Assembly (NCBI GenBank): GCA_038501625.1
Contig: JAZAYU010000062.1
Coordinates: forward strand, 3,324,460-3,388,459
Reading direction: 5' to 3'
Source of the DNA: Corbicula japonica
Taxonomy: Eukaryota; Mollusca; Bivalvia; Venerida; Cyrenidae
DNA length: 64,000 bases
The notes beneath the pieces were generated by a model. The model made no database searches, was not told the DNA's origin, and worked only from the letters and a program-made list of their open reading frames with translations. Each line of letters begins with the position of its first letter. Within the stretch, counting starts at the first letter, position 1. Below, one piece after another: positions 1-64,000 of this stretch. Made by a program: the position numbers and the translations under genes.

Positions 1-105
1 ATTGGCTGAAATGATGCCATTTCAGCCAATCAGATGCTCAAGATTTAAGACTGGTTTCAATGCTTAGATATATAACATTGAGCACTGGTGTCTTCAGGAC
101 CATAT
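1..105 (+). repeat. Palindromic repeat R2, truncated by the window edge
   Basis: Right half and centre of the hairpin repeat seen complete at 10121-10256: ATTGGCTGAAAT, then CATTTCAGCCAATCAGATG, CAAGATTTAAGACTGG and a diverged end with AGCACTGGTGTCTTCAG. The rest of 106-754 shows no gene. It has CRE-like TGACGTCA-related motifs near 140-170 and a poly-C run near 532-545. Confidence 0.7.
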
Positions 106-754
106 TATGATAATTAGCGATGTCGTCTGCTCAGCTTTATGACGTCATTTAAAGTATTGACGTCAGCTTCACGAAGACCAATTTCCACGTGACGTGCGCC
201 ATATAAAGACAACGATTGATTGCCACATTCAAGAGTAAAATCATCTAAAAGAAAGATATTTTTAACATTATTTTTTGGATAAATTTGTGCGTTTTATAGC
301 AATCGGTTCGTTCCAAAGAGCATAATATATTTAATAAAATATAATATACAGTACAAACATAAAAAGTACTGTTTATTTCTTATTTTAACGTTACGATCGC
401 GATTCGATGTTTTGATATACTGGTCTGGTCTCATATTATATATACTTGCAGATAAATCCAACATTACCATCACCGGAAGTTTACAGAAGAATTTTCTCGC
501 TACGGTAACGTTTGTGCGCGATCCCCAAACCCGCCCCCCCCCCCCGCGATTAAAAAAGGGGTATCTTTTTAAATCCCTATACTATCACGATCATTTCTAC
601 CTTACATGAAGTTCAGACAAATCATACATTGCAACTGAGTAATGTTTTTATTGAATGAAAGAAAAGTTTAGTTTTATAAATTATTTGAATGGCACACAGA
701 CAATAATTTCTTTAAGAAATTCCAAATATGACAATGGAACAGTTTATTTCTCAG

Positions 755-3700
755 GAAACATTCTGATGGTCGCCTCGGGTTTGCATCAGAAACATACAGA
801 CAGACACACAGAGGCAGTTGCTAGCTTAGCATTAGACCTTCGTGATCGAGTGAATTTGATACAAGTACAGCAAGCCTATGGAGAAAAAGTTAAACTGAAA
901 ATCGGAATTTGTACAGGTAAGTGAAGAAAACTCTGTGTTCATTTGATTTGTTTTCGTTTTTGTACTGGCGTTTGCATTTTTACGGTCTTTATTACATGTA
1001 ATACATAAAAAATCTAATATCAGGAATTATCAGTAATTTTCCGCCTTGAAAAAAGGTTAGCCAACGGTTAAAATGCTCTACATGCGCCGCTCAATGAGTC
1101 GTGCACAATGTTGTAGGATAGTCCAACCGCATGTCTAACGACGTTTAATTTGGCTAGATCTCCAAAGGTAACATTTTTCATGCCATTTCGCGTGTTCCAC
1201 GTGTTACAACCATTTATGAAGAAGCACACATACCCGTGCTCAAGGTATTTTCGACATTCTCTTGATTTATAAAAGAGTGAAATATGCATATCAGGAATGG
1301 CCACATCCAGCAGACACAGCCTCCACACACAGCCAAACGGTAGAGAGGGAGCATGGTATTACAATCAGTTTCAATATGGACGCCACAAACAATTAGCGAA
1401 GGTGAGAACCCGATGGGTAATCGCCTTGGAACGGTAAGTGGCAAAACAATTTGCCACTGGGGGTTTAGACCAGTATTTAGGGTGCAACAACATCACACTT
1501 GCCCCAACAGGTTCTGGTATCACAAAACAAGTACAAGTTCTAATGGTGAAATAACTCCAATAACCCATTAGCTCAACAATGTTGCATGCAAAAGCACACA
1601 AAAATATAAATTGTAAGAAGCTAATATCACTGAAAAGCCAAAGGGGCGGGCACTCAATGATCTTACCGAGACCAGAGTACCTGGAGTCAAATCAGCAAGA
1701 ACACGATGACAGGAATAAAAGTAACAAATCGAGCTTCTAGGTTCTTTTAAAATAACATTTTCCCTACAAACCATAAACTCTTAAACCTCTGCCACAGTCG
1801 TGCAACCAAAGTGGTAAGCATAATGATCAACTGTAGATGGGTTAATTACCAGGCATGCAGAGCGCTGCAGAATATCATGTTGGTAGTTCTTACAAATAAC
1901 CGGGAGAAATTAACACTGCCTTTCATTTTCTTAAGTATATGGGTGAACATTGATATTCAGCAGAAATTCAGCCAGGAACTGAATAGTGTTTCGCGAAATC
2001 GACATTGCTCCCTCATCAAAGGCACATAAGGCCAAGAAGACCACGAAGCCGAAACAGCCAGCCACTCATGCAAGAAATTATCATAAATTAACGTCTTTCA
2101 AATATTGCAAGTAAAATATCATTGTGTGAAATTGCTTGCAATTATTTCTGAATTGATATGGAACAAAATGTCTTTTTTGCTTAACTCCATGTGTACTAGC
2201 ATGTTATCATTGTGTTTTTGTATTTTAAACCATTTGCTAAAAGATGTTTAATGATTCGGTTTTCAATGTTGAGTGTTTATTAAAGTCAACATATCATTTC
2301 TTTTCAAAAGGACCTAATACATCGCTGAAGAATTATTTGTTTTTACAACAGGTCCGGTTATTGCCGGTGTGGTTGATGGAAAGTTGCCAAGGTACTGTCT
2401 ATTTGGAGAAACCGTCACAGAAGCTCAAGATATGATGGACACATGTCTGCGTATGTTTGGTTTCTTTTCAATCTTATTGATATATTTTGACAAATGATTA
2501 TTGATTTACAGCTATTCCTCCATTAATTGATATATAAAATAAAGAAAACATAGAGAATAAAAACACAAACACACATTGTGTATCATTCCCAGCAAACTCA
2601 CAGGTACATCTTCAGTACGGTAAATGGTTCTAGGTTATGGTAAAAAACGATTTTTGAGAAGAATTGATTCGTAGCGACTTATATTAGTTTTCAAGGGATT
2701 AAAACATCACCTTCTTCCTTTTTTGGGGAGTTGGTTGGTGAAAGGTGAAGGACATACAACATTCATGATAAAGTTCATTTTGGGCGCGTCACGGGAAACG
2801 GTACATTCGGGCATTTGACGTTAATTCTTGAAATGACGTCATTAAGTTGAGCAGATGACATTATTTATTATATTATTATTATTTATTTCGTGGTAAAAAT
2901 ACAATTATGTTGTCAAAATGTGTAACAAAGTTGCCAATATATTTTGAGAAAATAATAGATAATTGATAAGATCTTTCCAAATATAGTAACAACTAAAATG
3001 TCTAAAAATAAACCAAATGCACCCGATATAGAAGTAAGTTTGTATGCACTAACCCTGTAGATAATGGTACGGTAAATATAGATAACCTTTCGCTACTACT
3101 TTTAGATAATTATTGTTTTTGAGTAAAAAGCATTTTTATTGACACGTGCAAAAATCATTTGCGCTCTGATTGATAAAACTACTGCTGATCAAAGCGAAAG
3201 CGGTGGATTTAATGCTTGTTTTGCTTGTCGCATTATTGTCATTACAGTTCCATTTAGGTATGAAGGATAACAGCGGTTGTCCATAAATGAATCCAAAATT
3301 AGGATCGATTAAGTTGATCAAAGATAAAACAAGGCAAACAGATAGAAAATAGAAAGCATTTTTACAAACGTTCTCTTATATGTATGGTCACCAAAAAAAA
3401 TATAATCGAAAATTTACAAAATATCATACTAATTAAAATCACTCTCAATAACATCACAAAAGATCGCCGTTTGTTTACTTTCAAAGTTTCCTTTCATCTG
3501 TATCTAGATAATTATTTTTATGGCATACTTTTATGAAGATTTGTACTGATGTTTAAGCTTCATTGGCCTTAAAGGAAATAAAGGAAATCGAATTGATGCC
3601 AGTTGAAATATCAAATGTTAAAGCATTTGAAAAAATGATAAGAGCGCTTCAATAGATATGTTCTTTTGTCTTTATAAGGGGAAAATGTTAATTTATGTGA

Positions 3701-6700
3701 TAAACCAAGAATCACAATTGAAGAGAAATATATAAAAAAAACTTCGTTGTTAATGAGGCTACCTTCGGTTTATAAAACAATTACTTCCATAAGCGAAACA
3801 CTGAAATATACATATCAGGAATTGCCACAAATCCTCCCCACGCAGCCGATAAGTAGAAAGGAAAATAGAGCAAGGGTTAACATAGTGATCAGTTTCAAAT
3901 AAGATACCACAAACAATTAAAAGGGGTAACCTTAGGGGGGAACTAGCTTAGAACGTTCAGTGGCAAAACAAATTATCATTTGGAGTTAAAACGTGGTTCT
4001 CTGGTGCACAAACCTCACACTTGCTCAAACATGTTCTCATACTAACAAAAACGTACAAGTTGTGCAAGTAAGCTTCAACTCACCCATCAGTTGAAATTTT
4101 GAACAAATTAAACATAAAAAACTAATAGCATAGTCAAGCAAAAAGGTGGGTATTCGATGACATTACCGAGACCGGAGTCCTTGGTATCAAATCAGCAGGA
4201 ACACGATGACAGGAATAAAAGAAACAGATCTTGCTTCTTTGTTCTTAAACAATATTTCTCTATAAATATGTATCCATAAACTTTCATAAACTCTAAGACC
4301 CCTGCTAAATAATAACCAGCAATCAGCCTGTCTAAGAAATTTCAGCATTCAGTAGGATTGTCGCTCTGCGTCATCATGTTTCTTCCGTAAATAAAACGGA
4401 CCTTTAAATTCGATTGTAATATATATATTATTTTGAGAATTAATGTTTGTAAAATCTATATATCTCCTTTCAGCTTTACAAATACAACTCTCAGAAAGTA
4501 CATACAAACAACTATCGAGATATAAAAACTTCCTTATGCGGGAAAGAGACGATATTCCTAAAAAGGTAATTATTCTTTTTTATTTCATTGCCCTCTCCAT
4601 TTTAGCGACGTAAAATGTAACAATTTTCAATTGAATATGTTGAACTTCATTTTCGGGCAAAAGACATTTTCAGTTATCTTATGTTCCCAGTTTGAAATCA
4701 TGTATTTACCAACAATCTGCAATATGTAAAAATCAATACCCCTTACATATTCAAGTAACAATACGAAAAGACAGGTGTATGAAGAAAGGATCTACAAACA
4801 TGTTTAAGTACTTTCAGATTGAATTGGTATTTGATGGTTTTCGTTTGGGTATGGAAAACAGTTGGGTTGTTTAAACAAACAAACTGTTTTCATATCCAAA
4901 TGAAAACCATTAATTATTGATTTAATTATTATATTTAAACACGAATATACTTTCATTTATACAGAAATTATAAGATGAATTTACGAAATTACGGCTTCCT
5001 CGAATGGCTGTTGAAACAGCCACGTTGACGACATAGTGAATGACGGCACCCTTTTTCGCAGCAACTCGTTAAAAAACGTGCGTGCTGTTTGACGTCACAC
5101 GTCAAAACATTGTGCACAGTCCAATAAATTCTGAGCGGCTTTACTAAAACCACGTCTCTGAAAGAAATACGTCACACTGCGTACTATCAGAAAGTACGGT
5201 TCGTTAGGTGTATAAGAGTTCATCGTAGTGGACGGAAGTGAAGTAAATATATAAAAACAAACAATTTGCTACAATAATTAAAATAACTTAATTGCATTAT
5301 GTAACAATTTTCAGATGAGACTAACATTCATTTTATAGAAAACAGACATTATTTTCTGATAAATATAACACACAGAGAATAAAATAAAAATGGCATTAAT
5401 GATAATGTTATCCAGTAGAGAGAGATCGACTTGATTAGGTCTTGCCAGTCCGCCAGGTTTAATTATCAGGAGACCACATTACACGCGATATTTAAAGGTT
5501 TGATTTTCTCTTGCATATGTTTTCTCGGTTAGACTTTGAAGCTTGTCTATGATTAAATTATGAGGACGCGTGACCATTATTTGCTTAAGGCTTTCTATAA
5601 ATGTCTCCTAATAGACCAAAATAGATTTTAGCCAAACCTATTCGCAATACATAATTACATATTTACATTCCTATTGACTTCTTCGTTTAAAAAAATTCGG
5701 TTCATTTTGCATGAACCGCATGACCCGTAATGACGTCAGTAACGTCATGGCTGTTACTATTGAAAACTCCCACGTATTACTCCCCCTTTTCACTTAATAC
5801 TAATTTTTGAAAGCGTTCGACTTAAGTTTATTTAAAGAAAAAATGAATAAATTGTAAATATAAGTAATGATTCTTATTTTGGTGCGGTTCATGCAGATTA
5901 GACGTGCACGCGCGCTTTATGGATTTGCCAGCTCTCGCGTGCACGTCCAATCTGCATGAACCGCACCAAAATAAGAATCATTCCTTAAATGTTCATTTAT
6001 GGTTGTAAGAAAAATGTTAACAGCAAGGATAGTTTGTGCAAGAACCAACGGATACTTCTGGTATATGAAGCAAGTGTCTTTATGTGAGGGTGAAAAAACT
6101 GATTTTGAGCAAAAGTAGCCGCATAACGGTATCTTTACCGAATGTCTCATGCAAGATACTTTTTCTTGCACACCTGTTCTGCTCATAGCATTTGTGTATA
6201 TGTATAAAAACTTAATTTTGTTTCCTTATGCTGAAAAGTTTTCTCAAACATTCAAAGACAAATTCACACTTTCAAACAAAAGTTGTCTTTGAATGTTTGA
6301 GAAAACGGCACCCAAAGCGAGTGATTTTGTGTGTGCAAGACATCCAAAAGTCGCATGGTATAGCCGCCCAATATAATGAGTTTATGATTGAGCATAGGCA
6401 TGGTTTTTACACTTAAATATTACATAAATCTTTTATACTATGATACAATTCTACAATGTCGCTCTTTAACAAAATGATCGCGAAACTATTTCCCGCCGAT
6501 GACGTTACGTATCATATCCGACGTCGCGATGATACACAGACGCTATTCATTTTGATCAATATTCCTTTTTCAAGGTAAATAGCACTCTATGCGTTAGGAC
6601 ACGTGACCGATTCTCGACCAATTGGAACCACAGAAATAGATTTTTAAGGCGTCAATTAATAGATTTTAAAGTCGCAATCTAATTGGTCACTTATGTTTAT

Positions 6701-6813
6701 ATCTTATATTTCAGAATGGCAACCCAACGAAAACGACATACTGGTTATGTGGAAATTTGAATCACACGTTGACGCAAATAGATCTAGATGTCTCAGAAGC
6801 AACCGAAGCATAA
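755..6813 (+). CDS. Receptor-type guanylyl cyclase, C-terminal exons (predicted catalytically dead)
   Basis: Four exons of a class III nucleotide cyclase domain: 755-916, 2352-2450, 4474-4565 and 6715-6813 (stop TAA 6811-6813). All join in phase with canonical sites: acceptor ttctcag, donor gtaagt, acceptor acaacag, donor gtatgt, acceptor tttcag, donor gtaatt, acceptor tttcag. The encoded sequence has family landmarks in order: [53 protein letters not shown] and TYWL near the C-terminus, matching the domain end of membrane (natriuretic-peptide or retinal type) cyclases. Key residues are changed. The metal-binding Asp of GDAYM is Asn (GNILM), and the catalytic Asn and Arg of TVNTASRM are Thr and Asp (TVTEAQDM). 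The purine-contacting Cys of RYCLFG remains. Frames and splice sites are intact, so this looks like a maintained pseudo-cyclase rather than a pseudogene. Upstream exons (FTDIVGFT, kinase-like and receptor parts) lie before the window. Introns carry R1 copies and foldback repeats. Confidence 0.85.
1272..1885 (+). repeat. Dispersed repeat family R1, long copy
   Basis: About 600 bp, in intron 1 of the cyclase gene. Markers of the family are GAAATATGCATATCAGGAAT near the start, then AGACACAGCCTCC-type sequence, CGCCTTGGAACGGT, GCAAAACAATTTGCCACTGG, ACAAGTACAAGTT, a TACCGAGACCAGAGTACCTGG-like block and GCAGAGCGCTGCAGAAT near the end. At least ten more copies lie in this window in both orientations. 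No protein coding or tRNA-like promoter was seen in it; the class of transposon is unknown. Confidence 0.75.
3795..4330 (+). repeat. Dispersed repeat R1, diverged copy
   Basis: Same order of markers as the copy at 1272-1885: a CATATCAGGAATTGCCACA block, a GTGGCAAAACAAATTATCA block, ACGTACAAGTTGT and CATTACCGAGACCGGAGTCC. It lies in intron 2 of the cyclase gene. Confidence 0.7.
4830..5195 (+). repeat. Dispersed repeat R3
   Basis: Contains GGGTATGGAAAACAGTTGGG with an inverted partner just downstream (AAACTGTTTTCATATCC). A block follows with TGGCTGTTGAAACAGCCACG, GTGAATGACGGCACCC, CGCAGCAACTCGTT, GACGTCACACGTCAAAACA and GTCCAATAAATT. The same blocks occur in reverse order and orientation at 56695-56995, so these are two inverted copies of one mobile repeat. 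Confidence 0.7.
5866..5982. repeat. Hairpin (inverted repeat), ~49-bp arms
   Basis: Left arm starts AATGATTCTTATTTTGGTGC and includes GGTTCATGCAGATTAGACG. The right arm is its near-perfect reverse complement ending in CAAAATAAGAATCATT, with a ~19-bp loop. It is in the last cyclase intron and is probably a foldback-type mobile repeat. Confidence 0.85.
6238..6306. repeat. Hairpin, 24-bp perfect arms
   Basis: GTTTTCTCAAACATTCAAAG at 6238 is matched by CTTTGAATGTTTGAGAAAAC ending at 6306, with a 21-bp loop. It lies in the last cyclase intron. Confidence 0.85.
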
Positions 6814-7436
6814 CGCATCTTTAAAAGTGAGATCTTAATGACTGAAAGAGTGAATTTTCAGTAACGTCATGTCCAATAATTGGCGCATTTTGGGATTTCA
6901 ACACATAAAGGGATTTTTATACCCAACAGAATTAATAGCTTTTATAAAACAAGAATAACTCTGCGTCAGTTTAATAATTTCAACTATAGTTTCGTATTTT
7001 TAGTCGGGGCAAAAGCACTCTAACTTTGAAATGTCTGAAACAATTGGAAAAAATGACCATTTACTGTCCGTGCCTTATAAATACACTTTATTGTTATTAT
7101 CCATTTTTTGACATGTTTCCTAGTAATGAACAATTTTTTATTTAATTTGAAACAAAAAGTGAGGATTGTGAGATTGGGAATACATGAAGTTATTTTCAAT
7201 GTGAAAACCGATAGACTTTTTAAACTATGAGCGTCAAAATGAAGGTTGGTTTAAAAAAATGACAATCATAAAATCGGTTGAGCCTTGAGCATGCACATGT
7301 ATAAAGTCGGCGGCAAAAAATATAGCAGTTAAACAAGTTGTTGTTTCGTTTATTTAGAACGTGCCTCAGATGAATATATTGTTCTTAATTTGTTAACACA
7401 CAACGCACTGTAAATAGACAAAAAGGGAACTTTGAA

Positions 7437-7545
7437 AGCCACCGAACACGACAAATATAAAAATATTGCAGGCTCGGTTTGATTGAGCCTGTTCATGGAC
7501 AGTAATGGAAATGCATATTACTGCCCACACAGCCTAGTGAGATGT
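7437..7545 (+). repeat. Dispersed repeat R5
   Basis: Contains GAACACGACAAATATAAAAA, GCAGGCTCGGTTTGATTGAG and GGAAATGCATATTACTGCCC. The reverse complement of the same blocks is at about 43350-43445 in an intron of the DED gene. The flanking stretch 6814-7436 after the cyclase stop is AT-rich 3' UTR or intergenic sequence with nothing else recognisable. Confidence 0.65.
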
Positions 7546-7819
7546 TATTGACTTACTGACTTAAATTTTAGCATGTGTGAAGTCTTGTCTTAAAAGTAAC
7601 TTTTGTTGCTGAGTAACTCTCGTATTCGGCCTCAATAATTTGTAGCTTCTGTGATAAGCTAAAGTATCTTGTAGATTCACGTAAACTTTTGAGACAGCCA
7701 GTGGAGGAAATGGTACAGAGGTCAAACATAAAACAAGTCAGGTAATATAGCTGAAACGGTTCTTTATCTCAACTTCCTTAAATTTGTGGTCCACAAATTG
7801 GTGTTTGTTGGAAAACCAT

Positions 7820-8202
7820 AAGGCATTCACTGACCGTGACGATAAGCGCTGGACCCAAGATCACTATACAAAATCAGGAGACAAGTCTCAAATCTCAAGC
7901 ATCTGACTTTTCGCCATTTCAGAACATCAGATGCTCGAGATTGGAGACTGGTCGCCAATCTTGGTTTCATGATCTTTGGCACTAGAAATCATAGTGCCTC
8001 TCGCTGGGAGCGAACCCGCACCGTCACGGCGAAAGCGCCCTGCCCTGCAATTTCTGCGACGCAACCAACTGAGCTAGCCGGGACAACCCCAAAAAGGTTG
8101 ATCGGATAGCCCTGATATAAGTTACCATCACTGCATGACATCGGTAACGGGATATTTTACTGATAACATTACTGACAGAAGGCATTCACTGACCGTGACG
8201 AT
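7820..8202. repeat. 24-bp direct repeats flanking a repeat cluster
   Basis: The 24-bp sequence beginning AAGGCATTCACTGACCGTGA occurs at 7820-7843 and identically at 8179-8202. Between them lie a degenerate R2 hairpin (about 7858-7975) and a minus-strand tRNA-derived SINE (about 7975-8092). The pair is either a long target duplication around a composite insertion or the ends of one element. Confidence 0.7.
7975..8092 (-). mobile_element. tRNA-derived SINE
   Basis: On the minus strand an A-box-like TAGCTCAGTTGG (8065-8076) precedes a B-box-like GGGTTCGCTCCC (8006-8017), the internal Pol III promoter of a tRNA head. The A-to-B spacing is about 48 bp, longer than in a normal short-armed tRNA, and no clean acceptor stem closes the unit, so a SINE or tRNA relic fits better than a working tRNA. 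Confidence 0.6.
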
Positions 8203-8380
8203 GCACTGCTAAAGATATGCTAGCGTAACAAGCATACTGATGTTACCGACGGATTTTATTTGAAAAAGGTCGCGAGCTTTGAGGAATGTTGTTAACAGAT
8301 TCATTAAATCTTAAAATAAAACTCGTAACCTTTTTGTCTGTGAATTCATTACGCATTATTTTGCTCAAGTAAATGTTTTA

Positions 8381-8570
8381 AGGTTTTTCGCCATTCACCA
8401 TTGCTTTGCCATAGACGAAAAAGAAAAATATAAAAAATCTCGCAAACAGCACAATGCACTTCCAACAAACTTTGCACAAATAAATGCTATAAGTGTATCA
8501 TTACTTTGCATACGTTGAAAATTATTTTTCTTTTTTGTCTCTGGCAAAGCAATGGCGAAAGGCGCAATAC
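8381..8570. repeat. Inverted repeat, ~50-bp imperfect arms
   Basis: CGCCATTCACCATTGCTTTG with AGACGAAAAAGAAAAATA on the left is answered by TATTTTTCTTTTTTGTCTC and GGCAAAGCAATGGCG on the right, around an ~80-bp AT-rich centre. The next kilobase (8571-9125) is AT-rich with no supported gene. Confidence 0.7.
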
Positions 8571-9127
8571 CTTCACAACATTTTAGATATATTGTATATC
8601 AGTGTTATATTGTTTCATGTGTACGATCGGGTTCAAGAGGCTAATATTTCCTTGATATTTTATTTCAGATATTATTTTGTGTTTTTATGTTTGTTTGAAT
8701 TTAGTCAATTATTAATCAAAAACTCAAATAATGATTTAGAGTGTTTCCATCATGGGTAAAACAGTTATTTTGTTGGTTTATTTCATTTTATCAAATGCCG
8801 CTTGGTAGAAAGTTACATGTACCCAGAAATTTAATAAATAAGTATGTTGAATTAAACAGTGGGTTATAGAATAAAATTTTCTGTGGTATTCCGTCGAGTC
8901 TGGTCAGGAAAACGCAATAGTTCAACTTTTACAGATACTTGATGGCCATTTCAAGACCTTTGCTCAAATGTATAACTCACAAAGATCATAATAACATTAT
9001 ATTTTCAAGATATACCAAACAACCTAATCCCGTGGTTTAACCATGTCCTAGCAAAATTAAACGATTGAGTAAGTTTATGAAAGTCACATTTCACTTTACC
9101 CTTAAACACATCAGACTTTCTCTTTAA

Positions 9128-9345
9128 AATAGTGAAAGTATAAAAAAGATATAGAATAGCCACATCCAGAAGACACAGCCTCTCCAAACAGCCAAACGAG
9201 TAGAGAGGAAAAGAGAAATTGGGTTATAAAATGATCAGTTTTAAAATAAAGCCTACAAATAAATAGGTTGAGAACATGAGTTGTTACCGCATTGGAACGG
9301 TCAGTGGCAAAACAATTTTCTAATGGTGGTTAATAGATGTTTTCT
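9128..9345 (+). repeat. Dispersed repeat R1, 5' part
   Basis: Contains a GCCACATCCAGAAGACACAG block, ACAGCCAAACGAGTAGAGAG and TTGGAACGGTCAGTGGCAAA, then loses similarity. From 9346 to 10120 no gene is supported. A short frame at 9520-9726 has a hydrophobic N-terminal stretch followed by a charged tail but no ATG and no splice acceptor. Confidence 0.7.
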
Positions 9346-10120
9346 AAAAAATTTGCTGGGACAGAGAACAAAGACATAACGAGTCTTGAAAGCAAAGATA
9401 ATGAAGCTAGTAATAGCTCATATTCTCTAAGTACTTTGTAATCTTAAAAGCCTTCCCGATAAATACTGATCTGACATGTTTTGACGCCGGTGAGAATTTA
9501 ATGTCTAATGATGAATTAATTGTCGGTATTCTTCAAACTGTTCGTCATTAGCCTATTTGTGCTTTTGCTGATAAAAGAGCAAATAATTTTCAGAAAATCG
9601 AAGGCGAAATGTGAAGAGGACATAATTCTTATGTCTAATTCTACAAATTACGAGAAAATACATCTCGAAAAAGATACCAAGGACACTTTGAAAGACAGCG
9701 AACAAGGATGTGATCATAAGCTTTAATTGAAAATTGAAATATTTTCGCCGTCTAATAATTTTACAAAAAACATGATGTAAGTGTAAAACCGTTATTTCTA
9801 ATCCTTATTTCTCAGCGAAATGAATCGTAAGAACTAAGTTAAATTCAACTGATCATTCTGATGAACCCCAAACAATGTCATTATCTAAAAAAGGAAAATT
9901 GACAATATTAAAATAAAAATTGTCTCTTTTTTCATATTTTGTAGCAGTTACGAATCCATTTCAATTAAAAGATTCGATCAAGAATGTTGTTTGCTTTTTT
10001 GAAATGTAAGCCTTACTAAGTCTGAGTTTATCAGTATATATATTTTGTTGATCCTATATTTAACAAATTATCAGGGTACCTCTAGGTGTGAAAATACAAG
10101 TTTTGTTCTTTTCTGGCCTG

Positions 10121-10256
10121 AAGGTTATAAAACTGAGTTTGGAAACCAGTCTCAAATCTCAAGGATCTGATTGGCTGAAATGGCGACCAGTCGCCATTTC
10201 AGCCAATCAGATCCTTGAGATTTGAGACTGGTTTCCATGCTCAGTTTTATAACCTT
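10121..10256. repeat. Palindromic repeat R2, complete hairpin
   Basis: A 136-bp near-perfect palindrome. Left arm AAGGTTATAAAACTGAG, GGAAACCAGTCTCAAATCTC, GATTGGCTGAAATGGCGACC; the right arm is its reverse complement ending TATAACCTT. There is almost no loop (centre near 10188). Other copies or fragments are at 1-105, 7858-7975, 19083-19219, 29447-29587 and a half copy near 40855-40905. The size and lack of coding capacity suggest a foldback MITE; weak similarity continues outward (GGGCACTG). Confidence 0.85.
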
Positions 10257-10706
10257 GGGCACTGTGCTCTTCAGACAGAGTGTTTTGATAACAGTCCATT
10301 TTGGCTTTGTTCTGTTACAATAGCCATTGTTTATAACACATTCTAATTGTTTGTCCGTATGGGATAAAATAGTTGGCTTCGTTTGTTACATTTGCGACCA
10401 GGAACATTTTATTTTAATTATCAACAAAAATATCTGTCGATTGTTATAATTGTTTTTGTTCATAATCGTAAATACAACCAATCTATGCTGATAAACATAA
10501 AGAATCTACAACCTTACAAATTAGGACCTTTGGAAGAATCAATTTAATCGTTAAAATTCTAAAAAGGAAAATATTATGAAACCCATTACGAGATGTAAAA
10601 TACCAAATGATTAAAAGATCTAAACACAAAAAGTATTTAAATTACAAAGATCTGATTTTTTTGTTCATTTTTGGCTGATGACACGCATACATAGTGGTAT
10701 TGCTCC

Positions 10707-11440
10707 TACTGGGGAGTGAAACCCATACGCGTACTGGGGAGCGAAACCCATACGCGTACAGGGGAGCGAAACCCATACGCTTACTGGGGAGCGAAACCCA
10801 TACGCCTGCTGGGGAGCGAAACCCATACGCCTGCTGGGGAGCGAAACCCATACGCCCACTGGGGAGCGAAACCCATACGCCTACAGGGGAGCGAAACCCA
10901 TACGCCTACTGGGGAGCGAATCCCATACGCCTACTGCAGAGCGAGACCCATACGCTTACTGGGGAGCGAAACCCATACGCTTACTGGGGAGCGAAACCCA
11001 TACGCTTATTGGGGGGGGGGGCGAAACCCATACGCTTACTGGGGAGCGAAACCCATACGCCTGCTGGGGAGCGAAACCCATACGCCTGCTGGGGAGCGAA
11101 ACCCATACGCCTGCTGGGGAGCGAAACCCATACGCCTGCTGGGGAGCGAAACCCATACTCCCACTGGGGATCGAAACCCATACGCCTACAGGGGAGCGAA
11201 ACCCATACGCCTACTGCAGAGCGAGACCCATACGCCTACAGGGGAGCGAAATCCATACGCCTACTGCAGAGCGAGATCCATACGCCCACTGGGGGGGGGG
11301 GCGAAACCCATACGCCTACAGGGGAGCGAAACACATATGCCTACTGGGGAACGAAACCCATATGCCTACTGCAGAGCGAGACCCATACGCGTACTGGGGA
11401 GCGAAACCCATACGCCTTCTGGGGAACGAAACCCATAAGG
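10707..11440. repeat. 25-bp minisatellite, ~29 units
   Basis: Unit GGGGAGCGAAACCCATACGC plus CTACT or CTGCT, repeated head to tail. Variants change the last five bases, replace GGGGA with GCAGA, or expand a G run (two units near 11011 and 11292 carry long G tracts). Because 25 is not a multiple of three, every forward frame reads the same 25-residue cycle without stops, which creates long spurious open frames. No codon-level conservation, start context or splice signal supports translation. Confidence 0.95.
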
Positions 11441-14282
11441 CGACAGTGCCTTACCATGCAATGCCAAATACACTACCTATAAGGGAAAATAAGAGTTTGG
11501 ATAAGAAAAGTACTTCACGCTCCTTCGTATTCTTTTTTTGTGAAATTAATGAGAACTATTAGTTTACAAAACCATGATGATTACAGTAACTTCAGACATC
11601 ACAATCCTTTCAAGTGCTAGACGATACTAATAAGCCACACACATTGTTGTTGCTATTTATACTTGGCGACGGAACAAATACCCAGATATTACATTATTTC
11701 ATTAGTTTAATAATGTCATGTGTTGATAAAAATAAACGAGATTTATTTTCTGAATGCATATTAGCGTTAAAATTGTAGTAGACTTTCCTTTATTTTTACG
11801 TTATTTCGATTAAATTTAATTATCTTAATATTAGAGCCGGGTCTTCAATTATTTTTAGGTTTTTAGGCAGCCAAGACATCTGACTTTCGGTAAGACTGAT
11901 TAGAAATTTCGGCGGCCTTTACATTTGCTTTTTATGGGAAAAGTTGATAAGATTGGTTTTAAATTACGTTTCAAGCGTGATATAAAACCCAAGCAATGCA
12001 TTAAACAGCAAAATTAAAGAAAACTTAACCTTACCAAAAAAAGCACCAGAGAATTCCAAATCTCTTACATCTTTCTATCTAATTACGAAAAAAAGCCAAC
12101 AGACCATATCCAGCTACATAGAAAATTCAAGAAAAATTATAACACAATCAAGTTCGAAATAATATCATAACAAAAAATTCAAATAATTAAAACACCAATA
12201 CCAGTAAGAGAAATTAGCGGGAAAAAAACACACACAAAAAAACAACAGAAATTGTCACTTTTAACACACGCAGCCTTCCCATAACTTCGAAGTACATTCC
12301 ATTAAACAGAATGTATAAAGATTTGGCACTTTCATACAATTTAAAACATTGTAATATACAACTAAGAAATTAGCTAACTGTATGATTATTTCTCGAGAAA
12401 CCAGTAAATAGAAAGAAAGCATCGAACTTTGATATTTCCACTATATTTTGTAAATAATTAGTAAGAATTTGACATAATCTTGTAGCCCTATACTAATAGC
12501 TCAAAATAAGTTTTAAAAGGTAAACTCTTTAAACATATGATATTTTTTATTTAATATATTGAAAACTAAATGGAATTACAAAATAAAGAAAAAAGTAAAA
12601 AAAAATCTATGAAATGTCTTCATATAAAAGTAATAAAAACTAACAAAAATGTATTTTATTTGCTGTTAAGTGGTGTCAAAAAGATGAACAGATTAAAACA
12701 AAGAAATGTATAGGATACAATTTTTTACATTATGTCTTTCTGTTCATTTGCTATATTAAATATTCAAAAGTTTTTTTTAAAAAACTGTGCTTTAGAGCCT
12801 GATACACTTTGGTCAAATACTAAATGGATTGTAGCGCAAACACGTAAACATCCTAAAATTTATCTTTTCACATCAAGAAAAAAAAACAATCTCAGAAAGG
12901 GAAATAGAAGTTTTAAATTGTGCTTATTGCAAGACGTTTTGATGAAAACAATTATTTCAAGTTGACAATGCACTGGTTCAACGATCTAGAGCGAACCAAA
13001 ATCACAGCTAGAAATCAATTAAAACATGTCATGACCAGGCCAATCACGAGATCTAAATATTATTTAAATTGAATGAATGCATAATATATGCTAATGGACA
13101 AAAGTCTTGTCCGGTCTACAAAAACAATAATAATGGAAAAAAGTCTTGTCCGGACTACAAAAACTATTATCCAACAAAACAAGATGAGTATCCACTTTTA
13201 AAATCATTTTGCTGGCTTCAGAGTTGACCTTTATTCAGTTTAACATATTCCAACTAGGAGACGGTAGTCAGGTTATTTGCCTTTATAAGAAATTCCTAAT
13301 TGTTGCCTTATGCTGGAAACTCTACATCAGGAGCTTTTCAGTGTCCTACAATAATTTTTAAGTTTTTCATCAGGCATTAAAAAGAATGTTTCAATCGTTT
13401 TGTTAGCGTCCGTTTTTTTTTCTTTATATCAATAGTTTTTATTGCTTATTTCAAATTAAGTTTCTACCTTTTTAAAAATAAAATTAAGAACAAAACTCTG
13501 TATTTTGTAACATTTGCATAAAATATAAACTTAAAAACATAAATGACCCTTTTACATAAATCTTTTTATTTTTAGAAACGTTGCCACATACTTCCTTCCA
13601 ATTCAAATGAGCATTATTCGCTGGCTAACTAGAAAGCAATGTCGTTTTAAATCACAACTTTATGTACTTAATGTTCAATTATGGAATAAATGTCGCAAAC
13701 ATCGGTCAAGTGAGGTAAAAGAAGTCTTTGATATTTTCCGAAAGCGTCTTGGGTGAGATAAAGCATTGTTATTATGCGTTCTTATGAAACTATACTTTTC
13801 CGGCAAACCGTGGTTAACACAAAGATTTGTAATACAGGTCACAGACTTGAACTGATAAGGAGGAAAGTTGTACTTTAAATTGTATAAAATCTATTTATAC
13901 ACAGACATCATTAGAAGAAAAATATTTCATTATAAGTGATCGTTACAATGTAAAGACTCTAAACTAGAACTTTTACACGATCTTTTAAATCTCGTCATCA
14001 GAAAAGAAAAAAAAGATATCTTTTAACTTGCACGATTATGTCCTAAATGCCACACACTCCGCCCTATATCATGTCATCACCCAGCCTTTGGTTTTACAAT
14101 GTTATCAATTTAACTGATGACACTAACTTGAGTTTTATGATCAGCGTTTACGTGTGGCGTATATACGTGTAGCTTTGAAACTGTGTTGTTGCGAAAACCA
14201 ACAAGCAAATAACAGTATGGTTGGTTGTGCCGAGTTGCGAATGTAAAAAGTCACACCGTGCGTTCTTTAAGTGCTGTTATTA
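11441..14282. other. Gene-free AT-rich stretch
   Basis: No convincing coding exon. The only structure noticed is a partial direct repeat near 13088-13165: a TGGACAAAAGTCTTGTCCGG-type motif (itself palindromic) followed by CTACAAAAAC, present twice. The same ACAAAAGTCTTGTCCG motif bounds an insertion at about 50146-50390, so it may be a transposon terminus. Confidence 0.5.
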
Positions 14283-17200
14283 TTAACCATTAAAAAAATT
14301 GACGACAATAACGAGAACTTCCAGCATGATGACGTGATATAGGCTGTTTATTAAATGGTAGTTTCCACGACTTGAATTGCTATATTTAGCTTGTTGTATC
14401 TCCGTATAGTCTCTCCAACAAATAAACACGGTGTCGATTTTGTAAACCAAAGCTGAAGCTGCTTCTGTTTTGTTTACATTAATGCAACTACTAAGTTCTG
14501 TTTTCAAGAACTGAATACCCGGACAGTATTCCAGGATCGTCATATCAATATCTAACTTGTTGATGCAAATGGTCTTGGATAAAGTGGACACCAGCGTATC
14601 TTCTATTTCTATCGATTGTAGAATCAGTCGCAGTGAAACATGAGCAGGTTGTCGATTAAGATTATGATGATGATATACCATATCCAAGTTTCCATGTCGA
14701 GCCATTAAATGCGCATTATTTAGAAGATGATATGGGGTACACTGACCAGTCGAAAATAGAAAGACAATCAATACAACGTTTTGTACATCCTTAGCACGTA
14801 CTAGGTCATGTTTACACTCACCGCACCGAATGGTTGGTTCCAAGAAATGGTCAATAACTTTTCCTGCAAGTTCGTTTAAAAAGAGTCCATCAACAGTAAC
14901 GTTCTCCGATATATCCAACTCAAATTTTAATTGTATACTTAACCCGTGTGTTTGATTCATTATGCTCTTGCACCTTCCATTCACAGCAAGGAATCCACCA
15001 GGACAAATTAACGGGCGACAGGTGTTCTGTAAACAATATGATAAATATGTTACATTTACTTTGATGATAGGTACAAATGAAGTAATTTAAATAAGCTTTA
15101 TTGAAACCAGCCATTCATAGCGCAACGAGTTTACAAGACCAAATTAACGGAAGACAGATATTCTGTAAAAACTATTATCATTATGGTACATTAACTTTGG
15201 TAAAAAGTATAAATGAAACAAATTAAGTATATGTATAGGCGAAGTTTATGAATGAGCTTTCACAAAATTAAATCGGTCTGGCGTGGCGCATTGGACAATA
15301 CATGTATATAATTTCAGCCTATAAACAAGCTTAGTTGAAACCAGCTATCGACGTTTAACTGTTCGAAAGATCCATTAAAGGAAACAGTGTCTATCATGGC
15401 AGGCTTGCAACTAAAATTGTCCATACAATTAGCCTTATGTTATAAATCTGAGAATGGAGATCATCGCCCCGAATTACGAAAACTATTACGTTAAAGGTTT
15501 TACTCCACTCAAGGCGACAGTTTTTTAATTGTTGACCATCTACAATTTACTTGATACATTTGGTTTCATGAGTAAGTTATACATTATTTTATTTGTTAAA
15601 ATTGAGTTGTTCAATTATGTCCCTCTTTTAATTAAGGATTTCTTATTATCTGTTTCAAAATGATATTAAATGCGGGTTTGTTCTTAAATTAGAAAGACCG
15701 AGCTAAAATGATATTAAAAAATGGACGCTGCTTAGACAAAAGTAATCAAAGATGCAATAATGATATTAAAGAAACGAACGCTACTTTAGCAAAAGTAATC
15801 AAAGATGTAATAATGATATTTAAGAAATTGACACTTTTTTTACGAAAACGTGATGTTATTATTTAGAGGATAATACACGGCTGAGCGGGCCCAGGCGTGA
15901 TAATCGGCCCGAGAGGAGCATAACGGCCCGAGGGCCGTTTGCGACCGAGGGCCGATTATCACGCCTCGGCCCCGCTCAGCCGTGTTTTAACGTCTATAAT
16001 ACATACCATTATTAATTAACTAAAACAATATTGACACAATATGTACAATTCGGTCCACCTTATATGGGTTGCACTCAATTCATATGAAATTTCAACAGGG
16101 CCAATACGAGATAATCTGGGCCAATACGGGTTTTACTGAGCCAATATGAGATCGCATGATTCTGATTGGATAATGAACTGGTCCAATATGGATTAAATCA
16201 CTTCCTTTTAAAAACAAAAATGCCGCCATTTTTGAATTTCTAAGTCGAATTTTTATGGATAAAAATGATAATAGATAGTGTGACTTTGGACACGAGGTGC
16301 ATTTATTCAAAGCGGCAGAGGATAAGTCTATGTTGCTGCTTTTGGTCGTTTCTTTCTGTGTAATGAAAATCTTTGAGTTTATCTAACTCATCAGTACAAC
16401 AACAACGCGGATGTCTGCAGCAAGAATTCTTGAAACTAAAAAACAGTGACTTTTAAGGGATTACTCTTGATTTGAGCAAGTATATTCAGAAAAATTTTGC
16501 AAAAAGGATCAAAGCTTCGTTTGGATAACTTACAGACATGATAAATTGAGTATTACATGCGGAATTTTTTTTGATATATTTGGATATGAACTAAATTTAG
16601 ACTGGAAGAACAAGAGAGTTGGCTGCCACAGTGTGTAGGAATGTTCAGGTTGTTTTTATATTCAAAACAAAACAACCTTCATATCTGCATCTCCATGGTA
16701 GCTTATATCAGCCAGGTCACTACTGGACATAGACTCATTGAAGATGCCAGACATTAGAATCAGAGTTGACACCATCTCTTCAGGCCGGTAAATTAGCAAG
16801 TCTAGAACTATGAATATTGTGTTAATTAATAAAATTGTCATTAATCAAGTGAATTCATATTGGCCTTGTTATTGGGTCTCGGGCAGTCATATTAGCCCTA
16901 TGCCTTCGGCCTCGGGCCAATATGACTACCCTTGACCCAATAACAAGGCCAATATGAATTCACTTGATTAATAACATTATATTATAGACATCTATATGGA
17001 CATATTTTTTATAAAATGTTAACTCAGGTTCTTGAGTGAGCACTTGTTAATTGAACGAGCACTACGTCACGATTCAAGTATTACGTCATTATATGTGACG
17101 TAATTCGACGAATGTTTACTTTTTCAAACAGTGCAAATCACTGACACTGTCGGTTGAATGTTTCTTTTCTTTTGCTTTAAACCAGAACTTCATTGCAAAA

Positions 17201-18777
17201 TCATGGGACAGGACGGAAAATGTTTAAATGATTAATGGTAGAAGTGTTAAACGTTGTATGAGTCTGTAAAGGCTATGATTTTAGAGTGTTTCATACTTAT
17301 ACCTCTGCTGCGAGCTTCGATTATCGTCACCAAATAGGCTTTATTCTACCGGAAGTATGGAGAAAACGATAAGAAACAAATATTGGAAGTAACGTGATTT
17401 TAATAAATCGGGATATTTCTTTGGTACTTACAATTAAGTTTTAGTTAATCATTCCAAAGCTTGTGTTTAAATAGATGATTTCTTTGTCGGTTTCTTAAAT
17501 GTCATTATCAATCTATACAGTAGAGTGGAATGCAAAATGCTTCACTGCCGAGGATTATTTTATTTTAACCTTACGAAGAAGCCGCATAAGTTAAGATATA
17601 ACGATTGAAAACACAACGGAAATATTGTGATGTCGCGGGCTCCTCACGCGAGGGCTGATATCATGATATCTGCCCTCGCGTGAGGGCCGATTATATGATA
17701 ATGGCCCGGTCTGGAAAATAACAGCCAAATTTACTATACAAATTTGTTACTATAAATAGTAAGGTATGTATTATAATAATGATATTTAAGAAATTGGCGT
17801 TAAGAAAAGATGTGATAAAAGTATTCAAGAAACAGACGCTACTGACGCAAAAGTGGTCAAAGTTGTAATAACAATATTTAAGAAATGGAAGCTGCTTACG
17901 CAAAAGTGATCAAAGATGTAATAATGGTATTTATGAAATGGACAATACTTACACAATAGTGATCAAAGATGTCACCGACACTGCAACTTGTTTCCGCTTT
18001 CTCTTCTGGAACGTTATTTTTATCAGTCCATGCCAATATTGCAGAAAATGTCAACATAACTGTGTTTTTTGTGCCTAAAATGAACTCGGTTTTGTCGCAC
18101 AGTTTAGATTCTACATTTACTTGTTGTTTATTGCACATATAGCAATAAACGTTAGCATACACAAAAGATCCATCAAAATATAAAGAATTCGTTCCAGTTC
18201 TGTTCTCGAGGCATGCATCTTTAATGTCTTGGTTAGAAACTTTCGTTTCGCAAGAAGTAAACATAGGATCTCTATACTCGCATGCCGCTTTTCCTACATC
18301 AGAGTTTGGTGGTAGAGAATAAAACGGACAATACTCTTTAACGAATCGGTCTCGTTCATGAATAGAGTTAAACGAAGTGGAGTACAGTGCAATGCATTGT
18401 ATGACAATAATGTCCCATGAAGCAAACGAGTTTACACCATTGCAAATAGCACAATGCTTGTTCTTAAAGATACGCTCACTCATCATATCCGAGACAATAG
18501 CAAAGTCCTGCAAGACTGTCGGCAGATAACACCTCGGAAATGATAGTAAATCTTCTGGTCTTGGACAATCATCAATTATATGAAATCCTACTTTATAAGG
18601 GTCTGGCATATATTTACTTGTAAGATCTCTATAATGTTGTATCAGATTCGTACAGGGGTATCTCGGTTGAATATTCTTTGCTGTCGGGATGGTTGGGCAA
18701 CAGTTTCCAAACTTGCTGCAGTCATCAGCGCATGAACATTGCTGGCAACATGACTGTTTACCACTATCAGTGACATT
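14283..18777 (-). CDS. Cys-rich molluscan-type ectodomain protein, two internal/3' exons
   Basis: Exon A is complement(17953-18777), with acceptor tttcag before 18777 and donor gtaagt at 17952-17947. Exon B is complement(14283-15026), with acceptor gtttacag. Both boundaries are phase 0, giving DHYC joined to NTCRPLICPGGF. Exon A encodes SCCQQCSCADDCSKFGNCCP (a somatomedin-B-like Cys pattern), NKHCAICNGVNSFASW, further paired Cys and YCYMCNKQ. Exon B has CRPLICPGGFLAVNGRCKS and CGECKHD. From memory, this order of Cys motifs resembles extracellular regions of molluscan family-B-like GPCRs, but no seven-helix exon was found downstream (lower coordinates) in the window. Exon B ends with a short hydrophobic stretch (about IMLEVLVIVVNFF) and a stop. 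The first exon with a signal peptide was not identified. It may be a truncated, secreted or membrane-anchored relative, or a decayed copy. Confidence 0.6.
15115..15350 (-). pseudogene. Decayed partial duplication of exon B start and its upstream intron
   Basis: About 120 bp upstream of exon B on the minus strand, the acceptor and first codons recur in degraded form: ACAGAATATCTGTCTTCCG followed by TTAATTTGG, compared with ACAGAACACCTGTCGCCCG followed by TTAATTTGT. The flanking intron sequence (TTGAAACCAGC near 15099 and 15338) repeats too. The copy reaches a stop quickly. This is a local tandem duplication of a splice acceptor region. Confidence 0.55.
15690..15850. repeat. ~54-bp tandem repeat (VNTR), copy A
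   Basis: Two to three units of AATGATATTAAAGAAACG..., CGCTACTTTAGCAAAAGT, AATCAAAGATGTAAT. The same unit is tandem at 17765-17960, immediately at the donor of exon A. The unit is derived from, or overlaps, an exon end: read on the minus strand it contains ATCTTTGATCACTTTTGC followed by a donor-like GTAAGC. Confidence 0.75.
15875..15986. repeat. GC-rich hairpin, ~36-bp arms
   Basis: ACACGGCTGAGCGGGCCC and GGCGTGATAATCGGCCC pair with GGCCGATTATCACGCC and CCCGCTCAGCCGTGT. A smaller CGGCCCGAGGGCCG palindrome sits in the centre. It is strikingly GC-rich against AT-rich surroundings and lies in the intron of the ectodomain gene. Confidence 0.85.
16841..16971. repeat. Hairpin, ~50-bp arms
   Basis: TTAATCAAGTGAATTCATAT, TGGCCTTGTTATTGGGTC pairs with GACCCAATAACAAGGCCA, ATATGAATTCACTTGATTAA. 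The GGCCAATA-type motif also recurs at 16098-16200, so that segment may be a decayed relative. No coding sequence is seen between 15990 and 17630. Confidence 0.85.
17642..17686. repeat. Short GC-rich hairpin
   Basis: CCTCACGCGAGGGC and GCCCTCGCGTGAGG surround TGATATCATGATATCT. This is similar in style to the 15875 hairpin and lies in the same intron. Confidence 0.8.
17765..17960. repeat. ~54-bp tandem repeat (VNTR), copy B at a splice donor
   Basis: Three to four degenerate units (AATATTTAAGAAATGG..., GCTTACGCAAAAGTGATC, AAAGATGTAATAATG). Read on the minus strand, each unit starts with the last bases of exon A (ATCTTTGATCACTAT-like), the donor (GTAAGT, or variants GTAAGC and GTCAGT) and the intron start, so the array multiplies a splice donor. 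Confidence 0.75.
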
Positions 18778-19082
18778 CTGAAAATATAAAAAAGTGTTCT
18801 TGTTAAAAGATGCATTTTATTGGAAAGGTGTTTTCGGTTAAACGTTTTGACTAATCATTCGTACCATATCATAAGTTTATTCAGCATAAACATTATACAA
18901 TGTTTATAGCCTACATATACAATATTACAATACAATGTATAACAATGGTGAAGACAGTGTAATGTTTACGAGACATCAGAAAATGCATAAAATTTAAAGC
19001 GAAATTTCATGAAAATGTATACAATATTACACGAATATCATTTTCAGAGGCAGAAAATGTCTAAGAGCACAAAAATCTGTGC

Positions 19083-19219
19083 CCAATGTTATAAAACTGA
19101 GCATGGAAACCAGTCTCAAATCTCAAGCATCTGATTGGCTGAAATGGCGACCAGTCGCCATTTCAGCCAATCAGATGCTTGAGATTTGAGACTGGTTTCC
19201 AATCTCAGCTTTATAACCT
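19083..19219. repeat. Palindromic repeat R2, complete copy
   Basis: AATGTTATAAAACTGAGCAT, GGAAACCAGTCTCAAATCTC, GCATCTGATTGGCTGAAATGG and the reverse complement ending TATAACCTT. The right arm is included in the tandem duplication that follows. Confidence 0.85.
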
Positions 19220-20441
19220 TCAACCCTGGTAAATAATCATCTGATAACATCATCAATTTGTATTGCTATTAGCGCTCCGCAGCTTATTTGCAAAATAAAT
19301 AAATTTAGCTACAATTAACTGAGTACGTTTAGAGTTTGTGGACATTAATGATTCAAATTTCCCAACAGATGGCCTCTAATCATTCAAAAGCTTTTATAGT
19401 GCTGCTTTTAGAATACTGAAAAGAGGTTTATTTCTCAAACACAACAAAATGCACGGGTCCCCATCTAGTTATATATTTTATATATGTGTGTCAGTTAGCT
19501 TATCTTCTGTTAAGTTGTTGATGACCATTGGAATCTTAGGGAATTTTATCGCTTAACTATACAAATGGAGAACGGGAGATGCTTCAAGCTTCGCGTCCAA
19601 TGTGTTTATTAAATTGTTGATCCGAATCTATTAAACCCTCTTTTGTCTCAGGGTAACCCATCGTTGAGGTCACAATATAGAATTTATATCGTTAACAGAA
19701 ACAATGAAAAGGGTGTGATTATTACGATAAATCAGACTACAGCATTCGACCATGGCAAACGGGGTTGTGTAAACGAAAAAAAGGAGTTCAGATGCATCTT
19801 CTCAGCCAATCAGATGCTTGAGATTTGAGACTGGTTTCCAATCTCAGCTTTATAACCTTCAACCCTGGTAAATAATCATCTGATAACATCATCAATTTGT
19901 ATTGCTATTAGCGCTCCGCAGCTTATTTGCAAAATAAATAAATTTAGCTACAATTAACTGAGTACGTTTAGAGTTTGTGGACATTAATGATTCAAATTTC
20001 CCAACAGATGGCCTCTAATCATTCAAAAGCTTTTATAGTGCTGCTTTTAGAATACTGAAAAGAGGTTTATTTCTCAAACACAACAAAATGCACGGGTCCC
20101 CATCTAGTTATATATTTTATATATGTGTGTCAGTTAGCTTATCTTCTGTTAAGTTGTTGATGACCATTGGAATCTTAGGGAATTTTATCGCTTAACTATA
20201 CAAATGGAGTACGGGAGATGCTTCAAGCTTCGCGTCCAATGTGTTTATTAAATTGTTGATCCGAATCTATTAAACCCTCTTTTGTCTCAGGGTAACCCAT
20301 CGTTGAGGTCACAATATAGAATTTATATCGTTAACAGAAACAATGAAAAGGGTGTGATTATTACGATAAATCAGACTACAGCATTCGACCATGGCAAACG
20401 GGGTTGTGTAAACGAAAAAAAGGAGTTCAGATGCATCTTCT
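19164..20441 (+). repeat. Recent 639-bp tandem duplication
   Basis: 19164-19802 is repeated as 19803-20441 with a constant offset of 639 bp. I found one substitution (ACAAATGGAGAACGGG near 19560 versus AAATGGAGTACGGG near 20203). The unit starts inside the right arm of the R2 hairpin (CAGCCAATCAGATGCTTGAG) and ends at ATGCATCTTC; TCAGC is shared at the junctions. No gene is visible in the unit; the open frame at 19643-19828 is not convincing. Confidence 0.9.
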
Positions 20442-21794
20442 CAGCTCTAAAATTACAATAAAATCAATTAGTTTATAACTTGTTTCCATTTTCCCATTTT
20501 ATATAAAACAAACTAAAAATCAAAGGTTTCATTATAATGTGTTTTCATTAACCAATTCTATAAGTCAAACTTGTCCGATTTTATTTTTATACATAATTCA
20601 AGCGGATGCGTTGTCTATTTCAATATGAAATATTAAACCATTACATGTAATAAGCATTTCGCTTCCGGATATTTAAATCAAAGCGCTGAAAGCGTTGAAA
20701 TACTGGCGCGCTGGTTGAATCGAACATGCCCTGCACAGATATCATTACTGTAAACATATGAAACTATGTGTGATTTTTTCGTTTAACTTTGTGACAGTTA
20801 CTATCATCAACATTAGCAAATAATTCTGTATATTCAGGGATTTCAATAGATGCAGGTACTTGTATTTTGATGCAAGGAAATTAGGTTTTCCACTTTTTTT
20901 TTCACCTGAATCTTAGGCGGGGGTCTTTTTGATGCAGAAGCGTATGATAAGTGGTTAAATTTTGCTAGAATAACGATGATCAGGCTCCGCCACAACTGAG
21001 TATTGTCAACAATAAAATGCACAAGGCTCACGTACCTTAAGAGACTGAAACAGTTACAATCTTAATTTTTACGTCGATCGCAACAATGCATTAACAAAAA
21101 TATTCGCCAACTTACTGACGGTCTCCCCAGGATTTTTGGAAGGGTTGTCGCTGGATATTTCGTGGATATAAGCTCGCGAAACTTTATTTTTTAACTATCA
21201 TTTTATACAATTTTATATTTGTACCAAAGTTTACTGCAAAAACTGTATATAGTACATAGATGTTTTTTTTATCTCTTTAGAGCCAAGAAAGGTACAAAGT
21301 TAAAAAACATAAATAATGTGAAACAATGTGTAAACAGTATGTCAACATGTGTTTTAATAACATAAACTGATCTGATCTCATCAAGTTACAATGTCAACTA
21401 TATACTCTGTATAGTTAGTTTTTCACCTTCATTGTCCAAGATATCTCACACATATCAAACTCAGTGTTTCATAACAACTGACAGAATTAGGATTAAACTT
21501 TCAGAAGCCTCTTTTTTTCTTGGGCCCAAGCGCTGACTGCCTTATTATAATCAAACTTCAGTACATCAGGACCTTCCATGGATATCATTAACAATGAATT
21601 TAATGTTGAATTGTTAAGCCTGCTTCTAAGCTTAGTCTTCACTCTTGATAAGGTGGAAAAACCCCACTCACAATCTGAAATTAAATTAATTTACGATACC
21701 AGTAAACATATAGATAGCTTCACATATAAAAAAAATAATATCATAATAGGTATTCAGTTAACACAAACAGGTATAATAAATTATGTAGTGCACC
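20442..21794. other. Gene-free stretch
   Basis: AT-rich, no supported exon. A minus-strand open stretch at about 20900-21050 encodes a hydrophobic segment and is bounded by acceptor-like tttcag and donor-like CAG/gtgaaa in phase 0. It could be an upstream exon of the ectodomain gene, but it has no ATG and the support is weak. A 77-codon frame at 21578-21811 has no recognisable similarity. Confidence 0.35.
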
Positions 21795-21998
21795 CCAAGA
21801 ACCTGGTTTAAACCCCTAGTAGCAAATTATTTTGCTACTGACTGTTCCAAGGCGCTAACCCATACGGTTCCCCTTTTTTGTTAAACAATCAACAAACAAA
21901 TCATTTATTTTCCTCTCTTCTTTTTGCTGCAGGGGAGGATGTGTTTTATGAGTGTGGCGATTCCTGATATGCATATTTCCCTTTTTATATATAGTAGC
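21795..21998 (-). repeat. Dispersed repeat R1, minus-strand copy
   Basis: The reverse complement carries CATATCAGGAATCGCCACAC near 21975, then TTGGAACAGTCAGTAGCAAA, ATAATTTGCTACTAGGGG and TTTAAACCAGG, the order of the R1 5' half. Confidence 0.7.
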
Positions 21999-22040
21999 AT
22001 GAAATTGAGTTATTTTATTTATTTAATGCAAGTCACAAGG

Positions 22041-22455
22041 CTAAGTAAATATATATAAAAAAACATTGCCAACTTCTTGCAACCAGAAGTAGACTTTCTT
22101 CCACTTAGGATCGACACCTGACTGGATCGAACTGGCTGTTCGAGGTAGCCGGCGTTGATTCAGTGTCTCGGCATGTTGGGGTACCGCGTCCGGCGTCGGA
22201 GTAATTTCACGACGTGAAGGGGTACTTGGCGTCGTAAGAGTCGCTCTTGAAGGGCTATCCGGAAATGATCTCGATCTCATTTCTAGAATTTTGAAGTTCA
22301 GAATGCCCGATGGAGTTGGCATCAGCCTCACAAGGCCGGTTTCTCTTGAAATAAGATAGAATTGACGAGTCGTCGTTCTTTCGCGCATGCATACTTGAAA
22401 ATGTGTCCGACGAAAATGAACTGATCGTTACGATGATAGCGCAGTAAAATGCCAC
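22041..22455 (-). CDS. Uncharacterised open frames, possible exon
   Basis: A locally GC- and CpG-richer segment with two overlapping minus-strand frames. One (115 codons, complement 22041-22388) is Arg/Ser/Pro/Thr-rich. The other (66 codons, complement 22255-22455) starts with a hydrophobic stretch resembling a signal peptide (MAFYCAIIVTISSFSS). Neither matches a family I know, and they cannot both be real. The sequence composition is the only reason to list it. Confidence 0.2.
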
Positions 22456-23594
22456 AGAATGTATTTCTTTTGCAATTTAAGTTCTAAATGCAACTTGCCA
22501 ATAGATTTGTTTAAAACAAATCCATTACCGCACAATTATTTTCATACATGTATACAGTACAATTTTCGAAGTGTTTGTCTTCTAATCACAGAACTAAGAA
22601 TAACCAAATAATTACTCATGATCGCATCTCATTAAAATCATTGAACATTATGTTAAACACACCGGGTTCCGCTATTAATTGAGAATATCAAGAGTCAACA
22701 GAGCCAAAATACGATCAAACGACACCGACAGACTTGCGAATTCACCACGTGGAGAGGCGGAGTTATCCAGCTGATAGTAAAGAAATCGAATGTGATTGGT
22801 CAAATCGCCCATTGCTTAACCTTGAATGAGGTGTGTATTGAAAAGCGACCTGTGTTTACAATGCAAGAAACAGAAAATTATGACATGTCGATTTTGAATA
22901 AACGGATGTCGGCGAATTTAACACTTGTTGGAAATAGATCAAAGCTTGTTAACGGTTGTCTGGGGAGAACACTGGGACCCGGCCCGGTCCTTGTTAGCCG
23001 AGCAAAATCTCGATCCACAACTACTCCAACCTAACCAAAATGGCAACCCACGCTATCTCCCGCTTGTCACGTGACTGATTTGTTTTTAATCGTTCTTTTA
23101 ATATCCTTTCATAGTTGTTCGAATCACAACATTAAATTGTTTTCTTGTTTTTATTTGTAGAATTATCTTTCAAAGTTCGCATTCCTTCTCAAAATATTTG
23201 TATTTTCTTAAAATGCACTACTTTTTATGCCACACAACTACGAAATCTTTCAGGCGTAACTAAACTACTCATTCATATCCAGTTGCTTGTTCACTGCCGT
23301 AGCTGGTCATGATTTCACTCTACATTGTTCGATGGAATTTTTGGCAAGGATGCTCCAAAATTACACGGAAACTTACTATCAATCGCTCAGAATTCGTGGA
23401 ATGGTGTGCTGCATTGTGCTTTCGGCCTGCTCGCGCGGTGACCACTTACTTGATACGCTCTCGTGGTCGCAATGATACACCCGAAGTTAAGGTCTGCGCG
23501 TCGCAGAGTTCACAGCATCGTTAGTTAATACTGGCGCATGCGCGCCAGTATAAAAATCGTCTTTGCAATATGAATCAATGTGTTTATTATAACT

Positions 23595-24500
23595 ACGTAA
23601 CGCCGCATAGAAGCATCGCCCCATAAACAATTTTTTTACCGTTTATGCGGTGATTTTCAAAGCATATAATACTTTTTTGCGGCAAAAAATGCACATTTGC
23701 CACATAAAACAATTAAAACACATACTAGCACAAAAGTTGTTAATATAATATCATTACTTTCGGACTTAGTTTTTTGTGTCGAGACTTTTAGACAAAGATT
23801 TAGTAATGTCGATTTAATTGTGAACCAAACCAATAGAGTTTTTTTCTGTCCACTTAACCAAGCTTTGAAGTAAACATTTAGATAGGTAAATTCTGACAAA
23901 GATTTAGTAAGATCGGTTAAATTGTGAACCAGACCAATACATGTATCTGCAAAACGTTTAAATGACGTGTTTTTTTTTTAAAACTTAACTTGTTTTTATG
24001 TCCGTTACGATAAGTGCCAAGTAATGCACATGTTATTTGTAACCATTGCACTAATCCCGGGGTATAACAGTGCCTTTGAAAAAAAATCCTTGGAAAGACC
24101 CTGCCAAGCCAGGGTAGGGGCAGTGGTTACCATTACGTAGAATAAGCAAGGTTGTAAAATCGTAAATGGTTTTTGAAGGGCTACGTGTGCCACAAAATAA
24201 CAATAAAACAAAATTAGTTTTACTGGCTAGGCCAACGAGCATATCATTACTTCCTACACTGATGAATATCATACAACCCTGGAGACTCTCATGTTATAAA
24301 TTGTCGAAACGGACGAACATCATCAACACCAAAGTCATCAACGTCGTTTTCTTCCAATATTAGAACTATGAATCTTTATAATAAATGCTTAAACTAATTC
24401 TCTTTATGTGGCAAAAGGGCGCCCTGTTTATGCGTTGAAAATCACCGCATAAATTAAAAAAAAATGTTTATGAGGCGATGCTTCTATGCGGCGCTACATA
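23595..24500. mobile_element. Non-autonomous TIR DNA transposon (~0.9 kb)
   Basis: Terminal inverted repeats of about 75 bp: the left end reads CGCCGCATAGAAGCATCGCC, CATAAACAATTTTTT, TTTATGCGGTGATTTTCAA. The right end is the reverse complement (TTGAAAATCACCGCATAAA, GGCGATGCTTCTATGCGGCG). Flanks are TACGTA-like on the left and TACATA on the right, so a short TA-type duplication is possible. The interior has no transposase; the open frames inside are not conserved. Confidence 0.8.
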
Positions 24501-25344
24501 CCTAGCTTTTGCGTTAAATTAAATTATTTTTAGTGTTTCACATAAACAAGCAATAGATAAAGCTAAAGGTCTCTGATAGATATTTGAAAAACTCTCAATT
24601 TTCTTACACACACATCGGCGGCACAAATCATTTATAAACCTTTATGCATTTGTCATGGTTACAACACATATGAAAATATTAATAACAGTTTGTATGTACT
24701 GGTAACGTGGATGTAATATAAAAATGATTTGTTTGTAAGTAAACGAGGCTTCACAAATAAACGGATAATATGGGCATTCACTCTAAGTTCTTTTATAAAA
24801 AATAATAAGGATGACTTACGAACTCAAAGTCAAATAAAATATTTTTTTAATGTAGATCTTAAAAATTAAAACTCATAATGGAGTAAAATTTAAAAAAAAA
24901 TACGTATACCTATTTAGAATGCAGCAGCGCTCTTATTTTCAACTCGAACGAAACAAAAAGAAAGCTAACCTTTAGTGGGGTTGATCCGCAGAACTTGCTG
25001 TACGGACATAATGTCTCAAATGTTGGTAATCCCATAATGAATTTAATAACTAACACAAACTGTATAATCCTCATACTTAACATGACTGAAACAAACATGT
25101 TACCCAGAAAAAAATCATCCAAAATAACCAATTCGATTGATACATTGAATATATATTAATTAGCGTTTCATTACTCAGTTCCAGTATCATATTTTTTGAT
25201 AATTAGATTCGAATATCCACACCTATATTTTGCACGTTCAGTGCTGATTTTACTCTTGTTTAGTGTGGTACGTATTTTGTTTTCGTCTGATAATAGTGGT
25301 CAACTTAAGCGTGAAACAGAGCCGTATCTTCAACGAGGTGAGAA

Positions 25345-25557
25345 GAAAAATGAGATATGCATATCAAGAATGGCCACATACAGAAACCCGAGTCTACCCA
25401 CAATGCCAACGTGCAGAGTGAAATAGAGACCATGGGTTTACACAATGATAATTCTCAAAAAGGACACGACAAATATCCACTGATAATGGAAACCCGAAGG
25501 GCTAGCGCCTTGAAACGGACGGTGGCAAAACATTTTGCTTCTGGGAGTGTTAACCAT
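25345..25557 (+). repeat. Dispersed repeat R1, part 1 (interrupted copy)
   Basis: GAGATATGCATATCAAGAAT, GGCCACATACAGAAACCC, CGCCTTGAAACGGACGGTGG and a GCTTCTGGGAGTGTTAACCA block. It continues after the LINE at 26646 (AGTGCACCTACCTCACA) to 26820, then after the foldback element at 29420 (AATCGATGACCTTACTAAGACC). Confidence 0.75.
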
Positions 25558-26645
25558 GTTACTCCAATATTGTTGTATTGCTCTGAAGTATTTGGTATAT
25601 ATGATACAAGCATAATTGATCAAGTGCATATGAAATTTTGCAAAAAGATACTTGGTGTTAAAACGCAAACTCCTAATATGGCAGTTCTTGGTGAAATTGG
25701 ACGGTATCCGTTAACTCTCATATGTAAAGAACGAGTAATCGAATACTGGCTAAAAATCTTAGCCAATCCAAATTCAATTATGTACAGTATTTTTCAATCT
25801 CAATGTAACGGTATAGATGACCCACGGTATAATTCCTGGGCAAATAAAGTTAAAACTATTATAGATAAATTAGGTTACAGTTATTTATGGGGTAATATCA
25901 CCCCTTTGACGTTCAATTACTTTTCTCAACTTAAAACACGTTTGAGAGAACAATTTCACCAACACTGGAATGCTTCTATAAACGAATCGCCAAAATTACA
26001 ATATTATGCGACGATCAAAAAAGTCTTTGAATTTGAACGGTATTTTGACCTAATTGAAAATGACTATTTAAGAAAATTACTCACATGTTTTAGACTATCC
26101 TCTCACAAATTAGCAATTGAAACTGGTCGGTTCACTGGTATACAAAGAGAAAGTCGCTTGTGTCAAAATTGTAACATGCATGTTGTAGAATCAGAATACC
26201 ATTTTTTACTGATTTGTACTAAATATACACCTTTAAGAAATGTATTTTTGCCAAGGATATCTTGGCCAGACTTGCGGAAATTCGAAAACTTGATGTCGTC
26301 AAAAAATATAAAAACTTTAATTGGTATAAGTAAATATTTAAAGAAAGCATATGAAACACGAGATGGGTAATTTATTTTTACATTGAAATTATCCCTATAC
26401 TGTATGTCTTTTTTCCAATGTTTGTATGGTGTTATATAAATTGAGTTAGTGATTATAACTTCACTTTGTTTTGTGTGTGGTTATTTCTAGTCACTTTGAT
26501 ATTGTACCTCATTTGTATTTGATTGTATTTTCATTGTCACTCTGAATGCATAAAATATGTTTTAAAATTGCTGTTCATTGTTAGCCAAAGACATTTGGTT
26601 GCCGATTTTGCAAATAAAAGTTTGTTGTTGTTGTTGTTGTTGTTA
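25558..26645 (+). mobile_element. 5'-truncated non-LTR retrotransposon (LINE) 3' end
   Basis: An open frame to 26370 encodes the part C-terminal to a reverse transcriptase: TPILLYCSEVFG, FCKKILGVKTQTPNMAVLGE, IGRYPL, LRKLLTCFRLSSHKLAIETG and a terminal Cys/His cluster (CQNCNMHVVESEYHFLLIC). These motifs are typical of the C-terminus of LINE ORF2 in invertebrates. The polymerase core and endonuclease are missing. The 3' end carries a GTT microsatellite tail (about 26622-26645). TGTTA borders both ends, consistent with a short target duplication, and R1 sequence resumes on the other side. The frame start at 25357 lies in R1, so the ATG there is accidental. Confidence 0.85.
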
Positions 26646-26819
26646 TAGAGTGCACCTACCTCACATTTTCCCCAACATGTTCTGAACAAACAAGTACAAG
26701 TTGTCTGTGAATTGCCTCCAATACACCAAACATCTCGACAATGCTCCATGCAAAAGCTCACAAGGAAACACATCATAAGAAGCTAATGGTGATGTCAAGC
26801 GCAGAAGGTAGGTAATCGA
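26646..26819 (+). repeat. Dispersed repeat R1, part 2 (interrupted copy)
   Basis: AGTGCACCTACCTCACA, CCCAACATGTTCTGAAC, AACAAGTACAAGTTGTC, then AAGCTAATGGTGATGTCAAG and GGTAGGTAATCGA, which is the order of the R1 3' half. It breaks at the target duplication of the foldback element. Confidence 0.7.
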
Positions 26820-29419
26820 TATGGTGGCTGATTTATGCCATTTCGTTTTTTCGTTATTTCGCCGCGAAATAACGCCAAGCGAAAAGACGAAATAACGAAA
26901 AAACGCCACGCGAAAAGACGAAATAACGAGAAAACGCCACGCGAAAAGACGAAATAACGAAAGAACGCCACGCGAAATAACGAAGAAACGCTATTTTTGC
27001 GCGAAATAACGAAAAGTAGCCTTGCGAAAAAACGCCAATTTAACTGCACAAAATAGCGTTCTTTCTAGTTTCGCCTGGCGTTTTTTCTTTATTTCGCTTG
27101 GCGTCTTTTCGTTATTTCGCTCGGCGTCTTTTCGCTCGGCGTTATTTCGTTATTTCGCCTGGCGTTTTTTCGTTGTTTCGCGTGGCGTTTTTTCGTTATT
27201 TCGTATTTTCGCGTGGCGTTTTTCGTTATTTCGTCTTTCCGCGTGCCGTCTTTTCGTTATTTCGGTTGGCGTTTTTTCGTTATTTCGTATTTTCGAGTGG
27301 CGTTTTTTCGTTATTTCGTATTTTCGCGTGGCGTCTTTTCGTTTTTTCGCTTGGCGTTTTTTCGTTTTATCGCGTGGCTTGCTTTCGTTATTTCGTCTTT
27401 TCGCGTGGCGTCTTTTCGTTATTTCGCTTGGCGTCTTTTCGCTCGGCGTTTTTTCGTTATTTCGCGTGGCGTTATTTCGCTTGGCGTTTTTTCGTCTTTT
27501 CGCCTTCCGGTTGACATGCGCAAAGTGTAGCAACAGTAAAGCTGGGCATATGGGTAAAACAACTATTCACGGACAGAAGGAGGGAAGGACAGACAGACGG
27601 ACAAACGAAGACCATTCCTATACCCCATCCCGCTACGCGGCGGGGGATAGAAATCGAAGGGCAGAGGCGGTACTAATGATTTTTTCCCAACCACCACCAC
27701 CAAAAAGTTTTGATTGGTGCGAGTTTTGAGAAATAAAAGTCAAAAAAAGAAATACAGGTGGGGTGTGATGGATAGGTGCCTGAATTCCCACCCAATCCCA
27801 ACAACAAAAACATTTGTTTGTTTGAGTTGATTAACAAATAAAATAAACTAGAGCTCCTCGAGTTAGATGTCTCGCCTAACGAAATTTTTGTTAGTTTATT
27901 GATCTACAGTTATTAGCAATGTATTTGCACAAAATTCACATATAAAATAACCTTTTAATTGTCTGATTGCAAGAAACATGCACAACAAGTTAAGTCCTTG
28001 GCAAGAAAGGCACTAAAATCAATCAAGGGAATAATTTAAAAGAATGACAATAAATGCTCTATAAAGTAAATCAAAGGGGAATAATTTAACGACATTAATG
28101 GGACAAAATATGAGCAATATTGTCGCAAAGCATACCTAACACTGCTTTTATGAAACATGCATACCAAGTTTGGAGTCATTTGAACATATTGTGACATTGT
28201 TACGCTCCTAACAAGAAATGCTCTATAAAAATCAAAGAAAATTAATTCAAAAACGGAACAAGGTAGAGTTACGGTTCTTGTGCAGTGCACTTCGAGTCAT
28301 TGCAAGAAACATGCATACCAAGTTTGGAGACATTTGAACCTATGATGACAGTTGCGCTCCGCACTAGAAATGCTCTGTAAAATAAATCAAAGGGCAATAA
28401 TTAAAAAACGAAAGAAGGTAGAGTTACGGTTCTTGTGCATTGCACTTTGAGTCATTGCCAGAAACATGCATTCCGAGCGAAGAGACGCCAAGCGAAATAA
28501 CGAAAAGACGCCAAGCGAAATAACGCCACGCGAAATAACGAAAAAACGCCGAGCAAAAAGACGCCAAGCGAAATAACGAAAGGACGCCACGCGAAAAGAC
28601 GAAATAACGAAAAGACGCCACGCGAAAATACGAAATAACGAAAAAACGCCACGCGAAATAACGAAAAGACGCCACGCGAAAAGACGAAATAACGAAAAAA
28701 CGCCACTCGAAAATACGAAATAACGAAAAAACGCCAAGCGAAATAACGAAAAGACGCCACGCGAAAAAACGGAATAACGAAAAAACGCCACGCGAAAATG
28801 CGAAATAACGAAAAAAACGCCACGCGAAAATACGAAATAACGAAAAAACGCCAAGCGAAATAACGAAAAGACGCCACGCGAAAAGACGAAATATGGAAAA
28901 AACGACACGCGAAAATACGAAATAACGAAAAAACGCCACGCGAAATAACGAAAAGACGCCACGCGAAAAGACGAAATAACGAAAAGACGCCACGCGAAAA
29001 GACGAAATAACGAAAAAACGCCACGCGAAAAGACGATATAACGAAAAAACGCCACGCGAAACAACGAAAAAAACGCCAGGCAAAATAACGAAATAACGCC
29101 GAGCGAAAAGACGCCAAGCGAAATAACGAAAAGACGCCAAGCGAAATAACGAAAAAACGCCAGGCGAAGCTAGAAAGAACGCTATTTTGTACAATTAAAT
29201 TGGCGTTTTATTGCACGGCGACTTTTCGTTTTTTTAGCGCAAAAATAGCGTTTTTTCGTTATTTCGCGTGGCGTTCTTTCGTTATTTCGTCTTTTCGCGT
29301 GGCGTTTTTTCGTTATTTCGTTTTTTCGCGTGGCGTTTTTTCGTTATTTCGTCTTTTCGCTTGGCGTTATTTCGCAGCGAAATAACGAAAAAACGAAATG
29401 GCATAAAACAGCCACCATA
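26820..29419. mobile_element. Foldback-like transposon with minisatellite arms
   Basis: The 2.6-kb unit begins TATGGTGGCTG and ends with its complement CAGCCACCATA, flanked by AATCGA on both sides (26814-26819, 29420-29425). Each arm holds tandem ~23-42-bp units (GCGAAATAACGAAAAAACGC and GCGAAAAGACGAAATAACG types) in two opposed blocks: 26838-27045 versus 27065-27515 on the left, 28475-29165 versus 29225-29400 on the right. Both arms share the spacer AGCGTTCTTTCTAG next to GCCTGGCG or GCCAGGCG. Inverted arms of short tandem units around a middle resemble Drosophila FB or Galileo elements. The middle (27530-28470) has a GACAGACGGACAAACGAAG tract, a CCCGCTACGCGGCGGGG hairpin and about three ~155-bp tandem units (GAAACATGCATACCAAGTTT at 28152 and 28306). 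No transposase is visible. Arm open frames are repetitive artefacts. Confidence 0.85.
27960..28470. repeat. ~155-bp tandem units inside the foldback element
   Basis: TGCAAGAAACATGCATACCA and GGTAGAGTTACGGTTCTTGT recur. GAAACATGC starts at 27973, 28152, 28306 and 28461, giving spacings of 179, 154 and 155 bp. The last unit is cut where the right arm begins (CATTCCGAGCGAA). Confidence 0.75.
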
Positions 29420-29446
29420 AATCGATGACCTTACTAAGACCATGGC

Positions 29447-29587
29447 TGAAGTTTATAAAACTGAGATTGGAAACCAGTCTCAAATCTCAAGCATCTGATT
29501 TGCTGAAATGGCGACTGGTCGCCATTTAAGCCAATCAGATGCTTGAGATTTGAGATTGATTTCCATGCTCAGTTTTATAACCTTTGG
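29447..29587. repeat. Palindromic repeat R2, complete copy
   Basis: GTTTATAAAACTGAGATTGG, AAACCAGTCTCAAATCTCAA, then the complementary arm ending TATAACCTTTGG. It sits directly after the last R1 fragment, so it is a third insertion into the same R1 copy or abuts it. Confidence 0.8.
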
Positions 29588-32232
29588 CACAGGCCCCGTG
29601 ATTGTAAAACTTTTTTCATGCTAAACTCAATTCTGTGCTCAAACTTAAAATGTCTTGAACTTTAACAGTTTTCATAAATAAGAAATAGCTTTCTGTTTAA
29701 CAGGTGTTATTGAGAGTAATTATGTCATATTTTCAGTCTAAAATATTTAATTTTATAAAATAAAAGAATGAAGCCATCAAATTGTCGTGGTCAAATTGAG
29801 TTGTGCATGAAAAAGTTTTATAATCACGGGTCAGAGCACCCGGTGTTAATCAGCAAGAAAATGATGGCAGTAAAAAAAGAAATATTTGGGTTAATGGCTA
29901 ACACATTATTATTTCAAAGGGAGATTAAAACAAAGATAACACCCAAAAGTATACTCCCTGCTCTTACAAATATTTTTTCGTTCTGCGTTCTCTGTGATAC
30001 ACAGGATTTTTATAGTTTTAGATCTTCTGTCAAAATTCTATTATTTTCAGTAACGCTCTTGAGTCTTGAGATAAAAGAGTGTGACAAGTCAATCTATGCT
30101 CAAATATTCCAACAATTGCTACTTCGGCATCAATATTGCGTGCATGGTTGGCGGTACTTTGAAAAAAAATATAGCGTTGACTTAATGGGTGACGTCAGGA
30201 GCTGCCGAGGTCTTGGCTACATGTATGGTGTAGCAAAATACGGCTTATTTGTAAACTACCATGTTTTTTTTATTTTCCGTAACATGTATTAAACATGCAA
30301 TGATATACCTGACTTCTCAGTTTTTATCTACTCCCTAAATGTCTAAATTATAGGACTTGTTCATGAACTGAATGTTTTCCTGATATTATCTTTATGTAAA
30401 AATCACTGAATCATGTCGCGATTCAATATATAACCCATACAAACTAAACACAGGCATTAAATTACACGTACTTTGTCGCATTCATTCATTGTTAGTTTTA
30501 AACTGGAAGTAGGGAATGCATCGAATATGTTTGTAGATAAATGAAGGGGTGATTGTTCCGATATAGTCGTGCAGATCGGAATATGAGTGACGTTTTATGT
30601 TTATTTTTCTAAGGTAGTGTTTATATATCTAAGGTAGTGTTTATATCTAAGGAAGAACAATGAGCTTGGAATATTATGACTGACTGTCTGCAGAATACGA
30701 GTCATTGGGTAAAAAAAAACTAAACGAAATGTGAATGTCTGTATATGGGAATTCATATTTCTGCACTGTTCCGGCATAACGAACGGGCACAACTTGTACG
30801 CCTTTGAAGACAGGTAAGTACTTAAGTTTTTTCTTCATTTCGGTTTCCACTTATTATAATTTTTATGACTTCACGAACACATGTAAAGATAGTTTCACTG
30901 GATATATCAGGTGATTTTTTGTTGTAAAACATACATGTTAACATTTAACAATTGAAACGACTGTCTGTATTTCACTGGAGTATGGAAAACAGTAAGTCCA
31001 TTTGAAGTTACTGAAGTCAGCATTGAATTGTAGTACACTTCTCAAATTTCAAACATGATGAGATAGATCATGTTTACTTCTTTTTAAGAAGACATCAAAT
31101 TTCCTAAGTGTTTAAGTAAACCAATGACATTTTAACTAGATTGTGGAAAAACAAAAAGTCACAAAATCTACCATAGCTTTTGTTAAGAGGGTATGCCGAA
31201 ATCGGCTAAAATGCTGAAACATCTTCTGTGTAACAGCTTAGCAATCACATTATTGCAGAAACGCATAAAAGCTTTCAAAATTTCATAATAATCCATATTT
31301 AAATAAAGAGACATGCATTTTCGTTAATGGATCAAAAAACCGCTACCGACAATTTTGTGACTTTTGTATTTACCCCTACCTTGATTAAATGTCAGTAGTT
31401 CTAAATGCATGTAATTAATTTTAATGGTTATTTTACAATCAAGAGTGAAAAGGATTTATCTTATTATTATCCAAGTTTGAAGATAGGCCGATTACACACA
31501 GAGAAATTAAAATAATATGATCAGTATGCTTAGCATTGATTAAGTGTTTCTAGTCGTGTACACGCGTTGCATGTTTTCCAGTTTAAACAGTCATTATTGC
31601 TTAACATCAAGTGCATCTGTTGCGTTTTATTTATTTCAATTAATAAATGCTTGATGGGGTGTCTCATTTCTTTCTTCAAACTCTACACACAGATAGAATT
31701 TAGAAACGGAGTCAAGTGCATTTCCTTTTGAGAATGTCGAGATACTGCTTTATTTATTTATGCAAGTGTTTTAGCAAACATTCCGAATTTAAAGATTGTT
31801 TGGTTTGGATAATAATAAATACACCGGGTATGTTGTATAAAATTTTGTCGCTGTGGTCTAGAGAGCACCACGCTAACATTTATTTAAAAACGCGCACAAA
31901 ACTAGTTTTCGTAAACATATGCGTACTACGATTTTTTCTTTCAAAAGGTCGTTTTTACTTTTAAATAGCTTCATGAGTTTCTTACATATTATTTTTGTTA
32001 CATTTAAAACAATAAGGATTTGTGATTTTTTGTGATGTTACAGAACCAATACCCAAAACTGATTTTCTAACGTATGTGGTGGCCATAAGTGAAAGAAACA
32101 ACGTGAAATAACTATAATGATACATGCTTTACAGGCTATGACTATATGATACTGAGAGTGAGACCAGAAACGATAGGATTTACACATTTTACACTGATGA
32201 TTGTTTACTCATTTTCATAATGTTATATTACA
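29588..32232. other. No supported gene
   Basis: AT-rich. The 174-codon frame at 29768-30292 overlaps a segment (29930-30060, CTCTGTGATACACAGGATTT, TCTGTCAAAATTCTATTATT) that resembles intronic sequence at about 43060-43185, so it is probably a repeat, not a gene. A short tandem of CTAAGGTAGTGTTTATAT is at 30610-30650. Confidence 0.5.
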
Positions 32233-32295
32233 ATGAGAATGAACCCTGAAATGAAGACATCAAACGTTTATACATTCTTTACAGGTAATTTCATA

Positions 32296-33564
32296 ATGAT
32301 AATGAAACCAGAGGGTAGAGGAAACCTGCGCCGCTCTTCGATCTGTGTTTTCTTCATGGTGGCTATTCTGTCTTCGACCATCTTATTCTATTCGTACATC
32401 GGCCCAAGAGAAACAAACAGCATGCGACAAATTCCACAAAGCAGCGCTTATAGCCCTCGAAGAGAACAAGCCGTGATACAAACTAAACCAAAAAGTGGGA
32501 CATTAAGCCCGAAGGAAGCACATGTAAAACAATCAATTCAACCGAACAGTAACTTAAACCCGAACACAAATGAAGTCAATCAGTATTTACCACAAAATGG
32601 CGCCTTTAGCCAAATAGATAACCAGGTCAAACGTATAAGTAAACCACCAATTAACAGTGGCAAAAAGCTAAATATATATCCTAATTCTACTGCATTTACA
32701 TTCTTCAGTAATCACCCGTTTCTTATTTTAAATAAAACTATATGTGGCAATTCAAACGATATTTCCGTGATTATTCTTATTCATTCGGCACCGAAACATT
32801 TTGAATACCGTAGAGCAATAAGACGAACATGGGCAAGTTACAATACTTCTTACCATTTGTTAACTTTCCGGACAGTTTTTCTTTTCGGCAAAGTTAGTTT
32901 GCCGTCATTACAGGCTCAACTTGAAAGCGAACATAGTATCCACGGGGATATTCTGCAAGGTAATTTCATCGACAGTTATCAAAACCTCAGTTTGAATACC
33001 TTGCACGGTTTGAAATGGGTGCAGGAATATTGCCCTGGTGCAAAGGTGGTCATGAAAGTTGACGATGACGTCATTGTGGACATGTTTAATGTGATGCCAC
33101 GGATAGTTAATAAATACTTATCATCACGGCGTCATGTGTTTTGCAATGAACTGCACAAGTCGCGTATCTTTAGAAATCTAAAATCTAAATTTTTTGTGAA
33201 GGCCAATCAGTTTAATGATCTTAGATTTTTCCCTCCATACTGTGAGGGCAAAACGGTTATATTCACATCGGATTTGATCATTCCGATTCTCCAACAAGCA
33301 TCACATACACCGATGTTTTGGATAGAAGACGTCTATGTTTATGGGCTTGTTTTAAACAGAATACCAAACCTAGTAATAGACAAATACGCTTTTGATGTCA
33401 ACCTTGCTCGACACTGTAAATCAAATTGCATAGAAAATGACAAAGAATGTAGTAAAATCATGGCTGAACTAAAAAGAAACATTCCTGAACAGTTTGCAAA
33501 TATCTGGACAGTTTTTCAACAAAGGCGTGATTCTTGTCCTAATGTAACGTCATATTTGAATTAA
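32296..33564 (+). CDS. Beta-1,3-galactosyltransferase-like glycosyltransferase (GT31)
   Basis: An intact single coding exon. I chose the ATG at 32296 because a strong acceptor (ttctttacag) ends at 32284, making the in-frame ATG at 32233 likely intronic. The product is 422 residues with type II Golgi topology: a short Arg-rich cytosolic tail, a membrane segment at about residues 14-35 (CVFFMVAILSSTILFYSYI), a Ser/Pro/Asn/Gln-rich stem to about 120, and a catalytic domain. Family motifs are RRAIRRTW (about 172), FLFGK, HGDILQGNFIDSYQNLSLNT, the metal-binding KVDDDV (Asp triad about 256-258) and FWIEDVYVYG (about 342-351). Galactosyl_T proteins transfer Gal or GlcNAc from UDP-sugar in beta-1,3 linkage to glycans; the donor cannot be read from sequence. 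Length and the complete motif set argue for a working enzyme. Confidence 0.92.
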   Translation: MIMKPEGRGNLRRSSICVFFMVAILSSTILFYSYIGPRETNSMRQIPQSSAYSPRREQAVIQTKPKSGTLSPKEAHVKQSIQPNSNLNPNTNEVNQYLPQNGAFSQIDNQVKRISKPPINSGKKLNIYPNSTAFTFFSNHPFLILNKTICGNSNDISVIILIHSAPKHFEYRRAIRRTWASYNTSYHLLTFRTVFLFGKVSLPSLQAQLESEHSIHGDILQGNFIDSYQNLSLNTLHGLKWVQEYCPGAKVVMKVDDDVIVDMFNVMPRIVNKYLSSRRHVFCNELHKSRIFRNLKSKFFVKANQFNDLRFFPPYCEGKTVIFTSDLIIPILQQASHTPMFWIEDVYVYGLVLNRIPNLVIDKYAFDVNLARHCKSNCIENDKECSKIMAELKRNIPEQFANIWTVFQQRRDSCPNVTSYLN

Positions 33565-34499
33565 GCGGCGATGGACAGTTGCGATGGATTCTACCAGTTT
33601 CTATGACAAAGTGCGTAAGTTGGCATATGCTCACAGTTACTGTGCTCGGATTTTTTTGGATACCAATAGTGTGCATTGTAGCGTATAAACAAAGCTGCGA
33701 GCTCATATGTTGTAAGTTGTCAGTATAAGTAAGCCAAGTGTCTTTTTGTCTATAAATAACGTAGTGTATATAACAGCCGCAGTTGAGATATATTTTTACG
33801 ACGGAATAAATCCAGGAAAATATATTGACACGTTTGTAGTACAATAATGTGTTTTTTGCTCAACCATTTTTGGTTACTGTGTAAAAGAGATTCTATGGTT
33901 TAACATATAAATAACGTGATGACATTTTAGCCAGACTACACGATGAATAGATGGTCTGTTTGGGCTATATAATTAATATTATGGAAATACTGACACCAAA
34001 CCTAACATAAATATCACTCGTCATGACCTGCTTCATTTTCAATAAGAGTATTTACTGTTAAATTTTATTCAGTTATGCCCCTTTTTAACTTTCCTAACAG
34101 ATTTTATCCATTTTGCCTACGCCTTTATCATTTCTCCACTGATTGGTGCGAGCCTTAGAATAATGTCCAACTATGACCTACTTCATTTATAACATTTCTT
34201 CATTTCAAAAATATGTACATTATTGTATGTAAGTACTATTTTAGTTACGACTATGCGCTGAATTAAGGTATTGACTATTTAATCTAATGACCTCTTGCAT
34301 AGATTTTATAACAGTTAATATATATATACATTATTATCAAGTTTTCTAACTTTCCAAAACCTGTTTTAGTTTGACAATAGTTGTTGTATATTTAATCTTC
34401 AACCTATATTCATTACTATTTTAAAAAAATTATATCAACAAATAAATATTTTCGAAATTGCTTTTTCAATGATAGATTCAAATAATCGAGCACTCTGTC
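33565..34499. other. 3' flank of the GT31 gene
   Basis: AT-rich sequence that likely includes the 3' UTR. No exon or clear repeat was recognised. Confidence 0.4.
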
Positions 34500-34870
34500 T
34501 CCTCTGTCAGCTCTAAATAAATCGCCGGTAAACCGAAAAAAGACGACAGGAAAACATCACGGGTTCGCCACCAGGATGTTGCTGATTTAACTCCAGGTGC
34601 TCTGGTTTCGGTAACGTCATCGTGTACTTGATCTTTTCACCTTACGGTGCCATACACTACTTATTATTGCGTTTTTGCATGCAACGTTGTCAGGCTTGTA
34701 GTTAATTCAGCAAGGCAATTTACTCGTTACTTTAAAATAAACCTGACTGAATAGGTGTGAGATTGATGCCCTTGGTTCAAACCCTCAGTGGCAATATGCA
34801 TCACCATTGACCGTTCTAAGGCGGTAACCTCATGAGTACCAAGTTTTGCTGTTCGTGGTTCTTGTTGTAA
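34500..34870 (-). repeat. Dispersed repeat R1, minus-strand copy
   Basis: The reverse complement shows GCGGTTACCGCCTTAGAACGGT-like order in degraded form, plus TACCGAAACCAGAGCACCTGG near 34590-34612 and TTGCATGCAAAAACGC near 34680. It is followed 120 bp later by a plus-strand copy. Confidence 0.65.
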
Positions 34871-34989
34871 GAATGCTCTCTTTCTTTTTCTTTTTGCATA
34901 TTGGCTGCGCGATTGTTTTACTTTTTTAAAATCTTTTTAACTTGGATACCCTAGCACTTGTAAATGCTTTAACATTTACTTCTTGTGAA

Positions 34990-35185
34990 AAAGTGAAATA
35001 TTCATATCAGGAACTGCCATATCCCGAAGACACAGCCTTCCCACACAGCCAAGAAGAAGAAAGGAAGAGAGGAATGGTTGATATGGTTGATAAAATGACA
35101 ATTTCAAAACAGACACCACAGACACTTAACAAAAATTGAGAACCCGAGGGGTTACCGCATTGAAACGTTCAGTGGCAAAACAATA
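34990..35185 (+). repeat. Dispersed repeat R1, 5' part
   Basis: GTGAAATATTCATATCAGGA, AAGACACAGCCTTCCCACAC, GTTACCGCATTGAAACG and TTCAGTGGCAAAACAATAA. The remainder to 35890 holds nothing I can name. Confidence 0.7.
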
Positions 35186-35898
35186 ATGTTCTATCAAATT
35201 GATGTGCGCATCCGTCGTACTCCACGTTTAGGCACGAAAATATTGGTTTTATCCTAAAGCGAAGCGTGAGGGGGCATTTAACTGTGTCACTGCTAACAGA
35301 ATAAACGGACATGATCACGGTGTCGTCTTAAAGCTTATGATAAATTTTAATAATAATTTTGATGAAGCATAATTCATTCGAGTTTTACGAATTTTCGAAT
35401 ATTACAGGCTTAAAAAAGTCTGGTCGACAGGATTTGACAGTGAAAAGCGTAAAACAATCAAAGAAGTGGTTGCCACTTTGAATCAGGAGGTCTTATTTGA
35501 AAACAAAGACAATGTCGGTTACACGTTACTGTATATTTGCCACAGACACATATATAAGCGTCTCGAGTTTTTCTGACAAAATGCGTTTACTTCAAGAAAT
35601 ATATTTTATGTTGCATGATCTCTCTAAATTGGAGGTAAACAGATGAATTCAATTTTAGAGAGCGCTAAGGGGAGGTAACAATTTGAAAGAACTCTATTGT
35701 GAAAGACATATTTACATCCCAGGTTTAATCCGATGCGCATAAGTTAAAAATTGTAATAAAAAATACTTCCGGTAACTGTGTTATCAACGGCATCTTTCAT
35801 GTCAGCGGATAAAACGTTGTGATCCTTAAATTTTCATCTAATTTTTGTCTTACATTAGCAGTTTAGTACATTTGCATTTATCTAGTTATCTTAATTAA

Positions 35899-36413
35899 GA
35901 GGTCGCAAACATCGCAAATGGCGAAAACTGGCTAAAATTTCAAAAATGAAATTTGGGGAAAATACTTATTGCCACCTAGATTTAGGTAAAGAAATGTATT
36001 TAGCTATGGATGTAGTTTATGTTTGCAAGCTCAATTTAGTCTAATTCATGTTCTAATTATCAAGCACATACTAAAACAAAAGAAAAACCGTTTGCATGAG
36101 AACTCTGAAATTCATGGACAATATACCAAAGCAACTGATATCTGAAATAAGTATATGCTGGTCTACAATGTTTAGTGCCAATTTGTCTAAATAATGTTAG
36201 GGTTTTCAAGAAATTCAAGGAAAACTTACTTACTGGTTCAAACCGAAAGAAGATTTCTAACATGAGTTAGACTAAATTGAGTTTGCAAACATTAACTACA
36301 TCCATAGCTAAATACATTTCTTTACTAAAATCTAGATGGCAATAAGTATTTTCCCCAAAATTCATTTTTGAAATTTTAACCTGTTCGCCATTTGCAATGA
36401 TGTTTGCGACGCC
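35899..36413. mobile_element. Foldback MITE with TTAA target duplication
   Basis: A 515-bp unit with ~165-bp inverted arms: GAGGTCGCAAACATCGCAAA, TGGCGAAAACTGGCTAAAAT, TGGATGTAGTTTATGTTTGC on the left and the near-exact complement on the right (GCAAACATTAACTACATCCA, TTTGCGACGCC). TTAA flanks both ends (35895-35898 and 36414-36417), the target preference of piggyBac-type transposases. The ~170-bp centre has no coding capacity. Confidence 0.85.
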
Positions 36414-36417
36414 TTAA

Positions 36418-37477
36418 TGCAGATAAAATGTAATAAAAATAATATTTTGACTTGAAGATTCATAACTAATCCCCTTTCGGTTATCAAAACTAAATAGTCA
36501 TATAGAAATGAGTGACATTTTACAAGGTAAACATTCAAATACTAGTACACGGAGCTAAATCTTTAAGGTGATAAAGATGTTATCTGTTTTATCTTTTCAA
36601 AATGTTGGCAGGTGTTGTCCGATTGTATAACATGACTTAGTGTAGATAACTTGTTACTGCGGGTAATAAGGCGATCCCAAGTTTGTTTCGTTTTGTACAA
36701 AATAGTATAATACACAATGAAATAATCTGAGAACAGTAACGGGATGTGCACCTCAGCATTAACAATTTACATCGCATCGTCACGACACGTCTGGGTGTTT
36801 TACTATATATAGAACATTGACGTATGCCCCGCTTTTTAATTCGGATTACCTGCCTTTCGTAATTTTCGTTCCATCATACATTTTATTGTTGTGTATTGTT
36901 TGGTTACTTGATATTTACTGTTGACAGCATAATACAGAAGTGCCATGATTCCTGGCCACTCGCCCACTCTAATATTGTTTTGGTGAATTAACATGTTTTA
37001 CTTACATTCAGAATGCTTAAATTTTAGACGAATTATTGTGAAGAAATCTTTTTGATGAGTATTATTGTGCTATGTAACATTTCATTCATCGTTTACGCAG
37101 CATTTTATTTTACGATATATAATATAACTAACATCGTATGTATGAATGGAAAGGCTTTTTTGCTTTGTTTATCATTGTACATGTAGGTGTTCATATTATG
37201 ACTATAATTCCAAACATTATAAGTTAATGAACGACCGACTTAGTATAGGATAGAACATCACGATCCTAATAAACTATAAATTATTTTTATTAGCCTAGGC
37301 ATTTTCATAAGAAAAGATTATAAGGTTTTGGAAGTTAAGTTGTAGAATGCACAATCGATAAAGGATTCTCGTATTGACAATTCTCATAAGTCAGTGTCAG
37401 ATAAAACGGATCATGTCACATCGATAAAGGAAGTATTTCGCGTTTAGAATTTTCCCGTAAGTCAGTGTGAGGTAAGA
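36418..37477. other. Upstream region of the DED gene
   Basis: No exon or repeat identified. A ~60-bp imperfect direct repeat lies just before the start codon (TCGATAAAGGATTCTCG near 37355, TCGATAAAGGAAGTATTTCG near 37420, each followed by AAGTCAGTGT). The core promoter was not identified. Confidence 0.35.
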
Positions 37478-40400
37478 ATGGATGAAGTCAGTATGGATGC
37501 CGAAGCAGTGGAGCCAAGACCGTCCGTGCCTGACGAAGAAGTGATGGGTTCTGTACATTCCTCATCAGTCGAAGAGCAGACAACATGCAAGCGACCATTT
37601 AACTTAGAGGTTGAATCAATGGACGAGGAAACTACAAACGTTCGATCAAGCCCAGACGCAATACAAAGACAGAATACGTCATCTTACCAACCGATCCAGA
37701 CTCAGTTTAACGTAACGAATGAATCATGTGCGGTTCCTTCAGAGCCAGCAATAGCATCAAGACCGCTACAGCGAGATGAAGCTGTTGAACCAAAGCCGGT
37801 TCCTTTGGACGTGGCAGTGACGCCTTGGTCAGTTATGCCAGATGAGAACATGAAAATTTTATCGGTTCAGTCAAATAAAGAACTAGACATTCCTCGAGAT
37901 CCTCCTTTAGAGTGGCGTTTGAATGATCTCCTTCTTTACATCGCAGAAAAAATAGACGAGAACGAACTGACTAAAATAAAAACGCTTTTCCGAGGTAAGC
38001 AATATGTTTCTTATAGAAATGGTCTACCGATTTAACCCATACAATAAATTATATTTTATTGGTTTTGAAAACGACAGGTGTCCGTATCATTGTTGAAAAA
38101 TAAAATTCTAATAAAGAAAAAAAAAAATTGTGTTTTTTGATATATATATATAAATAAAGGTTCCCGTGAAGATGGGTCACATACACTGAAAGTGACCTCA
38201 AAGAACTGAAAAATTTTGTCATTTATACAAACAAAATAATATAACAATAAATGAGTCTTACATTATGCTAAAATGTCGCGAAAACCGATTGGAATTTCCT
38301 AAAACCGATTTTTTGCTAGAGCTTTTCATATCGGCTCAAACATTGACAAACGATTTAGTCGACATCGATGAGATGATCGCAAAAAACCATTTCGTTTACG
38401 GCATTACCTAGTTTGTTCGCTTCTATGAAATATTCACACGGCCCATATATAATTTACATATTTTTCAATCATTATCTACCATTAACTTGTACCTTTTCCC
38501 GATCATACGCTAAAATCTTTTTTTGTTTTTGGATGTGTCGTCTCAAATATTTACTTTGACAGCCATGGTGCTTCAGAATGGTTTCGGTCAGTTTTACGGA
38601 ATTCGCCGATATCAAATTTTGCAACGATTTCTTTGATTGGCTGGTAGTCTAAAACGCCAGCCAATCGGAAAACAAATTGCTTAATATGACATCGTCGAAT
38701 TCCGTAAACTGACCGGAACCATTCGGGAGCATCATGGCTGTCAAAGTAAATATTTTAGACGACGCATCCAAAAACAAAAAAGATGAAGAACGGTAAATTG
38801 TAAAGTTTTCTGTTAATATTATTTTTTATGTTCGATAAATCGCAGGTGAGCAAGGTATCGGCAAACGCACTTTGGAGAAATGTGACACATGTTTGAAGTT
38901 GTTTGAGGTTATGCGGAACCATACATATATATTGAGAGGCAATATAACATACCTAAATAGAATTCTCTACACTCTGAACCGACCAGATCTTATAGAAAGG
39001 GCTGTGCAGTACTGTCGAGAGGCAGGAAACGTCGTATACTATTATTCGCAAACAGAGGAATCTGGTATCGTTTCTTACTATCATTAATTGTTTAACGAGT
39101 TTTGTATATTTCAGACTCCATTCATTAATTAAGGGTCATATTCTACGTCATCGAGCGCGTGCAAAATGACTTTCTTTAGTAAAAAATGTAACTGATAATA
39201 TACAAAGTGTCAAAGCAATGTAACTATTTAGGAATTTAAGATTGAAGTTGGTCGAAATGTGTCAGCTCACCTTTTCAAATTATTCACACAGCCTAGAAGC
39301 GGTTTAATTCTATTAAATACTAGTATATAAGATATAAATGAAAGGACATATTACTCGCGCCAAATTCACATATGGAAATCCGCAACATGAATAGCATCCC
39401 TCAAACAAGAAAATGAAGCAGAAAAAATCACATATTATGAAATGCCAATATCACATATTATTTTATATAACATAAACAAAACGTTCTCGCATATCTTACA
39501 AAAAGGAAAAACGCTTAGTTTTTTTATAAGATTTCTTATTTGGATAAATATTCAGATGATACTGAAAACGCAAACTATATCGATATGATATTTGTGAAAG
39601 AATTAACATATAAAAAAGTGAAATATGCAAATTGCCACATTCAGAAGACACAGCCTCCCCACTCAGCAAAGAAGAGAAATCGAGAACATGGTTAATAAAA
39701 CGATCAGCTTCAAAACAGACCTCACAAACAATCAACAAATAACGAGATCCCAATGGGTTACCGCCTTGGAACGGTCAGTAGCAAAACAAATTGCCACTGG
39801 GGTTTTAAACCAGGTTCAAGGGTCCACCAACCTCACACATGCTCACCGGTTCTCATATCAACACACGAGTGCAAGTTGTCTTAGTGAAATTCCAACCCAC
39901 CGATCAGCTTTACAAGTTGCATGCAAAAAAAAACACACAATCATAAAAACATAAGAAGCTTACCGCATTGCCCAACGCCAGTGGGTGGGTACTCAAAGAT
40001 CTTAACAAGTTCAGAGCAACTGGAGTGAAAACAGCAAGAACACGATGGCAGGGATAAAACAAAACAAAATCGATATTCTAGGTTCTTTTACAAGATTTCC
40101 CCATAATTCGTCAAAAATCTAAAATCCCGACCAACGTCGTGCAACCAAAGAGGTAAGAGGTAAGCATAATGAGCAAATGTAGATTGGCTTATCACCAAGC
40201 CCGCAGAGCGCTGTAGAATATTGCAAAAGGTCATTTAATCATGATCTTTTTATATCTTGTTTGCTTTACGCGCGGTCATGAGGAGTCAACTAAGTATCCA
40301 CGTGTAATTTTATAAGTCTTATCTATGAAACTCAATAACATATTTTGCCACAACAAGGCCAAAGAATTTTATTTACGATCTTTTAATCTATTATTTCAAT

Positions 40401-40520
40401 TTAGAAGTTATTAAAAAATATCATATATCCTATGAATTTAAAGCATTCTGATTGGTCGAGAGCTCCGTACTCGCGAGTCCGAAAAAAGTGATAAATACCC
40501 CGGGAATTAACTACCTTTGC

Positions 40521-40558
<38 letters not shown>

Positions 40559-43500
40559 GAATGCTTTAAATTCATAGGGTATATGATATAACAAGTAAAT
40601 ACTAATGTTGAGGTCGATATGTAGTTTTGCGGACCTGGGTAGTGTGATATCGACCTCGGACTTCGTCCTCGGTCGATATCACACTACCCAGGTCCGCAAA
40701 ACTACATATCGACCTCAACATTAGTATTTATTTGTATAGTAATAAACTAGTTCTGAAAATTTGCAAATAAGATAAATTTTGAAAAATACCTTTGAAGCAG
40801 ACAATATTGGCCGATGTTGTTGTGTAAAAAAAATCAACAGGATCAGCAGGCTCCTAGTTATAAAACTGAAAATGGAAATAAAGTCTCAGATCTCAAAATT
40901 GGTTATTTCTGAGAAAATTCGGTATGTTCTGTGCCGACAACAAAAAGAGTTGGTCTTATTCGGCGAACCAGGTCTAATTCGGACTTTTTCCAAACTCGCA
41001 TCATAAGATGTTCCTAAGAATGATGATTTGGATTGAGAATAAAATCGAAATTTTTCAGAAACTGGAGACACATCCGTCACATTTCATATCGTAACCGACG
41101 TCAGAAATAGCGAAGCGATTGAGCGACTAAGGAACAATGTTGCAAAAATAGTGTGTGCACCTTTGGAACAGGTTCGAATTGCTGCGGTGGAGCCAGGCTC
41201 GAGTCTCCTCGTAACATTGAAAATGCCAGAAATGTATGCAAGTATTTTACAACGTCTGCTTAAGACGAAAGCGGATTTATGGGAACTACGTGACATGCAA
41301 GTAGACACAATCGTTATAGCAGACAAACCATATGATTTGACAGGTCGGGTTTTTTTTTGTTCTTTTATTAATATGATACATGTAATATGTTTTTATGTTT
41401 GTATTATAGCTGTCAAAAACACTATAAAATATGACACATATACGAAATACTTTTTATAATTCTTGGATTGAATTTGACTTGTAGAGACCCCAATCATAGA
41501 AATGTTAGTATATGGTGACATAGTAAGAATATACTTATTGCAATAACGAGTCTTCCTAGGAAAAATATTAAAACTATTCTTATCCGAAATACACGTTTAA
41601 AGGGAAGTTATATTTGACAATCTACACTTTTCCAGTTCAGTTCAGTGCTAGTTGTTACTTACACCACAAGCTCGAGTCCAGTGTTCCTTAACACAATTTT
41701 CGAGAAATTCAATGACTTGTTCCACTTTTATGCCGAAAGAATTTATTTTGTGTATTCGAAAAAAATATGTATATGGTACTGCAATAAACATAGGAAGCGA
41801 TTAGTTCTATACGATAGCAACTCGGTATAAAACCAGCATTAAAAAAGTGAAATTAGCACATAGCCATATCCAGAAAGCATAGCCTCTCCCATAAGCAAAA
41901 TAAGCAGGGAGGAAAACAGAACGTGATAATGTTATAATGTTATAATTAAACTAGACACAACAAGCAATAAACAAAAATAAGAACCGCTTGTGATATCATC
42001 ATGGAACGGTCAGTGCCGAAGTATGGGTTTTAAACCAGGTTCTATGATGCTCTTGTCTTACGGACATACAAGTAAATGTTTAATTGGGAAATTAGAAGAT
42101 TACAATACTTATTTGCTATGTTAATAGTACACCGAAACCCCTTTAAACCGGAACCCCTTTAATCCGGAAACCCCTTTAAACCGGACAAATCGTCTGGTCC
42201 CAAACTTCTAACTATATAAATCATCCCTTTAATCGGGAAACCCCTTTTTTCAGGAAACCGGACAAGAATTATGGCCCAAATTGGATTTGTCCATTATAAA
42301 ACACCCCTTTAAACCGGACAAGATTAAAGTCTAAATAAAATTTTTCAAGTTAGCATGGAAATGAACGGTCCATTTAAGAATGAAAAATTTGAATTTCATT
42401 TAAATATACTTGTACACTGTAAATAAAGTTCATCAATATTGTCATAGAAAGTTGTTTTGTTCAGACCTGTATGAATTTGTGTATGGCTAGGGCATGTCAT
42501 AATTGGTCATTATTGCTATGACAACAAACTGAGGTTTATTGAATGTCACAACTTTTTGTTTAAATTAGGACATGTGTGATATTTTGCATCGGGCTAGTGT
42601 ATTTGTTTCAAGGAGTTCTCCTTTAACACTCAATTAATATGAATCAGTTATGTAAAAATAACATGAATTGGTTTGTTTTTATTTTTAATTTTTAAATATC
42701 TTGGGGAGAAAGTGTACTGATCATTTTCTTGTAATGAAATAATGCATTTAACTTTTGTTGGTTAAAAGCTGAAGAGACTATTATTTATTATAACTGATCA
42801 ATGCAATTCTGTATAAAATATAGATCCAAATGTCCACATTTGGAAAAAAAGGTTGGAATCTTGTCCAGTTGTCAAAACCCCTTTAGTCCGGAAACCCCTT
42901 TAAATCGGAAATTTGGTTCAGTCCCGACCTCGTCCGGTTTAAAGGGGTTTCAGTGTACTTCTAAAATTGCTTTTGTTGAAATATCTCGGCTAGTTTATAC
43001 ATGGGTGGTTTCCATATAGTATTACCAGTTAAATTAGATTCGGATATTGTTTAATCACCCCAGGGATATACTTCCTGCTTTTTAAATTTTGCCTTTGGCA
43101 TTGTCTGTGATATGCAGGATTAGTATTCTCAGCTACCCTGTCAAAATTCTATTCTGTTTAGTTCCGCCCATTGGTTTCTCGTTTTATGCATCACGGGCCA
43201 TACGCTGCTGAACATGGAATTGTATCATTCCGACAATACTGCATTGAAGGTTCCATGTTCACCGCCATGTTCAAACCATCTTTTAGGATGGATCAAAATT
43301 GTACTGTTTATTAGTGTAAATATTGAGTTGCGCTCAACTCGGGGCTAGGCGGCGTGAGAAGTAATATGCATTTCCATTACTGCCCATGAACAGGCTCAAT
43401 CAAACCGAGCCTGCAATATTTTCATATTTGTCGTGTTCGATGGTTTTTACAGTTCATTTTTCATCTAATTAAATAGAAATGATTTTAATTAAGCACAGTC

Positions 43501-44005
43501 TTGTTTCTATTTTATTTGTTAAGGTCGAGATCAAGCTGAAATCGATGAAACTGAGCAGCAGCGCAAGTTACAGAATATTTACGATCAGTTTGCAGCAACG
43601 CGCCACATGCTGGAAGCTACAGAAGCACAAAATCTTGATATGAAAGAAAAACTTCAAGAAATGCAGAAAAAGCTTGAACGATTGACAGCACAGAATCAAG
43701 AACTGCGGCTTACACTTTCGTCTCTTAAGGAAATACATTTTACTGGTCCAGATTTTGATGCGTCCTTTTCTGATTTACTTAATGGAATCAAAAAGGCAAA
43801 GAAGCAAGGAGTTGGAAATGGGCTTTTATCTCGGATTCTTAATGCTAACAGTCGGTTGGTTTCGGCTCATCTGAGAAATAAGAACGAACATGATCTAGAA
43901 AATGAAAATAAATTATGTAAATCCAAGCAAATGAAGGAAGAACAATTGCGCCAATTGCTGATTACGGAAGAAGCAACTCCTGAACATTATTTTTTTCCTT
44001 ACTAA
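37478..44005 (+). CDS. DED / TRADD-N-like / coiled-coil adaptor protein, copy 1
   Basis: Four exons: 37478-37994, 38846-39064, 41059-41343 and 43524-44005 (stop 44003). All introns are phase 1; the coding length of 1503 nt gives 500 residues. Residues 1-140 are acidic and Pro-rich with a repeated motif (AVEPRP, AVEPKP). Residues about 141-235 are a death effector domain split by intron 1: LNDLLLYIAEKIDENELTKI, KTLFRG, LEKCDTCLKLFEVMRNH, YLNRILYTLNRPDLIERAV. Residues about 246-340 (exon 3) read as beta-alpha-beta-beta-alpha-beta: VTFHIVTD, SEAIERLRNNVAKIV, QVRIAAVEPG, SLLVTLKM, MYASILQRLLKTKADLWEL, DTIVIAD. That is a ferredoxin-like pattern compatible with TRADD-N. Exon 4 is a long coiled coil (LQEMQKKLERLTAQNQELRL). 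DEDs act in caspase and immune adaptor assembly by homotypic contact; no enzyme domain is present, so an adaptor is inferred. The last codons come from a duplication breakpoint. Confidence 0.8.
38517..38786. repeat. Foldback repeat in DED intron 1, ~120-bp arms
   Basis: TTTTTTTGTTTTTGGATG, CTCAAATATTTACTTTGACA, GCCATGGTGCTTCAGAATGG, CAGTTTTACGGAATTCG pair with the complementary series ending CATCCAAAAACAAAAAAGA. The centre holds GATTGGCTGGTAGTC and GCCAGCCAATC. It ends only ~60 bp before exon 2. Confidence 0.8.
39605..40215 (+). repeat. Dispersed repeat R1, long copy in DED intron 2
   Basis: AAGTGAAATATGCAAATTGC, CAGAAGACACAGCCTCCCCA, ACCGCCTTGGAACGGTCAGT, AAATTGCCACTGGGGTTTTA, CGCAGAGCGCTGTAGAATAT. 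It corresponds to the R1 copy at 49205 in duplicate 2, so it predates the duplication. Confidence 0.8.
40418..40589. repeat. Foldback repeat with ATC microsatellite in the loop
   Basis: ATATCATATATCCTATGAAT, TTAAAGCATTCTG at 40418-40450 pairs with CAGAATGCTTTAAATTCATA, GGGTATATGATAT at 40557-40589. The loop contains about 13 CAT/ATC triplets (40521-40558). It is absent from duplicate 2, so it was inserted after the duplication or lost there. Confidence 0.8.
40596..40730. repeat. Near-perfect 135-bp hairpin
   Basis: TAAATACTAATGTTGAGGTC, GATATGTAGTTTTGCGGACC, TGGGTAGTGTGATATCGACC with its complement. The loop is only a few bases around ACTTCGTCC. It is adjacent to the preceding hairpin and also absent from duplicate 2. 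Confidence 0.9.
41845..42060 (+). repeat. Dispersed repeat R1, short copy in DED intron 3
   Basis: GCCATATCCAGAAAGCATAG, TCATGGAACGGTCAGTG, GGGTTTTAAACCAGGTTCTA. The matching copy in duplicate 2 is at 51270-51500. Confidence 0.7.
42130..42955. mobile_element. TIR transposon with TA target duplication (Tc1/mariner/pogo-like MITE)
   Basis: Ends CACCGAAACCCCTTTAAACC and its complement GGTTTAAAGGGGTTTCAGTG, flanked by TA (42128-42129, 42956-42957). Further CCCCTTTAAACCGGA and CCCCTTTAATCGGGA motifs repeat inside both ends. It is about 826 bp, AT-rich, with no transposase. Duplicate 2 lacks it at the corresponding place. Confidence 0.85.
43350..43445 (-). repeat. Dispersed repeat R5, minus-strand copy
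   Basis: Reverse complement of the R5 blocks at 7437-7545: AATATGCATTTCCATTACTG, CAGGCTCAATCAAACCGAGC, TCATATTTGTCGTGTTCG. It lies just before exon 4 of the DED gene and is absent from duplicate 2. Confidence 0.65.
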
Positions 44006-44719
44006 CTACGTCTGTTGTTTCAATGTTTCTGTTGTATCCTGGGACGAGGTAAATTGAATGATTTTGTTAGTGCTCGACAGAAACATTACACACGCCTATC
44101 ACATATTAGTAATATAGATAACACAATATTAGTAATATACGATTATTAGTATATACGTTCGTAGATAACAATGATACAATGTAAAGCGATCTGATAAGTA
44201 ATAAAGCTATTAATAGCCTATTGTACGCCTTTTTGGGACGCACTCAGCAATCCGCCAACACGACTTGTTCTTTTGCAATAAGGTACATTGCAAGTTCGTA
44301 GATTTCTGATGAGTTGCATATTGACCAGACTTTTTCACAGCAAGTATCTTTCAATGATGACAATATGTTCTGCAAATTCTCATTTCAATTTTGTTTAGCA
44401 ATTTAGATGTATGATTAATGACCTTTGTCTCTGGTTGTTCAAGATGCAAGAAAGTCTTGCTCTTTGGTCAGCCTTAATTTATGACTAACGTTCAACAACA
44501 CATCGGAATTAATGCTTATTAACCGTGCCTTTCTAATACGTAAACGCACGTCTGAGATAACCAAAAAATCAAAAAGCTTTTATGCAAGTGTTTCATGCAC
44601 ATTAAATTTAAACTTATTTATTTTACATCGATTGTGAAAAATGTTCTTACAACATATATTAATCACGCTCGATGACTGCTTAATGGGTTAGCAACCAGTA
44701 ATCGCGCCAAATGTTGTTA

Positions 44720-44835
44720 GAGGAAACTGCAGACGAATCTCATCCCTGTCGGAATACAAACCCGCAGTCTCCGTGTCTTGAGTCCGACGCTCTACCCATA
44801 GACCACTGTTCCTCCACAAACATCTACACCACACA
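44720..44835 (-). mobile_element. tRNA-derived SINE-like sequence
   Basis: Minus strand: A-box-like GGTCTATGGGTAGAGCGTC (44786-44804) and B-box-like GGGTTTGTATTCC (44751-44763), with GGACTCAAGACACGGAGAC between. No closing acceptor stem was seen. It lies between the two segmental copies; 44006-44719 upstream has nothing recognisable. Confidence 0.5.
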
Positions 44836-44999
44836 ATGTTTTTCACGCACATGGTGTGGTGCAGATGGACATGGAAGACTGGCAAGGCGACGAACTCCGA
44901 CCTAACTTTAAAATGATTCTGTTGCTTTTTATCGACGTTCTCAAAGCTTAACTCGATAAATTCAGTTTGGTTAGGAGGTGGAAGACGTTTCTTTAAGAC

Positions 45000-45212
45000 A
45001 AATTCAGTTTGGTTGGGAGGTGCAAGACGTTCCTTCAAGACAGAAACAAGTGCAAAGTAACTGTGTGGCCTAGTTTTCATGCCCCTAGTAACCATAACAA
45101 CCTGAGCTTGGCCTCGCAGGGATAGTACAAAGTGCAGATCTTTGACCTTATTTCTTCTTTTGTTAATAATAGCATATTTGTCAAAATAAGCTTTGTAATC
45201 TAACCATGGCAA
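45000..45212 (-). mobile_element. LTR-retrotransposon gag-like fragment
   Basis: Minus-strand residues WLDYKAYFDKYAIINKRRNK, DLHFVLSLRGQAQVVM and YFALVSVLKERLAPPNQTEF follow the conserved pattern of Ty3/Gypsy capsid regions (WxDYxxHFE, LRGxAQ, L..RF.P..Q). A short direct repeat (AATTCAGTTTGGTTGGGAGG-type, twice near 44955-45025) follows. No protease, polymerase or LTR is nearby; a relic. Confidence 0.6.
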
Positions 45213-45354
45213 ACCACACTAAGTTGCTTGTTTAGATTTTGATCAATGTGTCGATATTTGCCTTGAGTGGTAAATGTACAAAACAAAACATATTAAGCAT
45301 TTGAACACAATGACACGTTGTTCGAAAAAAAATGTGTATTTCACTTCAATTTTT

Positions 45355-46060
45355 TTCAGTTTTCACTTTATAAAATTAGGAACCTTGTGAATACATTTCC
45401 ATAAAATAGAATCAAATGCCTGATTAAAATCAATCGATAATAATAGCCCTTCTTTATTTTGGAGTTTAGATTCAAACTCATATATAAGACGTAAGTTCTC
45501 GCAAATAAATCTACCGACAATGAAACCTTTTTGATCATTATGAATAATTTCATTTTTTAGTCGATTTGCTATAACAGATGAAAGGAGTTTATATACTACG
45601 TTTAAGAGTGAGATTGGTCTCCAATTTTTTTTTTACAGTCCATCCTTACCTCGTATAGGTAGACATGTTATTACCGCTTGCACCTGTGTGATTGACACAT
45701 TACCGTGTCTGCATGCATTGTTTAACGATCCTAACACAAATTTTGCTAAATCTTTCCAAGAATACTTTTTAAAAATTCGGTTGTATAGCCATCTAGCCCC
45801 AGGCATTTGTAATTTTTCATATTTGATTGCGCAAAATTTAGTTCATCTATAGATATTTCACCTTCTAGCCTATTGATTTGACACTCTTTTAATGTTTTAG
45901 GGCTTACACCAATAATATTTTCTTAAGGAATATCATCAAAAATATTGGTTTTTGTGAACAGATGTTTGTAATATAGTTTTTGATATTTTAAAATTTCTTT
46001 TTTGTTGTTCATTATTATCTTAATCAACTAATTTGCTAATTGATTTATTTTAATAATTTC
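45355..46060 (-). pseudogene. LINE reverse transcriptase relic (L1-like)
   Basis: Reading the minus strand across small frame breaks gives CLGLDGYTTEFLK (near 45800), NWRPISLLNVVYKLLSSVIA (near 45620), NDQKGFIVGRFICENLRLIY (near 45510) and GLLLSIDFNQAFDS (near 45430), in the order of reverse transcriptase motifs 0-3. The catalytic YxDD region is missing, and an in-run poly-A/T tract breaks the frame. Confidence 0.75.
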
Positions 46061-46750
46061 TTTTAAATGGCCTTTTACAACGATAAATTGCAAATGTATA
46101 AAAAGTATATAAAGATTAGTAATATGTTAAGAAAAGTACAGAACTATGATGCCGATGTGATGCAAAATTTCTTCCAACTTATGCCTTGTGCTTTTAAATA
46201 TTTCTTATGTTTCAGTCCTCGTATAGGAGTACTCTTGTTTGTATTATCTAATTTGAATTATTTATTATTTCTATTATCTATAATCTTACTTTGAATATTT
46301 GTTTGTAAGATATTGATATTGTTTTTCTGTAATGATTTAATGTTGCAATAAATGGGGTAACCCTGCAAAGGGGCCTGAAACGAAAAATATTTTTGTATGG
46401 CACGTGTCCGTGTTGAGGAACACTTGAAACAAATGGAACTCGGTACGCGTATTTGCCAGCGAACTGACTGTATACCACGTCGAGTGATCTATCTGGTATG
46501 TAGGATGAATGTATGCAGTGACAATGGTTACCTCATCCGCACGTGAATGTTCGGGCTTTCGTTTTTGATTTATTAGGAATTGGCGGTTGCTTTTTGCTCT
46601 GTTATTCGATATATGTACTCGTTCATTTGCGGAATAATAATAGCGCAATATCACCGCTCGGAATTCATAAATATATATCGTAGCAAATAGTAAATAATCT
46701 AGTTCAAATGTTACTTAAATGTTAAATATTAAGAACGGTTAATTGTAATT
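46061..46750. other. No supported gene
   Basis: A minus-strand 105-codon frame (46337-46654) and a plus-strand 75-codon frame (46067-46294) are not recognisable. The first part may be further LINE debris. Confidence 0.35.
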
Positions 46751-46756
46751 TGCTCT

Positions 46757-46940
46757 GTGTTACACAATTTTGAAGTTGTTTAAGGTTTATGCGGAACCAT
46801 ACATATATATTGAGAGGCAATATAACATACCTAAATAGAATTCTCTACATTCTGAACCGACCAGATCTTATAGAAAGGGTTGTGCAGTACTGTCGAGAGG
46901 AAGGAAACGTCGTATAATACTATTTTTTATGTATATCAAA
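46757..46940 (+). pseudogene. Second copy of DED exon 2, broken
   Basis: Closely matches 38875-39050 of copy 1 (AATTTTGAAGTTGTTTAAGG, CATACATATATATTGAGAGG, CTGAACCGACCAGATCTTAT) but lacks the exon start and acceptor. An extra T after GGTT shifts the frame in the LFEVM region, and stops appear early and after GTCGTATAATAC. It cannot supply a DED half. Confidence 0.85.
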
Positions 46941-47220
46941 ATCCAATTTATTAATAAAGGGTCATATTCTACGTCATCTAGCGCGCGCAAAATGACCTTT
47001 TTAGTCAAAAATTGAACCGATAACATACAAAGTGTTAAAGCAATGTACCTATTTAGGAATTTAAGATTGGAGTTGGCCGAAATGTGTAAGTTCATCTTTC
47101 AAACTATTCACACAGCCTAGAAGCGGTTTAAATCTATTAAGTACTAGTTTATAACATGTAAGTGTAAGGACATATGACTCGCGCCAAACTTAAATATGGA
47201 AATCCGCAACATGAATAACA

Positions 47221-48463
47221 TGTCAAACATTATCTTTTGATGCAATGGCTAGGTCAGTGTTGCAGAAGGCAAATGCACGTTTAAAATTTTTAAATCGCAA
47301 AAAGGATTACCTTACTCAACATACAAAGAAGCTTCTAGTTATGTCCTTAATTCAATGTCATTTTGATTACTGTTGTTCAATATGGTATCCTAGTCTAACA
47401 CAGGTTCTTAAAAACAAACTTCAAGTCACTCAAAATAAGCTGATTAGGTTTGTCCTTGATCTTGATGCCAGGTCACATATTGGTCCAAATCACTTCCGTA
47501 CACTCAACTGGTTACCAGTCAATAAACGTGTAGATCAGATCATCCTTTGTCATGTTTTTAAAATTAAAAATGGTCTGGCTCCCGATTACATGGAAGAATA
47601 TTTCATTCCACAAGACACTGTTCATTCCTACAAAACCAGGTTAAGTAACAAGGGTGGATTTGCAGTCCCAAGGGTCAAAGGTTTTGGCTCAAAATCTTTC
47701 AGCTTTGTGGGTTGTTCCTTGTGGAATAGTTTGCCAGCGGATTTATCTAACATTAGCAGGTTGCCTTCTTTCAAAAAATCTGTTAAGAAGTACCTAATGG
47801 ACAGTTTGTAATTTTATTTTTTTTAAATCTTCAAAAGTGTTTTTCAAATTTACATTTGATTACTTCGGTATAGGAATGGATTTAACTTATTTTGTTTTTC
47901 ATCTTATCATTTAACATTTTTAGTTTATAATGATCTTTTTGTTCTTTTTATCTATTAATAATGTGCTACACATTTTAAATATACTTATCACTACATTTTA
48001 AAGTCGAGACTTGTTATCTTGGCAGTAGTTTTAGTAATAGGTTTAACTTTGTGACTGTGATATAATATAATTTGTCTTTATTGAAATTTAACTGAATGTA
48101 AAATATTTAAGGTTTATTAATTTTATCATTTGCTTCTTAGTATATTTATTCCACTGCTATTTGAATAATGGGTAACAATACTTTAAATTGTAATCTGTGA
48201 TAAAAAATTGAATTCTTACTGTGATATATTTAATTGAAAGTAGGTTTTGCATAAATTAAAGGCTCTCAATGTCATGCCACCAACACAGAGGACAACAATG
48301 GAAATAAGAGTCTCTCTTTTCTGTGTTATCCTCGGTGTTGGTGTTCATGTCATTGCTAATTTATACACATGTGTGTTATATATATTTGTACCGTACATGT
48401 TGTTTTAAATGACCATGTATATGTATTCCATACCGAAATAAATAAATAAATCAATCAATCAAT
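47221..48463 (+). mobile_element. 5'-truncated CR1/L2-type LINE
   Basis: An open frame at 47245-47811 encodes 188 residues typical of the region after a CR1/L2-type reverse transcriptase: NARLKFLNRKKDYLTQHTKK, LIQCHFDYCCSIWYPSL, LQVTQNKLIRFVLDL, LNWLPVNKRVDQI, FKIKNGLAPDYM, CSLWNSLPADLS. The 3' end has AAATAAATAAATAAATCAATCA repeats, a microsatellite tail. The empty site is visible in copy 1 at about 39390 (ATGAATAGCATCCCTCAAAC). Confidence 0.85.
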
Positions 48464-48512
48464 TTCTCAAGCAAGAAAATGAAGCAGAAAAAATCACATA
48501 TCTTATAATATA

Positions 48513-49027
48513 CTCAACAAAAATAAAAAGTATCCACTTTCCTATCTCCAATTTTGTAAAATTTGAAAATGATGACTCAAAATTCTTTATGTGACAAATT
48601 GTGCATTTCTGTTATCATTGCATAGAGATAAAGTTTTCTTGAAAATCCGCAGCCACAACTTAGTTATCTTTCCCTGTGTTATAATGAGGATTTCAGGAAA
48701 AAAATCAGTAGTTCTTAAAAGTATTTACATTATTTTTTTAATTGAATAAATTCCTTCATCTCTTGTGATCAATAAAATCACAAAACATTTATCAATAAAA
48801 CAACTAGTCTTCAACAAACAACGCTAGAAATGCCAACCATTTCCAATTACCTCCCTTTTAATTGAATATGTAGTGTTTTACAAAAATTCATTATTAATTG
48901 TTATTCGGCTGGCAGTTGCTAAGTTCTTGGTGTGGAAAATTAACACCATACAATGCGTTCGTGATTAAATGAAAATGTGTTAATGAGAATATAAGCTTAA
49001 AAAGTGGATACTTTTTATTTTGTTCAG
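48513..49027. mobile_element. Tc1/mariner-like MITE
   Basis: Terminal repeats CTCAACAAAAATAAAAAGTA, TCCACTTT and, inverted, CTGAACAAAATAAAAAGTAT, CCACTTTTT, flanked by TA (48511-48512, 49028-49029). It is 515 bp with no coding. The uninterrupted site is in copy 1 near 39432 (CACATATTATGAAATGCC). Confidence 0.85.
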
Positions 49028-49204
49028 TATATGTGAAACGCCAATACCAACAATTTGTCACGATCATAAACAAAACGTTCTCGAATATCTTACAAAAAGT
49101 AAAACTGTGTAGTTTATTATAAGATTTCTAATTTGGAAAAAAAATATTCAGATGATATCGCAAACGCAAACTATATTGATATGATATTTGTAAAAGATTT
49201 AACA

Positions 49205-49600
49205 TATAAAAAGTGAAATATGCATATCAGGAATTGCCTTATTCAGAAGACACAGCCTCTCCACACAGCCAAGAACAAGAGAAAAGGAGAGAAAGCAAGG
49301 TTAATAAAATGATCAGCTTCTAACAGACACCACAAACAATTAACAAAAATGAGAACATGATGGGTTACCGCCTTGTAACGGTCAGTGGCAAACAAATTGC
49401 CACTGGGGGTGGGGGGATGCAACAACCTCACACTTGCCTTATCAGGTTCTCATATCAACAAATACGAGCTTCTTGTTGTTGTTTTTTCTTACAAATTTCC
49501 CTATAAACATAAACTCTTTAATCTCTGTCACCGTCGTGCAACCAAAATGGTCAGCATAATGATCAACTGTAGATGGGTTGATCATGTTGGTAACCTTTCT
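49205..49600 (+). repeat. Dispersed repeat R1 (duplicate of the 39605 copy)
   Basis: GTGAAATATGCATATCAGGA, CAGAAGACACAGCCTCTCCA, GGTTACCGCCTTGTAACGGT, AAATTGCCACTGGGGG, GTCGTGCAACCAAAATGG. Confidence 0.75.
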
Positions 49601-50145
49601 TTTTAAATTTACAGAAGTTTATTAATTAAGTCTCCATAATAAATTGGCTGTGAAATACCTTGTTGCAATAGTGATTTTAAACTGCGCCTGTATATTTGAA
49701 TTAAATCTGGGTATCGGCGATAAATCTTGCAAAAGGTTATTTCGCATAATCTCTTTTTATTTGTAATGTTTGCTTTACGCCAGGAGGTGATGAGAAGGAG
49801 TCAACAAAGTATCCACTTGAAAGTTCGACAAATCTTATCTATAAAACTCGAAAAAATTGCTTTAAAAAAGAAACAAAATTTAAACTACGATCTGTTATGC
49901 TATAATTTGAATTTAAAAAATCACAAAAAAAATCAAATACACAATATTTTTAAATATCTGCAAATACAAAGAATTCTATAACTACCTTAAAAGCAGAAAA
50001 TATTTGCCGATGATTTTGTGTAAAAAAAATCAGCAGGCTCCATGATTATCAAGCTTAAAATGGAATAATTATCAGACCTTAAAACTCTTATTGGTCATTT
50101 CTTAAAAAAAAAACTATATGTTCCGCGCCTACAACAAAAATATGC

Positions 50146-50390
50146 TAATTTACAAAAGTCTTGTCCGATTGGAAAATTGAAACATTTTGCATGCCAATTT
50201 TCAACACATTACTTTTCTAGCAGTACTGGCTAAAATTCCAAAATTCTTTTTTCATTGAATGCATATAAATGTCTTCTTTCTATCCATAAAAAAATTATGC
50301 CGATAGTATTGTGTTGAAAATTGGCATTGTTGGTGTTTACGCAGCTATTATAAAAACACATACCGGACAAGACTTTTGTCCGTAAGTATA
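50146..50390. mobile_element. Insertion private to copy 2, probable MITE
   Basis: Starts ATGCTAATTTACAAAAGTCT, TGTCCG and ends CCGGACAAGACTTTTGTCCG. Copy 1 runs straight through at about 40945 (ACAACAAAAAGAGTTGGTC). The terminal motif also occurs at 13090-13165. Confidence 0.6.
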
Positions 50391-50500
50391 GTTTGTCTTA
50401 ATAGGCGAACCAGGTCTAATTCGGACTTCCTGCAAATTCGCATTATCAGCTGTCACTAGGAATGATGATTTAGATTGAGTATAAAATTGAAATATTTCAG

Positions 50501-50785
50501 AAACTGGAGACACATCCGTCACATTTCATATCGTAACCGACGTCAGAAATAGCGAAGCGATTGAGCGACTAAGGAACAATGTTGCAAAAATAGTGTGTGC
50601 ACCTTTGGAACAGGTTCGAATCGCTGCGGTAGAGCCAGGCTCGAATCTGCTCGTAACATTGAAAATGCCAGAAATGTATGCAAGTATTTTACAGCGTCTG
50701 CTTAAGACGAAAGCGGATTTATGGGAACTACGTGAGATGCAAGTAGACACCGTTGTTCTAGCAGACAAACCATATGATTTGACAG
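50501..50785 (+). CDS. Second copy of the TRADD-N-like exon (exon 3'), intact
   Basis: 285 nt, phase 1-1, acceptor tttcag and donor AG/gtcggg preserved. It encodes the same beta-alpha-beta-beta-alpha-beta domain as 41059-41343, with about four conservative changes in 95 residues (PGSS to PGSN, RDM to REM, TIVIAD to TVVLAD). The neighbouring copies of exons 2 and 4 are broken, while this exon stays open. It could be spliced into the copy 1 transcript without a frame change, or simply be a young relic. Confidence 0.65.
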
Positions 50786-51269
50786 GTCGGGGTTTTTTTA
50801 TTAATATGATACATGTAATATGTTTGTATGTTTGTATTATAGCTGTCAAAAATATTATAAAATATGACACCTACAAGAAATTGATTTTATAATTCTTGGA
50901 TTGAATTTGAATTGAGGAGACCTCAATCATAGAAATGTTAGTATATTGTGACATAGTACGAATATACTTATTGCAATAACGAGTCTACCTAGGAAAAATA
51001 TTATTATTCTTATCCGAAATACACGTTTTAAGCGAAGTTATTCGACAAACTTCACTTTTCCAGTTCAGTTCAGTGCTAGTTGTTTCTACCACAAGCTCGG
51101 GTCCTGTTTGCCTTGACAAACTTTCCGAGAAAATCAATGACTTGTTCCACTGTTATGCCAAAGAATTTACTTTGTGTATACGAGCAAAAATACGTAGTTG
51201 GTACTGGAATAAACAAAGGTAACGATTAACTCTATATGATAGTAACTCGGTATTAAAACAAGCATAAAG

Positions 51270-51500
51270 AAATGTGAAATTGGCATATTAGGAATAGCCA
51301 TATTCAGAAAGCATAGCCTCCCCCCATAAGCAAAAAAGCAGGGAGGAAAACATAACGTGATTATTGTGTTATAATTAAAATAGACACAACAAACAATTAA
51401 CAAATGAAGAGAACATGTGGAGGAACGGTCATTACCGAAGCATTATGAAACTATGGGTTTTAAATCAGGTTCTATGATGCACTAGTCTAACAAACAAACA
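51270..51500 (+). repeat. Dispersed repeat R1 (duplicate of the 41845 copy)
   Basis: GTGAAATTGGCATATTAGGA, GCCATATTCAGAAAGCATAG, GGGTTTTAAATCAGGTTCTA. Confidence 0.7.
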
Positions 51501-51586
51501 CAGACATGTTACATTATGGGAAATTAGAACATTAAATAGAAATAATTTTAACAAAACACAGTCTTGTTTCTATTTTATTTCTATAG

Positions 51587-51897
51587 GTCGCGATCAAGCT
51601 GAAATTGATGGAACTGAGCAGCAGCGCAAGTTACAGAATATTTACGATCAGTTTGCAGCGATGCGTCGCATGCTAGAAGCTACAGAAGCACAAAATCTTG
51701 ACATGAAAGTAAAACTTCAAGAGATACAGCAAAACCTTAAACGGTTGACAGCACAGAATCAAGAACTGCGACTTACAATATCGTCTCTTAAGGAAATAAA
51801 TTATACTGGTCCGGATAGTGATACCTTCTTAAACGATTTACTGAATGGAATTAAAGAGGAAAGAAGCAAGGACTTGGAAATGGACTTAAGAACGTAA
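51587..51897 (+). pseudogene. Second copy of the coiled-coil exon (exon 4'), truncated
   Basis: Starts in phase after ctatag with GRDQAEIDGTEQQRKLQN and follows the coiled coil of copy 1 (AQNQELRLTISSLKEI). After KEERSKDLEMDLRT it reaches a stop at 51895 because a deletion removes the segment equivalent to 43828-43880 of copy 1. The homologous tail (AAATCCAAGCAAATGAAAGA, GAAGAAGCAACCCCTGAACA) continues out of frame to about 52000, where a gtaagt donor lies (52033-52038). Confidence 0.75.
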
Positions 51898-52331
51898 TTT
51901 AATATGTAGAAAATGAAAAGAAATTATGGAAATCCAAGCAAATGAAAGAAAAACAATTGCGCAACTTGCTGATTACGGAAGAAGCAACCCCTGAACAGGT
52001 TCTTCTACTTAAGTATTCCCAGTGCACTTTGTGTAAGTATCCAGAATATTTCATAACCGAAGCAAACACAAAACCACACATCAAATTAATACTTTTCATG
52101 ATTTTAAATAAGTATGATTAAAATCAAATGCGAGTGCTGCAGTCAGCCAAGACCATTAAACTCCACGTCAACGACGGTAAACAGCCGTCATGAACTTTTT
52201 CCCATATAAATTTCTGCTAATCGACATTGAACACCACACTCGCATTCAATAATTGTTCCCCAATTTTTTGTCGATTTCAAGGGGATGCGCTCCGACTCTA
52301 AACCCATCAGTCTTTACGTCTTTTTCAACAG

Positions 52332-53186
52332 AGGTAAAACGCGGAAACACTGTGTTGATTGCTATAAGAGGTGAGGTTCAAATTGTTCAAGACAAATACA
52401 TCAATGAAAAGAGTATATTTTGGGGCATGTTAAAGCTTTTCGTTGACTTGTGTTGGCCATCAAATGCTCCCTTTAGTTTCGATTGTTTTTCAGCGCAAGA
52501 TTTAGGTTTAGACCTAAGACTGTGTCGGTGTATTAATGACGTGAGCGAAAGAATTACCGAGAGTGAAAAGAGTAAGTTAATGGAGAGATATGACTGGACT
52601 AAACAAGATGTAATAAAACGTTGCATAGATGCTGACAGAAAACTGCTGCTATTGGGACTGGAGTGCAAAGAGACAGAAAGACAACAAACAACCGTTATGA
52701 CAGGTAGAAACAATAGTGTACCCATTCTATAGTTATTTTTCTTGCAAGGTATATAGATTTTGAAGGTGAAATTTTTCCAATACACCTGAGTAACAATAAA
52801 ATCTTTCATGTTTTGTCCATGCTTGTATCTCAATTTTCATGCAAAGGAATTCGTTTGAAGAATAAGCTTAATTATATATGATAATAGGAACACTGTTTTC
52901 ATTGACTTTTGCAGGCGCATTCTTTGAAGAAATTTTGTGTGACATAGATCGCCATGATCTATTGGCCAAGTTTTACGAAACAATAAATAGGATTGAGCGT
53001 GACGCTAGAACAGCAGAAAAACAAACAAAATATTTAAGTAGGTCATTGGAAATAACACAACGGAATAGAATCGACGACCACTACTCTGGTCAAACTACTG
53101 GCCCTGAAAATGAACTGCAGCAAAAATTTACTGTTCTGTATTTGACGATGCCTGGTGAAAATAAGAAGCTTGTATCTTCCCGTTAG
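52332..53186 (+). CDS. Two downstream exons, probable 3' exons of the original DED gene
   Basis: Exon 5 is about 52332-52703 (acceptor ttttcaacag; an alternative is gatttcaag before 52282), donor ACAG/gtagaa. Exon 6 is 52915-53186 (acceptor ttttgcag, stop TAG). The junction is phase 1, as in all introns of copy 1: VMTG joins AFFEEILCDIDRHD. Exon 5 encodes NTVLIAIRGEVQIVQ, FSAQDLGLDLRLCRCINDVS and a helical KSKLMERYDWTKQDVIKRC stretch. Exon 6 is mostly helical and charged (LLAKFYETINRIERDART), ending in LVSSR. I do not recognise a named domain. They lie only after copy 2, and copy 1 has no equivalent, which suggests they belonged to the pre-duplication gene. The link from exon 4' to exon 5 is not resolved; a separate gene is possible. 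Confidence 0.55.
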
Positions 53187-53324
53187 CGAATATGCATAAA
53201 TTTTACCAACTTTTTGACATCTTAATCAACATAGATGTTTTATTGTGCTTATTGTGCTTTATTGTGTTTATGTGATTTTTACAATCTACAATATGTGTAA
53301 TATTATTCATTGTGTTCTTGTCAA

Positions 53325-53347
53325 TTCCAGGTGCTCTGGTCTCGGTA
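53325..53347 (-). repeat. Short R1 fragment
   Basis: TTCCAGGTGCTCTGGTCTCGG is the complement of the CCGAGACCAGAG...CCTGG block of R1. The rest of 53187-54100 shows no gene. Confidence 0.5.
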
Positions 53348-54102
53348 TGTTTTGTATGTTTGTGTTGTTTTGCACGCATCATTGTGGAGTTGTGGATATG
53401 TTTGAGTAAATTCACCAACGTAACTTGTACATTGTAGTGATTGTAGGGATACAGTACCCGATTTGCTGTTGTACTTTTTAATACTAAAGGCACATGGAAA
53501 TTAAAATATAAACATTGGAAAAAATCATAAAAATATTTAATGAATTACAATATTTCTGTAAACCTGAAATAATCCCATTACATTTGATTTTAACTTTTAG
53601 AAAGGTAAACCACAAGTACAGTAGTATTAGTATAAAGCAGAAGTAAACCAATGTTCGAGGAAATATGTTACGTGTCGCATATATGCAATTTAGATAAAAT
53701 TGTTGATTTGCATTGTTTATTTATTAAAATATGTTATGTAATTTCTCATATATTAAGTATAGTTTCATTTCATTTTTGATGTATTATCTTTAAAAAACAA
53801 AAACAAAACAACCGATTTCCACTAGTATATACTTTTGCGATGCAGCAGTTTCTAATTTCGGAATTGGCGCCACACCAATAAACACATTTAGGAAGAAAAA
53901 AAAACAACACTTATAACAACAGTTCTATGCAATCCATAATGGCCAGCGGTAACAGACCAGCGATGGCTAACACAGGTTTGGGCTGCGGTAAATCAAACCA
54001 TTTATCAGCTGACTTGTATCTAACCAGGTTTCAGTAGTAAAAATATTTAAATAGCCCAAGTTGCTGTTTGCCAATTTCTGATACCATCTATCAAAATAAT
54101 TA

Positions 54103-55556
54103 ACAAGAGGGCCATGATGGCCCTGAATCGCTCACCTGAGTATGAAACTCAAGTTATTAACCAGAAACTGAATTTTTATTTTTAGCAACAGTAACCTTGA
54201 CTAGATCACAGACAAGTGGTTAGCAATCCCAATTTGTCTCTTGTTATAAGCTACCCATATACCAAGTTTGGAGTCAATATGCCAAAGCAAACTCAAGTTA
54301 TTAAGTGGAAACTGAATTTCTATTTTAGCAACTGTGGCCTTAACCTTGATCAGAGACACCTGGGTAGCAATCCCAAGCTGCCGTTTGATATAAGCTACTC
54401 ATACACCAAGTGTGGAGTCAAAAAACCAAAGCAAACTCAAGTTATTAAGTAGAAACTGAATTTCTTTTTTTAGCAACAGTGACCTTGACCTTGTTCACAG
54501 ACAGGTAGGTAGCTTTCCCAAGTTGCCTCTTAATTTAAGCTATCCATATACCAAGTTTGGAGTCAATAGGCCAAAGCAATCTCAAGTAATTAAGTAGAAA
54601 CTGAATTTCTATTTTTAGTAACAGTGACCTTGACCTTAATCATAGACACCTGGGTAGCAACCCCAAGCTGCCTCTAGATATAAGCTATCCATATACCAAG
54701 TTTGGAGTCAATAGGCCAAAGCAATCTCAAGTAATTAAGTAGAAACTGCATTTCTATTTTTAGGAACAGTGACCTTGACCTTAATCATAGACACCTGGGT
54801 AGCAACCCCAAGCTGCCTTTTGATATAAGCAACCCATACATCAAGTTTGGAGTCAATATGCCAAAGCAAACTCAAGTTATTAAGCAGAAACTGAATTTCT
54901 TTTTTTAGCAACAGTGACCTTGACCTTGATCACAGACATCTGGGTAGCAATCCCAAGCTGCCTTTTGATATAAGCTACCCATACACCAAGTTTGGAGTCA
55001 ATAGGCCTAAGCAAACTCAAGTAATTGAGCAAAGACTGAATTTCTATTTTTAGCAATAGTGACCTTGACCTTGATCACAGGCACCTGGGTAGCAATCCCA
55101 AGCTGCCTTTTGATATAAGCTACCCATACACCAAGTTTGGAGTCAATAGGCCTAATCAAACTCAAGTAATTGAGCAAAGACTGAATTCTATTTTTAGCAA
55201 CAGTGACCTTGACCTTGATCACAGACACCTGGGTAGCAACCCCAAGCTGCCGTTTGATATAAGCTACCCATACACCAAGTTTGGAGTCAATAACCCTAAG
55301 CAAATTCAAGTAATTGAGCAGACTGAATTTCTATTTTTAGCAGCAGTGACCTTGACCTTGACCCTGTGGTCATGATTTGAACAACTTTTGTAGACATCAG
55401 TGCCAGGATGCTTCAGGACAAATTTGGTTTAAATCCATCAAGTGGTTTCAGAGGAGATGTTGTTTAAAGGAAATTGTTGACGGACGACGGACGCCGGACA
55501 AAGACGGGTCACAATAGCTCACCATGAGCCTATGGCTCAGGTGAGCTAAAAACAAT
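54103..55556. mobile_element. Tandem-core transposon, ~9 units of 145 bp
   Basis: Starts AAGAGGGCCATGATGGCCCT, GAATCGCTCACCTGAG and ends CTATGGCTCAGGTGAGCTAA, giving short inverted termini (CTCACCTGAG/CTCAGGTGAG). The core units include TAGCAACAGTGACCTTGACC, GACACCTGGGTAGCAATCCC, AAGCTGCCTTTTGATATAAG and CACCAAGTTTGGAGTCAATA. GACCTTGACC recurs every 143-145 bp between 54193 and 55348. A GACGGACGACGGACGCCGGA tract precedes the right end. Bivalve repeats with ~160-bp tandem cores (pearl-type) have the same plan. Decayed right ends of the same family are near 58258-58400. Confidence 0.85.
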
Positions 55557-56694
55557 AACTTCCTTGTTTTTTATCTATCTTACTGTTATAGATTTTATGG
55601 TTTGAAAGCAACAAAAATACCCGTCTGCTCCAAAATGGCCCTCCTCTTGAAAATTGTGCATAATCTCCTTGATTAAAAGCTTTTTAATGTGTGTAACATT
55701 GTAAACGCCCATTTAAACGCAATGTTGAATTAAATATAGACTACATTTTGAAAGCCGGTGAAAAAAAATCTGTTCCAATTCATAAAAGCAGTATTTTTTT
55801 CGAAAATGCCTTGGTACAAACACTTCTACGTGATAGTATCCGTGAGAAACATCAGTACCAGATTTAATACTATGTAGCAAGTGTACGTATTTTAAACTGG
55901 CATCATAAAAAGTGATAAAAGAAACCTACGGCTGAATTAAATACTCTGAAACCTGTTAGTGAGTCCTTAGTTAAGATGAGCTTCCTGGTAAAAGTCGGTA
56001 TTAATGATAACAGTAAGGCTTCTGGAATTTCATGCGCAGGACAATTTCCTTTAATATGACATAATTTAACCCATATCTGTCACGATATCCAGGCCCCGAG
56101 ATTATGAAACTGAGAATGGTTTTATCATCTTCAGCACAGAATTTGATAATGATAAATATGATTTGGTGCGCGGATGACCGGAAATGGTGTCTTGAGACAG
56201 CTTAAGTCAATCCTTGAAAACGCTACATAGATTTATGCAGACGACATTGCTTATTATGCATAACGCGGTAAAAATATCATTCTATAATCAACATAAGCAG
56301 CAAAATAACATAGTTATAAGGACTGTCTGTGACTACACTTGTCGCAAATATGACAAATCTGTGTGGAAAATTAATATGCTTCTTCTCGAACTCCTGGGAA
56401 AATCAACGGCAACATTTTTCGTAAAGAAATAATATACGACCCTCTCATATTTTGTTTAATATTCATTTGAATTTATAGTGTATTTAAAGGCCTTTACAGA
56501 TGATGTATTCAAAATTCAAAACAAACATTCTAAGGCATGCATGCCGAAACGTGCTGATTTTCATCATATCTGTCAATGAAGTTCGATGAGCTTGTATTAT
56601 ATTTCTTCAGGAAAATGTACTTTACCTCAATATATTTACACTTCAATTTTGTCCTCTACGATGAAGTCTTATTTGTCTAACAAATCATAATTTC
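55557..56694. other. No supported gene
   Basis: AT-rich. A decayed R2 edge (GATTATGAAACTGAGAATGG) is at 56100-56119. The 72-codon frame at 56214-56432 has no recognisable features. Confidence 0.4.
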
Positions 56695-56995
56695 TAATGG
56701 TAAACAGTGTGACGTATTACTTTAAAAGGCGTGGCTACAGTAGAACCGTTGACAATTTATTGGACGTTGCACAGTGTTTTGACGTGTGACGTCGCCGAGC
56801 ACGCACGTTTTGCCACGAGTTGCTGCGAAAAAGCGTGCCGTCATTCACTTTGTCGTCAACGTGGCTGTTTCAACAGTCATTCAATAATGTCGTAATATCA
56901 TGAATTCTTCTCTTAATTTCAGTATTAATGAGACTATTTATGTGTCGGGCTTCACACACTTTAAACAACCCAACTGTTTTCCATACCCAAAGGGA
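56695..56995 (-). repeat. Dispersed repeat R3, inverted copy
   Basis: Reverse complement of 4830-5195: GTGTTTTGACGTGTGACGTC, CGTGCCGTCATTCACTTTGT, CGTCAACGTGGCTGTTTCAA, CCAACTGTTTTCCATACCC. Confidence 0.7.
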
Positions 56996-58257
56996 GATCA
57001 TCGAATATCGATTCAATCCTTAATCCTCTCATTTTTCTTAACCTAGCCTTTGGTAGTAAAATGATCTGTTTTCGCCAGTAATTTGCACCAAAGTTAAAGA
57101 AATCATACTAGATGCGTTGTTAAGCTGATGACAGAGCAAATATTGTTTGTCATCAATAACAGCCATATTCAGAAAACTCTTCTCTCTATATGTAGCAAAA
57201 AAAAGATGCAGAAAAAAGAGAGCATGTGTTTTTAACATGAGATACCACAGTTAACGTGACCGGTGATTTTAATTCGATATTTCGAAGCGAGAAACCAAAC
57301 GCGTCATAACTTGTTCAGTAGGCTTGCCTATTATAAATTCAACATTTGACTGATGCATACAATATTTTATTCGTAATAGTATAATAAGGAATTATTAAAC
57401 TACATCATGTAATTGTATGTTTCATTTAGGTTAACATTTCCGCTAAGTTTGGAGGTCTTTCCTTACAAACTTAATGCCAGGACATTTCAATTTTGCACTA
57501 TGTTTTACCCTCAAGTGTGATACTAACCTTGCAAAGCCCAAGATGTAATGTCATGGTCACCGGACGCGACACTTCGCCTATTAAGGGTGAACATTTGTAG
57601 AAAGTTTGGATTGAAATTTCTCGAGGGGGTTTCTAATATAGGGTCCAAAAGATAAGATTTATGACAGACGGACAACACGAATGTATTTACCAGACTACCA
57701 GAGCCTAAAGAAAGGCAATACTGAGGAAGTAACTTTTTTTATAAATATGAAGCATAACACATGGTGACAAGTGTCTTAATGTGATACTCCCTTTTTGTAC
57801 ATTTGCTGTAAGTTTCACCTTAAGAGTATTCGTGACAAGTTCAACTTTCCTCGGAGTGTTCACGTTCATTTTCCGAGAATTCTGACATTCAGTCACGTTT
57901 GACTTATTGTTGTTACACACACGACAATCTATCTAACAAAGGTATCGGGGCCGACACTAGACGGATAATAAGTATCTTTTTATATTTTTATGAATCGTAA
58001 CAAAATGTTTATTGTAGCCAGTCTATTTTATTGTAGCCAGTCTATTTTCTATCCTACTGCATGAAAAGTGATGTCGGTATAATCATATGATATTGTTCAG
58101 ACAGGGCATCAGAAGGGCTTAAGATTACACCAGAACTTGAACAAAATAGATCTGAAATCCGACTTACGCTTTTTTGATAAGATGTTTTCAGATTATGAAT
58201 TTAAGTCCCTTAACTGGATAACAGTTGGTGATTATTTTTAAAAAAAAACTGCTGAAA

Positions 58258-58405
58258 AGGTTACTGGCAGGATGTTTCAGTGTTTATTTGGTTCATGTCT
58301 AGGATTTCAGAGATGTTGTTTGAAGCAATCTGTTTACGAAAAGACGAAGACCGGTCACCATCGCTCGCCATGAGCCTCCGACTCAAATGAGCTAAGCAAT
58401 CCGGA
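58258..58405. repeat. Decayed right end of the 145-bp-core transposon family
   Basis: Matches the terminus at 55390-55554: GGCAGGATGTTTCAGTG, CAGAGATGTTGTTTGAAGCA, CGAAGACCGGTCACCATCGC, CATGAGCCTCCGACTCAAAT, GAGCTAAG. An 18-bp direct duplication (TATTGTAGCCAGTCTATT) lies at 58010-58046. Confidence 0.65.
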
Positions 58406-60022
58406 CAAGTGTTAAGACATAATGGCAGACGGACAATCAGCAATTCTACAGCCTTCTGATAAAAGGATTGTATCTTTCTTTCAGTTTTATTCCTACCTTC
58501 AATTCGATTTTTTCCTATTTAAGATGCAGACAAAAAGTATTCAACGAATAACTCCAGAACAAAATAACATGTTTTCTTCTTTTATTTAGAAAATTATGAC
58601 AAGTTGTAGCGACAATGATTGAAACAGGTGATCTATTATCTTTACATTATTTAGCAAAGTAGATCCAGGTATTTAGCAAACTAGATCAAGGACATAAATG
58701 TACTTTATTCATACATTGGTTTTTTTGTAATATTAACATTTCTTTCAATTGAATCTACAGCTAAGAAAGGTGGTGTTCTATTTCGACAAACAATATTTTA
58801 CAATAAAAAATGTCTAAACATGTTTACAACATCAATATATTGCATCATAAATCCTCAAACACAATTTTCGTTATTGAAATACTAAACCGGAAGTTCTAAC
58901 AAATATTTGCTCAGATATGCAAATTAGTTTTTTGTTGTCAATTATATCGAGGATTGTGTGTACATCATTTAAGAACTTAAAATGGCACTTATTTATCATA
59001 AAACAATGTGCTTTTACAAGCATTATTGTAAAATGATAAGGATTTTTAAGCAATATAAAAGATCTTTAGGTACAAACTCTAAATTCCCTGATTGGCAAAT
59101 TCACCAGCAAGAGTATACTGTACGATATAAAATAAAAGTAACAAGCTAGTCTTTTAATTAAACAATAAATGTGCGTTCTTGTAGTTTTCAATTTTTTCCC
59201 TCCCTCATTATATCGTAAGGAGCTGGCATACTGTAGCAAATAAGAAGACTTGTTACAACATAAACAACAGATGTGTTAAAACAACAATGGTGATACTATT
59301 TACAAATGAAATTCGGGTACTGGTACAATGATCAATGTAATCAACTGTTCTAATTTTCCCCAACTTTGCGCAGATCTTGGATTTTTGGATTTGTTTTTTC
59401 ACTTCAAAGACGGTATGCTTGTAGGACTGAACATTACCGCAAGAAACAAACTTATTTTCTAGTTACAGTAAACACTTAATCGGTTCTCAATTCTGCAGAA
59501 TGTAGAAACTTCAAAAGAGAAATGAAATTATACACTAGTATTTTAAATAAAGTTTGTGCCAACATTTTTAACAAATGGTGTTTTCTCCTAACAGATTTAA
59601 ATGTCTATTTTTGTCAGTCACTGCATAATTCCTCAGGACTCCCTCAATTCTGCCATGCATATAACATCATACTTCAAGCCATAACACAAAGCACTAAGTA
59701 CAACAGTTCACTGGCAACAGATAGTCAAATCGTACAGGCAAACAACTACATATTCTTACCACTATATTGTTCATAGTATTATGCTCTCTCAATTTGTTTC
59801 AGCTCATGGTCAAGTCTACCAAGTAATAAAAATGCCCTTATTACCACCAAGACCATTACTGACATGCCTGACATAACGAGATACATAATTCGGACCATCT
59901 TGCTGTACTATGGCTTCCATTTATTATGCACAACCACGAGGTTCCAATGAAATGTACGTCAGCTTTAAGGTCAATGAACAATTTTGGCCAGGTAAAAAAT
60001 TCAATATTGGTTAGACTGTCTG
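58406..60022. other. Probable 3' UTR and flank of the minus-strand gene
   Basis: AT-rich, no coding signal. As the gene ending at 60023 reads leftward, its 3' UTR should lie here. Its end was not identified. Confidence 0.4.
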
Positions 60023-62434
60023 TTAAAAATAAATTGGTCCAGTCTGGAGCATACTCTGATCTTGTCGTTTTGCTGCTGCCGCTGCAGCCACGGCTAGAGC
60101 ACCTCTCAGAGGTGGGCCTCCACGGCCTGCAGCTTGAGGAGGCGGCCCTCGGCTGGCAGGGGGCATACCTGGCCTTGGTGCACCTTGTAAGCCAGCTCCA
60201 TTAGCTCCTGGAGCCTTGCTGTAAAATCTATCATAGTAGCTGGAGTAGGAGCTGCTGAAAGTTTCTCCCCCAGCAGCTGGATCTGCTGGTAAGGGTCTCC
60301 TGTCATCAAATCCATTAGCTGATGGCCGTGTACCTGGGGGCGGGGGCATTTCATCAGAAGCCAACGGACGCCTGAAAATTTAAGTATCTGAAATTAAGCT
60401 GCAGGAATAAAGTGGTATACAATTCAAAATGCATGGAAGATCTCAAGGCTATTTCCAATATCCAATTGTTTGTAATCTTCCAAAATACTTTAAGAAAATG
60501 CACTGTTTGCCCCATAAACATTTTAATTAATCATAAATAGTAACAGAGGGACAGGTTTTCCCATTACAGACTTACAAGAAACAAAATGAAAATTCCAGAA
60601 AACTCCTTTTTACTATGTACAACTTAAAAACATTGAAGCAGTGTTTGGTCGAAATTCATTTAATGAATCTTAAACCAAACAGTTTAGATATTGATCAGAT
60701 TTCAAGGATATGCCCATTGATCTGACTTAACATTATTTGCACATAAAATACAAGCACTATATCCATGGAGTAATAACGACCCCGACTATCATAAACATCT
60801 ACTGGTGAAGATGTTTATGATGATACCGATAGTTTTCAAAACTGAAACTTTTAGACACTAGTAGAGGGGCAATGGATAAGACCCAACATCAAGTGAATGT
60901 ATAAAAATGATTTAAAAGAACACAATATAATATAGATATGAACATTACAACATTGCCAGATTTTTTTTTACAAGCATTAGCTCTTGCCTCCATATAAACG
61001 CCTTTATGGCATGGGCAAACAGTGTAGATCAAGATCATCCCGCACATCTGTGCTGTCTGATCAAGATCTGCACTGTTCGCTTTTTGATTCATTAGGATTT
61101 TTCTTCCCAAAAAGCTAACAGTGCAGTTTTGTGCCGGCTTATCGGGATCTATACTGGCCAAACATGAATAAAAAGGCTTATATATGGAGTAAAGGGAAAA
61201 AGGTAATACAAAAAACATCAACATTTGTACTTTTGGCATTTCTCTTTTGTGAATAAAGTGGACATTGCTTGGTACTTTATTCAAAGCCAAAGAAAAAGAT
61301 TTATTAACTTAACTTTGTTCTAGAATATTCACCTAGCAAAGACTGTAACACACTAAAACAATAAAACATGTTTAAACAAATCTTCATAAAAGAGCATTTA
61401 ATTGTTGTCCTCAAAATTACTTTAGTTTATGCCTATTTTTGTAAAACTACAACTGGTTTTAAAATATTTTATCAAATAACTTAGTGTTATACAACAGTTC
61501 TAATTACTATCAATGCCTGAATTGGAGTTGGTTTAACTTTTTGAACAAAAAAAATATTGATCTCCCATAAATCATAATCGTTCATCCAAAATATCTAACA
61601 TTAGTAGTATGCATTGGTTTTCAAAATAAAAAACCTCAGAATTGCTACTTCACGTTTTCCAAAGCATAAAACATTTTTTAAATAGTTATCCTGCCAGATA
61701 TCCAATGCTTTTTTTTTTTAAATTAAATTCTCCCCTAGGAGAGTTGTTATAGATTTTATTGTTTAGAGCTTTAACACACCATCTAACCATTAAGTCTGAA
61801 AGAAACGCATATACTCCAAGAAATGAATAAAACCCAAGCCTGAATTGCATAAAACTGTTAAGCCATGCAAGCTGATAGGAACAATACAAATTTTATAGAA
61901 TGATCTGATTATGTTGACAACAATCCAAATCATAGACTGAATTACAAAAGCTTTCAAACCGCAGTGCCACTCCAAGTTTGTTTACCCAGTCTTCAAAAGT
62001 CTAATTTCCATAGTCTCTTCAGCATGTTAAATTAAGATATTTTCATTTTTGTAAATGTTAGAAGAGGGGTTTAAACCTTTACTCCATAAACACACCTTTT
62101 TAACACATGAGCCACCAGTGTGGATCCAGATTAGCCAGCACACCTGTGCTGTCTTATCTGGACCTACACTTGTTGCATCATGGTCAGAAATTGCGTCATG
62201 ATCAGAAATAACCTCATTTTAAGCTCCTGATTAGACTTGCATGAATGTTCTAGCTAATTTTGATGAACACCGGTCACCCATGTAATAACTGTGTATCTAC
62301 AGAGGAAAGAGTTGAAGAACTTCAGACCATCTGGCACATATCAATTACTTCTGTGAAGCTTAATTTGAAGACAGGGCAACTATGGGAAAAAAATCAAGTC
62401 TCACCTAGGAGTGTCATCATAACCATCGTACGCT
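60023..62434 (-). CDS. Last two exons of a Pro/Gly/Ala/Arg-rich protein, possibly RNA-binding
   Basis: The terminal exon is complement(60023-60371), acceptor attttcag. The preceding 30-nt microexon is complement(62405-62434), acceptor gatttcag, donor AG/gtgaga. Joined in phase 2 they read AYDGYDDTPR then RPLASDEMPPPPGTRPSANG, FDDRRPLPADPAAGGE, SSSYSSYYDRFYSKAPG, PPASRGPPPQAAGRGGPPLR, a poly-Ala run and QTGPIYF. The segment is much richer in G and C than its surroundings, with the bias expected of a real coding exon. Low-complexity SY/YD, RGG-like and Pro-rich tails are common in RNA-binding proteins such as hnRNPs, but no RRM or KH domain lies in the window, so the family is a guess. Upstream exons must lie beyond the window or were too short to see. 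Confidence 0.65.
61000..61175. repeat. Dispersed repeat R6 in intron
   Basis: Contains CTCCATATAAACGCCTTTAT, GTGCTGTCTGATCAAGATCT, GCACTGTTCGCTTTTTGATT and GGGATCTATACTGGCCAAAC. A second, more diverged copy with CTGTGCTGTCTTATCTGGAC is at about 62085-62230. I recognise the GTCTGATCAGGATC-type sequence as a common bivalve repeat; this is from memory, not a search. Confidence 0.5.
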
Positions 62435-62439
62435 CTGAA

Positions 62440-64000
62440 ATCAGGGAAAACAAGGAACATATATAATTAGCAAACTATACTGCCCCTTGTATTTCTTTAC
62501 TAAACTGTCATCTCATGAACTTCAGGCATGAAACAGGCTTTGCAACTAAGTTAAACAAAGAGTTTAATTTTACTATTAGACTTGTAAAAATTCTACTTTG
62601 AATTTGCCAAGGATTGGTCTGCATTTATATTATCTTAAGAAAAATGACAAAATGATAAATTTAGAATAATGTTTATTTTTACAAATGTATTTTATAAATT
62701 CATTACAAATACATTACTTTACAATAGTCTTCAATGAAAGATGAATAGAGCATGTGAAGATAATGCACTTAGCCAAACAGCATTAATTTTTTATCTTTCG
62801 ATTGTGTTCAAAAGTAAAACTGATAGGAGTTTTTACTTAGGATTCTTTTTTTTTATGTTTTGGTCAGAATTCCCATGATTCAAATGAGCAAAACCAAAAC
62901 TTGTATTTCATCTTGAAAGTGACTAGTTAAGTGACATACACTTTTTATGTAAATGAATTACATAAAAATGACGTAAAAAATTATAAATAATTTGAAAAAA
63001 AACAAAACAATACTAAATGTAGCGCCAACCTTTTAAATCAATGATGGTAAAACATGTTTAACAAGAACTTGCAAGTGGCATCATTTTATTTTGCTGGCAC
63101 TTATGTTTGCACAAATGCCTAAAGAGGCAGTTTTTTTATGCCAAATATTTGGAGAAATTGGGCCCCATTCCCCCCTCAAAATATTTTTCCCCCACATCCA
63201 ATAAAAAATTCCCCCTTTGCTGGAGTCTGTTACGGACGGTTCGATATGTTCCCCTAATGAGTAAAAGCATGATAGTGAAAATGATAGTGAAGATGATAAA
63301 TCTTAATTTTTGTCTGATGCAAGAACATTCAACTCTGGGAAGTATGAGGCAAGATTTACTTGGTTGTACTACAGTGCAGACTTCCCGAAAGTCGCCGGAC
63401 CGTGGGACCTGTCCGGTAAATTTTAGGCCGGTCCGGCATGATTTCATATATTGTCGGACCGATTGTCCGGCAAACATTTGATCTGCATATTCCAATTTTA
63501 TTGGCTAAATTACAGTTTTGCTCGATGTTTTTACTCGAGACTGTTCCGAGGGAAATAAGTGAGGATATCCGAGTGCAATAATTTACGTATTCGTCTTCAT
63601 GACAATTCGTACCACTGCCGCTTCTTTGACTGTTTCGCTGCGCATGACCATTCTTCATCAGAAAACGACTGACTGCGACTGGGTAGGAGTCTACCGTTTC
63701 CTACATTTCGCCCATTTTCACCTATTTCCATTTCGTAATTTCGGACTCACAAAATGGCGTTTTAAAAATATTTCACTGGAGCAATTCCCGGTAAAAAGAG
63801 AAAAGTAACAAATGAAGAAAAGCTGCAAAAGAAAAAAATACCAAAAACACTTACTGGTTTGTAGATTTTATACAAAATGGATAAAAGATCGTTAATGCTT
63901 TGACTTCCAAGATGAACTATTGAATTTGAAAAACTGATCATGTAATAGTAGGGAGTGATTTTACTCTCCAGTAAATCAGGCGATTTTCTAAGTGAAATAA
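62440..64000. other. No supported gene
   Basis: AT-rich. Around 63380-63475 several CCGGAC/GTCCGG motifs cluster (GTCGCCGGACCGTGGGACCT, TAGGCCGGTCCGGCATG, GTCGGACCGATTGTCCGGC), possibly a decayed transposon end. A few open frames of 70-125 codons overlap there on both strands without any recognisable motif. Confidence 0.4.

Follow-up and report, generated by a model that had tools for sequence, protein, structure and literature searches.

The window (the whole stretch of 64,000 nucleotides of Corbicula japonica DNA that was analyzed) carries on its forward strand a gene that we judge to be a probable member of an animal gene family. The ancestral family protein was probably composed of a death effector domain (DED), a TRADD-N domain of the NCOA6 type, a coiled coil and a weak second DED, and its role is most likely that of a scaffold. 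By analogy we infer that the protein may act as an immune or apoptotic adaptor.

Gene structure and the first death effector domain

Four exons spliced at GT..AG sites, with phase-1 borders throughout, join to an open frame of 500 residues, which ends with the stop codon at 44003-44005 and is followed by an AATAAA poly(A) signal at 44200. Recomputation of the splice sites and the open reading frame returned the 500-residue frame of four phase-1 exons given in an earlier note on this DNA:

37478..37994, + strand: exon 1, low-complexity N-terminus of about 140 residues followed by the N-terminal part of the DED; donor G/GT, phase 1
38846..39064, + strand: exon 2, remainder of the DED with the RPDL (RxDL) motif
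41059..41343, + strand: exon 3, TRADD-N-like, ferredoxin-like domain
43524..44005, + strand: exon 4 (first copy), coiled-coil-like, lacking the 3' end and usual donor; weak AAG acceptor

The notion that one exon equals one domain is exact for exon 3 only, as exons 1 and 2 each encode part of the DED. Exons 1-4 are as had been described, but downstream exons and an internal duplication (both below) had been missed. No protease or nuclease domain was present among the nine Pfam families listed at E ≤ 1 for the 500-residue protein, in agreement with the earlier note, and this absence of an enzyme domain fits the adaptor role that had been proposed.

The DED assigned to exons 1 and 2 was borne out by a Pfam profile search in which DED (PF01335) matched residues 149-230 with an E-value of 4.8e-13 and a score of 49.6 bits, above the curated cut-off of 35.9. 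The RxDL motif of DEDs (described in PMC4558505) reads RPDL in the window protein and is found in four of the five aligned rows of this domain (DED1), the row from the C128 locus having NRDL. When compared with PDB sequences, the DED1 family profile matched caspase-8 (E 1e-10) and FADD (E 7e-10), and the DEDs of FADD, caspase-8 and cFLIP were matched at E-values from 1e-10 to 3e-5.

Exon 3 encodes a TRADD-N-like domain

The AlphaFold model of the exon 3 product (pLDDT 90.5, pTM 0.81) has a predicted ferredoxin-like fold of the order beta-alpha-beta-beta-alpha-(short alpha)-beta-beta. Structure prediction, which the earlier note had named as the way to refute its beta-alpha-beta-beta-alpha-beta pattern, thus recovered that pattern. 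The product is also predicted to have the two-layer alpha+beta (RRM-like) fold with a four-stranded sheet of the TRADD-N type. In Foldseek searches with the model no match was found at E ≤ 0.001. Human TRADD-N (1f3v_A) had the highest query TM-score (0.60) among the 50 fold matches listed, and TRADD-N ranked 48 by E-value and 36 by Z among the fold matches to the model. Assignment to TRADD-N from the fold alone was rejected as not specific, unrelated ferredoxin-like folds matching equally well or better.

The sole Pfam matches of window exon 3 at E ≤ 10, when the exon was searched alone, were TRADD-like_N (PF20694; E 4.4e-4, 20.5 bits against a cut-off of 23.7) and NCOA6_TRADD-N (PF13820; E 0.027, 14.7 bits against 22.5). 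As the exon falls under both cut-offs, we claim homology by way of the family profile and not formal Pfam membership. Among 12 exon-3 sequences, PF13820 matched seven and PF20694 matched five at E ≤ 1. Five exon-3 sequences were scanned singly; that of the C3 locus exceeded the PF13820 cut-off (25.0 against 22.5 bits, E 1.8e-5) and the other four did not reach it. The exon-3 family profile was aligned by hhalign with the TRADD-N domain of the NCOA6 gene of the same genome (identified by PF13820, 3e-25), giving an E-value of 5.2e-5, a probability of 67% and 33% identity in 55 aligned columns, which span roughly half of the domain and include the serine turn. The same profile gave 0 matches to PDB sequences up to E 10. 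The profile evidence supports a relationship of exon 3 to TRADD-N domains of the NCOA6 type, and the guess of a TRADD-N-like domain, made from the letters alone, is sustained by the profiles, with which the predicted fold agrees.

A tiny residue and a serine occupy the beta2-beta3 turn of TRADD-N (Kaur et al. 2021, PMC8195603), and window exon 3 has GSS at the candidate turn. The column of the turn serine (49) is serine in 11 of 12 exon-3 rows, the exception being an asparagine in a second exon 3 of the window, and the preceding residue is serine or cysteine in 9 of the 12.

A family of related loci in the same genome

A DED search of the same 1.07 Gb genome gave 20 places, one of which is inside the window. 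The other 19 are covered by 17 stretches of 10 kb, nine of which retain the exon 2/exon 3 pair; in a tenth (L011) the exon-3 relative is weak (E 0.01). Family members were drawn from the DED search alone and their number is a lower bound. The fuller relatives have two more phase-1 exons after exon 4, and tblastn searches for the six exons over the ten non-window stretches, with flanking DNA added for some, found all six in four of the ten (C1100 twice, C3 and C81), the first five in C1 and C128 (the sixth of C128 being recognized by motif), exons 1-4 in C58 and exons 2-3 in C1294 and C32. Exon 4 of C128 is spread over two frames, exon 4 of C58 was matched in part and a search of 26 kb of C58 gave no exons 5-6; some of the relatives, like the window gene, may thus carry damage. 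C1100 and C1 are 85% alike over alignable DNA and C128 and C1294 are 80% alike, and hence these pairs look like paralogues rather than alleles; the small contigs are possibly haplotype copies.

In the window and eight relatives, with sites picked by hand, all 36 donors and 31 of the 36 acceptors fall at the homologous phase-1 base, and for the remaining five acceptors an in-phase AG precedes the hand-picked site by 3 or 6 bases. At genome scale both TRADD-N models miss the family, since the one PF13820 match in the whole genome is the NCOA6 gene and neither of the two places matched by PF20694 is a family locus.

Another relative, P0001, is an open frame of 594 residues on a contig of 2018 bases. 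Such a frame on a contig of this length must lack introns, which suggests that P0001 is a transcript. It aligned with residues 131-492 of the window protein without a change of frame (41% identity in 375 columns) and matched the DED plus TRADD-N region with 53% identity, as the single match among 666 candidates. The profile of a full-length alignment of four sequences again found P0001 and no other among 7995 scored candidates, and a search with the exon-3 alignment gave three short proteins among 833 candidates. The DED directly precedes TRADD-N in adjoining exons at nine places other than the window and in one open frame in P0001. Chance joining of the exons was considered and discarded, given that phase-1 borders are kept across loci and that P0001 matches in one frame.

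In the P0001 model the part matching exon 4 is one long helix (residues 243-316; mean pLDDT 78-83 within residues 251-300), and exon 4 for this reason looks like a coiled coil. The full-length P0001 model is of low confidence (mean pLDDT 46.7) and was given no weight in assessing the second DED.

Comparison with the C58 paralogue gave dS and dN values of 0.81 and 0.17 for exon 2 and of 0.98 and 0.14 for exon 3 (dN/dS of about 0.2 and 0.14, respectively); in exon 4 the synonymous sites were saturated and dN was 0.39. A comparison of L009 with L012 showed constraint on exons 2-4, which was not clear for exon 5 (dN 0.061, dS 0.067).

An internal tandem duplication and two downstream exons

Positions 38881-43986 match positions 46758-51997 with 72-86% identity in blocks whose lengths range from 107 to 1185 columns, and in shorter blocks besides. 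The duplicate holds the following features:

46758..46923, + strand: exon 2 remnant, dead; 5' part missing, in-frame stop
50501..50785, + strand: second copy of exon 3 (TRADD-N-like), open, with splice sites
51587..52032, + strand: exon 4 (second copy), frameshifted, with a deletion and a stop at 51895-51897; family-like end and donor T/GTAAGT kept

The match stops at 43986, inside the first exon 4 and just before VLLLKYSQCTL and the donor GTAAGT, which are kept by the second exon 4 and have a similar form in the C128 relative. As the duplicate match ends inside the exon, the last residues of the 500-residue protein (HYFFPY) and its stop codon come from non-matching DNA. Duplication of exons 2-4 cut the coiled-coil exon short and gave rise to a likely short form ending at 44005.

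The second exon 3 differs from the first at 10 of 282 nucleotides (dN 0.019, dS 0.096), one difference converting the conserved turn serine to asparagine, whereas noncoding divergence between the copies is 17.9%; the low divergence suggests either constraint or gene conversion. Caution comes from the dead exon 2 piece, with its 94.8% identity over 135 columns, and from the loss of the turn serine.

Beyond the duplication the window keeps the two further exons of the fuller relatives:

52494..52703, + strand: exon 5, N-terminal part of the weak second DED-like domain; both borders in phase 1
52915..53186, + strand: exon 6, remainder of the second DED-like domain (RHDL motif), then the tail; stop 53184-53186

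As the relatives continue to exons 5-6 and exon 4 is truncated here, position 44005 is probably not the ancestral end of the gene. By a simple estimate, exons 5-6 would have stayed open since the duplication under neutral decay with a chance of about 0.02 as regards frameshifts and about 0.12 as regards stops. Exons 5-6 and the second TRADD-N exon are open and may be reached from upstream by alternative splicing.

All six aligned rows of the exon 5-6 product have an RxDL motif. Pfam DED matched two of four exon 5-6 peptides (E 0.015 and 0.19); the window's own peptide gave no Pfam DED match, and none of the peptides reached the DED cut-off, the best being that of the C128 locus with 16.0 against 35.9 bits. 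By hhalign the exon 5-6 profile matched DED1 with an E-value of 0.016 and a probability of 2.8%, and its best rows in the PDB were cFLIP, where E was about 0.1 and the alignment spanned no more than 22 columns.

Proposed function and alternative explanations

Given the known roles of such domains, the first DED would nucleate or join filaments with DEDs of the FADD/caspase-8 type, and the exposed sheet and serine turn of TRADD-N would bind a second partner, TRAF-like or other. In vertebrate TRADD this part is played by the MATH domain of TRAF2. The coiled coil, together with the second DED in the long form, would multimerize the chain and one polypeptide could thereby link the death arm and the inflammatory arm of the immune response. 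An extension of this scheme, which we think quite unlikely, is a splice-switched adaptor in which the internal duplication, among exons with phase-1 borders throughout, would have provided alternative TRADD-N exons with or without the turn serine and exon 4 as a terminal exon. The gene could then yield two forms, a short one with a single DED that stops at 44005 and a long one with two DEDs that takes in exons 5-6. These would be a decoy/activator pair, comparable to short and long cFLIP, with the TRAF and caspase-8 arms bridged on one chain.

The damage within the window could also mean that the duplication broke the gene and that neither copy yields a working protein. Copy 1 is without the end and donor of exon 4, whereas copy 2 is without exon 2, has a frameshifted exon 4 and an exon 3 without the conserved serine. 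However, exons 1-4 of copy 1 are open over 500 codons; had indels accumulated there at the noncoding rate, about 12 that shift the frame would be expected in one lineage. Open frames are likewise seen in exons 5-6 and in the second exon 3, and dN/dS is low on exons 2 and 3; a decaying pseudogene is in our view unlikely.

A TRADD-N of the NCOA6 type is indicated both by the relatives that score best and by the comparison with NCOA6, and DEDD2, which also has a DED plus TRADD-N, is described as nucleolar (PMC8195603). The protein might thus be a nuclear regulator of the NCOA6/DEDD2 sort, in which TRADD-N would have partners in transcription or chromatin instead of TRAFs, and the DED would serve in dimerization or nuclear caspase control. 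We consider this improbable, as no other part of NCOA6 and no known nuclear domain were found at the Pfam cut-off, and there are several related loci against the single NCOA6 gene found by PF13820, a pattern resembling reported immune expansions. That exon 3 is some other ferredoxin-like domain with a convergent resemblance to TRADD-N is very improbable: although many unrelated folds of this kind match the model equally well or better and window exon 3 alone lies under both TRADD-N cut-offs, the two TRADD-N models are its only Pfam matches at E ≤ 10, one paralogue exceeds a cut-off and the family aligns with NCOA6 TRADD-N (E 5e-5) over the half holding the serine turn. The scaffold built of DED, TRADD-N and coiled coil is the reading that we favor.

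Comparison with known systems

The earlier note had put forward an undescribed architecture. This claim does not stand, as DED–TRADD-N dyads of the NCOA6 clade were reported in 2021 in invertebrates, from bivalves, cnidarians, amphioxus and sponges (Kaur et al. 2021, eLife e70394, PMC8195603). Their C-termini are described as variable, in an oyster including further death-fold domains, and 17-20 bivalve architecture themes are given, the classic TRADD clade being confined to vertebrates (PMC8195603). In the literature that was searched we found no report of a theme with a coiled coil and a second DED, which the theme figure or tables of Kaur et al. may hold; at most, the coiled-coil/DED-like end adds a new theme to the DED–TRADD-N kind. 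The present family, in which exon structure can be compared between fuller and damaged copies, adds a well-resolved case to the invertebrate DED–TRADD-N adaptors, a group that has been little studied, and suggests a route of diversification in which symmetric phase-1 exons are skipped or duplicated without loss of frame. Long and short forms, if true, would allow a direct test of how such adaptors are tuned.

The likeness to FADD, caspase-8 and cFLIP consists in the DED1 profile match to the DEDs of all three, but by Pfam the window protein has neither a death domain nor a caspase or pseudo-caspase domain. TRADD is similar in being an adaptor without an enzyme that combines TRADD-N with a death-fold domain; its own death domain is C-terminal, whereas the window protein has an N-terminal DED. 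DEDD2 (FLAME-3) likewise has a DED and then TRADD-N in one chain, and may be set apart by the matches of window exon 3 to the NCOA6-type and general TRADD-N models. With the dyads described by Kaur et al. the predicted window protein would share the N-terminal DED directly before an NCOA6-type TRADD-N, and the family shares the several copies per genome and the variable C-terminus. Unlike in those dyads, no extracellular, enzyme, NTPase, ankyrin or propeller part was found; the family has instead a coiled-coil-like part and, in the fuller members, a weak second DED.

Internal duplication of the gene and neighboring elements

The stretch of the window carrying the DED–TRADD-N adaptor gene contains an internal tandem duplication together with several frames of other kinds (window coordinates).

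32221-33561, + strand: galactosyltransferase-like frame, single exon (PF01762, E 2.3e-36)
38881-43986 and 46758-51997: tandem duplicate of exons 2-4 of the gene (first and second copy)
45363-45632, - strand: frame resembling a reverse-transcriptase fragment (by eye)
47215-47811, + strand: frame resembling a reverse-transcriptase fragment (by eye)

In the second copy one exon is dead, one is frameshifted and one TRADD-N exon remains open, the last of which lacks the conserved serine. The minus-strand reverse-transcriptase-like frame lies in the gap separating the two copies and the plus-strand frame lies within the second copy; a Pfam search with the latter gave no hit at E<=0.1. The galactosyltransferase-like frame is upstream of the gene.

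Two further features were seen by eye in intron 3. A long, near-perfect palindrome (40600-40730), which resembles a foldback element, sits between blocks that also occur in the second copy. The other, a stretch of about 830 bases in the first copy (42128-42960), has inverted ends (repeated cccctttaaaccgg), resembles a small transposon and falls outside the blocks that recur in the second copy.

Exon 4 and other TRADD-N loci

Following the coiled coil, exon 4 in the window encodes a NAN[ST]-containing stretch (about 43826-43879). It recurs in C1, C128 and both C1100 copies but is absent from the related loci C3 and C81 and from P0001, a 594-residue open frame related to the gene. Elsewhere in the genome, a separate TRADD-like_N exon (L026 at G000:C144, E 8.4e-11) coincides with no locus of the DED–TRADD-N gene family, and L027 (G000:C92) is the NCOA6 gene of this genome.
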